64,000 nucleotides of DNA from Bacteroidetes bacterium 2013_40CM_41_45 (GCA_002215675.1 NGFH01000005.1:62001-126000); one strand, 5' to 3'; shown: positions 1 to 64,000, counted from the stretch's first letter. Program-made: numbers and translations. Notes: a model not told the origin generated them from the sequence alone.

Positions 1-66
1 TAGTTCTTCTAAGAACGAAGAACATTTTGTCCATTTTCTTACGGCACTATACTTAATGAAAAACCA

Positions 67-534
67 ATGGCAGATTTAAAGGATTTAAAGCAGGCAATTC
101 TCGAAATACCAAAGCTTGTTGAGTTGCTGAAAAGAGTGATTAATGTGCAGCCGGCTACCATGTCCGCGGGCTTTGCTGCGACAAAGCCACAAGATGGCGG
201 GCAGGCGGTAAAGAACCCGGAGCAGAACCCTTACTCATCCGAGCTCAAAACGTTGAGGGAAAATTTCGAAAAAAAACTGGCGTGGCAAAAAGAATACTTC
301 GAAAAGGAAATTCATATGCTGAAAGAAAATTTCAACACACAGGCTGCAGCACTCAAGACATCAACAGAATCACAAAACAAAATGCTGAAGGAAATGTTTG
401 ATGTGATTGGCAAAATTGCAAACTCCCCTACTCTGCCAAGTGATTTCAAAAAGAAAGACGGAGAACCCTCGGCAAAGCCAAAAAATGTTTTCGAGGAAGC
501 AAAAGCATTATCCCAAAAAGTATTTTCAAACTAA
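67..534 (+). CDS. Putative phage scaffolding-like coiled-coil protein
   Basis: This 155-residue, lysine-rich protein has a predicted helical N-terminus (residues 1-27), a low-complexity Gly/Pro/Gln linker (about 28-58), a long charged heptad-like stretch (about 58-115) and a Lys/Pro tail. I do not recognise a family. It ends 12 bases before the capsid gene, the usual place of a head scaffolding or head-assembly factor, and long coiled coils are typical of such proteins. The role is therefore inferred from position and composition only. The start at 67 is the first ATG of the frame; the 66 bases upstream hold a short inverted repeat (ttctt..aagaa) but no gene that can be seen within the window. 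Confidence 0.6.
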   Translation: MADLKDLKQAILEIPKLVELLKRVINVQPATMSAGFAATKPQDGGQAVKNPEQNPYSSELKTLRENFEKKLAWQKEYFEKEIHMLKENFNTQAAALKTSTESQNKMLKEMFDVIGKIANSPTLPSDFKKKDGEPSAKPKNVFEEAKALSQKVFSN

Positions 535-546
535 AACCAAAACCAA

Positions 547-1530
547 ATGGCATTTGATGTAAGCGCGATAAGCGCATGGACCAACGAGCTCGGCAACAAA
601 GCCGACCTCATTCTTAAACCAATTCTTGCAGCGAAAACCCTGCAGTCACTGGGCGACATTGACAAGCGCAAAGGAATAACCGGGTTTACCGAAAAAATTC
701 CAACTCTTGAATCCACAACCCCCTGGCAGGCGGGGGCATCGTGCGGGTTTACTACCTCGGGAACCACAACCGTTACTCAGGTTTCTCTCACGGCTGCACC
801 AATTAAAATCCAGGAACAAATCTGCTTGCAGGATTTGGAAACCTATTTCTCACAATCGCTACTGCCGAACAATTCCAGGCCCAAAACCTTTCAGTTGCTT
901 GACAGATGGGTAGGACGCAAACTGGAACAGTGTGCTCTCCAGATTGAATCTGCTTTGTGGCAGGGAAACACATCGTATACTAACGCAACGCATCTGAAAC
1001 TTTTCAACGGATGGATTCAAAAGATTGATAACGCCGGGGATAAAGTTGCTGCTACTTCGCAGGTATCTATTTCCACATCAACGGTGCGCGGCATTATGGA
1101 AGAAATCGCTTATGATAAAATTCCGGCAAAAATTCGTAATCACAATCCCATTGTTGTCTGTGGCCAGGATGCATTCAATATCTATATGAAAAAACTTATG
1201 GTAGATAACCTCTATCATTATGACCCGTCAAACAAAGAGCAGGACACTTATGTGACCAATATTTTCGGAACCAATGTTAAGCTGTGCGGATTACCCGGAT
1301 TGAATAACGATAATGCAGTGGATAGCGGAGCATTGCCAACAGCTGTAAAGAATCGCGTCTTTGCAACCTTCCAGGATAATTTATTGCTCGGCTTAAATAC
1401 CGAAGATGATATAAAAGATTTTGACGTATGGTATTCCAAAGACGACCAGGTGCTGAAATTTATGATGCGCTTCCACTTAGGTGTTGCAGTAAAGTATACT
1501 GACTTAGTAGTTTCTTATATCAACTCATAA
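547..1530 (+). CDS. Putative phage major capsid protein
   Basis: This 327-residue soluble protein has no signal peptide or membrane segment. Its composition is balanced alpha/beta, and a 'PIVVCGQDAFNIYMKKL' segment (about residue 200) and a 'GTNVKLCGLPGLN' segment (about 240) are followed by a C-terminal beta-rich part. These resemble the peptide-binding-like core of HK97-fold capsid proteins from Bacteroidota phages. The size fits a major capsid protein without a fused protease. It is preceded by a scaffold-like gene and followed at once by a strong hairpin terminator, an arrangement common for the most highly expressed virion gene. The portal lies downstream instead of upstream, which is unusual. 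The fold is inferred; a structure prediction would settle it. Confidence 0.6.
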   Translation: MAFDVSAISAWTNELGNKADLILKPILAAKTLQSLGDIDKRKGITGFTEKIPTLESTTPWQAGASCGFTTSGTTTVTQVSLTAAPIKIQEQICLQDLETYFSQSLLPNNSRPKTFQLLDRWVGRKLEQCALQIESALWQGNTSYTNATHLKLFNGWIQKIDNAGDKVAATSQVSISTSTVRGIMEEIAYDKIPAKIRNHNPIVVCGQDAFNIYMKKLMVDNLYHYDPSNKEQDTYVTNIFGTNVKLCGLPGLNNDNAVDSGALPTAVKNRVFATFQDNLLLGLNTEDDIKDFDVWYSKDDQVLKFMMRFHLGVAVKYTDLVVSYINS

Positions 1531-1539
1531 TTCTAAAAC

Positions 1540-1575
1540 GACAGAGCCCTGCTACAACAGGGTTCTGTCTTATAA
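1540..1575 (+). terminator. Intrinsic terminator after capsid gene
   Basis: A 12-bp stem (GACAGAGCCCTG with CAGGGTTCTGTC, one G-T pair, 6-base loop) begins ten bases after the capsid stop and is followed by an AT-rich tail. It probably limits read-through from the capsid gene. Confidence 0.7.
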
Positions 1576-1583
1576 AAAATTAA

Positions 1584-2105
1584 ATGCCTTGTGCACTCAT
1601 AGGAAGCATAACGCAAGGGTGCAACGACAGCATTGGCGGGATCAAGGAGATTAAATTGAAAGCAATCCAGTCCGTAGCAACCGTTGCCACCAACTTCACT
1701 GTAACCAGCGGTGACGTTGTAATAGCTGCCGGCTCTCGTTCGTTATGGTACAGGTATTACATCGAAAAAGAAACAGCGACAATGAATGAGAACGCCAACC
1801 TTAACATTCAGAACGGAACTGTTTTTTACCAACCCGAGCTGAGAATCGTTGTCAATAAGCTTCGTGCTCAAATGCGTAATGAATTTGAAGTGCTAGGGCA
1901 AACGGCAGTGCAGATTGCGGTTAAAGATTATAACAACAACCATTGGTTACTGGGCAAGGATAACGGGATGGACTTAACGTGTACGATAGGCACAACGGGC
2001 GCGGCAAGAGAAGAACGTTCGGGATACGAGCTCAGGTTTACAGGAAAAGAACCTTCGCCTGTATTGTCCATGACACAGGTAGTTTATGATACACTGGTAA
2101 CATAA
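1584..2105 (+). CDS. Putative phage tail-tube-like structural protein
   Basis: This 173-residue protein is rich in beta strands. Its N-terminal 'GGIKEIKL' motif is followed by a long beta region, and the C-terminal half contains 'IGTTGAAREERSGYELRFTGKE', quoted here only as a landmark at about residues 134-155. The layout (a Gly-Gly start strand and an 'ERSGYELRFTG' strand) resembles small tail-tube or minor structural proteins seen in phages of Bacteroidota. It sits between two strong hairpins that isolate it transcriptionally, as expected for an abundant virion protein. The identification is by resemblance and context only; an unrelated head decoration protein is an alternative. Confidence 0.5.
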   Translation: MPCALIGSITQGCNDSIGGIKEIKLKAIQSVATVATNFTVTSGDVVIAAGSRSLWYRYYIEKETATMNENANLNIQNGTVFYQPELRIVVNKLRAQMRNEFEVLGQTAVQIAVKDYNNNHWLLGKDNGMDLTCTIGTTGAAREERSGYELRFTGKEPSPVLSMTQVVYDTLVT

Positions 2106-2134
2106 AAGAATTTATAAAAAATGAAAATAATAAA

Positions 2135-2168
2135 AGAGCAGAGCTATGCAGAATGCTCTGCTCTTTTT
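2135..2168 (+). terminator. Intrinsic terminator after tail-tube-like gene
   Basis: A perfect 10-bp inverted repeat (AGAGCAGAGC with GCTCTGCTCT, 10-base loop) is followed by a run of five T. It lies between the tail-tube-like gene and the next reading frame. Confidence 0.8.
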
Positions 2169-2176
2169 GTTGAGCC

Positions 2177-2587
2177 ATGAACATAATAACACGCGGAACA
2201 AACAGTACATTAATCTTTACGCTCGAAGAAAAACGGACGCTGTCAATTCCTTATTTCCTGGTCCGGATGACCAGCCGCAGTGGACGTAATCTTAAACGAT
2301 TTATTCTTCCTTCAGACCAAAGTGCATCGGTAGCCAGGTATAATAAGTTTACGGTTACTGAAACAGACAGTGCGGAGATATTAACAAGCGGTACGGTAAC
2401 ATTAAAACCAACCGGCTTCTGGGACTATGAAATTTATGAACAACTCTCTTCAACAAATCTTGCTGAAGCATTAGCAACGAATGCAAAACCTATTGAAACT
2501 GGGGTGATGCTGGTAAAGAGCCCAGCAACTGCAGATACATATTTTAATGAGGTAAGTGGAACAACTAATAAATTCTATGGACAATGA
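2177..2587 (+). CDS. Small phage protein of unknown function
   Basis: This 136-residue protein is beta-rich, with no signal peptide, membrane segment or recognisable motif. The N-terminal 'RGTNSTLIFTLEEKRTL' and a terminal 'YFNEVSGTTNKFYGQ' look like a small beta-sandwich, such as an adaptor or decoration protein. Its stop codon overlaps the portal start by four bases (ATGA at 2584), so the two are probably translationally coupled. I do not recognise the family. Confidence 0.6.
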   Translation: MNIITRGTNSTLIFTLEEKRTLSIPYFLVRMTSRSGRNLKRFILPSDQSASVARYNKFTVTETDSAEILTSGTVTLKPTGFWDYEIYEQLSSTNLAEALATNAKPIETGVMLVKSPATADTYFNEVSGTTNKFYGQ

Positions 2588-3786
2588 ACGCAAAAGAAAA
2601 GAAAAAAATATCCGACAATGTTGTGGTCATTAAAATGAATGAGCACAAAGTTCCACAGTTCAGGGAGGTGCGTGGAGAGGATTATATTTTCTTCGGAAAA
2701 AACAATGATTATCCTGAATATCTGCTAAAGCTATATGACCGCAGCGCAAAACACAATGCCATCATCAATCAAAAATCGTTTTACATTTTTGGTGGCGGCA
2801 GTCTCACGTGTGGTGATTTTAAAGTGAATGAAGATTGCGAAACACTGAATGATGTATTAAAAAAAGTCATACTCGATTACGAACTCTTCGGCGGATTCGC
2901 TGTGGAAGTAATATGGGCATTCGGAGGTAAGCTGGCAGAACTGAGGCACATCAATTATTCTCATGTCAGAAGCAATGAGGATAATTCAAAATTTTATTTC
3001 ACAAAGGAATGGGCACGTAAATATTATGATGAGAATGATAACGAAATGTCGCTGCCGATTTATAGTGCAAAGGAGAACAAGGATTTTGTAACCTGGGAAG
3101 CATTTAACCCGGAAAATAAATCGGGCAAACAATTATACTACTACAAATCCTATCGCCCCAACCTCGATACATATCCTCTACCCGACTATATCGGGGCGAT
3201 TCCTTTTATCGAGATTGATTTTGAAATTGCCAACTATTGGTATAACGCCGTGAAGAATGGATTCACCGCTTCGCATATCATTACATTTTATGGCGACCCG
3301 GGAACCCAGGAGGAACAGAAAAAATTAGAAGAAAGAATCACCAAAAAATTTACCGGAACCGATAGGGCTGGCAGAGTCATCCTCAACTTTTCGCAGAATA
3401 AAGAAAGAGGCGGCAGCGAAATCGCCAACATTGCTCCTCTGGATTTGGATAAGCAATTTCAAATTCTCAATGATACCGTGCAGCAGGAAATATTTTCAGG
3501 GCACCGCATCACATCACCCATGCTTTTCGGTATTAAAACTCCCGGGCAGCTTGGCGGGCGGACAGAATTGGTAGAAGCTCATGAGCTTTTTCAGAATGTG
3601 TTTGTAACTCCGAAGCAAAAAATTTTTGAAACCGTATTTACAAAGCTCTTATGTCATTTCGGAATAAACGAAAAGATGGAGTTGCAGAAACTAGCACCCA
3701 TAGGATTGGATGTAGTGAACAGCTCTAACGCCTGGAATATTTTGACTAGCCCTGAAAGACGAAAAGCAATAGGGCTTCAACCATAA
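2584..3786 (+). CDS. Phage portal protein
   Basis: This 400-residue protein has the layout of portal proteins, which form the dodecameric DNA gate at one capsid vertex. There is an N-terminal region about binding and ordering ('YIFFGKNNDYPEYLLKLYD'), a central stem region, and a C-terminal stretch 'ITSPMLFGIKTPGQLGGRTE' followed by a helix 'ELVEAHELFQNVFVTPKQ', which is the conserved clip/crown-proximal pattern of Bacteroidota phage portals. It overlaps the upstream gene by four bases. No terminase gene is seen next to it, although one usually lies immediately upstream of a portal. I am fairly sure of the family call from the C-terminal pattern. Confidence 0.75.
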   Translation: MNAKEKKKISDNVVVIKMNEHKVPQFREVRGEDYIFFGKNNDYPEYLLKLYDRSAKHNAIINQKSFYIFGGGSLTCGDFKVNEDCETLNDVLKKVILDYELFGGFAVEVIWAFGGKLAELRHINYSHVRSNEDNSKFYFTKEWARKYYDENDNEMSLPIYSAKENKDFVTWEAFNPENKSGKQLYYYKSYRPNLDTYPLPDYIGAIPFIEIDFEIANYWYNAVKNGFTASHIITFYGDPGTQEEQKKLEERITKKFTGTDRAGRVILNFSQNKERGGSEIANIAPLDLDKQFQILNDTVQQEIFSGHRITSPMLFGIKTPGQLGGRTELVEAHELFQNVFVTPKQKIFETVFTKLLCHFGINEKMELQKLAPIGLDVVNSSNAWNILTSPERRKAIGLQP

Positions 3787-3794
3787 GAGAAAAA

Positions 3795-3880
3795 AAGTTA
3801 TATGTCATAAGTTACAAGTTATACGAGGAAAATGTAACACTGTCATATAACATATAACATATAACATATAACATATAACA
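3795..3880. repeat. AT-rich repeat with five tandem CATATAA units
   Basis: The 103-base gap between portal and connector holds words of the type 'gttatatgtcataagttacaagttatacg' (landmark, 3797-3825) and then five exact tandem copies of the 7-mer CATATAA (3844-3878). The array ends 11 bases before the next ATG. Similar gttatac/ataacat words recur at 6553-6625 and 46670-46757, so this belongs to a dispersed AT-rich family. Confidence 0.75.
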
Positions 3881-3889
3881 CTTTCACCC

Positions 3890-4459
3890 ATGGCAAACTA
3901 TTTTATACATCCTAACGAAATAAAGGCAACGGCTTACGTTGATGAGAATGCAGACGATAAACTAATAACCAACGCTATCGCCATTGCACAGGATTTATAC
4001 ATTCTCCCCATGATTGGCACGGGAATTTATAATGAACTCAAAACACAAATTGGTGCATCAACATTAACCGCCCTTAACACAACACTTTTGGGAGCCTATA
4101 TTGTGCCGGCATTACGTTACTGCGCTTTATATGAATTGGCCGAGCCCATGACGTACAAGTTCACCAATAAATCTGTTGTAAAAAAGAATTCCGAAAATTC
4201 GGAGCCAGTAACTTTTCAGGAGCTCACTGCACTCAAAGATAAATTCCTCAACATAGCTCAATGGTACACCGAGCGGCTTAAATTATACCTGGTGGAAAAT
4301 GAATCTGATTATCCTTTGTACTCTAATCCGGGGAACGGTATTGATGTTATTCACCCGAAACATGATTCATACAGTTGTGGCTGGTATCTCGGCGAATCGC
4401 ATGAATCCGTCCCCGATTTTATTAAAGCAGAATTTCCCGCAACTTATGGAACGGAATAA
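3890..4459 (+). CDS. Putative phage head-tail connector (adaptor) protein
   Basis: This 189-residue, mostly helical protein begins with the pattern of phage gp6-like adaptors: a 'FIHPNEIKATAYVDENADDKLITNAI' landmark region (residues 4-29), in which a short helical domain contacts incoming segments, and 'LYELAEPMTYKFTNKSV' further on. It follows the portal directly, which is the standard place of an adaptor that binds under the portal ring. The C-terminal part after residue 130 (Tyr/Ser/Gly rich) is less conserved looking. Its stop overlaps the start of the next tiny gene. Function is inferred from position and helical layout. Confidence 0.6.
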   Translation: MANYFIHPNEIKATAYVDENADDKLITNAIAIAQDLYILPMIGTGIYNELKTQIGASTLTALNTTLLGAYIVPALRYCALYELAEPMTYKFTNKSVVKKNSENSEPVTFQELTALKDKFLNIAQWYTERLKLYLVENESDYPLYSNPGNGIDVIHPKHDSYSCGWYLGESHESVPDFIKAEFPATYGTE

Positions 4460-4565
4460 ATCCAGGCGCAAGACGGAAAAAAAGCAAGGCAGGCCACCCA
4501 AGAATATAGAGAATGAAGAAAAGCTACTCGTCTACCTGACCAAGCAAAAGAAAAATGGAAAATAA
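4446..4565 (+). CDS. 39-residue basic peptide with AT-hook-like core
   Basis: Starting at the ATG at 4446, which overlaps the end of the connector gene by 14 bases, the frame encodes 39 residues, 14 of them Lys or Arg. A 'QGRPPKN' segment matches the Gly-Arg-Pro core of AT-hook DNA-binding motifs. The last codons overlap the next gene's ATG (4555). The frame stays open further upstream to 4299, but that part is a shadow of the connector gene. Tight overlap on both sides argues that it is translated; its function is unknown. Confidence 0.45.
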   Translation: MERNKSRRKTEKKQGRPPKNIENEEKLLVYLTKQKKNGK

Positions 4566-5010
4566 TTTCATCAACATAACCGATGCGCTGAAAACCATAG
4601 CAGACAATCATAAGCAGATTCATTCTTTTGGTTTTGGCGATTTGGCACATATCAATACTTCCGGAAGCATTGACTATGCGTTGATGTGGGTTGAACCGAA
4701 CGGAAGCATTGCAAAGCGCGGCGAGGTAGGTTTCAGATTTAAAATCCTTATCATGGATTTAGCACGAAAAGACGAAAGCAATTTAATTGATGTATTAAAC
4801 GACACGCACCAGATTGCCCTCGACGTGCTTGCAGATATTTATATAAATGGGTTGGATGCTGTAAACGGAACTCATGGTTTTCATTTGAAAGACCCAGATG
4901 TGGTGCTGGATAATTATGCAGATCGGTTTGATGAAGAAGTTGCAGGATGGAGCATGAATATTACAGTTTGGGTCAGCTGGGACTGGAACGAATGCGCAAT
5001 ACCAAATTAA
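4555..5010 (+). CDS. Putative phage tail-completion / neck protein
   Basis: This 151-residue alpha/beta protein ends in 'RFDEEVAGWSMNITVWVSWD' followed by a short acidic and polar tail. That C-terminal pattern is common in small neck or tail-completion proteins of phages from Bacteroidota. Its place after portal and connector fits. It overlaps the preceding tiny gene by 11 bases. No signal or membrane segments are present. Confidence in it being a phage neck protein is moderate; the precise ring it forms cannot be told. Confidence 0.55.
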   Translation: MENNFINITDALKTIADNHKQIHSFGFGDLAHINTSGSIDYALMWVEPNGSIAKRGEVGFRFKILIMDLARKDESNLIDVLNDTHQIALDVLADIYINGLDAVNGTHGFHLKDPDVVLDNYADRFDEEVAGWSMNITVWVSWDWNECAIPN

Positions 5011-5020
5011 TATACTTGTA

Positions 5021-5245
5021 ATGATGGAACACAACGTTACTAACGGAGCGCTGTTTACCTGTTCGTGGGTATCGGCAATAATAGCGAACATAATTATTGA
5101 CCTCAGTCCATTTTGGGAATTTATTGTGCGTTCCACCCCGCTGGGTTCTACTTTACTGCTGTATCTTATCAATTACGATAAGGTGAATGAAGCTATCGGA
5201 AAGATTCTTAAAAAGGTACGTGGGTGGCTTGATAAAATGAAATAA
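5021..5245 (+). CDS. Small membrane protein, holin candidate
   Basis: This 74-residue protein has two hydrophobic stretches (about residues 10-27 and 38-52) and a strongly basic C-terminus (residues 56-74, 'KKVRGWLDKMK'). That is the size, topology and charge pattern of class II holins. It lies 1 kb upstream of an M15 peptidase in the same module, consistent with a lysis pair. Holins have almost no sequence conservation, so this rests on topology and context. Start: two adjacent ATG codons at 5021 and 5024; either is possible. Confidence 0.5.
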   Translation: MMEHNVTNGALFTCSWVSAIIANIIIDLSPFWEFIVRSTPLGSTLLLYLINYDKVNEAIGKILKKVRGWLDKMK

Positions 5246-5256
5246 ACTTTTGAGTC

Positions 5257-5457
5257 ATGGAAGGAAAAAAAATTCTGTCGCTGCATCTTATTTCAGACCA
5301 TGATTTTGTTCATCATAGCATTTCGGCAGTTTGTCCGTGCAAACCTGAAGAAATAGCAAAAGGTGTCTGGAAACATCAGCCCTCTGTAAAATACAGAACT
5401 TACAAGCTATATGACAACGGCAAGTTTGATGTAGCAATACCCGAAGAAACATTTTAA
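5257..5457 (+). CDS. 66-residue protein of unknown function
   Basis: This small soluble protein begins MEGKKILSLHLISDHDF, has two Cys in 'CPCKPEE' near residue 28, and ends acidic. It is 11 bases after the holin candidate and 3 bases before the next small frame, so it is part of the same transcript. The family is not recognised. Confidence 0.5.
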   Translation: MEGKKILSLHLISDHDFVHHSISAVCPCKPEEIAKGVWKHQPSVKYRTYKLYDNGKFDVAIPEETF

Positions 5458-5460
5458 TGG

Positions 5461-5610
5461 ATGACTCTTAAACTGCTTATAGTCGGTGTTTCGGGAAGCG
5501 CAATCGCATACTTTGATATGGGCTACGGTTTTTTAGTCATCCTCTTCGGATTAATTTTTATTTTATTTCTCGAATTATGGCGGTTTAAAAAAAGAAGAAG
5601 CCGCCAGTAA
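5461..5610 (+). CDS. 49-residue membrane peptide with basic tail
   Basis: The frame starts with ATG three bases after the previous stop. It has two hydrophobic segments (about residues 4-14 and 21-38) and a 'RFKKRRSRQ' tail, which gives an N-out or hairpin membrane peptide with a basic cytoplasmic end. Together with the 74-residue gene upstream it could form a holin/antiholin or spanin-like set, but that is only a guess from topology. Close packing with both neighbours supports translation. Confidence 0.45.
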   Translation: MTLKLLIVGVSGSAIAYFDMGYGFLVILFGLIFILFLELWRFKKRRSRQ

Positions 5611-5657
5611 ATGACTATAGGGAGAATGATGATTTGCATTCGTAGGCTTGGATTTAT

Positions 5658-6005
5658 ATGACTGAAGAATTTAAAAAAGAAATAGAAAAACTCCGCAGGG
5701 AAAAACAGCGGATTAATGCCGAAGTGCAAAAGCTGGAGACTGTTTATATGAACACTGCTATAAGCACTGGAGCCGTTGTAAAGCAACTGGACGAGTTAGG
5801 GAAAACAGCAAACGGATTTAACAAGACAAGCCAGAGATTAAACATCGGGTATTTTCTTTCTTCTATCATTCAGATAGAAACAAACATTCACAAGCCAGGC
5901 GACCCTACTGAAATTCAGAGAGTGTCTATCTGGACCAACGAGCAAAACAAATTCCTACGCGATTACCTCTATCAGATTGTTGGCGATTTAAAAGATGGGG
6001 AGTAA
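5658..6005 (+). CDS. Coiled-coil phage protein of unknown function
   Basis: This 115-residue protein has a charged N-terminal coiled coil (residues 2-30, 'EEFKKEIEKLRREKQRI') and a helical remainder. A 16-codon frame (5611-5661) ends on this gene's start (ATGA), which may couple translation. The next frame starts at the base after the stop. I do not recognise the family. Confidence 0.5.
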   Translation: MTEEFKKEIEKLRREKQRINAEVQKLETVYMNTAISTGAVVKQLDELGKTANGFNKTSQRLNIGYFLSSIIQIETNIHKPGDPTEIQRVSIWTNEQNKFLRDYLYQIVGDLKDGE

Positions 6006-6158
6006 ATGAAACATAAAATAAAAGTCAAGGAAGAATATTTTTTATCCACACTGCAACGGTTAAGAATCAGGGATAACAAGACGCTGCTTTTTTTTATGAG
6101 CATCTCTCCGCACGGTACTTTTGCATTGTTTTCATTTACGTTCTTTTCTTTCGTTTGA
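6006..6158 (+). CDS. Possible 50-residue peptide
   Basis: An ATG directly after the previous stop opens a 50-residue frame with a basic N-terminal half (MKHKIKVKEEYF) and a hydrophobic, Phe-rich C-terminal half. It ends ten bases before a hairpin. The first half looks protein-like and the last 15 residues look like random read-through, so it may be a truncated gene. Weakly supported. Confidence 0.3.
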   Translation: MKHKIKVKEEYFLSTLQRLRIRDNKTLLFFMSISPHGTFALFSFTFFSFV

Positions 6159-6167
6159 TGATGGGAT

Positions 6168-6198
6168 GGGCGGGGTCAGAGCCGCCCGTTCTTTTTTT
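6168..6198 (+). terminator. Possible terminator before endolysin gene
   Basis: A 6-bp GC stem (GGGCGG with CCGCCC, 8-base loop) is followed by a T-rich run ending at 6198. It lies 14 bases before the peptidase start, so it may attenuate lysis gene expression. Confidence 0.5.
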
Positions 6199-6211
6199 AA
6201 AAAACTAAAGC

Positions 6212-6529
6212 ATGCAACTAAAACATTCTGTAAAATTCGGAAATCAATTAATAGCCGTAGCGTTTGCCGTGACTGCAGTGAATGATATTTTTCACCAGGC
6301 CGGGTATGCATGCGTAATAACCTCGTGTAATGATGGCACACACAGTTTGAACTCACTCCACTATTCCGATGCTGCTTTCGATTTCAGGAGCAAACACATT
6401 TCAACAGAAGAAGAAAAGCAGCGGATATTAAAACAGGTAAAAGGTGCTTTGACTGCAGACTTTGACGTGCTGTTGGAAGCAACAGGGACCGAGAGCGAGC
6501 ACTTTCATCTCGAATACGACCCGAAATAG
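6212..6529 (+). CDS. M15-family peptidase, probable phage endolysin
   Basis: This 105-residue protein carries the M15 zinc peptidase signature. H50 and D57 are in 'SLHYSDAAFDFR' (the S-x-H-x-x-x-x-A-x-D pattern), and E96, H97 and H99 are in 'SEHFHLEYD' near the C-terminus. Enzymes of this group cut L-Ala-D-Glu or D-Ala links in peptidoglycan, and small single-domain forms serve as phage endolysins. There is no signal peptide, so release would need a holin; a candidate lies 1 kb upstream. The protein is at the short end for the family, with no cell-wall-binding domain. It is the last gene of the phage-like module. Confidence 0.85.
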   Translation: MQLKHSVKFGNQLIAVAFAVTAVNDIFHQAGYACVITSCNDGTHSLNSLHYSDAAFDFRSKHISTEEEKQRILKQVKGALTADFDVLLEATGTESEHFHLEYDPK

Positions 6530-6552
6530 TGGCAAACGCGCACGTCCCTTTG

Positions 6553-6625
6553 TTATACGTTGTTTGTTATTAGTTATACGAAAAGATTGTTCATTAAATA
6601 TGCGTATAACGGATAACAAATAATC
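6553..6625. repeat. AT-rich dispersed repeat (gttatac type)
   Basis: A stretch with words such as 'tatacgttgtttgttatta', 'gttatacg' and 'cgtataacggataac' (inverted) lies between the endolysin and the tRNA. It shares these words with 46670-46757 and less closely with 3795-3880. Confidence 0.6.
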
Positions 6626-6641
6626 TATAATTTTTTCTTTG

Positions 6642-6725
6642 TGCCCTGGAGGAGATTCGAACTCCTACACCCGTAAAGGCGCCAGCCCCTCAAGCTGGTG
6701 CGTCTACCAATTTCGCCACCAGGGC
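6642..6725 (-). tRNA. tRNA-Leu (anticodon GAG)
   Basis: Read on the minus strand, the 84 bases form a complete class II tRNA. The acceptor stem GCCCTGG pairs with CCAGGGC, with discriminator A. The D-arm contains TGGTAGACGC. The anticodon stem CCAGC/GCTGG carries the loop TTGAGGG, giving anticodon GAG, which reads CUU/CUC. A short variable arm and the TTCGAAT T-loop follow. CCA is not encoded. The phage-like module ends about 110 bases away. Confidence 0.95.
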
Positions 6726-6739
6726 ATTATCGCTTAATC

Positions 6740-6830
6740 AAAGAACTCGTTTGCCCATAAAGGCGCACCGAAACAATTCGGGATGCGCCTACCAATGGAG
6801 TTTATCCCGCTACATCGGGACCACCAGGGC
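6740..6830 (-). pseudogene. Decayed tRNA-Leu copy next to the intact one
   Basis: On the minus strand this stretch repeats parts of the neighbouring tRNA-Leu in the same order. It has GCCCTGGTGG (5' acceptor and start of D-arm, 6821-6830), ATTGGTAGGCGC (6784-6795), GCGCCTTTATGGG (variable region, 6753-6765) and a weak T-arm trace near 6740-6750. The flanking 'gataat' before the acceptor is also shared. The D-loop is replaced by a TCCCG...CGGGA hairpin, the anticodon arm is replaced and the 3' acceptor strand is missing, so it cannot be a working tRNA. Confidence 0.65.
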
Positions 6831-6983
6831 TATTATCAAGGGGCGACAAAAATATAAAAATACTAATGCTGATTGGCACAATGGCTATAAGCGAAAGTTT
6901 TTACTTTTGAAACAGCAATCTACTCTAAGGCGGAGAAATGAAAAAGTTAGTTACTGAATTATAACCATTTAAAACAAAAAACC

Positions 6984-7283
6984 ATGAAAAGAATTAAAAG
7001 ATTTGGAGTCTACCAAACTGCAAAAGTTTCAGCGGTAATATATTTTTTAATTGCCGCGGTTTTTGCATTTCCTTTTGGAATTATTATGAGCTTAATACCT
7101 GGCCGCGATATGTTCCCAGGCTTCCCTTTTAACAGTGGAATATTTTTTGTTCTCATACCATTTCTTTATGGAATTGTTGCCTTCATAATGACAGCAATTG
7201 GCTGTTTGGTTTATAATCTAGTCACAAGGTGGACAGGAGGAATTGAATTGGAAGTTGAAACGACATCTCAAAATATTGAATAA
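6984..7283 (+). CDS. Small two-helix membrane protein
   Basis: This 99-residue protein has two long hydrophobic segments (about residues 17-38 and 50-77) joined by a Gly/Pro/Phe-rich loop. It ends in 'IGCLVYNLVTRWTGGIELEVE', of which 'YNLVxxWxGGIElE' is a pattern I associate with the DUF3566-like transmembrane family. The function of that family is unknown. A start at the first ATG is supported by the basic MKRIKRFG end, which fits the positive-inside rule. It stands alone between the tRNA and the SRPBCC gene and has the same direction as the latter. Confidence 0.75.
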   Translation: MKRIKRFGVYQTAKVSAVIYFLIAAVFAFPFGIIMSLIPGRDMFPGFPFNSGIFFVLIPFLYGIVAFIMTAIGCLVYNLVTRWTGGIELEVETTSQNIE

Positions 7284-7360
7284 AAAAATCTGGCACCAAT
7301 AAAAGCTTAAAAAAAATGCGCCTTCCGGTGTAATAAAATAGTTACTAAAAAATAAAATTC

Positions 7361-7795
7361 ATGTCAGAAATAATTTACAAAAAAACGCAGGTGCTAAAAG
7401 CTCCTATAGAAAAAGTTTTTAAAACTATAACCGAAATTGAAAATTTTCCGAAGTGGAACCCTACAACTCCTGTTACCAGGAAAATCAGCAGTGGAGAACC
7501 AAGGCAAGGGAGCGAGTTTGAGATGAAGGTGCGTGGTTTCGGAATGGTGAAACAAACTCTTGACGAATTTGAACAAAACAAGCAAGTAATGATTGTGCCG
7601 CACATTAAAATGCTCGGTGGCGGGCACCGTTTCATTTTCAAAAAGCTTGGCGAGAATGAAACCCGGGTTAACCACGAAATGATAATGATTCCCAAAGGAA
7701 TCTTCAAATTATTTTCTCCGATGATGAAAAAAATGGGAGAAAAAAATGTGAACGCATTAGCGGACTGCCTGGAAAAATATTTAGAAAAAAAGTGA
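7361..7795 (+). CDS. SRPBCC-family (START-like) protein
   Basis: The 144 residues follow the SRPBCC fold pattern. There is an N-terminal strand 'YKKTQVLKAPIEKVFKTITE', then 'IENFPKWNP' (the W-x-P helix-loop common to polyketide cyclase/AHSA1-like members), a series of strands around a hydrophobic cavity, and a long C-terminal helix (about 118-144). Members bind lipids or small hydrophobic ligands; the ligand cannot be told from sequence. The length is normal and there is no signal peptide. Confidence 0.8.
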   Translation: MSEIIYKKTQVLKAPIEKVFKTITEIENFPKWNPTTPVTRKISSGEPRQGSEFEMKVRGFGMVKQTLDEFEQNKQVMIVPHIKMLGGGHRFIFKKLGENETRVNHEMIMIPKGIFKLFSPMMKKMGEKNVNALADCLEKYLEKK

Positions 7796-7853
7796 CTATA
7801 CAATACACACTGACATTGGATTAAATAAATACGTTAATGCACAGTTATTTCTA

Positions 7854-9344
7854 TCACTTACCCTCTCTGAAAAATATTTTTCTCACATAAGCCGTAGCTA
7901 CAGGTTTAAGCTCTGGGGCTATCTTTATAAAGTAAATGGCTCCGCTATATAATGAAAGTATAATCGCAGAGCGGAGTACAATATCAGCAAGCGGGGAAAT
8001 CATTGTAGGAATAAAATAAACTGCAAGTCCCGTTAGAGCTATCACTAAAAGAACTTTCAGAGTCTTCACGTCAAACGGCTGAAGTGAAAAATTTTTCCTG
8101 ATAAAGAAGAATTTCAGTGCATTGAATGCAAATGATGAAATGGCAGTCGCCAGTGCAGCGCCATTCATCCCCAGCACAGGTATCAAAAACAGGTTAAGAA
8201 GCAGTGCTGAGGAGAATAAAACCAGCAGCATATAAAATCCGTAAATCCATTTTGCGGAATTGTAAAGAATAGAATCGTTGACACCCGTAGCAAGATTAAA
8301 CAGCGAGCTGATGCTGATGATGAAAATCACCGTGGTTCCCGTGCTGTAATCATGAGGCAAAAGTTTCATGAGCGATGTAGTGTTGAGGTTAATGCCGAGA
8401 AACAGCAACCCGCCAATCATAAATAAATAACGGGACGACTTTGTATAGATTTCTTTAATCTCTTCCAGGTTATTTTTTGCCCAGGCGTCAGCGATTTTTG
8501 CATAGGTGATTCTATCAAGAGCAGAGAGCGGTGCATCAATAAGCGCAGGAATAAAAACTGCAACAGAATAAATGCCCACAAAATGCAGTGGAAGAAATTT
8601 ACCTAGCATAACTACATCGAGGTATTTGAGCCCCAGCGCCGATACTGCTGCCAGCGACATGAGCAAACCAAAACGGAGCATAGTAAACACCTCTCCCCTG
8701 CTGAACTTTTCCATATCCATACGCAGACTCGGGCTGTCAATCAATAATACATACAAGAGCATTAGCACAAACTGCAGCACATAAATCATCACAAAAAGAA
8801 AAACAAATTGGTCGAGCGTAACTACCTTTATAAAATAGAGCGACACCGCTACGATGGAAAAAATCCTTATCAGGATATCGTTAATGAAAGACGGTACTGT
8901 GGTTCGGAACAATGTAGAAGAATACGTGGTAAGTACCTGCGAAAAACTCAGGCACAATATCATGGGGAAAACGTAATTAAAATAGTCGGTGAAAAGCTTT
9001 GAGTTAACGATGTAAATTCCGATGATAAAATTTTTAATAATAAGAAGTATCCCCGATACCAGCAGGAATCCTATAGCCGGGAATAAAAGCATGAAGCCGA
9101 AATAGCCGGAATGTTTTTTCGAAGGGTCTTTATAATAAGGGAAATATTTGAGCGTGATGTTCTGAATTCCCAGCGGAAGAAAAGAAGAAATCAGGGCGGA
9201 GAAAGAAAATAATACGCGTGTAAGCCCGAGTTCTTCGGGTGTCAGAAACCGCGGCTGAATAATAATGAGGTTAATGAAGCCAATAATAATCCCCGAATAC
9301 GTGATTACCGCATTACGTATTCCCTGCCGCTGAATGATACCCAT
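7854..9344 (-). CDS. Polysaccharide flippase (Wzx-like, MOP superfamily)
   Basis: This 496-residue protein has about 12-14 hydrophobic helices spread through the sequence and starts 'MGIIQRQGIRNAVITYSGI', typical of oligosaccharide flippases of Bacteroidota. Such proteins move lipid-linked glycan units across the inner membrane for assembly of O-antigen or capsule. It lies at the left end of a region rich in sugar-modifying genes, although it is transcribed in the opposite direction. Stop and start are clear and the length is normal. The substrate is unknown. Confidence 0.85.
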   Translation of the reverse strand: MGIIQRQGIRNAVITYSGIIIGFINLIIIQPRFLTPEELGLTRVLFSFSALISSFLPLGIQNITLKYFPYYKDPSKKHSGYFGFMLLFPAIGFLLVSGILLIIKNFIIGIYIVNSKLFTDYFNYVFPMILCLSFSQVLTTYSSTLFRTTVPSFINDILIRIFSIVAVSLYFIKVVTLDQFVFLFVMIYVLQFVLMLLYVLLIDSPSLRMDMEKFSRGEVFTMLRFGLLMSLAAVSALGLKYLDVVMLGKFLPLHFVGIYSVAVFIPALIDAPLSALDRITYAKIADAWAKNNLEEIKEIYTKSSRYLFMIGGLLFLGINLNTTSLMKLLPHDYSTGTTVIFIISISSLFNLATGVNDSILYNSAKWIYGFYMLLVLFSSALLLNLFLIPVLGMNGAALATAISSFAFNALKFFFIRKNFSLQPFDVKTLKVLLVIALTGLAVYFIPTMISPLADIVLRSAIILSLYSGAIYFIKIAPELKPVATAYVRKIFFREGK

Positions 9345-9373
9345 TAATGCGAATTAAAAGTCAAAATTTAAAA

Positions 9374-9709
9374 TCAGTATTTGATTCCTAATCTGTCCAA
9401 TTCCTGTTTGCTAAGAGCCGGAAGAGTGTTGGTGTTCCTGAGTTTCTCCGAAACGTATTCTGCTGTTTTACGGGCATCCTGTTCAGACATAAATCCCACA
9501 GAGCCGCTTACTGCCGGAATGTGTGGTTGATGGATATACAGCTTGCCATCAACAAGTATATCGTAACCGAAACCGGAAAGGTTTGAGCTGGGAATGGTAT
9601 CGTTCCTGAAAATTCTGGTTTCAATCTTTCTTTGCGGATTACCTGGTTCACTACTGCACGATAGAATAAAGCAAATAAAAATCGTGAGAATAATATGTAA
9701 ATTTTTCAT
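9374..9709 (-). CDS. DUF4907-like lipoprotein
   Basis: Starting at the internal ATG (9709), 112 residues remain. MKNLHIILTIFICFILSCSS is a lipoprotein signal with the cleavage Cys in 'LSCSS', followed by a small domain with 'GFGYDILVDGKLYIHQPHIP' and 'GFMSEQDARKTAEYV'. That order matches the DUF4907 family. The upstream extension to 9784 is rejected because the lipoprotein signal would be internal. The family is often found beside kelch-repeat epimerase-like proteins; a kelch protein is 1.5 kb away but not adjacent. The function is unknown, and the mature protein would sit in a membrane, facing the periplasm. Confidence 0.8.
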   Translation of the reverse strand: MKNLHIILTIFICFILSCSSEPGNPQRKIETRIFRNDTIPSSNLSGFGYDILVDGKLYIHQPHIPAVSGSVGFMSEQDARKTAEYVSEKLRNTNTLPALSKQELDRLGIKY

Positions 9710-9770
9710 CACTGCCGCTTTATGATTTTTAGAACACCGTGCCCAGCGTCCCAGACTCGAAGAGAACAAA

Positions 9771-9797
9771 AATGCAGAAAACATTTTTAAACATTAT
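9771..9797 (+). repeat. 27-bp direct repeat, copy 1
   Basis: An exact 27-base copy (starts agagaacaaaaatgcag, ends acatttt) of the sequence at 11151-11177 in the same orientation. The two copies bracket the methyltransferase gene at 9916-10995. Confidence 0.8.
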
Positions 9798-9915
9798 AAC
9801 GAAATAGCAAAGGTTTTCAACATCGTAATATGAGAATCTTTACCTTTAAAAACAAAGCTGTAGTTCTTCTTAGAATAAAAATTAAATTTACCCTGGTCAT
9901 TTATGTATTAATAAT

Positions 9916-10995
9916 ATGCATTTAAAATTCATTAATTTTTTCTGTGATCCTTTTACCAAAGAACCGCTAGAGTTTTTTGCTTTTGAATTGAAGAATGAAA
10001 ATATAATCTCCGGGGTGTTTGTTAATGCTGTATCAGGAAAGGCCTATCCGTTATTCCAGGGAGTCCCTGTTTTTTTATCAGGGTCGTTCACCAAAAATTT
10101 TCTGGATACATTTAAGAATAATATTGAAATAGTAAAAAAAGAAATTAAAAATCTGATAATTGAAAGTAGCTTCGAAAATAAATCCTGGAGTTTCAACCTG
10201 GAGTGGGAAGCGCATAGCGAAAGAGATATGAATACCACGTGGGGCATGACTCAGCAGAGCAGGTTTGAGCAATTTCTTTATGAAACACAGTCAACGGCTT
10301 CAGAACTGCCCGGAAAAGTTTTGCTCGATGCGGGATGCGGCAACGGTTTGCTTACCGAATATTTTGCAAACCAGGGTTTGCTGGCCATTGGAATAGATTT
10401 TTCAACTAGTGTATTCGATGCAGAAAGGAGACGCGCTTCAGATAATTGTTGCTTTCTTCAAGGAGATCTAATGTTTCCACCATTTAGGAGTGAAATTTTT
10501 GAAATCATTGTCTCCAACGGTGTTTTGCACCATACTCCGAATACAGAAACAACTTTTAAGAGTGTTGCAAAAACAGTAAAGCCACAGGGAAAATTGTATT
10601 TGTGGCTTTATTCGCGAAAAGGAAACCTCTTTTTGAGATTTAAACGGAGAGTTTTTGATTTCTTAAGAGTAATAATTTGCCGGATGCCTGATGGAATAAA
10701 AAAACTGTCGGTACATTGCATTACGTTTTTGCTTTACTATTCATATATGTTCCTCGGAAAAAGGTTGAATAAAAATAAATTGCTTATAGCTATTTATGAT
10801 TCAGTAACTCCAAGGTGGAGGTATTACCATACTCCTGAAGAAATCAGCCGGTGGTTTTTTGAAGCCGGTTTTAGTCCGCTTTCTCTCACTCACTGGGATA
10901 CGAAATTGGGATTTGGCGCACTGGGCATTAAAACTCCGTTAAAGAAAACTCCAGGCGAGCATTTTACAGCAGACCAAGAACCTTCAGGCTTATAG
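9916..10995 (+). CDS. SAM-dependent methyltransferase with Trm112-like N-terminus
   Basis: The 359 residues contain an N-terminal small domain like Trm112 (MHLKFINFFCDPFTKEPLEF; the metal-ligand pattern is incomplete, with one Cys), then a class I methyltransferase. Motif I is 'LLDAGCGNGLLTEYF' at about 137, the acidic motif II is 'AIGIDFS', and 'SNGVLHHTPN' follows at about 198. A hydrophobic segment near residue 245-270 may touch the membrane. Such two-domain enzymes occur in glycan and lipid gene clusters; the substrate is not known. It is flanked by 27-bp direct repeats and stands alone. Confidence 0.8.
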   Translation: MHLKFINFFCDPFTKEPLEFFAFELKNENIISGVFVNAVSGKAYPLFQGVPVFLSGSFTKNFLDTFKNNIEIVKKEIKNLIIESSFENKSWSFNLEWEAHSERDMNTTWGMTQQSRFEQFLYETQSTASELPGKVLLDAGCGNGLLTEYFANQGLLAIGIDFSTSVFDAERRRASDNCCFLQGDLMFPPFRSEIFEIIVSNGVLHHTPNTETTFKSVAKTVKPQGKLYLWLYSRKGNLFLRFKRRVFDFLRVIICRMPDGIKKLSVHCITFLLYYSYMFLGKRLNKNKLLIAIYDSVTPRWRYYHTPEEISRWFFEAGFSPLSLTHWDTKLGFGALGIKTPLKKTPGEHFTADQEPSGL

Positions 10996-11150
10996 TTGCC
11001 CGGCCTTTTTATTTTGATGCCTTAATATTGACCACGCTTTCACAAAAAGTTTTTGAACGATTTTTTCATCGAAGCCATGTTATAGTTTTTAGTATGCTTG
11101 TGTCTCAAGTCTCTGTAGGTTATTTTTTTACTACTGAGGCGCGAGGGGGC

Positions 11151-11177
11151 AGAGAACAAAAATGCAGAAAACATTTT
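11151..11177 (+). repeat. 27-bp direct repeat, copy 2
   Basis: Second exact copy of the 27-mer at 9771-9797. It lies 70 bases before the kelch protein gene and just upstream of that gene's promoter. Confidence 0.8.
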
Positions 11178-11196
11178 ACACCTGATGCGAAAAACA

Positions 11197-11227
11197 TTTG
11201 CAGGAGACAATAATTTTTATAGTTTTG
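11197..11227 (+). promoter_or_regulatory. Bacteroidota-type promoter of kelch protein gene
   Basis: TTTG (11197-11200) and TAGTTTTG (11220-11227) match the -33 and -7 boxes of the phylum (TTTG, 19 bases, TAnnTTTG). The start codon is 19 bases further on. Confidence 0.6.
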
Positions 11228-11246
11228 TTGAACCGGACCTGACGTT

Positions 11247-12482
11247 ATGAAAAAAATTCTACTTCTTCTTGCGGCTATTTTTTGCGCTGCTATAACAAAT
11301 GCTCAGACGTATGCATGGACACAGAAGGCGAATTTTGGCGGAGGAGCCCGGTACGAGCCCGTTGGATTTTCGATTGGTTTAAGAGGCTATGCAGGACTCG
11401 GAGTTACCTGGACCGGCTCTGCAATCGATTATAATCACCAGGATTGGTGGGAATATGATCCCGGAACAAATGTTTGGACACAAAAAGCGAATTTTATTGG
11501 CGCAGGAAGAAATGGCGCTTGCAGTTTTGTAATAGGTGCGGATGGTTATGTTGGAACGGGCTGGACTCCCTCACAGACATCAACTTTTTATAAATATAAT
11601 TCCTTAACAAATACGTGGTCGCAAATTGCAACTTTCATTGGTGCACCCAGGTATGATGCAGCCGCGTTTGCAATTGGAAACAAAGGATATGTAGGGTTGG
11701 GGTTTTCTCCTTATTTTAATGACTTCTATGAATACGACCCTACCTCAAATTCGTGGACACAAAAAGCGAATTTTCCAGGAGGCGCTCGTCAAACTTCTTC
11801 ACAGTTTGTTATTAATGGAACAGGTTATGTAGGAACTGGGGATACACAATTCTCATGGTATTATGATGACTTATGGGCTTATGATCCTGTTTCAGACACA
11901 TGGTCTCAGAAAGCAAATTTTCCCGGAGGTGGCAGAGGTGCTACAGAATCTTTTGTTTTTAACAATAAAGGTTTCATAGGTACAGGAACCGATGAGGTTA
12001 CGGTCTTTAAAAACTTTTGGGAATATGATGCAACCACAGATAACTGGTCCCCTATCCCTGATCTAGTGGGAATTGAGCGATGGCATGCTTTTTCATTTGC
12101 TATCAATCATGGCAAAGGCAGCCCATTCGACGGAGGATATATTGGTGGTGGCTCAAGTACTCTTTTTCCTAATCCAACTCTTCTTGCAGACTTCTGGTGC
12201 TATTGCCCTACAACGGGAATTGATGAAAAAAATTCTGCTAATAATATTTCCATTTATCCTAATCCCGCGAACGATTTTATTTTTATAAGTGGCATAACAG
12301 GCAGAGAAAGTTATATCAGCATTTATGATATGACAGCAAAAATTATTTTGAAAGCGAAAATTAATTCCGGAGATTTTAAAATCAATCTCGCGCAGTTGGC
12401 TGAAGGAAGTTATGTATATGAAATTACATCCGGGACAAAAAAAATGAAAGCCGGTAAATTAATTATCAGCGGTAAAGAATAG
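11247..12482 (+). CDS. Kelch-repeat beta-propeller protein, T9SS type A cargo
   Basis: The 411 residues begin with a Sec signal (MKKILLLLAAIFCAAITNAQ). They are followed by about six kelch-like blades, each with a 'YDPxTNxWTQKANFxGGxR' core and a 'GYVGTG' strand (residues 22-310). A type A C-terminal sorting domain (about 325-411, 'ISIYPNPANDFIFISG') ends with a basic Lys-rich strand. The protein should be exported across the outer membrane by T9SS and attached to the cell surface or released. A ligand is not evident. It has its own promoter and a terminator after it. Confidence 0.9.
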   Translation: MKKILLLLAAIFCAAITNAQTYAWTQKANFGGGARYEPVGFSIGLRGYAGLGVTWTGSAIDYNHQDWWEYDPGTNVWTQKANFIGAGRNGACSFVIGADGYVGTGWTPSQTSTFYKYNSLTNTWSQIATFIGAPRYDAAAFAIGNKGYVGLGFSPYFNDFYEYDPTSNSWTQKANFPGGARQTSSQFVINGTGYVGTGDTQFSWYYDDLWAYDPVSDTWSQKANFPGGGRGATESFVFNNKGFIGTGTDEVTVFKNFWEYDATTDNWSPIPDLVGIERWHAFSFAINHGKGSPFDGGYIGGGSSTLFPNPTLLADFWCYCPTTGIDEKNSANNISIYPNPANDFIFISGITGRESYISIYDMTAKIILKAKINSGDFKINLAQLAEGSYVYEITSGTKKMKAGKLIISGKE

Positions 12483-12502
12483 TGATAATACTTGGGGGGA
12501 GA

Positions 12503-12533
12503 GGGATAGGTGTCTATTTATCCCCCTTTTTTA
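12503..12533 (+). terminator. Terminator after kelch protein gene
   Basis: GGGATA pairs with TATCCC, and neighbouring G and C bases extend the stem. A run of T follows from 12526. Confidence 0.65.
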
Positions 12534-12588
12534 TTTTTGGCCGGCTATGGTTTAAACAACCTCTCCAAACCTAGATGAAAGAAAAAAT

Positions 12589-12596
12589 TATCTTTG
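12589..12596 (+). promoter_or_regulatory. -7 box of the glycan gene run
   Basis: TATCTTTG matches the Bacteroidota -7 consensus TAnnTTTG, 24 bases before the ATG at 12621. No clear -33 box is seen. It would drive the run of genes from 12621 to about 17520. Confidence 0.5.
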
Positions 12597-12620
12597 GCAG
12601 CTTAAATTTAGTTGTCCCTT

Positions 12621-13529
12621 ATGAACGCTCTGGTAACCGGCGGACTGGGTTTTATTGGCTCGCATGTTGTTGATTTTTTGATAGCAAATTCTTTTGATGT
12701 AACTGTTATTGACAATCTATCGACAGGTACTAAAGCCAATAAAAATAGTCGTGCTGAATATATCTTCAAAAATGTTGAAGATGTAACACCGAATGAAATT
12801 GGTGATTTCGATTATGTATTTCATTTAGCTGCGTTACCGAGAATCCAGCCATCTTTTACTGCGCCCGAAGAACATGAATTTGCAAATGTGATTGCGACCA
12901 TACGATTGTTAGAACTTTTTAAAGAAAGTAAAAGACTGAAAAAGTTTGTTTATTCAGCATCCTCCGCCTGCTATGGTAATCCGGCAATTACGCCAACACC
13001 CGAAACAGAACAGATTGCACCGCTAAGTCCTTATGCCCTGCAGAAGTATGCAGCGGAACAATATTGCCTCATTCTAGGAGAAAGGAACCAGATTCCGGTT
13101 GTAACATTGCGCTACTTTAATGCTTACGGGCCCCGGTCATTTAATCCGAATAATAAATTCAATGCATATACATCTGTTATCGGAATTTTTCATCATCAAA
13201 AAATGAATGGTGAAAAGCTGACCATAACAGGTAATGGTTTGCAGGAAAGAGATTTTGTTCACGTTAAAGATATTGCTAATGCAAATTTTCTTGCCGCCAC
13301 TTCCGGCTTGTCAAACCGTATGTATAATGTTGGCTTCGGAAAGTGTTTTAGTATTCTTGACATAGCAAAAAAATTTAATCATCCGTACATTTTTATTCCT
13401 GAAAGGAAAGGAGAAGCGAAAATTACATTAGCTGATATCTCAAAAATAAAAACCGAATTGGGATGGATTCCTGAAATTAACCTGGAAGAGGGAATACAAT
13501 CTTATGCTGATTATGAAAAAGTGAATTAA
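12621..13529 (+). CDS. NAD-dependent sugar epimerase/dehydratase
   Basis: From the ATG at 12621 the protein has 302 residues. The frame also opens at a TTG nine bases earlier, but the ATG is better placed after the -7 box. It is a short-chain extended epimerase with an N-terminal NAD site 'VTGGLGFIGSHVVDFL', 'VIDNLSTG', the Ser of 'SASSACYG' and the catalytic 'YALQKYAAE' (Tyr-x3-Lys). A C-terminal substrate lobe follows ('GLQERDFVHVKDIANAN'). It resembles UDP-glucose 4-epimerase-type enzymes that make nucleotide-sugar precursors. The exact substrate cannot be read. It heads the glycan gene run. Confidence 0.88.
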   Translation: MNALVTGGLGFIGSHVVDFLIANSFDVTVIDNLSTGTKANKNSRAEYIFKNVEDVTPNEIGDFDYVFHLAALPRIQPSFTAPEEHEFANVIATIRLLELFKESKRLKKFVYSASSACYGNPAITPTPETEQIAPLSPYALQKYAAEQYCLILGERNQIPVVTLRYFNAYGPRSFNPNNKFNAYTSVIGIFHHQKMNGEKLTITGNGLQERDFVHVKDIANANFLAATSGLSNRMYNVGFGKCFSILDIAKKFNHPYIFIPERKGEAKITLADISKIKTELGWIPEINLEEGIQSYADYEKVN

Positions 13530-13549
13530 CAAACCTGAAACTTACGGTT

Positions 13550-14125
13550 ATGAAAAGAGTGAATATTGATGACATGGATTTTGCAATGGAAGATTTTTTA
13601 TATCATCTTACACGATATAAATATATTGCGCGGCTCATTCGAAAAAACTGGAATTTGCTTGAGGTTGGCTGCGGTACAGGATACGGTTCAAATTTTCTTG
13701 CCGACTATTGTGCTACGATTAACGCATGCGAGCTTGACAAACAGGTTTTAGATGCAGCAAAAACACGCTTTAAAAAAGCTAACCTCACTTATAGTTATGA
13801 GCCCGCAAATAACTCTTACGACTGCGTGGTTTGCCTCGAAGTAATTGAGCATATGTCAAAGGGAGAAGGCGATGAGCTTTTGAAATTTATATATGGTAAG
13901 ATGAAAAATAAAGGTGTGTCATTTATCTCAACTCCGCGCAAAATTGATAACCCTTCGGAGAACAGAAAAAAATATCACATTTACGAGTATACGTATGAGG
14001 ATTTAACAGCATCCCTGGAAAAAGTCTTTGATAATGTTCTTGTGCTGTCACAAACCGACGAGCTCATTGGTACGCAGAATAAAAATACCGCGTGGAACTA
14101 TTTTGCCATTTGCTTTAAAAGCTGA
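13550..14125 (+). CDS. Class I SAM-dependent methyltransferase
   Basis: The 191 residues carry motif I 'LLEVGCGTGYGSNFLAD' (about 38-54), the acidic 'NACELDK', motif IV 'YDCVVCLEVIEHM' and a C-terminal beta hairpin. The length fits a minimal class I methyltransferase. It lies between an epimerase and a glycosyltransferase, which suggests sugar methylation, but this is inference from context. Six bases separate it from the next start. Confidence 0.85.
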   Translation: MKRVNIDDMDFAMEDFLYHLTRYKYIARLIRKNWNLLEVGCGTGYGSNFLADYCATINACELDKQVLDAAKTRFKKANLTYSYEPANNSYDCVVCLEVIEHMSKGEGDELLKFIYGKMKNKGVSFISTPRKIDNPSENRKKYHIYEYTYEDLTASLEKVFDNVLVLSQTDELIGTQNKNTAWNYFAICFKS

Positions 14126-14131
14126 TTCACG

Positions 14132-15376
14132 TTGAGCTTTTTTAATAACAATCTTTATCGCTTAGTAAATTTTTTTAGAAAGTTAAATTTCTTTCTTAAT
14201 GAAAAATCATCAGAATTATTTGACCGTTTCCTGCTATTTATCGGACAGAAAGATTATACCCTTTATTCATTTCCTAACCAGGAGCAAACCATTGTGTTTA
14301 TTGGCTTGAGCTTAAATCATCGGGTTGTAAAAAATCTAAAGTATTTAAAACTAAATGGCAGATACAATCTTTTACTTTTAAAACATAGAAGCGACTCGTT
14401 TGATGATTTTGAAAGCAGTTTTTACCATTCAAAAATTATTTACAGAAATAAATTTCATTTAAAAAGGTTGTTGTTTTCTTCTAATAAGCTCAAATTAATT
14501 TACGCGTATGCTTCTAAACCCTCTTATGCAAAAGCTGCCATAGAAAGTGCCGGCTGCAGCACTATCTTCGACCCCTACGACTGCTGGGTTGTTTATTATG
14601 GAAAGAATCCGAAGCAGACTTGGATGAAAAAGGAAATTGTTGATGAAGAATATTGTTTCGCGAATGCGAGTGGTATATTGGCAAGAAACCTGGAAGTAAA
14701 AAAATCCATAGAGATCTTTAGCCTGGAAAAAAAAAGAAATATTTTATTCAGCGATTACTGCGATAATGATTATTTTATTAATCCAGGCAAGAAAGATAAT
14801 TCACAAATCAGCCTGGTGTATTCAGGAGGCATTTATGGCAGGCATATGCTCAAAAGCTCTCACGGGATTGAAAACTTTTTTGACTTTATAGATTCTATGC
14901 AGGAGCAGCAAATTGAATTGAATATCTATCCAAGCCCTCAAAGCAAGCCTGAAGTTTATTTTGATTACATCGAGGAATCAAAAAAGTCAAAGTATTTAAA
15001 AATGCATTCTACTGTTAAGCAAAAAGACCTGGCATTGGAGCTTTCAAAATATCATTTTGGAGTTTCACCCCATTTTAAAGAGGAATCTTCCAGCGTATCT
15101 AAAGATAAATTGGAGCGTGGAACAAGTCTGAAATTTTTTAACTTCCTCGAAGCAGGACTTCCCATTCTGATGTCCTCGGAAATGAAATATATGGCGTGGC
15201 TGGTTGAGCGTTATAAAATTGGAATTGTTTTTTCCAAGGCGGATATACCCGCGCTGTCCCGAATTATTAAATCAGCTGATTATGCTGAATTACAGAAAAA
15301 TGTAGTAGGAATCAGGGAAAAACTCTCCATGAAAAATAATATGCACCGCTTGATTAATTTTATCGAAAATTTGTAG
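14132..15376 (+). CDS. Glycosyltransferase (GT-B type)
   Basis: The 414-residue protein has GT-B features: a 'LVYSGGIYGRHMLKSSHGIE' region near the middle (nucleotide-sugar side), and 'LKFFNFLEAGLPILMSS' plus 'ERYKIGIVFS' near the end, as in family 1/4-like transferases. The start must be TTG at 14132, because the previous gene's TGA lies in the same frame three codons earlier and no ATG occurs in frame until late. It sits in the middle of the sugar gene run. Donor and acceptor are unknown. Confidence 0.75.
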   Translation: MSFFNNNLYRLVNFFRKLNFFLNEKSSELFDRFLLFIGQKDYTLYSFPNQEQTIVFIGLSLNHRVVKNLKYLKLNGRYNLLLLKHRSDSFDDFESSFYHSKIIYRNKFHLKRLLFSSNKLKLIYAYASKPSYAKAAIESAGCSTIFDPYDCWVVYYGKNPKQTWMKKEIVDEEYCFANASGILARNLEVKKSIEIFSLEKKRNILFSDYCDNDYFINPGKKDNSQISLVYSGGIYGRHMLKSSHGIENFFDFIDSMQEQQIELNIYPSPQSKPEVYFDYIEESKKSKYLKMHSTVKQKDLALELSKYHFGVSPHFKEESSSVSKDKLERGTSLKFFNFLEAGLPILMSSEMKYMAWLVERYKIGIVFSKADIPALSRIIKSADYAELQKNVVGIREKLSMKNNMHRLINFIENL

Positions 15377-15386
15377 CTGTCTTCTT

Positions 15387-16901
15387 ATGTCTAAAATTGT
15401 TTCTCTTTCAGAGCTTACCGGAATTATTTCCTCGCTAAAAAAGCAAGGAAAAAAAATTGCGCAGTGTCATGGGTGTTTTGATTTGCTGCATATTGGTCAC
15501 GTAAAACATTTTGAGTCGGCAAAAAAGATTGCAGATGTTTTAATTGTAACTGTAACTCCCGACCGGTTTGTAAATAAAGGACCCGGCCGACCGGTATTTC
15601 CTGAGAACCTTCGCCTGGAATCCATTGCTGCCCTGCAAGTGGTAGATTATGTTGCCCTGAATGAATGGCCGACAGCCGTTGAAACCATAAAATTGCTGAA
15701 GCCCGATTTTTATGTGAAGGGCCCCGATTACAAAAGGCCGGAAGAGGACATTACCCGGAACATTGGGCTGGAAGAGGATGCCGTAAAAGCTGTTGGTGGG
15801 AAATTATACATTACCGAAGACGAAACTTTTTCCTCGTCAAAAATCATCAGCGCACGCATGAGCAAACTGGACGATTCGGTGCAATCGTATATCAGCAATC
15901 TTAAAAAAGATTTTTCGGGTGATGACGTAGTAAAAGAAATTGAAAGGGCAAAAAGTTTGCGTGCACTCGTTATTGGCGATACCATTATTGACGAGTATCA
16001 TTACTGCACGCCTTTGGGAAAATCATCAAAATCCCCAACCATTTCCACCATTTTTAAATACGGGCAATCCTTTGCAGGTGGTGTGCTTGCTATCGCTAAC
16101 CACATCAGCCAGTTTACTGAACAGGTTGACTTACTTACTTGCCTGGGAAAAGAAAATTCACAGGAGGAACTTATCCGCTCAAAGCTGAATAAAAAAATAA
16201 ATACAAATTTTTTCTACCGTGCAGACGGAACCACCAATACGAAGAGAAGATACCTGGATACTTATCTCGACACCAAACTTTTCGAGGTAACGTTCATGAA
16301 TGATAAACGAATCACCATTGAATTGGAAGAACAAATTATTGCACAACTGAAATCAATGATTGATGGTTTAGACATGATAGTGGTTGCTGATTTCGGGCAC
16401 GGAATGATTACACCGGCAATTATTAAGTTTCTCGAAAGTTCCGGGAAATTCCTGGCTGTAAACGCTCAGACCAACAGTAATAACTACGGCTTTAATTACA
16501 TTACAAAATACACATATGCCGGTTTTATTTCCATTGATGAAAAAGAACTGCGTCTTCCCTTCGGGGATAATTACAGTTCTGTTGAAACACTTATAAAAAA
16601 GCTCAGCGATATTACTCGTTGTAATAAAATCCTGATTACGCTTGGACAGGCCGGATGCGTTTACTTCGATAAAAATAATTTTTATCGCGTGCCCGCATTC
16701 GCAACTTCTGTAAAGGATTCCGTGGGTGCCGGTGATGCGGTGCTGTCGGTTACATCGCTGCTGGCAAAGCAAGATACGCCTGCGCTGCTGGTTCCGTTTA
16801 TCGGGAATTGTGTAGGGGCACAGGCCGTGGAAGTTATAGGCAATGAGCACCCGGTTTATAAAGACAAACTAAAAAAGTATATCAGTTATTTCTTAAAATG
16901 A
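15387..16901 (+). CDS. Bifunctional nucleotidyltransferase-PfkB kinase (HldE-like, inverted domain order)
   Basis: The 504 residues hold two domains of the heptose-activation pathway. Residues 1-145 are a nucleotidyltransferase with 'HGCFDLLHIGHVKHFESAK' (HxGH) and 'FYVKGPDYK'. Residues 180-504 are a ribokinase/PfkB-type sugar kinase with 'GDTIIDEYHYC' and the catalytic 'DSVGAGDAVLS'. HldE of E. coli has the kinase first and the nucleotidyltransferase last, so here the order is reversed. Together with the SIS isomerase just downstream it would turn sedoheptulose phosphate into an NDP-heptose-like donor. Whether the base is ADP or CDP cannot be read. Confidence 0.85.
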   Translation: MSKIVSLSELTGIISSLKKQGKKIAQCHGCFDLLHIGHVKHFESAKKIADVLIVTVTPDRFVNKGPGRPVFPENLRLESIAALQVVDYVALNEWPTAVETIKLLKPDFYVKGPDYKRPEEDITRNIGLEEDAVKAVGGKLYITEDETFSSSKIISARMSKLDDSVQSYISNLKKDFSGDDVVKEIERAKSLRALVIGDTIIDEYHYCTPLGKSSKSPTISTIFKYGQSFAGGVLAIANHISQFTEQVDLLTCLGKENSQEELIRSKLNKKINTNFFYRADGTTNTKRRYLDTYLDTKLFEVTFMNDKRITIELEEQIIAQLKSMIDGLDMIVVADFGHGMITPAIIKFLESSGKFLAVNAQTNSNNYGFNYITKYTYAGFISIDEKELRLPFGDNYSSVETLIKKLSDITRCNKILITLGQAGCVYFDKNNFYRVPAFATSVKDSVGAGDAVLSVTSLLAKQDTPALLVPFIGNCVGAQAVEVIGNEHPVYKDKLKKYISYFLK

Positions 16902-16905
16902 AAAC

Positions 16906-17520
16906 ATGACCATACAGGAATTCACAAAAAAATATTTCACTTCGTTTGATGAAGCGGTAAACCAAATTACCGTTACAGACAGCGCACAGAATAAAATTGG
17001 ATTTGCAGAGGCAGTGGAGACCATCGTTTCCATGTTGAAGAAGGTGCAGTTGCAAAACAAAAAATTAATGATGGTGGGTAATGGGGGTAGTGCTTCCATT
17101 TGCAGCCACATGGCAGTGGACTATTGGAAGAACGGGAATATCAAATCAACTGCTTTCAATGATTCATCGCTGCTCACCACCGTGTCGAACGATTACAGTT
17201 TTGCGGAAGTATTTTCCAAAACTATTGAAATGTTTGGAGAGGAAGGCGATATGCTTTATTGTATCAGCAGCTCGGGTAAATCGGTAAATATTCTTAATGC
17301 TGCCAATGAAGCGCTGAAGAAAAAATGCAATGTCATTACATTTTCCGGTTTCAGCGGAGATAACCCGCTTCGCAAAAAAGGGATTTTCAATTTTCATGTT
17401 CCTGCATTCTCATATGGCTATTGCGAAATCCTGCATCTTTTTATCATCCATGCTATTCTTGATGCAAAGATGTATTGCGATGATGGCGTTGATATTTTCA
17501 ATGCCAATCAGAAAAAATAA
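16906..17520 (+). CDS. gmhA: SIS-domain sugar isomerase (GmhA-like)
   Basis: The 204 residues carry the SIS isomerase signatures: 'MMVGNGGSASICSHMAVDYW' (about 44-63), 'ISSSGKSVNILNAA' and the C-terminal 'YCEILHLFIIHAILD'. They resemble sedoheptulose-7-phosphate isomerase, which makes heptose 7-phosphate. The start is 5 bases after the HldE-like gene, so they are co-transcribed. A GmhB-like phosphatase is encoded 18 kb away (35794). A decayed relative of this gene's last 46 codons lies at 18472-18614. Confidence 0.8.
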   Translation: MTIQEFTKKYFTSFDEAVNQITVTDSAQNKIGFAEAVETIVSMLKKVQLQNKKLMMVGNGGSASICSHMAVDYWKNGNIKSTAFNDSSLLTTVSNDYSFAEVFSKTIEMFGEEGDMLYCISSSGKSVNILNAANEALKKKCNVITFSGFSGDNPLRKKGIFNFHVPAFSYGYCEILHLFIIHAILDAKMYCDDGVDIFNANQKK

Positions 17521-17573
17521 TTTAGCGCTATCTTCTGTTCCTTTTGGTTAAACTTTATCAAATCTAAATTTTA

Positions 17574-18395
17574 ATGAGCCGTGGAAAAGCCTTTTTGTCG
17601 TTCGTGAAACTTTTTTTTACGGACACAAAATATTTATTGAAAGAGCTTTTAAAATATACAAACGAAGCGGAAAAAAGAATTTACGTTCAAAAAAAATTGG
17701 ATTTTAAAACGGGGCTTCCTCTTGTTGATTTGGCGGAAATTGTTCCTCATTTTACAGAAGAAATTTCAAATTATACTTTCCTCGAAGGAACATCGCACAC
17801 TATAGATATCGCATTCATAAAAGCTGTTTGCCGGCAATACGAAAGATGTAACTATTTGGAAATCGGCTCCTGGAGGGGCGAGAGCCTTTTTAACATTGCA
17901 CCCGTAGTTTCTCAATGCACTTCCATAAGTTTTTCTCCAGACCAGGTATTGTCCCGTTTCAACAACAAAATTATGGCAAATTCCCTGCGGATTTTTTCTA
18001 AGGGAATCAAAAATGTCAGGCACATTGAAGCAGACTCTTTGACTTTTAATTTTGACAGTATTAATGAGAAGTTTGATGTCATATTTGTTGATGGAGACCA
18101 TACGTACGAAGGTGTAAAATCGGATACACAGAATGCTTTTAGAATGTTAAAAGATGAATCTTCAATTATCATTTTTCACGACTGCGGGTTTGCTTTTGAA
18201 GATAATCGTTACGAAGTAATTGCCGGAATAATAGACGGAGCTCCACCTGAAAAAAGACAATTTATTTATCGTGTATCCAATACATTGTGTGGCATATACA
18301 CAACACGTAAACTTAATTTATTGAAGAAAACCAATCCGCAATTTCCAAATAAAGTATTTACAGTTCAGATAAAACAAGAACCTTTTTTAACGTAA
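17574..18395 (+). CDS. Class I SAM methyltransferase (CmcI/Mtf24-like)
   Basis: The 273 residues have an N-terminal helical part, then 'NYLEIGSWRGESLFNIAPVV' (motif I, about 100-119), 'FDVIFVDGDHTYEGVKSDTQ' (about 164-183), and 'SIIIFHDCG' after it. This pattern (VDGDHTYE and HDC) belongs to the methyltransferase family around CmcI and sugar O-methyltransferases, in which acidic and His residues bind a metal. It lies 54 bases behind the isomerase and before a decayed copy of the isomerase's end, so it may have been inserted into a formerly contiguous locus. The substrate is unknown. Confidence 0.8.
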   Translation: MSRGKAFLSFVKLFFTDTKYLLKELLKYTNEAEKRIYVQKKLDFKTGLPLVDLAEIVPHFTEEISNYTFLEGTSHTIDIAFIKAVCRQYERCNYLEIGSWRGESLFNIAPVVSQCTSISFSPDQVLSRFNNKIMANSLRIFSKGIKNVRHIEADSLTFNFDSINEKFDVIFVDGDHTYEGVKSDTQNAFRMLKDESSIIIFHDCGFAFEDNRYEVIAGIIDGAPPEKRQFIYRVSNTLCGIYTTRKLNLLKKTNPQFPNKVFTVQIKQEPFLT

Positions 18396-18471
18396 CTTCA
18401 TAATTATTTTTTGCAATAATTAAGATGCGGGGTCAGTAGCTTTTAATACAAATATGAGAATGGAACCGCCA

Positions 18472-18614
18472 ATGCTATAAAACCTCTTCGTAAAAAAGCG
18501 ACCATCAATTTTCATGTTCCGGCATTTTCATACGGCTACTGTGAAATCCTCCATCTTATTATCCATACTATTTTGGAAGCAAAGATGTTTTGTTATAACG
18601 GCATTGATATTTGA
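18472..18614 (+). pseudogene. Decayed copy of the 3' end of the SIS isomerase gene
   Basis: The frame still reads 'KPLRKKATINFHVPAFSYG' and continues to 'KMFCYNGIDI' before a stop, matching the isomerase end (17354-17500) with several silent and conservative changes, one in-frame 3-base loss and one 1-base loss that brings the early stop. There is no start codon and no upstream part of the gene. Confidence 0.85.
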
Positions 18615-19060
18615 ATGCCGATCAGAGAAAAACTGAAGGTAAATTTCCCACTAGGAGAAAAAATCATTACGCACTATTACGTATTCTCTATACGTACAAA
18701 TCCTGAGAAAAAGATTCGCAGAAATACGTAGGTAAGAATAGTACTTCTGCTGACTATATCTGTTTTTCCATTGTCCATTTTTGATGGGTTATTTTTTTCT
18801 CATCATCTCGACAATCTTTCAGATGCGGTTAACCAGCCTACAAACAATTTTCTTTCTTCAAAGTGACCGAGCAACCGTTTCATTTAATAATATAATTCTT
18901 CCCATCTGCCGCAATGGTATTTAAAACAGAAAGGAGATGCGCCATGACATAGCTTACATTAAACCGAAAAAGATTTCGATAATGTTTTTTTCGCAATCAA
19001 CACAAGGCATCCACGAGTGCTTATAAAAAAATATTTCTTAAAGATTTAATAATTACTAAC
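18615..19060. other. Intergenic stretch without visible gene
   Basis: About 445 bases separate the decayed isomerase end from the fibre protein gene. I find no reading frame of note. One near-palindrome (tacgtattctctatacgta, 18679-18697) stands out. The start of the fibre gene is preceded by AT-rich sequence only. Confidence 0.5.
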
Positions 19061-21277
19061 ATGAAAAATAAAATAAAACAAAATATTCTCAAAATATTTA
19101 CTGCAACAATAATTGTAGTGATGATAACGACAAGTTACGCTATAGGTCAATGGACAACAAATGGTGTTAATATTTACAACAATAACCTTGGCTATGTTGG
19201 ATTCAATAACACAAATAATTTTACAAATCCCGCTTACCAAATAGATTGCAAAGGGGATATCAATGTTAATTTGGCAGTTTCTAACGCAAGCGCGTTTCGT
19301 ATAGGTGGCAACCGCATGCTCTGGAACAACAATAACCTCACTGATCTTTTCGTAGGATATCAGGCTGGCAACACAGGAATGAGTGGTCATGCTAATGTTT
19401 TAATTGGTGATAGTGTGGGAAATGCAATTACAACCGGATATTACAATGTAGGAGTTGGATCTAAAGCACTTCTTAACACTACAACGTCTTATGGTACAAC
19501 CGCTGTCGGTTTTTGGGCGGCTAAGTTCAATACCATCGGATGTGGCCTAACTGCTGTTGGTGAAGAGGCGCTTCGGGATAACACCACAGGAAATAGTAAC
19601 ACCGGATTGGGCACAGCAGCGGTTCATTCTAATAAAACAGGCTCCTTTAATGTTTGTGTTGGTAGTAACGCGGGGTCTGGTGTCCTGGGTAAAAGTTACA
19701 GTTATAATTCATTTTTTGGAGCATTATCAGGACAAAGCATTGCAGAAGGAGGCAGTAATGTATTTTTAGGTTATAGTGCTGGTCAGGCTAATAGTTATTC
19801 AAGTGACAATGTTGCTGTAGGGCATAGTGCATTATATACTCAATCATACACAAATACTAACACTGCATATAGCAGCTACAATACCGCAGTCGGAAACTAC
19901 GCGCTTTATTCAAATCAACCCACCACCTCAACTAATGGCAGATATAATTCTGCTTTGGGATACAATGCTCTCCGTTCAAATGCCACGGGTATAGGCAATG
20001 TAGCTTGCGGCCACGAAGCCGGTTATTCGAATACAGGAACATCTAATGTTTATGTCGGAGCTGCTGCCGGTTATACCAATACTGCTTCTTATAGCACTTT
20101 TCTTGGCTATGCAGCTGGATATGCTAATACTTCAGGTGCCTACAACTCTTTTGTTGGATACAGTGCAGGACAAGCAAACACAACTGGCGGTGGTAATACT
20201 TTTGTAGGTTTAGACGCAGGGTACACACAAACTGATGCGGATAGTAATTCCGCCGTAGGATTACAGGCTTTAGGGTCAACAACGGGTGGAACCAACTTAG
20301 CCGGAAGCAACGCAGCCCTTGGATATAAAGCAGGATTTGCTAACACAACAGGGTATAGGAACACCTTTATCGGTTCTATTGCTGACGCAAATGCGAATAA
20401 CTATAACAATTGCGGTGCCATAGGATACAATACTGTGGTTACCGCCAGCAATAAAATTTTTATGGGGGATCTGAATCTTATCGGTTGTTATAATGTGACA
20501 GGTGTCTGGGGTATGTACAGTGATGCACGTTTTAAAATTAATGTGAAAGAAGAAGTAAAGGGCTTGGAGTTTATAAACAAGCTGCGCCCCGTAACGTATA
20601 ATTATGATACAAAAAAGCTTAATGATTTCCTTCATCCAAACAAGGAACAATATAAGGATAGCCTAGGAAAGGTTGTAACCAGTAGTAATGATGATTTTAC
20701 AGAATCTACTAAGAGAATTCATTCAGGTTTTATTGCACAAGAAGTAGAAGTGGCATCTAAAGAATGTGACTTTACCTCATCTATAGTAGGAGCGCCTGCT
20801 AATAGTAATGACCTTTATACTATTAATTTGTCAGAATTTGTAGTTCCCCTGGTGAAAGCCGTGCAGGAACTCAGTGCAAAATTGCAAACTCTGGATTCCA
20901 CTAATCAATCTTTGCAAAATCAACTTAATAAATTGCGGGGCCAACATCCTGTTTCATCTACACTGGATAATAGTTCAAATAGGTTAACTGCAATTGATGT
21001 TACACTCTTATCTGGCTCAATAGTACTTGACCAGAATCAACCCAATCCATTCAGGGAACAAACAATCATTACCTACTTCATACCTGATGATTCAAGGGAT
21101 GTAAAAATCATCTTTACAGATTCAAAAGGTACTGTATTAAAGGAAGTCGAAATTACACAAACCGGTCAGGGACAATTGAACGTGTATGCACAGGATTTAT
21201 CGAGCGGTATATATTCCTATACATTAGTAGCCGATGGAATAACCATAGATTCAAAGAAAATGGTCTGCAACAAATAA
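19061..21277 (+). CDS. Trimeric fibre-like surface protein with S74 chaperone domain, T9SS cargo
   Basis: The 738 residues start with a Sec signal (residues 1-28, ending 'SYAIGQ'). Residues about 90-470 are many short 'NTALGYNALxSNTTG'-type repeats as in head domains of trimeric adhesins and tail-fibre-like proteins. Residues about 485-620 match the peptidase S74 intramolecular chaperone, with 'YSDARFKINVKEEVKGLEFI' and 'RPVTYNYD', 'HSGFIAQEVE'. A short coiled coil (about 605-630) and a type A sorting domain (about 655-738) follow, ending in a Lys-rich strand. The S74 Ser of SDAR is present. S74 domains usually sit at the extreme C-terminus, so a sorting domain behind one is unusual. Confidence 0.85.
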   Translation: MKNKIKQNILKIFTATIIVVMITTSYAIGQWTTNGVNIYNNNLGYVGFNNTNNFTNPAYQIDCKGDINVNLAVSNASAFRIGGNRMLWNNNNLTDLFVGYQAGNTGMSGHANVLIGDSVGNAITTGYYNVGVGSKALLNTTTSYGTTAVGFWAAKFNTIGCGLTAVGEEALRDNTTGNSNTGLGTAAVHSNKTGSFNVCVGSNAGSGVLGKSYSYNSFFGALSGQSIAEGGSNVFLGYSAGQANSYSSDNVAVGHSALYTQSYTNTNTAYSSYNTAVGNYALYSNQPTTSTNGRYNSALGYNALRSNATGIGNVACGHEAGYSNTGTSNVYVGAAAGYTNTASYSTFLGYAAGYANTSGAYNSFVGYSAGQANTTGGGNTFVGLDAGYTQTDADSNSAVGLQALGSTTGGTNLAGSNAALGYKAGFANTTGYRNTFIGSIADANANNYNNCGAIGYNTVVTASNKIFMGDLNLIGCYNVTGVWGMYSDARFKINVKEEVKGLEFINKLRPVTYNYDTKKLNDFLHPNKEQYKDSLGKVVTSSNDDFTESTKRIHSGFIAQEVEVASKECDFTSSIVGAPANSNDLYTINLSEFVVPLVKAVQELSAKLQTLDSTNQSLQNQLNKLRGQHPVSSTLDNSSNRLTAIDVTLLSGSIVLDQNQPNPFREQTIITYFIPDDSRDVKIIFTDSKGTVLKEVEITQTGQGQLNVYAQDLSSGIYSYTLVADGITIDSKKMVCNK

Positions 21278-21301
21278 CCATAGGTTCATGTTTTTCCGAA
21301 G

Positions 21302-21331
21302 GGGTTATCCTTAACAGGATGACCCTTTTTT
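21302..21331 (+). terminator. Terminator after fibre protein gene
   Basis: A 10-bp stem (GGGTTATCCT with AGGATGACCC, one wobble pair, 4-base loop) is followed by six T. Confidence 0.85.
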
Positions 21332-21452
21332 ATGAAAAAAATTTCTTAAAATTACAAGAAGCAATTAGCAAAAGCCGTTTCATAATTTCATTTTAAACCA
21401 GGGGCAAATTAAATAATAAGTTTTAGTCTCATACGTGTTTTCTTCATCTCAT

Positions 21453-21460
21453 TATCTTTG
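21453..21460 (+). promoter_or_regulatory. -7 box before acyl-CoA carboxylase gene
   Basis: TATCTTTG matches TAnnTTTG, 20 bases before the ATG at 21480. No convincing -33 box is seen. Confidence 0.5.
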
Positions 21461-21479
21461 AGCGCCATCACTCCACAAA

Positions 21480-23108
21480 ATGAACGCAGATTTTAACAGG
21501 AACGAAGACCATATGAAGCTTCTTTTGAGCCACCTCAGCGAAAAGATAGAGAAGATAAAAGCGGGAGGCGGAAAGAAGAATGCCGACCGGCAGCGAGAGC
21601 TTGGAAAACTTCTTGCCCGTGAGCGCATTGCTGAACTCATTGACCCCGGCAGCCGCTTTTTTGAATTCGGCACGCTGGCAGCGGATGGAATGTATGAAGA
21701 ATACGGAGGTTGTCCGGCAGCGGGTGTCATTACGGGAATTGGCTATGTTTCCGGAAGGCAGTGTGTGATTGTGGCTAACGATGCCACCGTAAAAGCCGGT
21801 GCATGGTTTCCTATGGCGGGAAAGAAAAATCTTCGTGCGCAGGAAATTTCCATCGAGAACCGCCTGCCCATTATTTATTTGGTTGACAGTGCCGGAGTCT
21901 TTCTACCCATGCAGGATGAAATATTTCCGGACAAGGAACACTTCGGAAGAATTTTCCGCAATAATGCCATCATGTCTTCTATGGGGATTATACAGGTGGC
22001 TGCCATTATGGGAAGCTGCGTTGCAGGCGGAGCTTACCTTCCTGTAATGAGCGATGAAGCAATGATTGTGGATAAAACCGGAAGCATTTTTCTTGCCGGA
22101 AGCTACCTGGTAAAAGCTGCCATAGGTGAAAACATTGATAACGAAACGCTGGGAGGGGCAACAACGCAGAGTGAAATTTCGGGAGTAACGGATAATAAAT
22201 TTAAAGACGATAAAGCAGCTATTGAACATATCCGTAATATTTTTTCTATGCTTGGCGCTAAAGAAGAAGCGGGGTTCGACAGAGCAAAACCGAAAGAACC
22301 AAAGCTGAGCCTTGAAGAAATTTTAGGGCTCATTCCTTCCGACCCCAGCAAGCAATACGATATGCACGAGGTGATTCACCGCCTTACAGATGGCAGCGCC
22401 TTTGATGAATATAAAGATGGTTACGGCCAGAGTATTGTTTGCGGTTACGGACGCATAGAAGGATGGGCGGTGGGAATTGTAGCCAACCAGAGAAAAGTAG
22501 TGAAAACAAAAAAGGGTGAGATGCAGTTTGGCGGAGTTATTTATTCTGACTCTGCCGACAAGGCGACACGGTTTATCATGAACTGCAACCAGCGCAGGGT
22601 TCCACTCGTGTTTTTGCAGGATGTCACCGGTTTCATGGTGGGTTCCCGTGCCGAGCATGGAGGCATTATTAAAGACGGTGCCAAAATGGTGAATGCAGTT
22701 GCTAACTCTGTAGTACCAAAATTCACAGTGATTATTGGCAACTCATACGGTGCGGGTAATTATGCTATGTGCGGCAAGGCGTATGACCCGCGTATTATTG
22801 TTGCATGGCCTACTGCGCAGATTGCTGTAATGGGCGGAGCGCAGGCGGCAAACACATTGCTCCAGATACAAGTGAGTTCCCTGAAGGCAAAAGGAAAAAC
22901 AATTACTGCAGAAGAAGAAAATAATCTGCTCAAAAAAATTACCGATAGATATACCAGCCAGCTCTCCCCTCATTATGCTGCTGCCCGCATGTGGGTGGAT
23001 GAAATCATCAATCCGCTTGATACAAGAAAAATTATTTCCATGGGAATTGAAGCCGCAAACCACTCCCCTATTACAAAACCGTTTAATGTAGGGGTGATAC
23101 AGACTTAG
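21480..23108 (+). CDS. Acyl-CoA carboxylase, carboxyltransferase (beta) subunit
   Basis: The 542 residues fit the biotin-dependent acyl-CoA carboxyltransferase family (methylcrotonyl- or propionyl-CoA carboxylase beta). The N-terminus 'MNADFNRNEDHMKLLLSHL' and the motif 'GGGKKNADRQRELGKLLARE' are typical of the methylcrotonyl type. Two crotonase-like halves carry 'GSCVAGGAYLPVMSDEA' (about 182-198) and 'GNSYGAGNYAMCGKAYDPR' (about 420), which form the two oxyanion holes. The alpha (biotin) subunit is not nearby. The acyl-CoA could be methylcrotonyl-CoA from leucine breakdown. Length is normal. Confidence 0.88.
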   Translation: MNADFNRNEDHMKLLLSHLSEKIEKIKAGGGKKNADRQRELGKLLARERIAELIDPGSRFFEFGTLAADGMYEEYGGCPAAGVITGIGYVSGRQCVIVANDATVKAGAWFPMAGKKNLRAQEISIENRLPIIYLVDSAGVFLPMQDEIFPDKEHFGRIFRNNAIMSSMGIIQVAAIMGSCVAGGAYLPVMSDEAMIVDKTGSIFLAGSYLVKAAIGENIDNETLGGATTQSEISGVTDNKFKDDKAAIEHIRNIFSMLGAKEEAGFDRAKPKEPKLSLEEILGLIPSDPSKQYDMHEVIHRLTDGSAFDEYKDGYGQSIVCGYGRIEGWAVGIVANQRKVVKTKKGEMQFGGVIYSDSADKATRFIMNCNQRRVPLVFLQDVTGFMVGSRAEHGGIIKDGAKMVNAVANSVVPKFTVIIGNSYGAGNYAMCGKAYDPRIIVAWPTAQIAVMGGAQAANTLLQIQVSSLKAKGKTITAEEENNLLKKITDRYTSQLSPHYAAARMWVDEIINPLDTRKIISMGIEAANHSPITKPFNVGVIQT

Positions 23109-23111
23109 CAT

Positions 23112-23222
23112 TTCAAGAAATGGTTCTCGCAAAGAACGCTAAGTTTCCGCAAAGGTCGCTGAGAGAATTATTGTCTTTTTGGCGAACTTTGCGTTTCCCT
23201 TTGCGAACTCTGCGTGAAATTT
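23112..23222. repeat. Palindromic dispersed intergenic repeat
   Basis: A 110-base stretch holds alternating 'cgcaaag'/'gctaag' and 'ctttgcg' words in inverted arrangement (for example tctcgcaaagaacgc and gcgaactttgcg), giving a long imperfect hairpin. This style of intergenic repeat recurs in genomes of Bacteroidota and others. No protein is encoded. Confidence 0.65.
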
Positions 23223-23280
23223 TTTTTATTCAATACACCACCGCCTTGCCCGAATAAATCTTTTACGTAACGAAAATTTT

Positions 23281-24702
23281 TCAGGCCTTAGGTTTAATGT
23301 TTTGATTGGTCCGGAAAAAATTGTCAGGATCATATTTAGCTTTCAGCCTGGATAGTTTTTCCATGTTTTTGCCAAATGCAGAGGAAACTAATTGTTCTCC
23401 TTCACTGATAAAATTCACATAAACTCCGCCTGTTGAATATTTTGCAGTTGCGTCAAAAAGTTTGCGCGCCCATTCAGCGCAACGGTCATCTTCCGGTTTG
23501 TCCTGCCATCGCGCATGTATATTCATCACAAAGTTTGCATCACGGTGAGGATAAGCTGTTGCATCAGGGGAAAGGCGATTTATCTGTCCTCCCAATTGAC
23601 CTAGAAAAATTTCGCTGTGAGGTGAAGGTAATTTCGTAGTATAATCAAGCAACGTATCCATCAATTCATCCGAAAGTGTGACGAAGTTGTGAGACTTCCA
23701 GTAATTGCGGAAGCCGGGCGTAAGTAACGGGTCCAGGCTTTGCTGCCAGCCTTCAAACGGAACCGTGCCAATTACATCGGCAATGGGTTGACCGAATTTG
23801 CGCAATGGTTCCAAAGCTTTTTCTCCCTCCTTTATGCCTCCTGCGTAAATGGCAGCAATAACAAAGACTTCCTTTCCATGAACATCCTGCGGAAGAAAAG
23901 GCAGAGGAGGCGCCTTGCGCAAGACGCACCAGCAGGTAAGCTTATCATCTGCATTGGAGACAAAGCTGTTGTAATACCTGAAAACCTTTGGAGCGTCTTT
24001 GAAAGGATGAATAATTAACCCGGCCAAAACCTGTGGACCCACGGGATGCAAACGGAATGTAAAAGAAGTTACAATACCGAAGTTACCTCCTCCGCCTTGC
24101 AAAGCCCACAAGAGGTCTGCTTCTCCGCCCTCGCCTGCCTGGGTTATCTTTCCATCTGCAGTAACCACTTCGGCTGAAAGAAGATTATCGGCCGTTAATC
24201 CATAGCTGCGGCTAAGCCAGCCAAAGCCGCCACCCAGAGTTAATCCGGCAATGCCCGTGGTGGAATTGATGCCCAGCGGAACAGCCATGCCATATGCTTG
24301 TGTTTCATGGTCGACATTTCGCAGTGTGCAACCGGCTCCTACCTTAGCAGTTCTGCCTGATGCATTCACCGATACCGATTTCATAGGCGAGAGGTTAATC
24401 ATCAAAGCTCCATCGGCCGAGGCAAGGCCTGCAATGTTATGTCCTCCTCCTTTAACACAGGTCAGCAGATTGTTCTCACGGGCAAACTTTACACATGCTA
24501 CAACATCTGCGGTACCCGAGCAGTTGACAACCATTGCCGGCTGCTTATCAATCATTGCATTCCACAGGGAACGCGCTTCCTGATATCCCGGTTCACCGGC
24601 GGGATAAACGGAACCGGCTAACTGAGCTTTGAATGCATCAATAGCGCTTGAAGAAATAACTTTTTTACTGCCATTGATTGAAGTGAATGTTATGTCATTC
24701 AT
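23281..24702 (-). CDS. FAD-binding oxidoreductase (berberine-bridge-enzyme-like)
   Basis: The 473 residues carry a PCMH-type FAD domain with 'CVKGGGHNIAGLASADGAL' (the His commonly bound to FAD), 'GGGFGWLSRSYGLTADNLL' and 'WALQGGGGNFGIVTSF', and a C-terminal BBE segment with 'YVNFISE' and 'LKAKYDPDNFFRTNQNI'. The second attachment Cys of bicovalent members is missing in the YGL motif, so monocovalent binding is likely. Family members oxidise sugars, alkaloids or amines with O2; the substrate is not known. It stands alone and has no signal peptide. Confidence 0.85.
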   Translation of the reverse strand: MNDITFTSINGSKKVISSSAIDAFKAQLAGSVYPAGEPGYQEARSLWNAMIDKQPAMVVNCSGTADVVACVKFARENNLLTCVKGGGHNIAGLASADGALMINLSPMKSVSVNASGRTAKVGAGCTLRNVDHETQAYGMAVPLGINSTTGIAGLTLGGGFGWLSRSYGLTADNLLSAEVVTADGKITQAGEGGEADLLWALQGGGGNFGIVTSFTFRLHPVGPQVLAGLIIHPFKDAPKVFRYYNSFVSNADDKLTCWCVLRKAPPLPFLPQDVHGKEVFVIAAIYAGGIKEGEKALEPLRKFGQPIADVIGTVPFEGWQQSLDPLLTPGFRNYWKSHNFVTLSDELMDTLLDYTTKLPSPHSEIFLGQLGGQINRLSPDATAYPHRDANFVMNIHARWQDKPEDDRCAEWARKLFDATAKYSTGGVYVNFISEGEQLVSSAFGKNMEKLSRLKAKYDPDNFFRTNQNIKPKA

Positions 24703-24821
24703 TATGTGTGATTGTTAAAGAAAGGTAAATATAAATTCAGCGATTCATTAATGAATCCTCTTTGAATTCAAAAGTAAATAAAGCGGAAGAATTTTGAAGA
24801 AAAGAGTCGCAGGAGAGAAAC

Positions 24822-25310
24822 TCAATTCGCTTTATGCAAAGCCACTTGTCCATGAATGATTGTTTTCATTACCGGGCCATATCCTACATAATGGCCGTTG
24901 AGTTCGTTGTTAAGAAGTGAAATCTCAAGCATCATGGTACCGTATTGCTGCAGTCCTTCGTTCACTCTTCGGTAGTTAATGGTAAGAAATCCTTGTCGAA
25001 GGGAAGCACCTTCAATTTCGCACCGAAGACTGGAGTTATGAGAGTCGGTGGGCATCTTCAAAACAAAATAACCCTTGATACTGCGCTTTGATGTTTCAAG
25101 GTGCATACGGATAGGGATTGTGGCATCGTTTTCTACCGGGTGTTCTGCCTTGAATTTAAAGCGATCCTGAAGCAGCGTCCCTTCCCAGTCGCCATCCAGG
25201 TTATTACTACGCAATGAATATGTATGCCGTTCTGTTGCTCGTTTGTTCAACCATGCCGTAACCAACGCACCTGCTATGGCACTCAGTATCCCTGCAATGA
25301 TGAATATCAT
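24822..25310 (-). CDS. Membrane-anchored protein of unknown function
   Basis: The 162 residues have one N-terminal membrane segment (MIFIIAGILSAIAGALVTAW) followed by a basic patch 'LNKRATERHTY' and a beta-rich domain with 'LDGDWEGTLLQDR' near residue 43. The domain looks like a small beta-sandwich or lipocalin-like fold facing the cytoplasm or periplasm. The family is not recognised. It stands alone, in the same direction as the FAD oxidase and the beta-helix gene. Confidence 0.65.
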   Translation of the reverse strand: MIFIIAGILSAIAGALVTAWLNKRATERHTYSLRSNNLDGDWEGTLLQDRFKFKAEHPVENDATIPIRMHLETSKRSIKGYFVLKMPTDSHNSSLRCEIEGASLRQGFLTINYRRVNEGLQQYGTMMLEISLLNNELNGHYVGYGPVMKTIIHGQVALHKAN

Positions 25311-25372
25311 GTAACAATGAAATTTATAATTGAAGCTTTCCTTTTCGTGGGGTGTGAAAATATATTCTTTTT

Positions 25373-27109
25373 TTAATATACCACCGCCTTACCCGTGCAA
25401 ATCTTTTTCTCTTTGTCTGTCACTTCATAAACATAAACACCGCTGCCAAGGTTTTCGCGGGTGAGAATAATTTCTCCACCATAAATATTATTCTTTTCCT
25501 GAACCATTTGACCAAACATATTGTAAAGACACAACCTTCCCGCGCTTATTTCTTCACCGAAAGTTATTGTGGCTGTTGCGGTGAAGGGGTTGGGGAAAAT
25601 TGTGCTTGTAAATGTTTCGGCAATAAGATTAGTTACGGAGGTAATTACAGGTGGAATGCATAAAGTATCAACTACAGGAGGGTCAGGTAGAAATGGTGGA
25701 TAATAAACTACAGATTTAGTCGCATCATCAAAATAGTCGTAAATCACCGAGTCAATATGCTGCGTGCTGTTGCTGCCCCAATAATTACTGTCAACGTATA
25801 AGTTTGGAGAACCATAAGGAATACGGTTATATAATTCATAACTCGCAGCGGGATTATCCAGGTGGTTCAATTTCATATCAAAGAAGGAATCGGTGCTTGT
25901 TATGGGAAAAGTAATTGACACATCGATGATAGTGTCAGCTGTATTATTGGTAAATGCATTGTTGTGTATAAGGAACTTTTCTTGCCCGCTCAAAGTCAAC
26001 ACTTCAAAATGACTTATTTTACCTAAGGGGCAAGAGTTATTTCTTATAATGTTGTCTGAAAAAGTAATATGGCTTGCAGTTATTCCCTGAATATAAGAAG
26101 CACAAACGCTATAGTTATTGCCCGTATTGTCTTCAATAAGATTACCTCTGACAAAGGAGTTACCGTTCAAATAAAGATCTAAAGCTCCTCTTCCATTCGT
26201 TCCTGTGTGATTGGAAACAAACCGGTTACATTCAATAACTTGATTCCACCCGGTTACATGAAGAATACCATTGCCCGCAAAGTTGGCCGAGTTATTTAAA
26301 AAATAATTTTTTGAAATTAAACAGTTGGTCCCTCCAGCGTTCACTATTCCACTGTTACCTGTAGCAATGTTACTGACAAAAACGTTTTCAATGATTTTTG
26401 CATTGGCATTACCTACTCCGAGAATAGCTCCGTTTTGCTGGTTCCCTGAGAAATAATTTTTTGTGATAAGAATCGCAGAACCAGAATAGATTCCTCCATT
26501 AAGATTACTCAGAATACTGTCGCTCACTATAGTCAAGCCGCCTCCGGATAACCCGGCACCATTACAATTTTTTACCGTGCTTGAATCTAACCTGGATGAA
26601 GAGCCCTGGCAGTAAATACCATCATTCGCACTATGGGAAATTATGCAATGACTGAAGTATGGTGAGGAATTAACCAAATGGATTTCTCCAAACCCCGAGC
26701 CGCCACCATACATCACATCACAATATTTCATAATGGAACCGGATAGATAATTTCCAGCAGTATCTAAAACTGCGTCAATACTGAGGTCAGGAAAATGAAT
26801 CTTTGCCCAATCACCTGGAGCAGGAACGACTTGGTTAGAAGTAAAAGTAATTTTGTTAGCGGCAGTTCCGATGGCATGAAGTTCTCCGTCAATTTGAAGT
26901 GCCTTAGCCGGGTCAAATTTAACTACTACTCCAGGGTCAATAGTAAGTGTGTAACCATTTGAGAGAAGTGCGTTCCCCACCACAATATAAGGCGACCCTG
27001 CAAGGTTCCAGGTTGTATTGGCGTTGATGAACCCGCTTACATTGGTCTGCGCAGAGGCTGAGTACCCAACGAGCAGCGCAGCCAGTAAAAAATAAGTTTT
27101 CCTTTTCAT
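25373..27109 (-). CDS. Right-handed beta-helix surface protein, T9SS type A cargo
   Basis: Starting at the ATG at 27109, 578 residues remain, opening with a Sec signal (MKRKTYFLLAALLVGYSASAQ); the frame is open 18 codons further upstream but that part precedes the signal. Residues about 25-490 are 'parallel beta-helix' coils with repeated 'NxFxxNxAxGNSGI', 'ISHSANDGIYC' patterns. A short linker and a type A sorting domain (about 500-578, 'STIFPNPFTATATITFG') follow. Polysaccharide lyases and adhesins share this fold. No catalytic set is obvious. The mature protein should sit on the cell surface. Confidence 0.88.
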   Translation of the reverse strand: MKRKTYFLLAALLVGYSASAQTNVSGFINANTTWNLAGSPYIVVGNALLSNGYTLTIDPGVVVKFDPAKALQIDGELHAIGTAANKITFTSNQVVPAPGDWAKIHFPDLSIDAVLDTAGNYLSGSIMKYCDVMYGGGSGFGEIHLVNSSPYFSHCIISHSANDGIYCQGSSSRLDSSTVKNCNGAGLSGGGLTIVSDSILSNLNGGIYSGSAILITKNYFSGNQQNGAILGVGNANAKIIENVFVSNIATGNSGIVNAGGTNCLISKNYFLNNSANFAGNGILHVTGWNQVIECNRFVSNHTGTNGRGALDLYLNGNSFVRGNLIEDNTGNNYSVCASYIQGITASHITFSDNIIRNNSCPLGKISHFEVLTLSGQEKFLIHNNAFTNNTADTIIDVSITFPITSTDSFFDMKLNHLDNPAASYELYNRIPYGSPNLYVDSNYWGSNSTQHIDSVIYDYFDDATKSVVYYPPFLPDPPVVDTLCIPPVITSVTNLIAETFTSTIFPNPFTATATITFGEEISAGRLCLYNMFGQMVQEKNNIYGGEIILTRENLGSGVYVYEVTDKEKKICTGKAVVY

Positions 27110-27254
27110 TGCCAGGTTTTTCTTCCGCTTGCAAAAGAACTGCCTCGCGGAAATCTGAATCAAAACTAAGCAATTATTGTAGGATTGAGCAACCTATCCA
27201 TGAATAAAACCGTCTTATTACTATCACAAAAGCATTAAAATTGAAATAATTTTT

Positions 27255-27262
27255 TACCTTTG
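27255..27262 (+). promoter_or_regulatory. -7 box before Ig-like repeat protein gene
   Basis: TACCTTTG matches TAnnTTTG, 36 bases before the ATG at 27298. A TTG lies 12 bases upstream, too close for a typical -33 box. Confidence 0.45.
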
Positions 27263-27297
27263 GTGTTACATTCTACCTGACTAGAAATTTTACTGAA

Positions 27298-29916
27298 ATG
27301 TTCCCTTTATTTAAGTTTCTAAGGTTTATATCCTTTGCTGTTTTGTTCAGCATGCTGATGGGTTCTACGCTCTTTGCGCAGAACCAGGCCAACATCTGGT
27401 ATTTCGGATACGGTTCGGGCCTCAATTTCAGTTCAGGAAGCCCTGTTGCAATAGCCGGTGGTCAGATTAACGCTTATGAAGGTTGCGCAACGGCATGCGA
27501 TGCATCAAGCGGCTTGCTTTTGTTTTATACCGACGGAATAAAAGTATGGAATAAAAACCACCTGCAGATGCCCAATGGTTTCGGTTTGTTCGGAGATAAT
27601 TTTTCTTCAGCCTCTGCATTGATTGTACCGCGGCCCGGAAGCCCAAACCTCTTTTATATTTTTACTACAACCGGTTCAGCAGCTCCGGCAAGACAAATGC
27701 ATTACTCTGTTGTCGACATGTCTTTGAATGCTGGTTTAGGAGATGTTACGATTAAGAATACCCTGCTGCTTAACCCGTCCTGCGAAAAACTTACCGGTGT
27801 TTATCACTGTAACGGAACGGATACATGGGTTATTGCGCATGAGCTATACGATAGCTCGTTTCATGCTTTCCTTTTAACTGCGGGAGGGATAAGCCCTGCA
27901 GTAGTATCATCCGTTGGCGCAGCAAATGCAAATGGAAAAGGATATATGAAAGCATCTCCTAATGGGAAAAAAATAGGGCTTTCGGCTAACTCTTCCGGCG
28001 GCGGAGTTGTACAGCTTTTCGACTTTAATAATTTTACAGGAGTAGTATCAAACCCCATATCGCTTCCTCCCGATTTTTGCAACTATGCTGTAAGCTTTTC
28101 GCCCGACAACAGTAAATTTTATGTAACCGGATTTGAATATTGCCCGCAGGAACAATTGTTCCAGTATGATTTGTCATCAGGAATTCCCGCCACCATCATT
28201 GCCTCCAAAACATATATTGCAACTGAAAACTTTTTTGGCGCACTCCAAAATGCACCGGATGGAAAAATGTACCTGGCCCTTGATGTCCACCCAAGCCTGT
28301 CAGTAATTAATAATCCTAACGCTCCGGGGCTTGCATGCAACTATGTCTCTAGTACAATTAATCTTACCAGCAGCAGCTCTCATGGCCTGCCTTATTTTAT
28401 AGAGAGTTATTTTAACCAGCTGACTTTTAATTTGGGCAACGATACTACGGTTTGTTCTTCTTCTTACCCCCTTAATGCCGGTGCGGGCTGGGCTTCTTAT
28501 CTGTGGTCAACCGGCGATACTACTCAAAACATCCTTGTAACTTCTGCAGGCAATTATTGGGTAACGGTAAGCAATGGTTCCTGTACAACATCAGATACTA
28601 TACAGGTTCTGTTCAATTCATATGTAGTCGATCTGGGAAATGATACTTCTCTTTGTGTCGGTGATTCCGTCACCGTCAATGCAGGACCGGGCACCTCCTG
28701 GTTGTGGTCAACGGGAGCAACAACGCAAAGCATCAACATTAACACTGCCGGCTCCTATTGGGTGACGGTTAATAACGGGCCTTGCTCAGGTTCCGACACC
28801 ATCCAGGTTCAGTTCAATTCATACTCTGTGAATTTAGGAAATGATACCGCTCTTTGTGTGGGCGATTCGGTCACCGTCAACGCAGGACCGGGTACTTCGT
28901 GGTTGTGGTCAACAGGAGCAACAACGCAAAGCATCACCATTAACACTGCCGGCTCTTATTGGGTATTGGTAAATAACGGAGCGTGTTCCGGTTCCGATAC
29001 CATCCAGGTTCAGTTCAACTCCTTTTCGGTAAATATTGGCAACGATACCACGGCTTGCGATGGAAGTGTAATTACCTTAGATGCCGGCGCCGGAAGCTTA
29101 TGGCTTTGGTCGACAGGACAAACAACGCAAACTATAAACGTAAATGCATCGGGTGCATACTGGGTGCGAGCCAGTTTGGGCACGTGTATCGCCTCAGATA
29201 CCATACAGGTAACTATTAATCCCATTTCGGTAAACATTGGAAATGATACCGCCATTTGCAATGGTGATATGATAACTCTTAATGCCGGAGCAACAGCAGG
29301 GTCTTACCTGTGGTCTACAGGCGACACTTCTTCAAGCATAAATATTTCTGCGCCCGGAATTTATTGGGTGACGGTAAACAACGGTTCGTGCTATGCAACA
29401 GATTCAATTGTTATTTCGGAATTAATTATAAATGTAAATCTTGGGGAGGATATTATTACATGCGAATCATTGTCCGTTCCACTGGATGCGGGAACAACAG
29501 GCACATCATACTTTTGGTCGACCGGAGAAACGACCAGGGCCATAGAAGTTTTTAAAAGCGGAACATACTGGGTGAATGTGATAGCGGGAGATTGCAGCGC
29601 TTCTGATACCGTTGAAGTAACCATCGATTTTGGCGGTGGAGCAATTTATTTTCCGAATGCATTTACGCCAAACCGGGACCAGAGAAATAATGTGTTTAAA
29701 GCCCTGGGTACCAATGTTACTCATTTTGATTTGCGTATTTATAACCGCTGGGGCGAATTATGTTTTGAATCTAAAGATATAAACGAAGGTTGGGATGGAA
29801 CATACCAGGGCCGTAATGTGGGTGAAAATACTTTTATCTGGATTTGCGATTACATGACAGCGTGCACCGAGCCAACAACGCTCCGTAAAATAGGACACGT
29901 TTCCATAATTAAATAA
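27298..29916 (+). CDS. Large surface protein with six Ig-like repeats and type B sorting domain
   Basis: The 872 residues open with a Sec signal (about 1-28). Residues about 30-375 look like a beta-propeller ('IWYFGYGSGLNFSSGSP', 'GKKIGLSANSS', 'FSPDNSKFYVTG'). Six repeats of about 67 residues follow (376-785), each with 'GNDTxxCxGD...LWSTGxTTQxI...SYWVTVNNGxC...SDTIQV'. A type B (gliding-motility-associated) C-terminal domain (about 790-872, 'FPNAFTPNRDQRNNVFKA') ends the protein. The DNA of the second, third and fourth repeats is nearly identical with a 201-bp period, so they expanded recently. Adhesion is the likely role. Confidence 0.9.
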   Translation: MFPLFKFLRFISFAVLFSMLMGSTLFAQNQANIWYFGYGSGLNFSSGSPVAIAGGQINAYEGCATACDASSGLLLFYTDGIKVWNKNHLQMPNGFGLFGDNFSSASALIVPRPGSPNLFYIFTTTGSAAPARQMHYSVVDMSLNAGLGDVTIKNTLLLNPSCEKLTGVYHCNGTDTWVIAHELYDSSFHAFLLTAGGISPAVVSSVGAANANGKGYMKASPNGKKIGLSANSSGGGVVQLFDFNNFTGVVSNPISLPPDFCNYAVSFSPDNSKFYVTGFEYCPQEQLFQYDLSSGIPATIIASKTYIATENFFGALQNAPDGKMYLALDVHPSLSVINNPNAPGLACNYVSSTINLTSSSSHGLPYFIESYFNQLTFNLGNDTTVCSSSYPLNAGAGWASYLWSTGDTTQNILVTSAGNYWVTVSNGSCTTSDTIQVLFNSYVVDLGNDTSLCVGDSVTVNAGPGTSWLWSTGATTQSININTAGSYWVTVNNGPCSGSDTIQVQFNSYSVNLGNDTALCVGDSVTVNAGPGTSWLWSTGATTQSITINTAGSYWVLVNNGACSGSDTIQVQFNSFSVNIGNDTTACDGSVITLDAGAGSLWLWSTGQTTQTINVNASGAYWVRASLGTCIASDTIQVTINPISVNIGNDTAICNGDMITLNAGATAGSYLWSTGDTSSSINISAPGIYWVTVNNGSCYATDSIVISELIINVNLGEDIITCESLSVPLDAGTTGTSYFWSTGETTRAIEVFKSGTYWVNVIAGDCSASDTVEVTIDFGGGAIYFPNAFTPNRDQRNNVFKALGTNVTHFDLRIYNRWGELCFESKDINEGWDGTYQGRNVGENTFIWICDYMTACTEPTTLRKIGHVSIIK

Positions 29917-29940
29917 TATTCAGAGTTAAGAATGCAGAAC

Positions 29941-29972
29941 AAAAGTTCCGATATAAAAGTCGGGACTTTTTT
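29941..29972 (+). terminator. Terminator after Ig-like repeat gene
   Basis: An 11-bp stem (AAAAGTTCCGA with TCGGGACTTTT, one wobble pair, 8-base loop) is followed by T residues. It may work in both directions. Confidence 0.8.
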
Positions 29973-30027
29973 ATTTGGATTAGAATAGCTTACTTTTATG
30001 GGAGTAAAATTTTTAAAACCTGATAAG

Positions 30028-31707
30028 ATGAAAAAAATATTTATTCATTATGTTGTTACAGCATTTTTGTTTACACTGATTTTAATACCACGATCTTATT
30101 CGCAATGCGTGGATTTTGTTAAAGGCGGTGGTGGAATTAACGTTGATGGATTTGCAAGCGGTGTAGTTGAAGATGCCTCGGGTAATATTTATGCCTGCGG
30201 AGTATTTGCAGATACAGCATATTTTGGTAACGATACGCTTACTTCAGACCCATCGGCCGGAGGTGGTTTTTTCTTTAATAAATATGATGCGTCCGGTAAC
30301 CAGGTATGGAGCAAGTCGTTGGGGAGCTTGAGCGCGCCCTTCGGCCTGAAATCGATAACGATGAGTGGCGGGTATATTTATGTCACATGCCAGACATCTT
30401 ATTTTCTTCTGAGTCCTGACACCATTAACTCAGAACAGGTAATTCTTTGGAAGCTGGATGTAAACGGGAATCTTGTATGGAGAAATAATTATCTCTCAAC
30501 TATATTCAGTTATCCCTGTGGCATAATTCCGGATGGTTCGGGAGGGATATATCTGACGGGGCGTTTCAATGGAATGTTAACAGTAGGTTCTGTAACGCTT
30601 ACGGCCAACAATAATAAAACATGGATTGCCCGCATCAACAGCAGCGGAACAACTGCCTGGGCAAAACAAGCCGGAACAACTGCTGCATCGTTGAGAAACC
30701 GGGGGAATGATTTAGTTATTCTTTCCAGCGGAAATATTGTTATCTCCGGCTATTACTCTGACTCACTTAAATTTGACAGTAATATTTTCACGGAATCATT
30801 TACCAACGTATCGGGCAGCGGTAAATTGAAGCCATATATTGCCTGCTTCACCTCCAGCGGAAATAATCTTTGGATAAAAGGATTTACAACAGAAGGACAA
30901 AACATTCATAATGGTTTCGATTGCGGCTACGGAATCTCAAAAGATAATGCAGATAATATTTACCTGACCGGAACAATTTCCGATTCCACCCGGATTGGAA
31001 CTACATTAGTGAATGCCGACTCAGGCCGGGCGTTCCTCGCCAAATTCTCTTCTGCAGGAATAGCTCAGTGGGTAAAATTGTTTGCTTCAAACGGATTAAG
31101 CTGGGGCATAAGTGCACAAACAGATAATCAAAATATTTTTATCGTGGGTAATTTCGCGGGCGTGGGAGTCTTCGGAAGCGCTATAGACACATCCGTTGGT
31201 ACCAATGTGTTTGTTGTCAAGACAGACATGAACGGAAATATTTCTACTCATACCCGGGTAAACGCTGACCTGAGCAGCTATACGTATCAAAGCTATTACG
31301 ATAATTCAGGAAGTATCACCATTGCAGGCGGTTTCACAGGCTTTAGTGCATCGTTTCCTTTTGCCGGTTCGTTGAATAATACAGGGCCGGTTAGTACAGA
31401 CGATTTCTTTTTGTGGAGAATTTGCTTAAGCAATATTACTTCCGTCAACAAAATACATCCAACTGATAATACAATATTTATTTCCCCCAATCCCGCCACA
31501 AGTGAATTAAGAATCGAGAATCCAGAATTAAAAATTAAAGAGATAAAAATTTATGATGTGCTTGGAGAAAAAGTTTATTCCGAACAGCAAGTAACCAGCG
31601 GCCAGAAATACGTAACCGTTAATGTTTCAAAGCTCCCCTCCAGGATTTATTTTGTGAGAGTGAAAACAAGTGAAGGAATAAACGTTGCTAAATTTGTGAA
31701 GGAATGA
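30028..31707 (+). CDS. Beta-propeller protein, T9SS type A cargo
   Basis: From the ATG at 30028 there are 559 residues, opening with a Sec signal (MKKIFIHYVVTAFLFTLILI). The frame is open ten codons upstream at 29998, but the promoter-like ttacttttatg overlaps that ATG, so the inner start is preferred. Repeats of 'GVVEDASGNIYACGVFADT', 'NGNLVWRNN', 'GISKDNADNIYLTGT' are the SBBP type beta-propeller motif. The last 75 residues are a type A sorting domain ('IFISPNPATSELRIENPEL'). It is exported; the function is not known. Confidence 0.85.
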   Translation: MKKIFIHYVVTAFLFTLILIPRSYSQCVDFVKGGGGINVDGFASGVVEDASGNIYACGVFADTAYFGNDTLTSDPSAGGGFFFNKYDASGNQVWSKSLGSLSAPFGLKSITMSGGYIYVTCQTSYFLLSPDTINSEQVILWKLDVNGNLVWRNNYLSTIFSYPCGIIPDGSGGIYLTGRFNGMLTVGSVTLTANNNKTWIARINSSGTTAWAKQAGTTAASLRNRGNDLVILSSGNIVISGYYSDSLKFDSNIFTESFTNVSGSGKLKPYIACFTSSGNNLWIKGFTTEGQNIHNGFDCGYGISKDNADNIYLTGTISDSTRIGTTLVNADSGRAFLAKFSSAGIAQWVKLFASNGLSWGISAQTDNQNIFIVGNFAGVGVFGSAIDTSVGTNVFVVKTDMNGNISTHTRVNADLSSYTYQSYYDNSGSITIAGGFTGFSASFPFAGSLNNTGPVSTDDFFLWRICLSNITSVNKIHPTDNTIFISPNPATSELRIENPELKIKEIKIYDVLGEKVYSEQQVTSGQKYVTVNVSKLPSRIYFVRVKTSEGINVAKFVKE

Positions 31708-31708
31708 T

Positions 31709-33130
31709 TTAATCCGGGAAAATTTTACCTGGATTAAGAATGCCGTTCGGGTCAAAAACTTTTTTTATTTCTTTCATCACCCTAAGCTGCGCTGTATTAA
31801 AAGCAATGCCCATATAATTTTTCTGCACCCATCCTATGCCGTGCTCGCCGGAAATAGTTCCTCCGAGGGAGACACAGAGCTTAAATATTTCGCGTATGCC
31901 TTGCGGAACCTTGTTGTTCCAGTCGTCATCGCTCATATTTTCCTTGATAATGTTGACGTGCAGGTTGCCGTCACCAGCATGCCCATAACAAATAGAACGA
32001 AAACCATGCTTCTCCCCTATTTCCTTAACACCTTTCAGAAGCTTGGGAAGCTCTGCACGCGGCACAACAGTATCTTCTTCCTTGTAAACCGAATTTGATT
32101 TCACCGCTTCACCAGCCGACCTCCGCATTTTCCACAAATCATTTTTCTGCTGGGTAGTTTCGGCAAAAAGAATTTCACCGCAATCGTAACGGTAAAGAAC
32201 TTCAGAAATTTTTTCGCACTCTTTCATCAATACTTCTTTATCGTTTCCATCCACTTCAACATAAAGCACGGCGTTCACCTCGCTCGCAGTGCTTGAAGAA
32301 ACGGGGTTGGGCATTCCGGTATATTTAACAATGAAATCAATGCAATCCTTTTCCATAAACTCAAGACCGGAAGGAGTATGGCCTGCACGGAAAATTGCCG
32401 ACACGGCTTCACACGCTTTAGCCGCTTCTTTAAACGGAACCAGCATTAGAAGATTTTCTTTCGGATATGGAATAAGCCGGAAAATAATTTTAGTGATGAT
32501 GCCCAGCGTTCCTTCGCTGCCTATGATAAGTTGGGTAAGATTATAGCCGGTGGAATTTTTAAGGACGTTAGCCCCCGTCATCATTATCTCTCCGGTTGGC
32601 AAAACCACCTCGGTGTTCAGCACATAATCTTTTGTAACTCCGTATTTGACCGCCTTGGGCCCGCCCGCACACTCAGCAAGATTGCCTCCCAGGAAACAGC
32701 TGCCTTTGCTTGCGGGGTCGGGAGGATAAAATAAACCTTTCTCCATCACCGCTTCCTGGAAAACCTGTGTAATCACACCCGGCTGAACGGTTGCCTGCAG
32801 GTTGCGCTCGTCAATCTCAATAATTTTGTTGAAGCGCTCCATAGAAATAATAATTCCCCCGTGAACGGCAAGAGCGCCACCGCTAAGCCCTGTTCCTGCA
32901 CCACGTGGTGTGGCCGGAATTTTTTCCCGGTTGCAGATTTTAAGAACTGCAGAAATTTCTTCCGCGCTTTTTGGTTTTACGACAGCTTCAGGGAAATATG
33001 TAAGGTCTTCGGTTTCATCGTGCGAGTAGTTTTCAATTCCTTCTTTATGAACTATAACATTATCGTTTCCGCAAATCTTTTGCAGCTCGCTGATAACTGA
33101 TGCCGAAACTTTATTGAAGCTTAAACCCAT
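31709..33130 (-). CDS. FAD-linked oxidase (GlcD/D-lactate dehydrogenase type)
   Basis: From the ATG at 33130 there are 473 residues. The open frame reaches 33196, but a hairpin terminator of the upstream gene lies in that extension, so it is rejected. The FAD domain has 'PRGAGTGLSGGALAVHGGII' (about 75-94) and 'GSEGTLGIITKIIFRLIPYP'; the C-terminal oxidase domain has 'GHAGDGNLHVNII' and 'SGEHGIGWVQK'. These are the marks of glycolate oxidase GlcD and D-lactate dehydrogenases. It acts in the cytoplasm or at the membrane and passes electrons to an unknown acceptor. It stands alone. Confidence 0.85.
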   Translation of the reverse strand: MGLSFNKVSASVISELQKICGNDNVIVHKEGIENYSHDETEDLTYFPEAVVKPKSAEEISAVLKICNREKIPATPRGAGTGLSGGALAVHGGIIISMERFNKIIEIDERNLQATVQPGVITQVFQEAVMEKGLFYPPDPASKGSCFLGGNLAECAGGPKAVKYGVTKDYVLNTEVVLPTGEIMMTGANVLKNSTGYNLTQLIIGSEGTLGIITKIIFRLIPYPKENLLMLVPFKEAAKACEAVSAIFRAGHTPSGLEFMEKDCIDFIVKYTGMPNPVSSSTASEVNAVLYVEVDGNDKEVLMKECEKISEVLYRYDCGEILFAETTQQKNDLWKMRRSAGEAVKSNSVYKEEDTVVPRAELPKLLKGVKEIGEKHGFRSICYGHAGDGNLHVNIIKENMSDDDWNNKVPQGIREIFKLCVSLGGTISGEHGIGWVQKNYMGIAFNTAQLRVMKEIKKVFDPNGILNPGKIFPD

Positions 33131-33153
33131 ACCGAAACAAAAGTAAATTAAAT

Positions 33154-33186
33154 AAAAAACCGCCCCGGGTAGCAGGGCGGTTTTTT
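33154..33186 (-). terminator. Terminator between lysyl-oxidase-like and GlcD-type genes
   Basis: A 9-bp stem (AAACCGCCC with GGGCGGTTT, 9-base loop) has A and T runs on both sides. It would end leftward transcripts of the gene at 33205-35052. Confidence 0.85.
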
Positions 33187-33204
33187 CAAACAACAATTAT
33201 TCGC

Positions 33205-35052
33205 TTACCTGATTTTCACCAGCCGTAATGTTGAAACATTGGAAGGCGAAGTAAGACGAATGTGATACACTCCGTTGCCGGCTTTAGCATTATCTCCACC
33301 GAAAATAAATTCATATTTACCCGGCAGTTGCTTGCCGCTAAACAATGTCTCCACTTTCTGACCTATAGAGTTAAACACCTCAAGAGTAATTTCCGATTCG
33401 GCAGCGAGATAATATTTGATTCGCGTGCTGTTGTCAAACGGGTTGGGATATGCGCTGATGTTAAATGGTTCCTCATTCGTATTAGCATTTACACCCGTGG
33501 TAACGATGTTCAGCGTATCCTGCACAAAACGCGGGCCGCATTGATTGTAAGCAGTAAGGGTAACAATATAAATTCCGTCACCGGCATAAATATGTGTTGT
33601 AGTATCGGCTGTAGTCATTAAAGTATTTCCGTCACCAAAATCCCAGTACACAGAATCGTAACCGGCAGAAGTATTGATAAAATCAAACGCCAATCCATAC
33701 GAAATATAACTCATTCCGGGAGTGGGCCATGGAGTATTGTTGGATTGAAGTGTAAGCGTTATCGGCACAGCTACCCAGTTGTTGTTTTCATTCGATTCAA
33801 GAAAATTATTATCGGGGTCGGTGATTGAAACAATATAGTAATCACCATTGCACGTGCTGACAGGCAAAACGATTCCCATCGCATTTAATCCTTCAGAATA
33901 AATATCAAGATTGCCAACATAAATTCCCTGGTCTACTCCACAGCCTGTAACCATTCCGAACGGAGAGTTCGCAATTTGTGCCATGGTAACTGTGTCGCCT
34001 GAATCTATACAATAACCGAAATCATTTGTACAATTTCCAAGGTTGACTAAACAAAAAGAAGTTTTGCTTCCCGAGCCGAGGATAGGCCATGTGCGTGCAT
34101 CAGGATTGGGCGTTGCATGCCGGAGTGTAAACGATGCCCAATTATCAACGTGGATGTGCCCATGAGTAGGATGGTATGTCATCGTTCCTCCCGGGTGCGT
34201 CCATGTTGTAAGCGTTGGCGAGGAAGCTGACTTGTGATAAATAGTCTGGTCCACCAGCTGCTTCGGAAAAGACCCGTCAGGACATTGTGTAGTTGTGCAA
34301 GGAACCTGCACCGTATCACAGTAACAAATATTTGTACCATGAATTTCCATGGGGCCCCGTCCTATGTTGGGAGTGGCGTTTGAAAGAGTGATGTGTGGAT
34401 TGGGGCCTCCATATTCAGTATGCTGTTGCTGAATAATCATTGCTGAAGCTATCATGTCAGGAAGCAAATCACAATCGGTCTGCGCGCTATCAAGGCACCA
34501 GCAATTCAAAGGATTGTTGACCGCACACGGCAGCGATGTAGCCGGATTGGGAGGAGTCGGGTTACTACCGAAACGAATGGTCATAGAATTTACATTGCCT
34601 GTATCCTGACCGGCCTGGTCGGCAACAATGAGCCACCAGGTTCCGTTCGGGTTCTGACCGTTATTGACCGTTGCAAGATTTACATCAGGCATATACGTTC
34701 CAGCAAATGGAGCAGCGCCTATACTTACCGGCCCGCTGGAGCCATCACCCCTGAAACAAGTACCGGAATAATTATCACCGGAACCGCCATTACGGTCGGA
34801 GAGCATAAATATATTTCCATCAGGGCTTTTAAGCTGAATGCTTATATCATCATCGTATGTATGGGTGATGTCCAAGCAAACATTTTCCAAGCCATATACG
34901 CTATTGATTGAGGCAGGCAGCCCGGAAACATAAATCGGGTATTGAACGGTGGTAAGGTCGGGAATAGGCCCGCCTGCACCGTAAAATGTCTGCTGCGCAT
35001 GGATGGTGGAAACAAAAAGGAGTAAAGAAAACAGAATAGTAATTTTTTTCAT
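33205..35052 (-). CDS. Lysyl-oxidase-like secreted protein with P-domain, PKD and T9SS sorting domain
   Basis: The 615 residues start with a Sec signal (1-19). A proprotein-convertase P/Homo B domain follows (about 25-160; 'LKSPDGNIFMLSDRNGGSGD', 'NPNGTWWLIVADQAGQDTG'). A lysyl-oxidase-like domain (about 165-440) carries a His cluster near residue 295 ('YHPTHGHIHVDNWASF'), possible copper ligands, and the family's 'YYIVSITDPDNNFLESNENN' end. A PKD domain ('DSVYWDFGDGNTL', about 450-530) and a type A sorting domain (about 540-615) end the protein. Lysyl oxidases convert peptidyl lysine to allysine. Whether this one is active depends on a quinone cofactor that I cannot verify. Confidence 0.85.
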   Translation of the reverse strand: MKKITILFSLLLFVSTIHAQQTFYGAGGPIPDLTTVQYPIYVSGLPASINSVYGLENVCLDITHTYDDDISIQLKSPDGNIFMLSDRNGGSGDNYSGTCFRGDGSSGPVSIGAAPFAGTYMPDVNLATVNNGQNPNGTWWLIVADQAGQDTGNVNSMTIRFGSNPTPPNPATSLPCAVNNPLNCWCLDSAQTDCDLLPDMIASAMIIQQQHTEYGGPNPHITLSNATPNIGRGPMEIHGTNICYCDTVQVPCTTTQCPDGSFPKQLVDQTIYHKSASSPTLTTWTHPGGTMTYHPTHGHIHVDNWASFTLRHATPNPDARTWPILGSGSKTSFCLVNLGNCTNDFGYCIDSGDTVTMAQIANSPFGMVTGCGVDQGIYVGNLDIYSEGLNAMGIVLPVSTCNGDYYIVSITDPDNNFLESNENNNWVAVPITLTLQSNNTPWPTPGMSYISYGLAFDFINTSAGYDSVYWDFGDGNTLMTTADTTTHIYAGDGIYIVTLTAYNQCGPRFVQDTLNIVTTGVNANTNEEPFNISAYPNPFDNSTRIKYYLAAESEITLEVFNSIGQKVETLFSGKQLPGKYEFIFGGDNAKAGNGVYHIRLTSPSNVSTLRLVKIR

Positions 35053-35185
35053 GTTGGTTCCGTTTTAAATTTATGACGTTAAAAATAGAACTTTTTTTTG
35101 AACCCGTGTCAACAGGTGATAAAAATTATAGGGCCAATGTTGTTATTGGTAAAGAAAATATAAGTTTGAAACCGATATTCCGCCT

Positions 35186-35797
35186 ATGATTCTCGCGCTT
35201 ATCCTGGCAAATGTGATTTTTTCTATCGCTGCTTTTTCCTCGAAGGAGCTCATGAGCCGGGCTATTTTCAATCCTTATATTGTACATGAGAACAAGGAAT
35301 GGTGGCGGTTTATCACCAGCGGATTCATTCATGCTGATTTCCTGCACCTGTTCGTCAACATGTTTGTGTTGTATTCTTTCGGAGATACCACGCTGACGCT
35401 TTATGAGGAAACTTTTGGCGAGCGTGCCGCCTATTATTTTCTCGTGATGTATTTCGGTGGAATGATTGTCGCCAATATACCTGCATACAAAAAGAATAAG
35501 GAGAATCCCGACTACAATGCTTTGGGTGCATCGGGAGCAATTTCTGCCTTGCTATTTGCATTCATACTTTTTCAGCCCCTTACCCCGTTATATCTTTATG
35601 GGGTCGTCGGCTTGCCGGGAATTGTGCTGGGTGCTCTCTATCTCATTTACTCTTTCTTCGCTGCAAAACGCGCGGGAGAATATATTAATCATGAGGCGCA
35701 TTTCTGGGGAGCGGTTTTCGGCTTCCTGTTCACACTCGCAATGAAGCCGGATTTGTTCACCAATTTTATCAATTCCATAACCAGTTTCATGCGATGA
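35186..35797 (+). CDS. Rhomboid-family intramembrane serine protease
   Basis: The 203 residues form about six membrane helices. 'FIHADFLHLFVNMFVLYSFG' (about 50) is the HxxxxHxxxN-type helix. The catalytic Ser is in 'ALGASGAISALLFAF' (GxSG, about 115), and the catalytic His in the late helix 'INHEAHFWGAVFGFL'. Rhomboids cut transmembrane segments of other membrane proteins. The start is an ATG 132 bases after the divergent lysyl-oxidase gene's start. It overlaps the next gene by 4 bases. Confidence 0.88.
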   Translation: MILALILANVIFSIAAFSSKELMSRAIFNPYIVHENKEWWRFITSGFIHADFLHLFVNMFVLYSFGDTTLTLYEETFGERAAYYFLVMYFGGMIVANIPAYKKNKENPDYNALGASGAISALLFAFILFQPLTPLYLYGVVGLPGIVLGALYLIYSFFAAKRAGEYINHEAHFWGAVFGFLFTLAMKPDLFTNFINSITSFMR

Positions 35798-36282
35798 ACC
35801 GAGCTGCTTTCCTTGACCGTGACGGAGTACTCATCAAAGAAAGAGGCGACTACAATTACCTGCCCGAACATTTTATTATTAATGACGGAGTAATTGAAGC
35901 ATTGAAATTTCTCCGGGAAAAAAAGTTTATGCTCGTAGTCATCTCAAACCAGAGCGGTGTGGCAAAAAAAGTATACGACATTGAAACTATTGAGCGGTTT
36001 CATCAAAAGATGATTGATAAGCTTAGTGAAAGCAGGATAAAGATTTCAGAAATTTACTATTGCCCGCACCATCCCGATTCAGGACTTTGCCTGTGCCGCA
36101 AGCCCCTTCCCCTTTTGTTTGAAAAAGCCATTGCCCGTTTTAAAATTGACCCAGCAAAATCCTTTTTAATAGGCGATGCACCCCGCGATGCTGAAGCTGC
36201 CATGCAATGCGGGGTAAAACCATACCTCATTAAGCCTAATGCAAATCTGTTGGAGGAGGTGAAGAAAATTGTCAGCGCTTAA
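35794..36282 (+). CDS. gmhB: HAD phosphatase, GmhB-like
   Basis: The 162 residues are a HAD-superfamily phosphatase of the histidinol-phosphatase/GmhB type. They have 'FLDRDGVLIKERGDY' (nucleophile Asp and acid Asp), 'VISNQSGVAKK', a zinc-binding loop 'CPHHPDSGLCLCRKP' (Cys-x-His plus two Cys) and 'IGDAPRDAEAAM'. GmhB takes the 7-phosphate off heptose 1,7-bisphosphate, which would complete the GmhA-like and HldE-like steps encoded 18 kb upstream. The start overlaps the rhomboid stop (ATGA), so translation is coupled. The substrate is inferred from the family pattern. Confidence 0.82.
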   Translation: MNRAAFLDRDGVLIKERGDYNYLPEHFIINDGVIEALKFLREKKFMLVVISNQSGVAKKVYDIETIERFHQKMIDKLSESRIKISEIYYCPHHPDSGLCLCRKPLPLLFEKAIARFKIDPAKSFLIGDAPRDAEAAMQCGVKPYLIKPNANLLEEVKKIVSA

Positions 36283-36286
36283 CCAT

Positions 36287-37256
36287 TTACCTGCTAATAA
36301 TTAATTTTTGTGAAAAGATTTTCTCTTTATTTTTTATGGAGAGAAAATAAATGCCATTGGGATAAGAGGATAAATTAATTGTTGAATTATTGATTTGCTG
36401 AATGGTTGATTGAAATACTTTTTCTCCTAACAAATTATAAATAGCAACATCATTTTTTCCATATAGCCCCCTTATTTTTATTTGGTTGCTTGCTGGATTT
36501 GGGTAAACAAAAATTTCATTCTCTTTTCCTCTTTCATTAACCCCAACTCCATCAAAACAGTTATTAGAATCGGTTGGCAATTCATATACAGAAATATCAT
36601 CTATATAAAAATAAGCATAACCTAACCAGAAATTTCCAACAGTAAGAGTATCCGTGTTAGCATCATTGTAAAAATTACCTATCGTCATAAATTTTTCCCC
36701 CCCCCGCAGTAAACACTCCAGAAATTTTTGTCCAATTAATTGCATCAGTGATAATATTGCCAAAAAGATTTTCTACTTGAGGAAGGTAATTTAAAACAAG
36801 TCCCGTATTGTAGTTGTAAATACTATCCGTAGAAAAGTAAGCGCCAATTCTACTGGTAGCCAACCTGCAAGAATCGGCATTTGACACATAAAATGTTACG
36901 CAATAGCTTCTGTCCTGTATTAGGGAGTCAATTAATTTCACTTCAATGTACTCTCTTACGTTTGGAGTCGCAAATGTAGCGAGGTCAGCATACCCGCTAC
37001 CGGTTCTCGCAAATTGGTATCCAAAATAATTTGATGGTACATCAACAGGCAGCGCGGATGGACCCACATAACAAGCGTGACAAAAATCCGGGGTATTCAG
37101 TGTGGGACTGAACCATGGAATAGCAAGAGAAAGTTGTGCTCCGTCTGTTGGGCAGGAAGTAAACAACTCAAAACTTGGGTTGGGGACTAAATTTTGTCCT
37201 TCCGATTTAAGAAAGAGCAGCAAACAGCTAAAGAGAATAACACTATTAAATTTCAT
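36287..37256 (-). pseudogene. T9SS surface protein gene, frame broken at a 9-bp poly-G tract (possible phase-OFF)
   Basis: Two overlapping reading frames together encode one protein of about 320 residues. The first part (from 37256) has a Sec signal (MKFNSVILFSCLLLFLKSEG) and the shared 'NLVPNPSFELFTSCPT' domain. The second part (down to 36287) continues at 'GGEKFMTIGNF' and ends in a type A sorting domain ('IFVYPNPASNQIKIRG'). The frames join at nine C on the plus strand (36697-36705). With eight, the protein would read on as GVFTAGGEKF, as in the paralog at 38111-39343, where the tract has eight. The broken state is +1 relative to it. It may be a phase-variable OFF state or a sequencing error at a homopolymer. 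Confidence 0.85.
36697..36705. repeat. Poly-C/G homopolymer of 9 inside a coding sequence
   Basis: Nine C on the plus strand (G on the coding strand) at the frame break of the gene at 36287-37256. Confidence 0.9.
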
Positions 37257-37261
37257 GACAT

Positions 37262-37292
37262 AAAAGGAGAGGTAAAGTTACCTCTCCTTTTT
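37262..37292 (-). terminator. Bidirectional hairpin terminator
   Basis: AAAAGGAGAGGTAA pairs with TTACCTCTCCTTTT, flanked by A and T runs. It sits between the orphan sorting-domain cassette and the broken gene, and would end leftward transcripts of the cassette. Confidence 0.85.
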
Positions 37293-37302
37293 GGAATCTT
37301 CG

Positions 37303-38163
37303 CTATTTTACAATGACCAATTTTTCAGTTGAAATTACTTCATTATCCTGCTTTATTCCAGCAAAATAAATTCCTTGTTCAAAAACTTTGGTAGAAATGG
37401 TAATTTTATCTATTACTGAATTCAGAATTCGTATAAATACTTCTCTTCCTGTTACATCGCAAAGCACAAACATTCCTGTTTCATTTTCACCCAACGAGTA
37501 TGCAATATTCAATTCATCGCTTGTAGGGTTTGGATAAATATGCATAAAGCTTTCCTTTATTTGTTTTTCTTTTGACAACCTTTCTCCTATATCGCCATAG
37601 TCATTAAAATCAAGCCCGAGCATTACTCTCGCAGTGTAAACAGCCGGTCCGCCAGAGACAGGATTTTGTTCAGCTATATCCAAAAGCATGCTATACTGAC
37701 TCTCTGTTAAGGTGTAAATATCCTTTGCCCATGTGGCAAGATAAATTTCGTTAGTTGTCCTTTCGTTAGCGGCTGCCAGATTTTCAGGTGTTATTGTAGA
37801 ATTGATATCTTCAGCTTCTTCATAATCTTCGGCATCCATATTATATTTAACCTGAGCCATCCTGCCAACATTGGTGTTAGCTTCGTCAGTATAAAAATCC
37901 TGCAAATAACCATCATACGAGGTGTTAAGGTTCATAAGAGAATTATTGTAGAGCAGCTCTTTGTAAATCTCCACCTGCGCTAAAAATTTTCCCTGTTCTG
38001 TAAGCGTGCAGTTCTCATCCCTTGTCCATTCCAGTAAGTTTGCAAGCTGTCTTTGTCTATCCAAAGGATTATCTCCTATGATTGCCGGATAAGAGCAATT
38101 GGGATTTGGATTATCTGCGTATCTCCACAAACCCGTGATAATTTTCCTTGTTAGGTACCACAA
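37303..38163 (-). pseudogene. Orphan C-terminal cassette of a beta-helix T9SS protein
   Basis: The frame is homologous to the last 260 or so residues of the 1156-residue protein at 40739-44209. Both have 'NEIYLATWAKDIYT', 'AEQNPVSGG', 'VMLGLDFND' and a type A sorting domain ('FMHIYPNPTSDELNIAYS'). There is no signal peptide, and the frame's ATG (38163) lies within the end of the upstream gene, so the first 15 or so residues come from an alternative frame of its CHU_C end. It looks like the tail of a lost gene that is now fused in tandem behind another. It may be silent, or serve as a recombination donor. Confidence 0.75.
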
Positions 38164-39343
38164 GAATATAGTAGTAAGTCCCGTCCGGTACCCCGCCTCC
38201 GTTCCATTGGTTATTGTAGTTGCTGCTTTGGTAAACTCTGCTGCCCCAACGGTTAAATATTTGCAGTGAAGAATTTGCAGGCAGGTTTTTTATGTAAAAC
38301 ACATCATTCTTTAAATCGTTATTTGGGGTAAAGATGTTATAGATTTCTATGGGCTGTTCCGGTGGTGGAGGCGGTGGGCAAGGTGGGTCAACAAAAACTG
38401 TTACAGTATCGGTGCTGGTCCAGTCACATAGTGTTCCCGTAATGGTATCTCGTACAGTTAAAATGTAAGTTATAGTTTGTGTTGGACTCGCAACCGGTTG
38501 TGCTATGGCTGTATCACTTAATCCCGTTGCTGGCTGCCATGTATAAATACATCCATTGCACGGCTGCATACCTATCTGCGTGCTGCTGTCTGCGCACACT
38601 ACTTTATCTCCTCCCGCATTGGCAGTATCTATTAGCATCTCTTCTACAAAGACATCATCTATGAAATAATATGATGTGAAAAAACCTGAAGAACCAATAG
38701 TATCTACCGTTGTAGAAATTAAATCTCTGAAATTACCAATTAACATAAACCGTTCCCCCCCCTGGGCAATAAAGGCGCCTTTAACTAAAACCCAATTACT
38801 GGTATCAATTATAACAAATTGGTTTTCTATTTGCGGATTTCTGATTAAAGGTTGGTAACTGGGAGAATAATAAAACACGCTGTCCACATCAAAATAAATT
38901 CCTTGTTTATTGCATGCATTTCGTCCGTTGCTACCTCTCGAAATATAGTAACCTCCGCAATATTTTTTTTTTGCTTTTAAAGAATCCGTTAGACCAACTT
39001 CAAGATATTCCCATCCGCCACCCGGATTATTGATAAAAGCAATACCGGCATAGGCATTAGCAGTTCTTGGAAATTGAAATCCCATCCAATTTGCCGGAAC
39101 ACCTGCAATATGTAAAGTTGAAGTATCACAGATATTATAATAATCAGAACTTCCTGAAGGTTGTTGCCACGTCATAAAAGGTACATTCGGCTGAAACCAA
39201 AAGTTTGCGTAAAAAATTTGACTGGTTGTTGTGGGGCAGGTATTGTAACTTTCAAAACTCGGATTTGAAACTAAGTTCTGAGAAAAAATTTTGCAAGGAA
39301 CCAAGACTGCAAAAATAAGGAGGATTAATCCCTGCATTTTCAT
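38111..39343 (-). CDS. 'NPSFE' domain surface protein with type B sorting domain, poly-G tract
   Basis: From the ATG at 39343 there are 410 residues. A Sec signal (MKMQGLILLIFAVLVPCKIF) is followed by the shared domain ('NLVSNPSFESYNTCPTTTSQ', about 22-240) with 'AQGGERFMLIGNF', then a Pro-rich linker 'CPPPPPPEQP'. A type B (gliding motility-associated) domain ends the protein (about 325-410, 'IYNIFTPNNDLKNDVFYIKN'). The GGERF codons lie in an 8-base G run (38755-38762 on the plus strand). The last 160 codons are highly similar in DNA to those of the paralog at 39415. The C-terminal end 'HGFVEIRR' runs into the orphan cassette. Confidence 0.85.
   Translation of the reverse strand: MKMQGLILLIFAVLVPCKIFSQNLVSNPSFESYNTCPTTTSQIFYANFWFQPNVPFMTWQQPSGSSDYYNICDTSTLHIAGVPANWMGFQFPRTANAYAGIAFINNPGGGWEYLEVGLTDSLKAKKKYCGGYYISRGSNGRNACNKQGIYFDVDSVFYYSPSYQPLIRNPQIENQFVIIDTSNWVLVKGAFIAQGGERFMLIGNFRDLISTTVDTIGSSGFFTSYYFIDDVFVEEMLIDTANAGGDKVVCADSSTQIGMQPCNGCIYTWQPATGLSDTAIAQPVASPTQTITYILTVRDTITGTLCDWTSTDTVTVFVDPPCPPPPPPEQPIEIYNIFTPNNDLKNDVFYIKNLPANSSLQIFNRWGSRVYQSSNYNNQWNGGGVPDGTYYYILVVPNKENYHGFVEIRR
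38755..38762. repeat. Poly-C/G homopolymer of 8 inside a coding sequence
   Basis: Eight C on the plus strand, in frame, at the position that matches the broken gene's tract (codes for QGGE). Confidence 0.9.
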
Positions 39344-39414
39344 AAAACAAATATAAAAAAAGAGCGATACCACTTTATCTGCGTATTTCTATCCCGCAAT
39401 ACTACGGCATTTCG

Positions 39415-40671
39415 CTATCTGCGAAGCTCAACAAAGCCATGATAACTTTCTTTACTCGGCAACACAAGTATGTAATAATACGTACCGTCCGGCGCACCAC
39501 CTCCATTCCATTGGTTGCTATAGTTGCTGCTTTGGTAAACCCTGCTGCCCCAACGGTTAAATATTTGCAACGAAGAATTAGCAGGCAGGTTTTTTATGTA
39601 AAACACATCGTTCTTTAAATCATTGTTTGGAGTAAAGATGTTATAGATTTCTATGGGCTGTTCTGGTGGTGGAGGCGGTGGGCAAGGTGGGTCAACAAAA
39701 ACTGTTACAGTATCGGTACTGGTCCAGTCACATATTGTACCTGTGCCTGTATCATGCACGGTTAAAATGTAGGTTGTGGTTTGTGTTGGAAAAGCAAGTG
39801 GTTGCGCAATAGTTGTATCACTTAATCCCGTTGCCGGCTGCCAAGTGTAAATGCAGCCGCTTCCTGCAGCAACACCTAATTGTATACTGTCTCCCTCGCA
39901 AATTATATTATCAGTTCCCGCATTGGCAGTATCTATCTGCATCTCTTCTACGAAAACATCATCTATAAAATAATATGCAGCATTAGCAAAACCATTAGGA
40001 CTGCAAAATGACGGACGAGGATACACTAGAGTGTCATGTGCTGTCTGGCTGTCATTACGAAAGTTACCAATGGTTATAAATCGTTCTCCGCCAATTGATT
40101 TGACGATACCGGAAATTAAAACCCAGTTCAATGTATCATAAATAATATTTCCCGCAGTACTTTCTATTTGCGGAATGACAGGTATAACAGTCCAAAATGG
40201 TGGCGTTGTTTGTCTTACACTATCTTTTGAAAAATGGATTCCTAATCTGTCAACCGCATGTATTACTGCATATAGACATTCAGGGTTATTTACATAAAAT
40301 CCTCCACAGTAATGTTTTCCCTTTCTTAATGAATCGAGTAGTTCTACTTCAATATACTCTCTATAATCTGAAACAATATAATATGCTATAAGCCCAGCAT
40401 ATGCGTTTCCTGTCCGGGCATATTGAAACCCGAAAGTATTAAAAGGAACAGATGCTGAAACATCCGGAGGGGGGGGGGCAGCGCAGGAATTAAAATAATC
40501 GCTTCCGCCTAAAAACGGCACAGGGTCAAACCATGGAACAGCATATTTCAATAACGCACTCCATGTAGGACATGAATCATGAACTTCAAAGCTGTAATTA
40601 GGTACTAAGTTCTGACTTTGAACTTTGATAGAAATTATTACAAAAATTATGAAGGTAAATATTACTTTCAT
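39415..40671 (-). CDS. 'NPSFE' domain surface protein with type B sorting domain, poly-C tract
   Basis: The 418 residues have a Sec signal (MKVIFTFIIFVIISIKVQSQ), the shared domain ('NLVPNYSFEVHDSCPTWSAL', about 22-250), the linker 'CPPPPPPEQP' and a type B sorting domain (about 335-418). At the tract position of its paralogs it reads 'KSIGGERFITIGNF' with an interrupted run (GGCGGAGAA), so that site is stable. A different run of ten G on the plus strand (40469-40478) codes for Pro residues in 'CAAPPPPDVSAS' near residue 60; it is in frame here. The gene ends in 'HGFVELRR' and is followed leftward by the paralog. Confidence 0.88.
   Translation of the reverse strand: MKVIFTFIIFVIISIKVQSQNLVPNYSFEVHDSCPTWSALLKYAVPWFDPVPFLGGSDYFNSCAAPPPPDVSASVPFNTFGFQYARTGNAYAGLIAYYIVSDYREYIEVELLDSLRKGKHYCGGFYVNNPECLYAVIHAVDRLGIHFSKDSVRQTTPPFWTVIPVIPQIESTAGNIIYDTLNWVLISGIVKSIGGERFITIGNFRNDSQTAHDTLVYPRPSFCSPNGFANAAYYFIDDVFVEEMQIDTANAGTDNIICEGDSIQLGVAAGSGCIYTWQPATGLSDTTIAQPLAFPTQTTTYILTVHDTGTGTICDWTSTDTVTVFVDPPCPPPPPPEQPIEIYNIFTPNNDLKNDVFYIKNLPANSSLQIFNRWGSRVYQSSNYSNQWNGGGAPDGTYYYILVLPSKESYHGFVELRR
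40469..40478. repeat. Poly-G/C homopolymer of 10 inside a coding sequence
   Basis: Ten G on the plus strand, in frame in the coding sequence of 39415-40671, near the start of the mature protein. Confidence 0.9.
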
Positions 40672-40685
40672 TACTCAAAAATACA

Positions 40686-40719
40686 AAAAGAGCGGTACGT
40701 CTCAAGCGTACCGCTCTCT
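40686..40719 (-). terminator. Terminator of the 1156-residue gene
   Basis: A perfect 11-bp inverted repeat (AGAGCGGTACG with CGTACCGCTCT, 7-base loop) lies between the two leftward genes. On the minus strand a T run follows the second arm. Confidence 0.85.
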
Positions 40720-40738
40720 AATAATTAAAATAATGGAA

Positions 40739-43700
40739 TTACTTTATTATAACCAGTTTTTCCTGTCCAATTAAGGCATCATCTGCAGACAGACGTAAAT
40801 AATAAATACCATTTGCAATTCCTGTAGTCGAAATACTGATAATATCAGTACCACCTGCAAGCTCCTGCGTCAGCAGTTCCCTGCCTGTTATATCGGTAAT
40901 CACCAGCAATCCTTTTTCATCGCTGCCCAATGAATAGTAAACAGTGACTTCAGAAGCAGCAGGGTTAGGATAAACATGGAGATAGTGGTCAACGGTATTC
41001 TCTGCAGAGGCAATGCGGTTTCCGCTCGGTCCTATGTCATTAAAATCCAAACCGAGCATCACGCGAGCCGTATATACAGCAGAGCCACCGCTTACCGGAT
41101 TTTGCTCCGCTATACTGAGCAGCGCATCGTACTGCGCTTGCGTAAATGTATAAATGTCCTTCGCCCAGGTGGCAAGATAAATTTCATTGGCTATTCGCTC
41201 ATTCGCTGCCGACTGATTTTCAGGTGTAACATTCGAATTTTCGTTTTCAGCTCCCTGATAATCTTCTTCACCAATCAGGAAACGCACGTTTGCCAACTGT
41301 CCTATGGCAGTGCCGGTGGCATCATCGTAAAAATCCTGAAGGTAGGCATCATCGGGGGTGCTAAGGTTCATAAGGTTGGAATTATACATGAGCTCTTTAT
41401 ACACATCGAGCTGCGACTCGAAAATCCGTTCAGGGCTAAGGGTGCAGGCAGGGTCTTCCGTCGCCCTGATGATGTCTGCCAGCGCTTTCTGAAATGCAAT
41501 GTTACTCATAGACTGAGGAATTGTATAGGTACAGCTCGTATTAGTGTTGGGAAAAGTTGATGTTAGAAGAATGAAACCCCCAGGAGAAATAAGCGGAGGG
41601 TTCCATGGATAACTTGGAGGTCCGGGTGGTGCTTGTTCATACCATATATTTCCTGTAACCAGGTTAGGCCCAAAACCATAAACATCCTGGAAAGGTGAAT
41701 ATCCGCTTGTGGGCCCTATGTTCCACCTGTTGTCCTGTGGCAAGGAGGAAGTTCCCTGTACGCCCGGGTCAGAGTTATCAAACCAAAAACCAACACGGTT
41801 ATATCCCAGCACATTGCACTGGAAAGTGTTGTTACCGGGAATATTAAATCCTCTTATACCAGAGCCAAGGTATCCCAAGTAATTATTAATGACATTGGTA
41901 AAGTTGCTGCTCTCAACAGAAATACCGGAGAGATACGAAAAGGTTGACGTAGAGTTAATATACGTGCTGTTAGGAGCTGTTCCGGGAAAGCAGCCATTGT
42001 TAAATTGATTCATAGAAACCAGGTTGCTGCAGCGGTACACCCAATTATCCAGCACATGACTCTTGTTATTATTCTGCACTCTTATTCCGTAGCTGGGCCA
42101 CGTGTCAGGATGATTTTGCGGATAATAAATATCATTTATGCCTACAATATTTGCCTGGTAAAGATTGGTTGCCTGTATTCCGGTAGGTGTATACTTAATT
42201 GTATTTGCACTAACAGTGGTTGCAGGGCAAATGGAAGGGTTAAGTAATGCCTCCTGCACAGTTATGGCTGTTGCTCCCTGCGTTATAATGGTGTTGGCGG
42301 GGTTAAAGTCGTTATCGGTAATGCTGATAGTGGAGCTGGCGTTGTTCAACATCCTTACGCCGCGCTGGCATTTATCGAGCGTGTTATGATGAATGGTCAT
42401 CAGCGCTGCAGCAGAACCAAAGACATCTGTACCTACGAGCACGTTGTTAAAAGTATTATAGGCGACATTCACGTTGTGCTTACCTTGCACAGAAATTCCA
42501 AAGTCGGAATTAGTGAATGTGTTTGAATAGCCCGGTCCAAGGCCTATCCCGATTCCTGCAGCAGACGCTATCTTATACGGGGCTTGTGCAAAAATGCAAA
42601 TCCCTTCGGGCGGGCAGACAGGCCCTCCGGGAAAACTAGGCGGGCAGGGATTTATCCTGTGGATGTTGTCAAAAGAATTGTTATAGGCAAGCAGCAAACT
42701 TTGTTTGCTCCAGATACCTACATCCATATCAGAGAACTGGTTCAGGTCAGGGGGATTAGTGCTGCCGATTTGAATCTGTTCAACCTTATTTATTTCAATG
42801 CCAATATTAGTGCGCTGCAGTGCCGGGTTTACAAATATTGTGTTAGGCGTATAGTAGGGGCGCATGGGAAATGAAAGAATATCAGTAGTAAGTATAGAAC
42901 GTTCAATGGTTCCCGGATGCGGCCCTTGCCCGGTAAATGTATTTACTATAATATCTTTATTATTATTTTGAAATTGTCCCCATCGAATAGTAAACGGGGC
43001 GCCATAATCAGATACTATTACATTTCTCGCATCCATGAAAGTAGTGTAATTATCTGTTCCTGTAATCGGAGGAGGATTTACAATAAGAGTACCCAAATTA
43101 TTCTGGTCAAAATAAATTCCGTCCCACATAAAGTCGCATCCTGCCTCAACTACGGTTGCCAGGCCAGTACCCGAAGTAGGAAAAAGATAAGGAGGGTTAT
43201 ATGCAGCATGATATATTTGAGGGCTCGAAAAAGTAAGCGTGTATAACGGCTTAATTAATATTTTAGCCTCAGGGCCCATCTTAATATTTGGGCAATCTTC
43301 AAAAGTAAAAGACTGGTCAATAGTAAACGTACCGTTAATGTAAATATCGGCAGACGTAGCCAATGTGGTAACTCCATTGGGATATGTTAAGTAAGGCGAT
43401 ACTGTCGGTTCGTTAGGTAATTGAGATACCGAAGTATTATTGATGAGTGCCCTACTTGCAGCATGCAGGGACGTACAGCATTGGTAAATCGGAATACAAA
43501 CTTCCTGTGGTCCGCAGCATGTAATAATATCAGCACATAATTCAGCAGCTGCACCATTATTATCAAATGTCGCACCGTTATAATCCACAGCTGCGTCATT
43601 TCCCGATTGGGATATCGAATAACCTGACATACCATTTATTATCCAGTTCGATATGCTGAGCGTTCCGGTATACCCCGTTGGAGGAACAAGTGTATACTGA

Positions 43701-44209
43701 GTTATTCCGTCAGCATCCAGGCAATTATTGTTAGGTCCGGTTATCGTAAATGGTATTTCATCAGCAACGTCAATAATCAGAGTAACGCAACCTGCGCAAC
43801 TCGTGGGACATGAAGGAGAAGGAGTAACAGGTTGAATGCAAAAAATATATTGATACGTTCCCGGCACACTGAAAATGCAACTCCATTGACTAATGGAGCT
43901 CATCAATACAGGAGAAGAGGTTCCGGGAAATGAAGATGCACAGGGTGGAAATCCACCTGTTACATTGGTAGTTACCCACCAGTCAGGGCAAGTTGAAGTA
44001 TTCTGTATATCAAAAAATAATTCAGTGCCTGTACATACGTGTACGTGATGAGTGGCATTCGCACTTGTAAAAGTTATAAAACAGTTGCCATCGGTGCAAT
44101 TTCCGGTTACGAATAGACCCGGACATGGTGGTTGTGCTTTTACATTAAAATTAAATGTGCTCATTGCTGCTATAAGCAGCGCAATAAAAATTTTCATTTC
44201 GTTTTTCAT
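40739..44209 (-). CDS. Large beta-helix surface protein, T9SS type A cargo
   Basis: From the ATG at 44209 there are 1156 residues. Upstream codons to 44278 precede the Sec signal (MKNEMKIFIALLIAAMSTF) and are not counted. Residues about 25-240 hold an Ig-like/'SprB-like' Cys-rich region ('CPGLFVTGNCTDGNCFITF', 'VTLIIDVADEIPFTITGPNN'), and 260-870 a long parallel beta-helix region with repeated 'NNxFxN' turns. Residues about 905-1080 are a helical region ('LYIKLATWAKDIYT'-like) shared with the orphan cassette at 37303, and a type A sorting domain ends it ('LHVYPNPAASEVTVYYSLG'). It is likely a surface adhesin or glycan-binding protein. Confidence 0.85.
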   Translation of the reverse strand: MKNEMKIFIALLIAAMSTFNFNVKAQPPCPGLFVTGNCTDGNCFITFTSANATHHVHVCTGTELFFDIQNTSTCPDWWVTTNVTGGFPPCASSFPGTSSPVLMSSISQWSCIFSVPGTYQYIFCIQPVTPSPSCPTSCAGCVTLIIDVADEIPFTITGPNNNCLDADGITQYTLVPPTGYTGTLSISNWIINGMSGYSISQSGNDAAVDYNGATFDNNGAAAELCADIITCCGPQEVCIPIYQCCTSLHAASRALINNTSVSQLPNEPTVSPYLTYPNGVTTLATSADIYINGTFTIDQSFTFEDCPNIKMGPEAKILIKPLYTLTFSSPQIYHAAYNPPYLFPTSGTGLATVVEAGCDFMWDGIYFDQNNLGTLIVNPPPITGTDNYTTFMDARNVIVSDYGAPFTIRWGQFQNNNKDIIVNTFTGQGPHPGTIERSILTTDILSFPMRPYYTPNTIFVNPALQRTNIGIEINKVEQIQIGSTNPPDLNQFSDMDVGIWSKQSLLLAYNNSFDNIHRINPCPPSFPGGPVCPPEGICIFAQAPYKIASAAGIGIGLGPGYSNTFTNSDFGISVQGKHNVNVAYNTFNNVLVGTDVFGSAAALMTIHHNTLDKCQRGVRMLNNASSTISITDNDFNPANTIITQGATAITVQEALLNPSICPATTVSANTIKYTPTGIQATNLYQANIVGINDIYYPQNHPDTWPSYGIRVQNNNKSHVLDNWVYRCSNLVSMNQFNNGCFPGTAPNSTYINSTSTFSYLSGISVESSNFTNVINNYLGYLGSGIRGFNIPGNNTFQCNVLGYNRVGFWFDNSDPGVQGTSSLPQDNRWNIGPTSGYSPFQDVYGFGPNLVTGNIWYEQAPPGPPSYPWNPPLISPGGFILLTSTFPNTNTSCTYTIPQSMSNIAFQKALADIIRATEDPACTLSPERIFESQLDVYKELMYNSNLMNLSTPDDAYLQDFYDDATGTAIGQLANVRFLIGEEDYQGAENENSNVTPENQSAANERIANEIYLATWAKDIYTFTQAQYDALLSIAEQNPVSGGSAVYTARVMLGLDFNDIGPSGNRIASAENTVDHYLHVYPNPAASEVTVYYSLGSDEKGLLVITDITGRELLTQELAGGTDIISISTTGIANGIYYLRLSADDALIGQEKLVIIK

Positions 44210-44325
44210 GATAATCGATTTTAATGAGTTAAATATTATGGAGAGAGAAAAAGAATCATTGAAAATTTCAATGTTCAATATTCCACATAGTTTTTATTTC
44301 TGTCAATCCCCTTTGGGGGACATTT

Positions 44326-44349
44326 TAGTCCCCTTTTGGTTGGGGACTA
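44326..44349. other. 8-bp perfect inverted repeat between divergent genes
   Basis: TAGTCCCC and GGGGACTA with an 8-base loop lie in the 265-base gap between the leftward large gene and the rightward aminotransferase gene. It may be an operator or a transcription stop. Confidence 0.5.
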
Positions 44350-44422
44350 GGGTCAAATCGTTCTTTTTTGAGGAAGTAAAGAAAATATTTGCACACACAT
44401 CGATGTAAAACTTTTCACGCTG

Positions 44423-44456
44423 CTGAAACGTCCTGATACGTTTCAGTCTAATTTTG
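44423..44456 (+). promoter_or_regulatory. Inverted repeat overlapping the promoter of the aminotransferase gene
   Basis: CTGAAACG (44423-44430) and CGTTTCAG (44439-44446) form a perfect 8-bp repeat with an 8-base spacer, followed at once by TAATTTTG (44449-44456), a -7 box of the TAnnTTTG type, 18 bases before the GTG start. The repeat covers the region of the -33 box, so it looks like an operator. Confidence 0.5.
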
Positions 44457-44474
44457 CGTTTATAATTCTGAAAG

Positions 44475-45332
44475 GTGGAAACGCATTATATAAATCTTAA
44501 CGGTGAATTGCTTGATGCTTCGGTTCCGGTATTGTTTGCCGACAACCGCGGCGTTCGCTATGGCGATGCGATTTTCGAGAGCATGCGTTTTTCTCAAGGA
44601 GAAATACTTTTTTATGAAGACCATTTCGACCGGCTCAAGCGCGCTATGAATGTTATCGGTATAAGGGGCAACGAAAATTTTTCGCCCAACAACCTGCGCT
44701 TTCATATTCATGCCACCGTGCAGGCGAACCGGATTACAGGCAGCGCCAAAATACGACTGACCGTTTTTCGCAACGGTGCGGGAACATATATTCCGCAAAC
44801 CGGTGAATCGTCTTTCATCATTCATTCGGAGCCGCTGCCGGATGAAAATTTTTCACTGAATCCCGAAGGGCTGCGTATTGATATTTTCAGGGAAATGAAA
44901 AAGCAGGTTAACATTCTGTCGCCATATAAATCGGCTAACTCTATTCTTTATGTGCTTGCGGGGCTTTTCAAAACAAAAAATAACCTGGACGATTGCATTA
45001 TCCTGAACGATAAAGAAAACATTTGCGAGGGTATAACTTCCAATGTTTTTATCCGGAAAAATAACCAGACCATCACTCCTCCGTTGTCTGACGGCTGCAT
45101 TGACGGAGTGATGAGGAAAAATATCATCCGCCTGCTGGAACAAGAAGGCACGGGCTGTATAGAAAAGTCATTGTCTGTAAGCGACCTTCAATCTGCCGAT
45201 GAAATATTTTTTACCAACATTTCCATGGGAATACGTTGGGTAGGTGCTTTTAATCAAAAAAGATTTTACAATAAGTTTTCCGCTTCAGTATTTCCGCTGC
45301 TTTTGGGTGCGGCAGAAATAAAAAAGGTCTGA
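44475..45332 (+). CDS. Class IV aminotransferase (PLP-dependent)
   Basis: The 285 residues belong to the branched-chain/D-amino-acid/aminodeoxychorismate-lyase family (fold type IV). The N-terminal half has 'FADNRGVRYGDAIFESMRF', 'YEDHFDRLKRA'; the PLP Lys is in 'LSPYKSANSILYVL' (about 160), and the Glu in 'ENICEGITSNVFIRKN' follows. The start is GTG at 44475; no ATG occurs in frame nearby upstream. The exact reaction, such as branched-chain amino acid transfer or 4-amino-4-deoxychorismate cleavage, cannot be fixed. A terminator overlaps its stop. Confidence 0.8.
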   Translation: METHYINLNGELLDASVPVLFADNRGVRYGDAIFESMRFSQGEILFYEDHFDRLKRAMNVIGIRGNENFSPNNLRFHIHATVQANRITGSAKIRLTVFRNGAGTYIPQTGESSFIIHSEPLPDENFSLNPEGLRIDIFREMKKQVNILSPYKSANSILYVLAGLFKTKNNLDDCIILNDKENICEGITSNVFIRKNNQTITPPLSDGCIDGVMRKNIIRLLEQEGTGCIEKSLSVSDLQSADEIFFTNISMGIRWVGAFNQKRFYNKFSASVFPLLLGAAEIKKV

Positions 45333-45352
45333 AAAATTTCAGACCTTTTTAC
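45326..45352. terminator. Bidirectional terminator after aminotransferase gene
   Basis: GGTCTGAAA pairs with TTTCAGACC (3-base loop), flanked by A and T runs. It lies between convergent genes and includes the aminotransferase stop codon. Confidence 0.85.
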
Positions 45353-45369
45353 AAATGGAAAAAAGAAAA

Positions 45370-45963
45370 TTATTTTTTAGTAGTCTTTGCCGGAGGAGTT
45401 GTTGATGCCGGAGTAGACATTGCAGCATCGCATGCAGCCATATCAGCTTCTGATTTTGCTTTTGTAGTTGCATAAGCGGTGTTCCACGTGTTGAGGGTGT
45501 TCTTTGCATTGTCGAGTTTGGTGTTCCATTCGGTCAAAGCTGCAGTAGCTTCTGTATTGTTCACTTCACCTTTTTCAACTTTTTCTTTCCATGCGGTATA
45601 ATCAGCTGTATTCTTTTCCCAATCTGTCTGGAATTTTGTCCAGTCGTTCTTCATAGTTTCAAGAGCGGTAAGATTTGCTTTGTCGTTATTATCCAGTTCC
45701 ATGAGTTTGCTCTTCATGGTTTCATCTTTCATCTTTGGCATAGACTCTGTCATCATTGCAGTCTGGTGGTCAACGTGCTCTTTGGTTTTGCTATACTGTG
45801 TTGCGAGGTCGGCTCCCCAGTTGTTTGCCATAGTGCCGGCTTCTGCCCATGCTGCCTCAAAAGTTGCCATAGCCGTTTTGGTTTCTTCGGTAACTCCTTT
45901 GCTGCATGAATTCAGTAACAGTGCGCCTGCAACCATCGCTGATAAAATAAGTTTTGATTTCAT
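45370..45963 (-). CDS. Helical lipoprotein of unknown function
   Basis: The 197 residues begin with a lipoprotein signal (MKSKLILSAMVAGALLLNSC, lipid Cys at 20). A charged, Trp- and Lys-rich helical region follows (about 25-175; 'WAEAGTMANNWGADLATQY', 'WEKNTADYTAWKEKVEKG'), and a Pro/Thr/Lys-rich tail ends it. The mature protein would be a membrane-anchored coiled coil in the periplasm. The family is not recognised. A poly-T stretch upstream of the start (minus strand) is simple AT-rich leader sequence. Confidence 0.75.
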   Translation of the reverse strand: MKSKLILSAMVAGALLLNSCSKGVTEETKTAMATFEAAWAEAGTMANNWGADLATQYSKTKEHVDHQTAMMTESMPKMKDETMKSKLMELDNNDKANLTALETMKNDWTKFQTDWEKNTADYTAWKEKVEKGEVNNTEATAALTEWNTKLDNAKNTLNTWNTAYATTKAKSEADMAACDAAMSTPASTTPPAKTTKK

Positions 45964-46068
45964 TTTTTTTCTTTTTTTAAGGGTTGGTTTGGTTATGTTA
46001 ATTAACAGGGTACAAACTTATAATAATTCTTATTTCGTAATCAACCCGTTACAAATATTTTTTCAACA

Positions 46069-46656
46069 TCACTTGCTCATTCTCCCCGGAAACATGCGTC
46101 TTATATAGTCCATGCTGCCCGGGCTGGCAGAAAGCTCGGGAAAAACTCCCAGGTTTGCATGCCGTATATCCTCTATAGTATAGAAGGCATTGGGGTTGTA
46201 TTTATTAATTATTTCACGAATTTGCTGCAAATCTTTGCGTTTTATAATGGTAAAGATAATCTTAACGGGGCCTTTTGCCCCATGCCCGTCAATGACTGTA
46301 ATGCCCACATTAGCTACGGTAAGGGCATGTATCAGTTCCCTCGAATCCTGCGAGGTTATGATTCTAAGTACCAATGTGCCTAAAGCCAGCCGCCTTTCAA
46401 TATACATGCCCACAATGGTTCCGGTAGCATACCCGCCCGCAAAAGCAATATAACATAAAGGATTACTAAGGTTTTTCATTATTTGCCCAATGGAAATCAA
46501 CCATATAAGCACTTCAAAAAACGCCATGATGGGAACCACTCTTCTAAGCCCCTTGCTTATAAAAACGTTTCGCAACGTGCCTAAAGACACATCGCTCATT
46601 CGTGCTATAAAAATCAGCAACGGAAGTATTACCCACTTAAAGAGACTGTCATTCAT
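46069..46656 (-). CDS. UPF0316/DUF2179-family membrane protein
   Basis: The 195 residues have two or three N-terminal membrane helices (about 8-30, 43-62 and 65-87) and a C-terminal cytoplasmic domain with 'SQDSRELIHALTVANVGITV' and 'IKRKDLQQIREIINKYNPNA'. 'RMSDVSLGTLRNVFISKGLR' at the N-terminus is typical of the UPF0316 family. The family's role is not known. It ends before the convergent lipoprotein-side gap and is preceded by an AT-rich repeat. Confidence 0.85.
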   Translation of the reverse strand: MNDSLFKWVILPLLIFIARMSDVSLGTLRNVFISKGLRRVVPIMAFFEVLIWLISIGQIMKNLSNPLCYIAFAGGYATGTIVGMYIERRLALGTLVLRIITSQDSRELIHALTVANVGITVIDGHGAKGPVKIIFTIIKRKDLQQIREIINKYNPNAFYTIEDIRHANLGVFPELSASPGSMDYIRRMFPGRMSK

Positions 46657-46669
46657 GGCGCCATTAATA

Positions 46670-46757
46670 GGTTATACGTTATATGTTATTTGTTATACGA
46701 AATGTTATTTGTTACACACAATTATTTTCTAATAACTTATAACTTGTAACATATAAT
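46670..46757. repeat. AT-rich dispersed repeat (gttatac type)
   Basis: Words 'gttatacg', 'gttatttgttatacg' and 'ataacttataacttgtaac' fill the gap between UPF0316 and the sirtuin gene. They match the family at 3795-3880 and 6553-6625. Confidence 0.65.
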
Positions 46758-47449
46758 TACATCTTTTCTAACATCAGTTTTTCAGCAAGCATTGGTACGG
46801 CAATTCCTGCCCCCGAGTTTATCAATTCGGTGTTTCCCAGGGAAATATTTGAATCGGGATTCGGGTCTACATAATATTTTTTTGCATCACGGGGAGCATA
46901 CCGAACCAGTCCTGCAGCAGGATATACCTGGAGCGATGTTCCGATAATAATTACAATTTCTGCCTGCGAGATTATTTCTTCCGCTTTACGAATCATGGGC
47001 ACTTCCTCTCCAAACCATACCACAAACGGGCGCAGCTGCGAGCCGCGCTCGCATGTGTCTCCCTCATTAAGTTCACTGCCTTTAATGTCGTATACAAGAT
47101 GCCTGTACAATGTACTCTGCGCTTTCATTATCTCACCGTGAAGATGCAACACTTTTGACGAGCCGGCGCGCTCGTGTAAATCGTCAATGTTCTGTGTAAT
47201 AATTTCAATATCAAATTTCGATTCCAGCTTTGCCAGCGCCGTATGCGCTGCATTGGGCTTTGCATTAATCACCTGCCGCCTGCGGGCATTGTAAAATTCA
47301 AGAACCAGTTTCCTGTCTCTGTGCCACGCTTCGGGCGTGGCTACGTCATATACGTTGTACTCTTCCCAAAGGCCGTCAGAGTCGCGGAAAGTTTTCAGCC
47401 CGCTTTCTGCGCTGATGCCTGAACCGGTAAATGCTACAAGCTTACGCAT
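46757..47449 (-). CDS. cobB: NAD-dependent protein deacylase (sirtuin, CobB-like)
   Basis: The 230 residues have the sirtuin NAD core: 'GSGISAESGLKTFRDSDGLW', 'TQNIDDLHERAGSS' and the catalytic His in 'LHLHGE'. Tyr and Arg in 'LEFYNARRRQ' match the pair that selects succinyl or malonyl lysine in SirT5-type enzymes. The usual four zinc-ligand Cys of the small domain are not present; only one Cys lies in 'GDTCERGSQLRP', so the small domain appears zinc-free. It is two bases behind the alpha/beta hydrolase gene and co-directional with it and fmt. Confidence 0.85.
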   Translation of the reverse strand: MRKLVAFTGSGISAESGLKTFRDSDGLWEEYNVYDVATPEAWHRDRKLVLEFYNARRRQVINAKPNAAHTALAKLESKFDIEIITQNIDDLHERAGSSKVLHLHGEIMKAQSTLYRHLVYDIKGSELNEGDTCERGSQLRPFVVWFGEEVPMIRKAEEIISQAEIVIIIGTSLQVYPAAGLVRYAPRDAKKYYVDPNPDSNISLGNTELINSGAGIAVPMLAEKLMLEKM

Positions 47450-47451
47450 CG

Positions 47452-48264
47452 CTATTTAAAATCACCGTTGCAAAATTTCAGAAAATTTCTGACTGCAAAA
47501 AGTGTTTCATCTCTTGCCTCAAAAAATCCCGAATGGCCTACATTATCGAGCAAAAGTGTAAATGATTTTTTGGGGAAAGAAGTGATTATAAAATTTTTAT
47601 CAAACGGAACAGAATTGTCATTTTTACCCATGATAAAAAGAAAAGGCAGTGATGTTTCATTTGCGAAATCCGAAGAATCGCTTCTATCGCGCATAGCGGT
47701 GAGTGAAGCAACCATGCTTTCTGCAGTTGTCTGCTGCGCAATTTTTTTCAGTGTATTTATCCCTTCGGCACAACGCGTTATATTTTCTTTTGCAAAAAGA
47801 TTCGGAATCAGTTCTGCACTGAAACCTGCCCTGTCTTTTTTCACAGCTTCGATAGAGCGGTTGCGGCCTGTTTTTTTCTCATCGCTGTCGGCAAAAACGG
47901 TGGAATGAAAAAGCCCTATACCCTTCAGCAAATTTTCTCCCTGAAATTTTTTCGCAAATGCCAATGAAATATATCCTCCCATTGAATGACCGATGAGTGT
48001 AAATTGCTTGATGCCCGAATGAGATACAACACTATGAACCGCATCAGCATAACCTTCCATGGTAGAAAGATTTTCAGGCAGCCCGCTCAAACCATGCCCC
48101 GGCAAATCGGGAGTGATGACGGTAAATTCCTTCGAAAGCTCTTTAGTAAAATCTTTCCAGACTTCTGATGATTGCGGGAAACCGTGAACTAAAACAGCGG
48201 CAGGGCCATTGCCTTCGCGGTTGTAACTTAATTCCGTATCCCTGAATAAAATTTTTTGTATCAT
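47452..48264 (-). CDS. Alpha/beta hydrolase
   Basis: The 270 residues follow the alpha/beta hydrolase fold. 'AAVLVHGFPQSSEVWKDF' carries the oxyanion-side His-Gly, 'TLIGHSMGGYISLAFAKKF' holds the nucleophile Ser, 'FLFIMGKNDNSVPFDKNF' the acidic residue, and 'LLDNVGHSGFFEARDE' the His. There is no signal peptide. The substrate is unknown. Its start overlaps the fmt stop by four bases. Confidence 0.85.
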   Translation of the reverse strand: MIQKILFRDTELSYNREGNGPAAVLVHGFPQSSEVWKDFTKELSKEFTVITPDLPGHGLSGLPENLSTMEGYADAVHSVVSHSGIKQFTLIGHSMGGYISLAFAKKFQGENLLKGIGLFHSTVFADSDEKKTGRNRSIEAVKKDRAGFSAELIPNLFAKENITRCAEGINTLKKIAQQTTAESMVASLTAMRDRSDSSDFANETSLPFLFIMGKNDNSVPFDKNFIITSFPKKSFTLLLDNVGHSGFFEARDETLFAVRNFLKFCNGDFK

Positions 48265-49208
48265 TTTAAAAAATAATTTTCTGTATTGAAACCTCTTAAA
48301 AATTCTTCAATGCGTAATCGTTTCTTTCCGGCAAGCTGCAGTTCTTTTAAAAGAATATAACCCCCTTGTACAGCCACCTTCAAAAATGATTTATGATCTG
48401 ATATAATTTTCCCCGGTGCAAAATTATGATTCATTATTTCTTTTTGCGATGAAAAAATATTTACCCTCGATGAGGAGCTTCCATTTACAATTTCGGTCCA
48501 TGCAGAGGGGACCGGGCTTAGGCCGCGTATAAAATTAAAAATCTTTTCAGGCGATTGGTTCCAGTTGATGCGGCAGAATTCTTTTGAAAGCTTTGGCGCG
48601 GTATGCAATGTATGACTTGATGCAGGTTGATTTTGTTCATTAGAATGAACTGTTCCTTTCTCAATTTGCCTGAGTGTTTCAAGCAAAAGCGCCGCGCCGG
48701 CATTCATAAGCTTATCGTGAAGTGTGCCGGCAGTATCATTTTCATCTATATAAATTTTTTCCTGTAAAATAATTTTTCCCGTATCAATTTTTTCATTGAT
48801 ATAAAATGTGGTGACTCCCGTTTCTTTTTCCCCGTTAATAATAACATGGTTAATGGGAGCCGCTCCCCTGTAATCCGGCAAAAGAGACGCGTGAAGATTT
48901 ATGGTCCCAAGCTTGGGCAAGCGCCAAACGGTTTCGGGTAATTTTCTGAACGCAACAATCACCTGCAGGTCAGGATGGATTGAATTCAACTCGCTGATAA
49001 AGCTTTCATCCGAAAGTTTTTCGGGCTGAAGAATTTTTAATCCATGTGCAAGGGCAAATTGTTTCACCTCCGAAGATGCAGGTTTTAACCCTCTTCCGGC
49101 GGGCTTATCAGGAGAAGTAACTACGGCAGCGGGCACAAAGCTATTCTCAAGTAAAACCCGCAGCGGCTCAACTGCAAATTGTGGTGTTCCGTAGTAAATT
49201 ATTTTCAT
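48261..49208 (-). CDS. fmt: Methionyl-tRNA formyltransferase
   Basis: The 315 residues match Fmt, which formylates the initiator Met-tRNA. The N-terminal formyltransferase has 'YYGTPQFAVEPLRVLLENSF', a central 'SLLPDYRGAAPINHVIINGE' (Asn/His/Asp-type active-site region, 'HASLLPDYRGAAP') and 'KIDTGKIILQEKIYI'. The C-terminal tRNA-binding domain is about residues 205-315. Length is normal. It heads the three-gene run fmt-hydrolase-cobB. Confidence 0.92.
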   Translation of the reverse strand: MKIIYYGTPQFAVEPLRVLLENSFVPAAVVTSPDKPAGRGLKPASSEVKQFALAHGLKILQPEKLSDESFISELNSIHPDLQVIVAFRKLPETVWRLPKLGTINLHASLLPDYRGAAPINHVIINGEKETGVTTFYINEKIDTGKIILQEKIYIDENDTAGTLHDKLMNAGAALLLETLRQIEKGTVHSNEQNQPASSHTLHTAPKLSKEFCRINWNQSPEKIFNFIRGLSPVPSAWTEIVNGSSSSRVNIFSSQKEIMNHNFAPGKIISDHKSFLKVAVQGGYILLKELQLAGKKRLRIEEFLRGFNTENYFLK

Positions 49209-49213
49209 GATTT

Positions 49214-49258
49214 TGCCTCACCCCTAACCCCCTCTCCTTTGGAGAGGGGAAAAAGGGT
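49214..49258. repeat. REP-like palindrome (ctctccttt / ggagaggg)
   Basis: A 'cccctctcctttggagagggg'-like hairpin is preceded by 'gcctcacccctaa'. Related palindromes occur at 54187-54243 and 55962-56058. It lies between fmt and the MATE gene. Confidence 0.7.
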
Positions 49259-49259
49259 A

Positions 49260-50591
49260 TTATACTTTAATACTTTTCCATCTCATACTTTTAAGATAGC
49301 GGTATGAAAGAGCTGCCATCAACATCCAGTAAATTACTTCGGAGACCCAGACACTTTCTACCGGCAGTTTCATAATCATCACCACAAAATAAATATATGT
49401 TACATAAATAAAGATAGCAAAAGTTTCTATCAGGAGCGAAACCCGCGTAGCGCCTGTTCCCGACACCATGGTGATAAGAACAAAAGCCACAGAGAAAAAG
49501 AGCATGGCAACAGTCATGATGCGCATGCAGCCGTACGAATCGCGGATAAGCACAGGGTCGGATGTAAAAATATTCAGGATAACTCCCGGAATAAGAAAAT
49601 TAATCAGTGCAAACGTCCCGATGATGACAAAGCTCATAGAACAAATATTTTTCATCGCTTTAAAAACATCATCGTGTTTTCCCTGGCCAATGATGTTGCT
49701 GGTAATGGTTGAGGCAGCGGCCGATAATCCCCATATAGGCGTCATGCTAAGCATGTAGGCGTTGCGAACAATATTTGAAATGGCAAGTTGGTGCTCTCCT
49801 ATTTTTTCGATAAAGACAAAAAATAAAAACCATCCGCCCATAGAAACGAGGTATTGCAAACCTACAGGATAACCTATGGTAAGAATTTTTTTTATGGTTT
49901 CAAGGTGCGGCTTGCCGAAACGGAAAAGGTCGTATTTTTTTATATCGATACGGGTGAGAGCATGGGTGACAAAGAAAACCAGCGCTGTTGCTTCGGCTAT
50001 AACTGAAGCAAGAGCTGCACCGCGTATGCCCATAACGGGCGAACCAAAGTGCCCGAAGATGAAAGCGTAATCGAGCACAATATTAATACCCGCCATAAGC
50101 AGCATGCTATAGGTGATGATTCGCGTGCGCACAATGGAAATAGTGAATGCGCGAAACGACATGCTGAGCATGACAAAGAAAATTCCGAATGCACGCGTGT
50201 CTGAAAACTGAAGCGCAGCTTTATGAATCCTGGGAGAGGAAATAGTCCATGCAAAAACAGGATGCGCTCCAAAACGAAGCACTACAAAACAAATAATGGA
50301 GAAAAAAAATAAAAGATAAATACTGTTGTCGAATATAATTCCCGTTTCGCTTTCTTTTTGCTCACCTACCCTGCGCGAAATAAGGATTTGCGTTCCGCTG
50401 CTGAGCGCCCAGGCTACAATCACCATGGTAAAATACCAGATGCCCGCAATAACCGATGCACCCAATTCCACCTCGCCTACCCTGCCCAGGAAAATGGTGT
50501 CAATGATGTTAAGGAAACTCTGTGCAAAGCTGCTGATGATGAGGGGATACGCCAGCCGCCATATTTGCTTGTATGTAACCTGCAATTGCAT
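49260..50591 (-). CDS. MATE-family efflux transporter
   Basis: The 443 residues have about 12 membrane helices and open 'MQLQVTYKQIWRLAYPLIIS', with 'NIIDTIFLGRVGEVELGASV' in the first repeat and 'ITSNIIGQGKHDDVFKAMKN' in the second, the usual twofold MATE pattern. Such proteins move cationic drugs or other compounds against a sodium or proton gradient. The substrate cannot be read. It ends two bases after the REP-like hairpin (on its 3' side). Confidence 0.88.
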   Translation of the reverse strand: MQLQVTYKQIWRLAYPLIISSFAQSFLNIIDTIFLGRVGEVELGASVIAGIWYFTMVIVAWALSSGTQILISRRVGEQKESETGIIFDNSIYLLFFFSIICFVVLRFGAHPVFAWTISSPRIHKAALQFSDTRAFGIFFVMLSMSFRAFTISIVRTRIITYSMLLMAGINIVLDYAFIFGHFGSPVMGIRGAALASVIAEATALVFFVTHALTRIDIKKYDLFRFGKPHLETIKKILTIGYPVGLQYLVSMGGWFLFFVFIEKIGEHQLAISNIVRNAYMLSMTPIWGLSAAASTITSNIIGQGKHDDVFKAMKNICSMSFVIIGTFALINFLIPGVILNIFTSDPVLIRDSYGCMRIMTVAMLFFSVAFVLITMVSGTGATRVSLLIETFAIFIYVTYIYFVVMIMKLPVESVWVSEVIYWMLMAALSYRYLKSMRWKSIKV

Positions 50592-51064
50592 AAACGCAGC
50601 AAAGGTAGCAGGAGAGTAAAGTAATCTTGTATTTTGTATCCACCAGACGTTTTTGAAATACGAATTTCGAAATCGGAATTTCGTATTTGTTCTCTAAACC
50701 CCTTTGCCTGCAAGGCATCCGCAGCTTTTACCGTTTCATCTTTTCCTTTTTTTATCACATCGAAAATCTTCTGAGACAGAGCATCCAACGGATAATTTTG
50801 ACTTAATTTTTATCGTCACGCGGTCACAGTCACAGCTTAAAACTTAAAAATTCAGAGATGTATGTAAACAAAATGCGGCGGGCTGCATTTTTTATAGGTG
50901 TTTGTGAAAAAAAATTTTGCATCCTGAAAAATCAACTGTTCGCCCAAAGAATTACCACGTCTGCACAAGAAGGGTTAACCTTTCGTCAAATACAACTTGC
51001 TAAAAAAAGTCATGTTTACTAAATTGACGACAATCACGAATAAAATTTTCAAGACCCGTAAGTC
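50592..51064. other. Intergenic stretch with a 9-bp hairpin, no clear gene
   Basis: About 470 bases separate the MATE start from the next T9SS gene. There is a 9-bp inverted repeat (AAATACGAA, 50656-50664, with TTCGTATTT, 50680-50688), built from 'aatttcg' words typical of dispersed repeats. A 31-residue helical peptide frame (minus strand, from 50788) runs into it; I regard this as non-coding or a relic. Confidence 0.5.
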
Positions 51065-52438
51065 ATGAAAACAAAATTAAATCCTGCTGCATTTGTTCTA
51101 TGGTTATATGCTTTCTTAACCATTTGCTCCGGAAAGTTAAGCGCTACACCTAACGTTAATCTTAACCAGGCAAAAAATGGTGTAGATACACTAACCATTA
51201 ATCCCATGCTGTGGGTGAACGGAAATCTTGGAGCCGGAACCGCTCATTTCAATGAACAAATGTCCACGCCTTTTCAATGTGTATTTACCGGCTTAACGGC
51301 AGGGGTGCAGGGAACCATAACTATCGGTTATGATATTACGCACAGCGGCAGAAATGCTTATGATTATCTTACTCAATATAACCGGATACTTCCGCACAAC
51401 TTTGCTGCTCACAATACCCCTGAAACTATTGACCCGCTGAGCGGTACAGGGCTGCCTGCAAACACACCTTTCACTACTTACCCTATTCCTATTCCTTCTG
51501 CCGCGGGGTCTCCCATTGCAGGGCAGCCGGTAACCAGCTTTATCACATTGCCGAACGGGGAACGCCTGATGACGCTTTACAACGGAACTATTGATACCAT
51601 ATATTATGTGACCGAGGGAGACTTAAATGCATCCCAATCTGAAACACGTATTGCCGTAAAGTTTACCCCTTCTGCTGCTACAACTGTCCTTTTATGGGGC
51701 GGGCATATTGCGAGCAGAAATGACTGGGGATATTCAATTGGCGGGGCTAATTCGGCAGGAGGCATAAGCGGCTCTCCGTTTCACATGCGTCTTGTGGACT
51801 GGACACTTGCCAACACAGGTAACCAGGACAGGTCTCTTGCCGGTGGTATTGTTGGCGGTCCTCCTCCCCCTCCGCTGCCCATTACATTACTTAATTTTAA
51901 TGTAACTACTGTTCCCCAGGGAGTGCAGCTTAACTGGAGCACTGCTTTAGAATATAACAACAACTATTTCACTCTTGAGCGTTCTGCAGAGAATTTAAAC
52001 TTTGAACCGCTTGGCATAGTTAACGGGGCGGGAAATTCTAATACACTCCTCAGCTATTCCTGGATTGATAAAAACCCTGCAGCCGGAACAAGCTATTACC
52101 GTCTTGTACAAACTGACTTTGACGGAGGCAGCAAGACCTATGGCCCTGTAAGTGTCCGTACCGGAGAAATGCCTTTTTCACTTTCGCTTGTCAACATATA
52201 CCCCAATCCATCGTCAGGCGATTTCTATCTCATATACCATTCAGAAGACCGAAGCCCGGTATTGCTTGAAATTATGAATGCTGAAGGGAAAAGGTTTTAT
52301 TCTGAAACTATTAATTCAATGCGCGGCACAAACTTTATCGAAATAAAAGACGGTATACTGCCCGGTAAAGGAATCTATTTCGTATGCCTTTCACAGGGAC
52401 AGGTAAAATCGTTTGCCGAAAGAATAGTAAAACAATAA
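51065..52438 (+). CDS. Secreted protein of unknown function, T9SS type A cargo
   Basis: The 457 residues open with a Sec signal (MKTKLNPAAFVLWLYAFLTI). An N-terminal beta-rich domain (about 30-260) has 'VLLWGGHIASRNDWGYSIGG' near 215 and a Pro linker 'GGPPPPPLPI' at about 270. It continues with a fibronectin-like domain ('VQLNWSTALEYNNNYFTLER', about 290-380) and a type A sorting domain ('VNIYPNPSSGDFYLIYH'). No enzyme motif is obvious. It lies upstream of an outer-membrane-type gene on the same strand, 20 bases away. Confidence 0.85.
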   Translation: MKTKLNPAAFVLWLYAFLTICSGKLSATPNVNLNQAKNGVDTLTINPMLWVNGNLGAGTAHFNEQMSTPFQCVFTGLTAGVQGTITIGYDITHSGRNAYDYLTQYNRILPHNFAAHNTPETIDPLSGTGLPANTPFTTYPIPIPSAAGSPIAGQPVTSFITLPNGERLMTLYNGTIDTIYYVTEGDLNASQSETRIAVKFTPSAATTVLLWGGHIASRNDWGYSIGGANSAGGISGSPFHMRLVDWTLANTGNQDRSLAGGIVGGPPPPPLPITLLNFNVTTVPQGVQLNWSTALEYNNNYFTLERSAENLNFEPLGIVNGAGNSNTLLSYSWIDKNPAAGTSYYRLVQTDFDGGSKTYGPVSVRTGEMPFSLSLVNIYPNPSSGDFYLIYHSEDRSPVLLEIMNAEGKRFYSETINSMRGTNFIEIKDGILPGKGIYFVCLSQGQVKSFAERIVKQ

Positions 52439-52457
52439 ACCGTAAAATCCACCCCAC

Positions 52458-52997
52458 ATGCTAAAAGAATTACTTCGTAATCCCAAAACAACTCTCTTGC
52501 TGTTCGTTCTTTTTGTTGCAGCTTCATCACAGGCGCAATACCATGCCGCTATCGGTGTAAAAGGAGCCAAATTCGGTTCAGGAATTACAGCAAAATATTT
52601 CTTCTGGCCCGATAATGCTACCGGCCTTGAGATTGTGCTTGGACATACAAGAATTGCCAAAGGCGGATGGTTTACTACGGCTTTCTATGAAAACCAGATT
52701 CCGTTTCATATCCCCATTATTCAGCTCCCTCTCGATTTAATTGGCGGTATTGGAGGGCATGTCAATTATTATCCTCACCGCTATTACAAAATTGTTGAAG
52801 GCAAGGCTGATTATTACAATGATAATTGTATAGCCATTGGCGTTGATGTGCTGGTAGGAGTAGAATACCTCAGCCCTATTGTTTGGCTTCCTGTTGCCGT
52901 AGGAATAGAAGCGCAGCCTTTTATGGAATTCGTTAACAAAGGCCCCGAGTTCCTTGATGCATCCATTACGCTGAGATATGTCTTTAATAGGTTTTAG
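52458..52997 (+). CDS. Putative outer-membrane beta-barrel protein
   Basis: The 179 residues have a Sec signal (about 1-26, ending 'SSQAQ'), then about eight alternating beta strands such as 'GITAKYFFWPDNATGLEIVL' and a terminal 'DASITLRYVFNRF' ending in Phe, as expected for an outer-membrane barrel's last strand. The family is not recognised. It is 20 bases after the T9SS gene, so the two may be co-transcribed, but a functional link is not shown. Confidence 0.75.
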   Translation: MLKELLRNPKTTLLLFVLFVAASSQAQYHAAIGVKGAKFGSGITAKYFFWPDNATGLEIVLGHTRIAKGGWFTTAFYENQIPFHIPIIQLPLDLIGGIGGHVNYYPHRYYKIVEGKADYYNDNCIAIGVDVLVGVEYLSPIVWLPVAVGIEAQPFMEFVNKGPEFLDASITLRYVFNRF

Positions 52998-53135
52998 GTT
53001 GTAATTCCGAAGCCCGTTTCAGTAAAGGATACGGTGAAGTTATTCAAATGACTTAACCTGAATACGATACGGACATCCTTATCGTAACCATAAATCCGTT
53101 TCCCAAATCCATTTTATTTCATCCGCGTCAATTGC

Positions 53136-53143
53136 TACATTTG
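53136..53143 (+). promoter_or_regulatory. -7 box before accA
   Basis: TACATTTG matches TAnnTTTG, 27 bases before the accA start codon. Confidence 0.5.
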
Positions 53144-53169
53144 ACGCTGCAGATTCTTTTAACACGCGG

Positions 53170-54168
53170 ATGAACTATCTCGATTTCGAAAAACCTATTG
53201 AAGAGCTTACTACGTTGCTTGAAAAAACCAAAGAGATTGCCAGCAAAGGCAAGGTGGGTGTAAGTAAAGCGATAGCCGAGCTGGAGGAAAAACTAATCCA
53301 GGCAAAAAAAGATATTTACGGCAACTTAACGCCCTGGCAGCGGGTACAGCTTTCGCGCCACCCCGACCGCCCTTACTCTCTTGAGTATATTCAAAGCATT
53401 ACCGATAACACATTTATAGAACTTTTTGGCGACCGAAACATAGGCGATGATAAAGCAGTCGTCGGCGGAATGGGAATGGTGAACGGGCAAACGATTATGT
53501 TCATCGGCCAGCAGAAAGGCAGCACCACCAAGCAGCGGCAATACCGCAATTTCGGAATGATGAATCCGGAGGGTTACCGCAAAGCGCTGCGGCTTATGAA
53601 GCTGGCAGAAAAATTTAATAAGCCTGTAGTAACGCTGATTGATACTCCCGGTGCATACCCGGGACTGGAAGCCGAAGAACGCGGACAAGGTGAAGCTATT
53701 GCCAGAAGTATTTATGAAATGTCGAAGCTCGAAATACCGGTGATATGCATCATCATAGGTGAAGGAGCATCGGGTGGTGCGCTTGGCATTGGCATCGGAG
53801 ACCGCGTGCTGATGCTTGAAAACACCTGGTACTCGGTCATCTCTCCCGAATCATGCTCATCCATACTTTGGCGAAGTTGGGACTTTAAAGAAAAAGCTGC
53901 CGATGCGCTGAAGCTGACCGCAACCGACATGCTTTCGCTTTCCCTTGTTGACGGAATTATTCCCGAGCCGCTGGGTGGTGCGCACAGCAATCACGAAGAA
54001 ATGTTCGGTATTGTGAAAGAATATATTCTAAACACATTAGCTGAGCTGAAAAAATTTACTCCGGCTGCCCGCATAGAAAGACGCATTAACAGGTTTTCTT
54101 CCATGGGTGTTTTTATTGACCTGGAAAAAGAAATGACTCCTGCCGAAGCAGCAAGCCTGAACCGCTGA
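53170..54168 (+). CDS. accA: Acetyl-CoA carboxylase carboxyltransferase subunit alpha
   Basis: The 332 residues fit AccA, which with AccD moves CO2 from carboxybiotin to acetyl-CoA, the first step of fatty-acid synthesis. The N-terminal helical part has '[20 protein letters not shown]' and '[20 protein letters not shown]'. The crotonase-like part has '[20 protein letters not shown]' and '[20 protein letters not shown]', and 'SCSSILWRS' follows. The length is normal. AccD is not in the window. Confidence 0.95.
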
Positions 54169-54186
54169 TTTCAAGAAATTATATTC

Positions 54187-54243
54187 CATTTCCCTTCTCC
54201 TTCAGGAGAAGGTGTCCCGCATTTTACGGGACGGATGAGGTCT
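54187..54243. repeat. REP-like palindrome pair
   Basis: Two hairpins lie close together: 'ccttctcctt/aaggagaagg' type (ccttctccttcaggagaagg) and 'gtcccgc/gcgggac' type (tcccgcattttacggga). They follow accA and may end its transcript. Similar words lie at 49214 and 55962. Confidence 0.7.
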
Positions 54244-54389
54244 TTAGACATAAAAAAGCTGAGACCTAACTATAATTTTTTTCTCCCGCAATTTTTTTTA
54301 CAAATTCTTTTTCACAAAATGCTGACAGCAGTTATTTTCTGTTCAAAAATATTTTATCTGTAAAAAGATTTATCGCATTGATGTTTTAA

Positions 54390-54397
54390 TATTTTTG
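54390..54397 (+). promoter_or_regulatory. -7 box before dnaB
   Basis: TATTTTTG matches TAnnTTTG and ends 18 bases before the ATG at 54416. The frame is open a few codons upstream through a TTG inside the box, so the ATG is chosen as the start. Confidence 0.55.
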
Positions 54398-54415
54398 GTG
54401 CCCCGTAAATTTTTC

Positions 54416-55960
54416 ATGGCCAAGAAATCCGAGATAGTGAAAGGCAGGAGAAGTGCGTCTTCCAGGACACCTGCAGAACTGGTAACCGATGCCATGCTGC
54501 TGCAGCAATTCGGCAAATTGCCTCCACAAGCTATTGACCTTGAAGAAGCTGTGCTGGGTGCGTTGATGCTTGAAAAAAATGCGCTCACTTCTGTAATAGA
54601 TATCCTTACTCCCGATTGCTTTTATAAAGATGCAAACCGGATTGTTTATGGAGCCATCAGGCGGCTGTTCGAAAAATCGCAGCCCATTGATTTGCTCACC
54701 GTAACAGCAGAACTAAGGCAGAGTGGTGAACTGGAAGCAGTAGGCGGACCGTATTATCTCACCCAGCTTACACGACCTGTCGCATCGGCAGCCAACATAG
54801 AATTCCATGCGCGCATTGTTTTGCAGAAACATATTCAGCGCGAATTGATTCGCATTTCGGGTGAAACGCTCCGCGAAGCATATAATGAAACGTCTGATGT
54901 TTTTGACTTGCTCGACCGCGCAGAAAAAAATCTTTTTGATGTTGCACAAGGAAATATCCGCAGCAATTACATAGAGATGAAAGACCTGGTGAGCATGTCC
55001 ATAAGCCAGATAGAACATGCGCGCAGGCAGGAAAGCGGAATCACCGGCATTCCTTCGGGCTTCACAGAGCTTGATAAAGTTACTGCCGGCTGGCAGCGCT
55101 CCGACCTTATAATTATTGCAGCCCGCCCCGGTATGGGAAAAACATCTTTTGTTTTATCGCTGGCGCGCAACGCAGCGGTGCTTGCAAAAAAACCGGTGGC
55201 TGTCTTCTCGCTCGAAATGTCATCTGTTCAGCTTGCTCACCGTTTGATTTCTGCCGAGACCGAACTGAACTCTGACAAACTGCGCAAAGGAGCGCTTGCC
55301 GACCACGAGTGGGAGCAGCTTAACTCACTGGTAAAAAATATTTCTCAAGCGCCTCTTTATATTGATGACACTCCTGCTTTGTCCGTTTTCGATTTGCGTT
55401 CAAAATGCAGGCGACTGAAAGTGCAGCATAACGTAGAGCTGATTATTGTAGACTACATTCAGCTTATGCGTTCTGAAATTGATTCACGTTCGGGAAACCG
55501 TGAGCAGGAAATAAGTTCTATTTCACGTTCACTAAAAAGCATTGCAAAGGAGTTGAACGTTCCGGTGTTAGCCATTTCACAGCTGAATCGCTCCGTGGAA
55601 GCGCGGCTCACCAAGCGCCCCCAACTTTCTGATTTACGCGAGTCGGGCGCTATTGAGCAGGATGCCGACATGGTTCTTTTTATTTACCGTCCCGAATATT
55701 ACAATCTTACGCAGGACGAAGAAGGAAACCCTACAGCCGGACTTGCTGAAATTATTATTGCCAAGCATCGCAACGGCGCGCTGCGCGATGTTAAGGTGCG
55801 TTTCATAGACCGCCTTGCCAAGTTTGTGGATTACGAAACGGTTGAATTTTCCTCTTCAACTGAAACAGGAGCTTCAGTTATTGACTATCCTTCCGGCAAC
55901 GTGATTAAAGCATCGCGCATGGATGACATTGCCGATGAGGATACCAGCATGCCGTTTTAA
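54416..55960 (+). CDS. dnaB: Replicative DNA helicase DnaB
   Basis: From the ATG at 54416 the protein has 514 residues. The N-terminal DnaB domain has 'IDLEEAVLGALMLEKNALT'; the RecA-like helicase has Walker A 'AARPGMGKTSFVLSLARNAA', Walker B 'LIIVDYIQLM', and 'ISQLNRSVEARLTKRPQLSD' (arginine finger/DNA-binding region) near 405. DnaB unwinds DNA ahead of the replication fork. The C-terminal 'DEDTSMPF' tail is typical of this phylum. The gene stands alone behind accA. Confidence 0.95.
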   Translation: MAKKSEIVKGRRSASSRTPAELVTDAMLLQQFGKLPPQAIDLEEAVLGALMLEKNALTSVIDILTPDCFYKDANRIVYGAIRRLFEKSQPIDLLTVTAELRQSGELEAVGGPYYLTQLTRPVASAANIEFHARIVLQKHIQRELIRISGETLREAYNETSDVFDLLDRAEKNLFDVAQGNIRSNYIEMKDLVSMSISQIEHARRQESGITGIPSGFTELDKVTAGWQRSDLIIIAARPGMGKTSFVLSLARNAAVLAKKPVAVFSLEMSSVQLAHRLISAETELNSDKLRKGALADHEWEQLNSLVKNISQAPLYIDDTPALSVFDLRSKCRRLKVQHNVELIIVDYIQLMRSEIDSRSGNREQEISSISRSLKSIAKELNVPVLAISQLNRSVEARLTKRPQLSDLRESGAIEQDADMVLFIYRPEYYNLTQDEEGNPTAGLAEIIIAKHRNGALRDVKVRFIDRLAKFVDYETVEFSSSTETGASVIDYPSGNVIKASRMDDIADEDTSMPF

Positions 55961-55961
55961 C

Positions 55962-56058
55962 GCCTCATCCCTCAAATCCCTTCTCCACTTGGAGAAGGGA
56001 GGTACGGCACAATGTATTCCCCCTCTCTAAATGGAGAGGGGGCTTAGGGGGTGAGGCT
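55962..56058. repeat. REP-like palindromes after dnaB
   Basis: Two hairpins (cccttctccacttggagaaggg type and ccccctctctaaatggagaggggg type) flanked by 'gcctcatccc' and 'ggggtgag' fill the gap between dnaB and the DoxX gene. Confidence 0.75.
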
Positions 56059-56481
56059 CTATCCCACTGCCATAAAAAACAAAGCGAGTATGGAGAGGAT
56101 GAAGTAGCTTACAATAGAAACAGCACCGGCATAATCTTTTGCAATCCGTTGTGCTGCAAACAGGCACAGGAAGATTATTGCAGCCAGCATCACCCCATAA
56201 AATGAAATTACCGTTACGCGGTAAAATAAAATAGCGGCCGCACCGGCAAGACATGTTAACCCGCACAGCATTTCCATAACAGTCAGAAACGTAAGCAGTT
56301 CGATAGAAAATTTTTTCATGGGGCTGCCGGCAAATTGCCTGGAGATGTATTCAATATTCCCGATGCGGTCTATAATTTTATCGCTGCCGCTCTGCAAAAA
56401 AAGTACCGCAAAAAATATGGAAGAAAATATCTGAATAATAGTTATGGTACTGAATACGTTAGAGAGAAAAGAGGTTTCCAT
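56059..56481 (-). CDS. DoxX-like/MauE-type membrane protein
   Basis: From the ATG at 56481 there are 140 residues; the frame is open 7 codons upstream but the internal Met precedes the first helix. Four hydrophobic helices (about 12-34, 55-78, 82-102 and 110-138) follow, with 'LFLQSGSDKIIDRIGNIEYI' between the first and second, a pattern of the DoxX family. Members are small inner-membrane proteins of mostly unknown function, some linked to quinone or sulfur chemistry. It is convergent with dnaB. Confidence 0.7.
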   Translation of the reverse strand: METSFLSNVFSTITIIQIFSSIFFAVLFLQSGSDKIIDRIGNIEYISRQFAGSPMKKFSIELLTFLTVMEMLCGLTCLAGAAAILFYRVTVISFYGVMLAAIIFLCLFAAQRIAKDYAGAVSIVSYFILSILALFFMAVG

Positions 56482-56522
56482 ACCGCGGAATAATACTCTC
56501 AAAGATAGTGAATGTATCGTTT

Positions 56523-56584
56523 GAGGTTAGACGTTAGACGTTGAAAATTACCTGACATCATTATCAAACGTCCAACATCCAACC
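56523..56584. repeat. Repeat with gttagacgtt words
   Basis: 'gttagacgttagacgttga' and, inverted, 'caaacgtccaacatccaac' lie in the gap between DoxX and the hydrolase gene, forming an imperfect hairpin of the kind found in dispersed intergenic repeats. Confidence 0.6.
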
Positions 56585-56678
56585 TTTTGTTAGCATCTCT
56601 GTTCGCAACGTACTTCATGTTATTAACAAATGGCAAATCATGTTGGTAACTTTCAGCCCTGACCACAACCGATTAAAT

Positions 56679-56686
56679 TATTTTTG
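56679..56686 (+). promoter_or_regulatory. -7 box before metal-dependent hydrolase gene
   Basis: TATTTTTG matches TAnnTTTG and ends 15 bases before the ATG at 56702. The frame is open at a TTG inside the box, so the ATG is the likely start. Confidence 0.55.
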
Positions 56687-56701
56687 TCATCAACCACCAG
56701 C

Positions 56702-57385
56702 ATGAAAATTACCTATTATGGACATTCCTGTTTTACTGCTGAAGTGATGGGAAAACATCTATTATTTGACCCTTTCATTTCGGGTAATCCGCTTGCTTCC
56801 GGAGTAGATGTTATGAAGATACAAGCTGATTATATCCTGTTATCACACGGGCATAATGACCATGTCGCCGATGCCGAAGCCATTGCCAGGCGCACGGGTG
56901 CAACCATTGTAGCTTCTTTTGAAGTGGCAATGTGGTTCAAGAAAAAAGGAGTGGAGAACTACCATCCCATGAACATTGGAGGACACCGTTTGTTTGATTT
57001 CGGGAAAGTGAAATGTGTTGCAGCCGTTCACTCAAGCACCCTGCCCGATGGAAGCAGTGGTGGCAACCCGATGGGCTTCCTCATTGAATCGTCAGACATT
57101 AATTTCTATTATGCGGGAGACACTGCGCTGACGTATGACATGAAGCTGATTGGCGATTACAAAAATATCGCGCTGGCGTTCCTTCCTATCGGCAATAACT
57201 TTACTATGGGAATAGATAACGCCGTTATTGCTGCAGACTTCATTCGTTGCGACCGCGTTATAGGAATGCATTACGACACCGAGGACTTTATCAAAATAGA
57301 CCATAAAGAAGCAAAACAAAAATTTTCCCACGCCGGAAAAGAACTTATCCTGATGAAAATAGGTGAAACCATAAATTTAAACTGA
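56702..57385 (+). CDS. Metal-dependent hydrolase (UPF0173-like, metallo-beta-lactamase fold)
   Basis: The 227 residues open 'MKITYYGHSCFTAEVMGKHL' and carry the metal site 'LLSHGHNDHVADAEAIARR' (HxHxDH) near residue 47. A 'AVHSSTLPDGSSGGNPMGFL' His segment, an Asp in 'FYYAGDTALTYDMKLI' and a terminal His in 'RVIGMHYDTE' follow. This is the UPF0173 group of the metallo-beta-lactamase superfamily. The true substrate is not known. It stands before parA. Confidence 0.9.
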   Translation: MKITYYGHSCFTAEVMGKHLLFDPFISGNPLASGVDVMKIQADYILLSHGHNDHVADAEAIARRTGATIVASFEVAMWFKKKGVENYHPMNIGGHRLFDFGKVKCVAAVHSSTLPDGSSGGNPMGFLIESSDINFYYAGDTALTYDMKLIGDYKNIALAFLPIGNNFTMGIDNAVIAADFIRCDRVIGMHYDTEDFIKIDHKEAKQKFSHAGKELILMKIGETINLN

Positions 57386-57435
57386 GAAAAAGTTAATTAC
57401 GTTATTAAGAAACAAGCTAAACATAGACCCTCTTC

Positions 57436-58251
57436 ATGAATAAAATTATAGCCATTGCCAACCAAAAAGGCGGAGTCGGAAAAACCACTACTGCCATGAA
57501 CCTTGCCGCATCTCTTGCTGTGCTCGAGTACAAAACTTTGCTTGTAGATGCCGACCCGCAGGCAAACAGTACATCGGGAGTAGGTTTTGACCCGCGCAAT
57601 ATTAAAACCAGTATTTATGAGTGCATCATCAATGATGATAATCCACGGAATATTATTCTTTCTACTAAGACACCGCATCTGCATCTTCTTCCTGCCCATA
57701 TCGATTTGGTGGGAGCAGAAATAGAAATGATAAACCTGCCTCAGCGCGAGCAGAAAATGAAAAACGTGTTGGAGAAAGTGAAAAAGAATTTCGATTTCAT
57801 TATCATTGACTGCGCTCCATCGCTGGGACTGGTAACCATCAATGCACTCACCGCTGCGGATTCTGTCCTTATCCCGGTGCAGTGCGAATACTTTGCACTC
57901 GAAGGGCTTGGCAAGCTTCTCAACACCATCAAGTTTGTGCAGACGCGCATCAACCCGAATCTTACCATAGAGGGAATCCTGCTTACCATGTACGATTCGC
58001 GGCTCCGTCTTTCCAACCAGGTGGTTGAAGAAGTGAAGATGCATTTCCAGCAAATGACGTTTGATACTATCATCCACCGTAACACCAAGCTGGGTGAAGC
58101 GCCAAGTTTCGGACATACCATTATTACACATGATGTTTCATCCAAAGGCGCTACCAACTACCTGAACCTTGCCAGAGAAATACTTCAGAAACATAACCTG
58201 ACAAAAATGAAAGAGTCGGACAAAAAAATACCTGTGCATCATGACGACTAA
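57436..58251 (+). CDS. parA: Chromosome-partitioning ATPase ParA/Soj
   Basis: The 271 residues have the deviant Walker A 'ANQKGGVGKTTTAMNLAAS' at the start, then 'LLVDADPQANSTSG', Walker B 'FIIIDCAPSLG' and a ParA-type C-terminal helix set. ParA moves ParB-bound origins apart. Its end overlaps parB by 11 bases. The pair plus DUF5683, dapB, lepB and wbqC is a typical Bacteroidota arrangement. Confidence 0.95.
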   Translation: MNKIIAIANQKGGVGKTTTAMNLAASLAVLEYKTLLVDADPQANSTSGVGFDPRNIKTSIYECIINDDNPRNIILSTKTPHLHLLPAHIDLVGAEIEMINLPQREQKMKNVLEKVKKNFDFIIIDCAPSLGLVTINALTAADSVLIPVQCEYFALEGLGKLLNTIKFVQTRINPNLTIEGILLTMYDSRLRLSNQVVEEVKMHFQQMTFDTIIHRNTKLGEAPSFGHTIITHDVSSKGATNYLNLAREILQKHNLTKMKESDKKIPVHHDD

Positions 58252-59140
58252 GAAAAACGTTTTGGGCAGAGGACTCAGCGCACTGCTCGAGGACATTAAT
58301 ACGGATATTACGCTGAAGAATGAAACTGTTCCCGGTTCCGCTCCCGTAGCAGGTAGCATTACGGCTATTGCACTCGAAAAAATTGATGCCAATCCTTTTC
58401 AGCCCCGCAGCTCTTTTGAAGAACAGGCCTTGAATGAACTTGCTGATTCCATTCGCGAGCAGGGAATTATTCAACCCATCACCGTTCGAAAACTTGGATA
58501 CGACAAGTACCAGATTATTTCAGGCGAAAGAAGATTCCGCGCATCGCGCATTGCAGGATTACAAAGCATACCCGCATACATACGTATTGCCAATGACCAG
58601 GCTATGCTTGAAATGTCTTTGGTGGAAAACATTCAGCGTGAAAATCTGAACGCCATTGAAATCGGAATCAGCTATAAACGGCTGGTGGATGAATGCAGTC
58701 TTTCGCAGGATGATGTGAGCAAGCGTGTGGGTAAGGAGCGCAGCACTGTAACCAACTACATGCGCCTGCTAAAACTTCCTCCTGAAATACAGGTTGCTGT
58801 CCGCGATAACATTCTTACTATGGGGCATGCACGCGCTATTGTCAGCGTAGACGACCCTGTTCAGCAGCTTGCCATCTTTCACGAGATTATGAGCAAGCAA
58901 ATGTCGGTACGGGAAACTGAAAGTGCAGCAAGAAAATCTTCCGGCAGAAAAACAAAAAAGAATCCTGATGCTACAACTGCTAATTTACCGTTTGAATTTC
59001 GTAAGATTCAAAACGTGCTTACCAGCCAGCTCGAATCGAAAGTGGAAATAAAACTTTCCGGAAAAAATAATGGCAAAATCATTATCCCTTTCGATTCTAC
59101 TGATGACTTAAACCGTATTCTCGAAAAACTGAATTACTGA
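58241..59140 (+). CDS. parB: Chromosome-partitioning protein ParB
   Basis: The 299 residues carry the N-terminal ParB/Srx domain ('IDANPFQPRSSFEEQALNEL', 'SGERRFRASRIAGLQSIPAY' with the arginine patch used for CTP binding) and a helix-turn-helix (about 150-200, 'LSQDDVSKRVGKERSTVTNY'). A C-terminal dimer domain follows a linker of 'RKSSGRKTKKNP'. ParB binds parS sites; I see no obvious parS site nearby. It overlaps parA and ends 30 bases before the next gene. Confidence 0.95.
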   Translation: MTTKKNVLGRGLSALLEDINTDITLKNETVPGSAPVAGSITAIALEKIDANPFQPRSSFEEQALNELADSIREQGIIQPITVRKLGYDKYQIISGERRFRASRIAGLQSIPAYIRIANDQAMLEMSLVENIQRENLNAIEIGISYKRLVDECSLSQDDVSKRVGKERSTVTNYMRLLKLPPEIQVAVRDNILTMGHARAIVSVDDPVQQLAIFHEIMSKQMSVRETESAARKSSGRKTKKNPDATTANLPFEFRKIQNVLTSQLESKVEIKLSGKNNGKIIIPFDSTDDLNRILEKLNY

Positions 59141-59170
59141 AGTATCTTTTGAGGGAACAAAAATTACCAG

Positions 59171-59737
59171 ATGAATCATGCGGGAAGGTACAAAGCCGGA
59201 ACAAAGATGTTTCCGGTTCTCGGTTTCTGGTTTTTGACTTTTAGTTTTACATACACATCTGCGCAGCAACCGGCAAGAGATACTTTAGAATTTCATTCTC
59301 CCACAAAAGCAATTTTATTTTCTGCTGTTCTTCCCGGCGCAGGGCAGGTCTATAATAAAAAGTATTGGAAAATCCCTATCATTTACGCGGGCATAGGTGT
59401 TCTTATTTATTCCATTGACTATAACAGTAAAAATTATAAGACATTTAAGAATGCATACATTGCGCGCACAGATACAAATGCACTTACTACGGATAATTAT
59501 CCCCGCTATACCGCAGACAACTTACGTACACTGTTTGAGTACTACCGCCGAAACCGGGACCTCTCCTACATTCTTGCAGGAACGCTCTATGTTCTTAATG
59601 TTTTAGATGCTTATGTTGATGCAGAACTATTTTATTTTGATGTAAGTGATAACCTTTCCCTTCGTTCTGCGCCATTCATAATGAATTCACTGCAAGGAAA
59701 TACCATTGGCGGAATATCTCTTAGACTTTCTTTCTGA
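59171..59737 (+). CDS. DUF5683-family protein
   Basis: The 188 residues start with a Sec signal or membrane segment (about 14-32), then 'KAILFSAVLPGAGQVYNKKYWKIP', of which the 'SAVLPGAGQVYNKKYWK' core is the DUF5683 hallmark. One or two further hydrophobic stretches and 'YRRNRDLSYILAGTLYVLNV' follow. The function is unknown. It sits in the conserved par/dapB neighbourhood of this phylum. Confidence 0.85.
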   Translation: MNHAGRYKAGTKMFPVLGFWFLTFSFTYTSAQQPARDTLEFHSPTKAILFSAVLPGAGQVYNKKYWKIPIIYAGIGVLIYSIDYNSKNYKTFKNAYIARTDTNALTTDNYPRYTADNLRTLFEYYRRNRDLSYILAGTLYVLNVLDAYVDAELFYFDVSDNLSLRSAPFIMNSLQGNTIGGISLRLSF

Positions 59738-59742
59738 AAAAT

Positions 59743-60462
59743 ATGAAAATTGCCCTGCTGGGTTACGGAAAAATGGGAAAAGAACTGGAACAGGTTGCCC
59801 AGCAGCATAATCACCGGGTTATTATCCGCGCTGACGTTGAAAATATTTCTTCATTGAAAGACTCTGAACTTAAATCTGCCGATGTAGCTTTGGAATTTTC
59901 CACACCGGCTTCAGCTTTTGAAAATATATTGCGATGCATTAACGCAGGAGTTCCCGTTGTGTGCGGCACTACGGGCTGGACAGAGCGGATTGAAGAAATC
60001 AAATCGGTATGCAGAGAGAAAAACGGGGCGGTATTTTATGCTCCCAACTTCAGCATTGGCGTAAATATTTTTTTTGAGATTAACAGCCGTCTGGCGGAGC
60101 TGATGCGCAACAGGACTGAGTACGAACCGGAAATATACGAGGTTCATCATATTCATAAAAAAGATAAGCCGAGCGGAACAGCCATCGCCCTGGCGGAAAC
60201 TATTATCGCTTCAGGAGGTAAAAAGACACAGTGGAAACTAAGAGATAATAAAAACGTTTCGACAGAAAAGGAAATTATGGTAACATCGGTTCGTGAAAAT
60301 GAAGTACCGGGAATTCATACGGTTAAATATTTTTCGCAGGATGATGAAATAGAAATCACTCACGGTGCAAAAGGAAGAAGAGCTTTTGCATCGGGAGCGA
60401 TAATGGCGGCTGAATGGCTGCAGGGAAAAAAAGGATTTTATGGAATGAAAGACATGATGTAG
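59743..60462 (+). CDS. dapB: 4-hydroxy-tetrahydrodipicolinate reductase
   Basis: The 239 residues fit DapB of the lysine and meso-diaminopimelate pathway. 'IALLGYGKMGKELEQVAQQH' binds NAD(P)H, 'GVPVVCGTTGWTERI' follows, and 'YEVHHIHKKDKPSGTAIALA' holds the catalytic His and Lys and the substrate site. The length is normal for Bacteroidota. It is five bases from the previous gene and three bases from lepB. Confidence 0.93.
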   Translation: MKIALLGYGKMGKELEQVAQQHNHRVIIRADVENISSLKDSELKSADVALEFSTPASAFENILRCINAGVPVVCGTTGWTERIEEIKSVCREKNGAVFYAPNFSIGVNIFFEINSRLAELMRNRTEYEPEIYEVHHIHKKDKPSGTAIALAETIIASGGKKTQWKLRDNKNVSTEKEIMVTSVRENEVPGIHTVKYFSQDDEIEITHGAKGRRAFASGAIMAAEWLQGKKGFYGMKDMM

Positions 60463-60465
60463 CAT

Positions 60466-61620
60466 ATGAAAAAATTCAGGATAAACTGGGAACTCATAAA
60501 AGATATTTTCTTCGCCATACTTACGGTTGGCGTGTGGTTCCTTCTTAAAACAAAACCGGGACAACGCAAATCCAAAACACGCGAGTGGGTTGATGCCATC
60601 ATCTTTGCCGTAATTGCTGCCACGCTTATCCGCACATTTTTCATCGAAGCATATACCATTCCCACGCCTTCCATGGAGAAGTCGCTGCTGGTTGGTGATT
60701 TTCTTTTTGTAAGTAAAATCAGCTATGGTGCGCGAATTCCAAACACGCCGCTCTCATTTCCGTTTGCGCATCATACCATGCCGCTCATTGGTGGAAAATC
60801 ATACCTTGAATGGATTAAAATAGGATATCATCGCCTACCCGGATTAGGAAAAATTAAAAATAACGATGTGGTAGTCTTCAACTGGCCTGCCGAAAATATG
60901 GGCCGTCCCGTTGACAAAAAAGAAAACTATATCAAACGCTGCATCGGCATTTCCGGTGATACGTTACAAATTATGGATGCCATCGTTTACATCAATAATA
61001 AAATTGTGTCGCTTCCACCCAGATCACAGTTTACCTACAGGATAAAAACAGATGGAAGTGGGTTTAACCCGGCTGCGCTCGAAAAAATAGATGTGTCTGA
61101 AGGCGGGCCTACTTCATCATCAGGCGATTTTGCATTTACGCTGACTCCCGAAGCCGTTGATAAAATGAAACAGATGTATAATGTGAAATCCGTGGAGCCC
61201 CTCACCTATCCGAAAGACAATGACCAGCCCGATATTTATCCTTACGATAAACTCCATCACTGGAACGTAGATAATTTCGGGCCAGTGTATATTCCAAAGA
61301 AGGGAGCAACCATATCGCTCACGCCTGAGAATACTTCGCTCTACAAAAAAATAATTACCGATTATGAACACCATTCGTTAACGATGAATGATTCAGTTAT
61401 TTTGATTGACGGCAAGCCTGCTACGTCTTACACTTTTGAAATGGATTATTATTTTATGATGGGAGATAACCGGCACAATTCGTCTGACTCCCGTTACTGG
61501 GGCTTTGTTCCTGAAGACCATATTGTAGGCAAAGCGATTTTTATCTGGATGTCGTGGAATACAGAGGGAACATTTCTAAATAAAATACGCTGGAACCGGC
61601 TGTTTAATTTAATCCGGTAA
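60466..61620 (+). CDS. lepB: Signal peptidase I
   Basis: The 384 residues have an N-terminal membrane helix (residues about 13-30 and 40-58), then the catalytic Ser in 'YTIPTPSMEKSLLVGDFLFV' and Lys in 'NYIKRCIGISGDTLQIM'. The last box is 'MGDNRHNSSDSRYWGFVPED'. A long insertion of about 130 residues between the Lys and last boxes is usual for this phylum. It cleaves signal peptides of Sec-exported proteins, which include the many T9SS cargo proteins here. Confidence 0.93.
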   Translation: MKKFRINWELIKDIFFAILTVGVWFLLKTKPGQRKSKTREWVDAIIFAVIAATLIRTFFIEAYTIPTPSMEKSLLVGDFLFVSKISYGARIPNTPLSFPFAHHTMPLIGGKSYLEWIKIGYHRLPGLGKIKNNDVVVFNWPAENMGRPVDKKENYIKRCIGISGDTLQIMDAIVYINNKIVSLPPRSQFTYRIKTDGSGFNPAALEKIDVSEGGPTSSSGDFAFTLTPEAVDKMKQMYNVKSVEPLTYPKDNDQPDIYPYDKLHHWNVDNFGPVYIPKKGATISLTPENTSLYKKIITDYEHHSLTMNDSVILIDGKPATSYTFEMDYYFMMGDNRHNSSDSRYWGFVPEDHIVGKAIFIWMSWNTEGTFLNKIRWNRLFNLIR

Positions 61621-61626
61621 CGCGGC

Positions 61627-62265
61627 ATGGCAGAAACGGTAATTACTTCTTCCTGCTATTTTCCTCCCATAATTTTTTTCAGCGAGTTTGTAAAGGCAAA
61701 GAATATTGTTGTTGATGTCCACGAATATTTTATTAAGCAAACGCTTCGCAACCGTACCTACATCTGCAGCGCCGCCGGCAAAGTACCATTAATTGTTCCT
61801 GTTCAACATAACGGCGGAAAACTGACAGCGGTCAAAGACATCAAGATAAGTTATGATGGCGGATGGCAAAAAAATCACTGGCGCTCTATTACTTCAGCTT
61901 ACCGGAATTCTGCCTGGTTCGAATTTATGGAAGATGATATGGCTCCTTTCTTTTTCCATAAAGAAAAATTCCTTTGCGACCTGAATGAAAAAATACTTCA
62001 AACATCGTTGCGATTATGCGGGGCAGATATACCCGCCGCCCGAAGTAAAATGTATGTTAAGGATTATCCCGGGCCGCAATGGACTGACGTAAGAAATATG
62101 TCGGACATTAAGAGTTTTAATCAATATAATGAGCAAAAAAATTTTGGGTCGTATAGCCAGGTATTCTCCGAAAAGTTAGGATTTACAAGCGGTTTATCAA
62201 TTCTCGACCTTCTTTTTAACCAGGGGAAACATGTTTTAGAATGCCTGACCGACCCTAAAAACTAA
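61627..62265 (+). CDS. WbqC-family protein
   Basis: The 212 residues match the WbqC-like family ('ITSSCYFPPIIFFSEFVKAK', 'WQKNHWRSITSAYRNSAWF', 'LNEKILQTSLRLCGADIPAA'). Members occur in glycan gene clusters and in the par/lepB neighbourhood of Bacteroidota; the reaction is not known. The start is seven bases behind lepB, so it closes this operon. Confidence 0.88.
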   Translation: MAETVITSSCYFPPIIFFSEFVKAKNIVVDVHEYFIKQTLRNRTYICSAAGKVPLIVPVQHNGGKLTAVKDIKISYDGGWQKNHWRSITSAYRNSAWFEFMEDDMAPFFFHKEKFLCDLNEKILQTSLRLCGADIPAARSKMYVKDYPGPQWTDVRNMSDIKSFNQYNEQKNFGSYSQVFSEKLGFTSGLSILDLLFNQGKHVLECLTDPKN

Positions 62266-62458
62266 CGCAGAAATTCTATCAAAAGAATCCATGCGATTGC
62301 CCTTATTGTATATATGATTTTAGCGGTTTTACCCTTATCTTTGCCTCGTAAAATCCAGAATTGTTTTAACATCGAACAGTGTAATAAAACGATGTGAATC
62401 AAAAATTTTTCGACCTGAAGCTAGATTAAATTTGTGACTGTATAAGTATTATGTGACC

Positions 62459-62608
62459 ATGAAAAGAGTGTTCCTGATTTCTTTATCTCTCGTACTTGTT
62501 CTGATCGGTACAATGGCTGCCCCCAGCAATTTCGGTTTTGCGCTGGCATTTTTTGCGCTTGCCACGGGGTATTTCGTTTATGCCTTTTTTCAGAAAAGAG
62601 TAAGCTGA
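62459..62608 (+). CDS. 49-residue membrane peptide
   Basis: An ATG at 62459 opens a 49-residue frame with a basic start (MKRV), a first hydrophobic segment (about 5-20), a short Pro/Ser/Asn turn and a second one (about 25-44), ending 'QKRVS'. A -7-like TAAATTTG (62427-62434) lies 24 bases upstream. The composition is clearly that of a two-helix membrane peptide, not random. I do not recognise the family. It stands alone between wbqC and the sulfatase gene. Confidence 0.55.
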   Translation: MKRVFLISLSLVLVLIGTMAAPSNFGFALAFFALATGYFVYAFFQKRVS

Positions 62609-62730
62609 AATATTAATTCTCATCTGCACGGACAAGAAGAGGTTATATTTTTTATCGAGATGAAAAGGCGGCCGTTTATAACGGTTGCACAGAATTTTAT
62701 TTTCTAATTTATTGTTTGATTTAATTGCAT

Positions 62731-62738
62731 TAGGTTTG
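62731..62738 (+). promoter_or_regulatory. -7 box before LTA-synthase-like gene
   Basis: TAGGTTTG matches TAnnTTTG, with a TTG 16 bases upstream, only five bases before the start codon. A leader this short would be unusual. Confidence 0.4.
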
Positions 62739-62743
62739 CCTTC

Positions 62744-64000
62744 ATGCTTAAAAAGGCAGACAACCTGTTGCTTCTTGTAAAAAGATTTTTACTGCTTTTA
62801 TTATTTTACTCTGTAGCCAGAATCCTGTTCCTGGTTTTCAACCTCGAATATTTTTCTGACCTCGGTTTTAAAAATTTGATTTTTTCTTTTGCTTCCGGAA
62901 TCCGTTTCGACATCAGCTCCATTATAATTACTAATCTGCCCGTAATTCTGCTTCATTTTTTTTCGCTTCCGTTTTTTTATTCTGCTGCGTACCAGAAATT
63001 CATCAAAGCAGTGTTCATGCTTATCAACATACCCTGTATTTTTCTCAACTGCATCGACTTTGCTTATTTCAGTTTTACCTTCCGCAGAACTACCTTTGAT
63101 ATACTGGGAATTATCTCCGGTGGAGGCGATATTTTTAATACGCTTCCCGTAATGATTAAAGATTTCTGGTACATTCTCCTCATCTGGACTGTGTTGTCAT
63201 TTTTTCTTATCAGATTTTATTCTGCAATAAGTAAAAATCATTTTGACCGTTACAAATTTCAACCGGGCTTTGGTGTACAGCGTATTGCGCTTCATGTATT
63301 TTTCCTTGCATTAATTGTCATCGGGTTCCGCGGCGGAATCCAGCTAAAACCGCTCAGCATTATTTCAGCAGGGCAATTTAATTCTGCCAAGGCGGCACCG
63401 CTTGTTTTAAATACTCCGTTCACCATAATAAAAACCATCGGGGAAAAAGAGCTGGCAGAGCTGAAATATTTTTCGGCTGAAGAAGCGTCAGAAATTTTCT
63501 CACCCGTGCACCGGTATCGCTCCGGAAAACCCTTTTCGCCTTTGAACGTTATTGTAATTGTTCTCGAAAGTTTTTCAAAAGAATATACAGGCGTCAATAA
63601 CAGCGAAGTAAGCTATACCCCTTTTCTGGATTCGCTCATTTCTCACTCGCTTTTTTTTCCTGATGCATACGCTAACGGCAAACGCTCCATTGACGGGATT
63701 CCGGCAATTATTGCTTCCATTCCTTCGCTCGGCCAGGATGCCTTTATCACTTCTGCATACAGCACCAATGCCTTTGATAACCTTGCATCGCTCCTGGGAA
63801 AGAAAAAATATTCCACTGCTTTTTTTCATGGAGGAAATAACGGCACTATGGGCTTCGACCATTTTATACACAATGCGGGATTCGAAAAATATTATGGAAG
63901 AAAGGAGTATAATAACGATGCGGATTTTGACGGGACATGGGGAATTTATGACGAAGAATTTCTGCAATTCACGGCGAGGAAAATAAATGAAATGAAACCG
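62744..64000 (+). CDS. LTA-synthase-like sulfatase, 3' truncated by the window edge
   Basis: The visible 419 codons run off the right edge. The N-terminal third has about five membrane helices (residues about 8-190). The extracytoplasmic sulfatase-type domain begins with 'NVIVIVLESFSKEYTG' (metal-binding Glu) near residue 272; the nucleophile segment is 'YANGKRSIDGIPAIIASIPS' (a Ser or Thr normally occupies this place) and 'FFHGGNNGTMGFDHFIHNAG' follows. The family includes lipoteichoic acid synthase and other phosphoglycerol transferases. In Gram-negative Bacteroidota members probably modify glycans or lipids. The substrate is not known. Confidence 0.85.
   Translation, partial: MLKKADNLLLLVKRFLLLLLFYSVARILFLVFNLEYFSDLGFKNLIFSFASGIRFDISSIIITNLPVILLHFFSLPFFYSAAYQKFIKAVFMLINIPCIFLNCIDFAYFSFTFRRTTFDILGIISGGGDIFNTLPVMIKDFWYILLIWTVLSFFLIRFYSAISKNHFDRYKFQPGFGVQRIALHVFFLALIVIGFRGGIQLKPLSIISAGQFNSAKAAPLVLNTPFTIIKTIGEKELAELKYFSAEEASEIFSPVHRYRSGKPFSPLNVIVIVLESFSKEYTGVNNSEVSYTPFLDSLISHSLFFPDAYANGKRSIDGIPAIIASIPSLGQDAFITSAYSTNAFDNLASLLGKKKYSTAFFHGGNNGTMGFDHFIHNAGFEKYYGRKEYNNDADFDGTWGIYDEEFLQFTARKINEMKP

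Follow-up and report, generated by a model that had tools for sequence, protein, structure and literature searches.

The window, a stretch of 64,000 nucleotides from Bacteroidetes bacterium 2013_40CM_41_45 (NGFH01000005.1:62001-126000), contains an array of three genes within 36287-40671, each of which combines an NPSFE domain with a C-terminal sorting domain of the type IX secretion system (T9SS) (Table 1). The genome has a size of 3.38 Mb and is the single representative of its genus. Genes 2 and 3 share one layout, in which a signal-peptide-like start is followed by an NPSFE domain of ~230 residues, a linker and a type B signal, and gene 1 carries a type A signal instead. Searches with TIGR04183/TIGR04131 and PF18962/PF13585 gave matches above cut-off for the 3' part of gene 1 (Pfam PF18962, E 6e-16; NCBIfam TIGR04183, E 2.9e-14), for gene 2 (CHU_C, E 1.6e-21; TIGR04131, E 8e-12) and for gene 3 (CHU_C, E 4.5e-22; TIGR04131, E 9e-12), and SprA, the component of the secretion machinery that we searched for, is encoded in the genome (SprA_N PF14349, E 1.8e-170). 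Gene 1 is 40-44% identical to the other two, which are themselves 48% identical in the NPSFE domain and 93% identical in the C-terminal part, the pattern expected if the head diversifies while the export tail is shared.

Table 1 Features of the NPSFE array and its neighbours, and tracts at homologous sites. ON or IN, tract in frame with the full product; OFF or OUT, tract out of frame. Tracts are given on the coding strand.
Feature	Position	Strand	Description
Gene 1, 3' part	36287..36763	-	Other frame, no stops; remainder of NPSFE domain and T9SS type A sorting domain
Gene 1, 5' part	36675..37256	-	193-aa ORF; signal-peptide-like N-terminus and NPSFE domain until the tract; ends ...GGGKIYDDR, stop
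Gene 1, G9 tract	36697..36705	-	GGE site, out of frame
Orphan 3' fragment	37303..38163	-	Paralog of beta-helix gene end; T9SS type A sorting domain; no obvious start of its own
Gene 2	38111..39343	-	410 aa, intact; NPSFE domain, linker, T9SS type B sorting domain
Gene 2, G8 tract	38755..38762	-	GGE site, in frame: CAG GGG GGG GAA CGG
Gene 2, A10 tract	38963..38972	-	In frame; longest A/T run of the window
Gene 3	39415..40671	-	418 aa, intact; NPSFE domain, linker, T9SS type B sorting domain
Gene 3, C10 tract	40469..40478	-	In frame, AAPPPP, in a variable stretch
Beta-helix-like surface gene	40739..~44209-44278	-	T9SS type A sorting domain (PF18962, above cut-off); PF13229 below cut-off
GGE site, IN			Gene 2 G8; G015/L115 G13; L164 G11; G075/L244 G10
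GGE site, OUT			Gene 1 G9 (needs -1); G119/L250 G10 (needs +1); G261/L242 G10 (needs -1)
CP..PW site			L152 C11 IN; L158 C11 IN; L134 G10 OUT
PD.GGG.YFN.C site			L192 twice, G11 IN
VPAN.GGG.QYARTG site			L146 G10, L150 G12, L166 G12; all IN

The array shows signs of rearrangement. The orphan fragment between genes 1 and 2 is 50% identical over 269 aa to the neighbouring beta-helix gene (40739-44278) and retains a sorting domain (PF18962, E 6.5e-11), pointing to an earlier duplication or recombination event here; its reading frame differs from that of gene 2, whose end it overlaps by 53 bases. A fourth full NPSFE paralog lies elsewhere in the genome (G000:C9), where it adjoins another copy of the beta-helix-like gene and so repeats the pairing found in the window; this paralog, like most family members, has no tract. 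The orphan, the A10 tract of gene 2 and this fourth paralog were not part of the preliminary description of this DNA.

That description had placed G/C runs of nine, eight and ten bases in the three NPSFE-domain genes, and checking the letters of the plus strand one by one verified their positions, the runs reading there as C9, C8 and G10. It had also assigned the first two runs to a common GGE(K/R)F site and proposed that the frame of gene 1 is broken, both of which hold: gene 2 reads IAQGGERF, and gene 1, with one base fewer, would give AGGEKF, the reading of its paralogs. As it stands, the ATG frame of gene 1 ends in ...GVFTAGGGKIYDDR and a stop (coding strand GCG GGG GGG GGA AAA ATT, A G G G K I, with the stop after YDDR), and the adjacent frame runs on as GGEKFMTIGNF...YIDDISVYEL, open to the gene end and with the conserved IGNF and YIDD motifs. 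In gene 3, again as claimed, the GGE site itself holds an interrupted run, GGCGGAGAA (codons GGC GGA GAA), and the C10 tract lies elsewhere, ~130 codons before it. G8 and G9 are short tracts. The A10 of gene 2 is a possible second slippage site.

Runs of this length are rare in the genome, which has five G/C runs of at least 8 bases, three of them in this 4.4-kb stretch (P ~2e-8). The remaining two, a G9 (G000:C2:77169) and a C8 (G000:C7:203575) in genes that we take, from reading their sequences, to be NIF3-like and SecG, are in frame and code for GGG motifs. Outside the array, the window contains one G/C run of at least 6 against 12.9 expected under a dinucleotide model, so that the genome appears to avoid G/C runs; in sampled window ORFs, GGG accounts for 11% of the Gly codons, and one of 103 GG pairs is written GGG GGG.

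Gene 1 carries a single lesion and no second one, and a fixed frameshift or a consensus error could equally produce it. If the nine-base call were a sequencing or assembly error, gene 1 would really be G8 and intact, with no switching, and homopolymer indels are indeed the commonest assembly errors. We consider this unlikely, because the other homopolymers of 8-10 bases within window ORFs are all in frame, as are those in the NIF3-like and SecG genes, and because independent out-of-frame lengths occur at the GGE site in two other genomes (G119 and G261). Moreover, the clustering of long G/C runs in the NPSFE family would remain whichever exact length is called, and an error in gene 1 would still leave three potentially switchable ON genes. 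The orphan fragment could also be read as the mark of a decaying duplicate array, in which gene 1 is a pseudogene and tracts arise neutrally, as a consequence of Gly/Pro-rich sequence; however, the lack of a second lesion in gene 1, the avoidance of G/C runs and rarity of GGG codons elsewhere, and the recurrence of tracts in intact homologs of other families with no A/T counterpart make such decay improbable.

The NPSFE domain is widespread, with matches in 300 of 395 class genomes. A confident AlphaFold2 model of the gene 3 domain (pLDDT 89.8) has a jelly-roll fold and an N-terminal helix (residues 2-14), and it aligns with Z 10-12.6 over 130-180 residues to CBM61, CBM4, CBM16, CBM22, HpiC1-type proteins and gingipain adhesin domains. 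The jelly roll is of the kind found in CBM4/9, CBM16, CBM22 and CBM61 (Z 10-12), the NPSFE domain differing from these in its ~230 residues and longer loops, and the same fold is common to the cleaved adhesin domains K1-K3 of gingipains (Z ~10.5). At the sequence level, Pfam CBM_4_9 (PF02018) gave weak matches in 9 of 51 family members (best E 0.0022), none reaching the gathering cut-off and none in the window proteins, and the NPSFE profile found nothing significant among the sequences of solved structures. In the model, the invariant GGE (residues 194-196) lies in a turn between strands 184-191 and 198-203, and truncation there would remove the last strands along with the T9SS signal, such that neither folding nor export is expected of the predicted OFF product. 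Sorting signals lie 3' of every tract in the window, so that the lack of export should apply to the OFF products of all of them.

Next, we compared 79 loci that were fetched solely via homology to the NPSFE domain, regardless of tracts. G/C runs of at least 9 bases number ten across the 78 kb of domain DNA, whereas the 389 kb of flank contain none (binomial p 1.7e-8, for loci that come from many different MAGs yet are phylogenetically non-independent); for runs of at least 8 the counts are 11 in the domain and 4 in the flank. A/T runs were not enriched in the same domain-to-flank comparison (1.1-fold). At the GGE site of the fetched loci, run lengths are bimodal: 89 of 91 in-frame sites have at most 6 G, and the remaining two have at least 10. 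Altogether, tracts recur at about four homologous sites, and, counting gene 3, they are present in 16 genes, 12 of them in frame and 4 out of frame, the latter all open in the other frame; the GGE site accounts for seven of these genes, which are spread over six genomes and comprise four in-frame and three out-of-frame cases (Table 1). The C10 of gene 3 is positioned between the PD.GGG.YFN.C and VPAN.GGG.QYARTG sites. The comparison genomes are mostly MAGs, some of low coverage, with ~3.5x given for the contig that carries the G13 tract. One Chitinophagaceae MAG locus (L192) holds two tandem NPSFE genes with G11 at the same site in each (3144-3154 and 4623-4633), a parallel to the array in the window.

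Broader searches gave further information on distribution. A pattern for the GGE site matched 21 genomes, and most of these hits were discarded as chance matches outside the NPSFE family. The FQYARTG pattern of the VPAN.GGG.QYARTG site had no match in the 395 class genomes, indicating that tracts at that site are confined to Chitinophagaceae/Chitinophagales MAGs. Close orthologs of the G119 tract gene, sought within its genus, yielded distant ones only, and matches in a plasmid search were mostly C-terminal.

The spread of frames at the GGE site bears on whether the tract might be a recoding site, at which ribosomal frameshifting or transcriptional slippage would make both products from a fixed DNA length. 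A G-run followed by an A-run does resemble a slippery heptamer (G GGA AAA), and RNA polymerase can slip on long runs. However, a -1 ribosomal slip at G GGA AAA would put gene 1, where one base has to be lost, into the wrong frame, and the required change differs among homologs: G261, like gene 1, would have to lose a base, G119 would have to gain one, and four others need no change. This argues against fixed recoding, since programmed recoding sites are normally conserved in direction, and the homologs lack a conserved slippery site with one fixed productive shift; we regard recoding as very unlikely.

Scanning relatives from the same order for G-runs revealed a second set of genes with such tracts, namely SprB-repeat (PF13573) adhesins with G/C runs of 9-22 bases inside the signal-peptide region. 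In one genome (G006, 6 contigs), three SprB-repeat genes have G10 with the ATG in frame (L084, L088 and L090; ON) and one has G9 (L089; OFF). Over 381 bases across the tract region, the identity between L089 and L090 is 96.6%, and the tract differs by one G, which makes this paralog pair the nearest substitute here for a length difference within a population. Three more SprB-repeat genes with tracts of 9-10 bases, in G006 (L091), G004 (L098) and G012 (L117), are out of frame from the visible ATG. A further SprB-repeat gene, in G009, starts with an unusually long run of 22 G (L093:2489-2510) and has no clear in-frame ATG. Two O-mannosyltransferase/TPR-like genes of G011 carry G17 (L104:2519-4537) and G11 (L109:2462-4351) just past the start, out of the frame of the visible ATG, possibly representing phase-variable surface glycosylation, and a T9SS type A gene (L106) has G14 in frame. 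Poly-G runs at the contig ends of L094 and L095 were excluded as probable two-colour Illumina artefacts. The tracts in SprB-repeat and O-mannosyltransferase/TPR-like genes and in L106 suggest that the group as a whole tends to use poly-G contingency loci, and that the array is no isolated oddity.

Taken together, the array has several of the marks of contingency loci: the tracts of 9, 8 and 10 bases compare with the G/C homopolymers of 7-8 or more in coding regions by which such loci are recognised; a change in length toggles between full and truncated product, as seen in gene 1 and in homologs found in both states; and tracts are over-represented against the genome count, the 79 loci and the window expectation. 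We put the probability at roughly three in four that this is an array of phase-variable contingency genes for secreted T9SS surface proteins, switched by slippage at G/C tracts. Each protein would consist of an N-terminal jelly roll of the carbohydrate-binding type and a C-terminal type IX secretion signal, and slipped-strand mispairing at replication would add or remove single bases in the homopolymer within the jelly roll. An in-frame tract length would then give a full, exported protein (ON), and at other lengths the chain would be cut inside the domain, without the T9SS signal, leaving nothing at the surface (OFF). The consensus would thus record gene 1 as OFF (G9) and genes 2 and 3 as ON (G8 and C10), with up to eight surface combinations available from three switchable genes. 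Tract lengths would be expected to vary within the population, and the products are probably located at the surface, where they may bind glycans or act as adhesins.

The preliminary description had proposed from the window that these paralogous T9SS surface genes undergo slipped-strand phase variation, and independent sequence comparisons with homologs lend it support, since G/C tracts are near-exclusive to the domain family, the same codons are hit in other lineages at in-frame as well as out-of-frame lengths, A/T runs are not enriched and relatives have another family of adhesins with poly-G tracts. Consensus error, pseudogene decay and recoding are each less likely than replication slippage.

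Slippage-based phase variation is classical. Poly-G/C loci of Campylobacter jejuni, Neisseria and Helicobacter likewise have in-frame tracts of 8-13 bases in surface-related genes, with several loci per genome; one-base changes switch those loci ON and OFF, and the array here is known from its sequence. Unlike them, it belongs to Bacteroidota, encodes T9SS-exported products and is part of a domain family in which a few sites repeatedly gain tracts. In C. jejuni, G8-G10 tracts change at ~4e-4 to 2e-3 per division (PMC8224891). Invertase switching in Bacteroides, which affects capsule and SusC/SusD-type proteins, is also a stochastic surface variation in Bacteroidota, but its mechanism is DNA inversion by a recombinase, as opposed to the slippage proposed here. 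Gingipain adhesins and SprB bear C-terminal T9SS sorting signals as the array genes do, and neither gingipain adhesin domains nor SprB are known to us to carry in-frame poly-G tracts.

For Bacteroides, the pertinent passages of a 2025 review mention invertase-type switching alone (PMC11868660), and we found no report of slippage or poly-G phase variation of T9SS cargo in the open-licence literature. Going by this literature, slippage switching would be new in its application to T9SS cargo, the mechanism itself being already known. The relevant sections of a frameshift survey do not describe the gene families discussed here (PMC3711429).

The evidence leans somewhat towards a widespread, unrecognised poly-G system in environmental Bacteroidota, with tracts arising repeatedly at a few fixed sites of the adhesin-like NPSFE domain and separately in SprB-repeat signal peptides and O-mannosyltransferase-like genes, and generating combinatorial surface diversity. 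If so, apparent frameshifts in deposited surface genes would be explained, and existing raw metagenome reads would permit a direct test. In Bacteroidota, what is known of phase variation mainly concerns gut species and their DNA inversions. Were T9SS cargo and SprB-type adhesins switched by slippage, contingency loci would also be a feature of a large group of other members of the phylum, and the resulting combinatorial surface diversity would perhaps serve phage defence or surface attachment.
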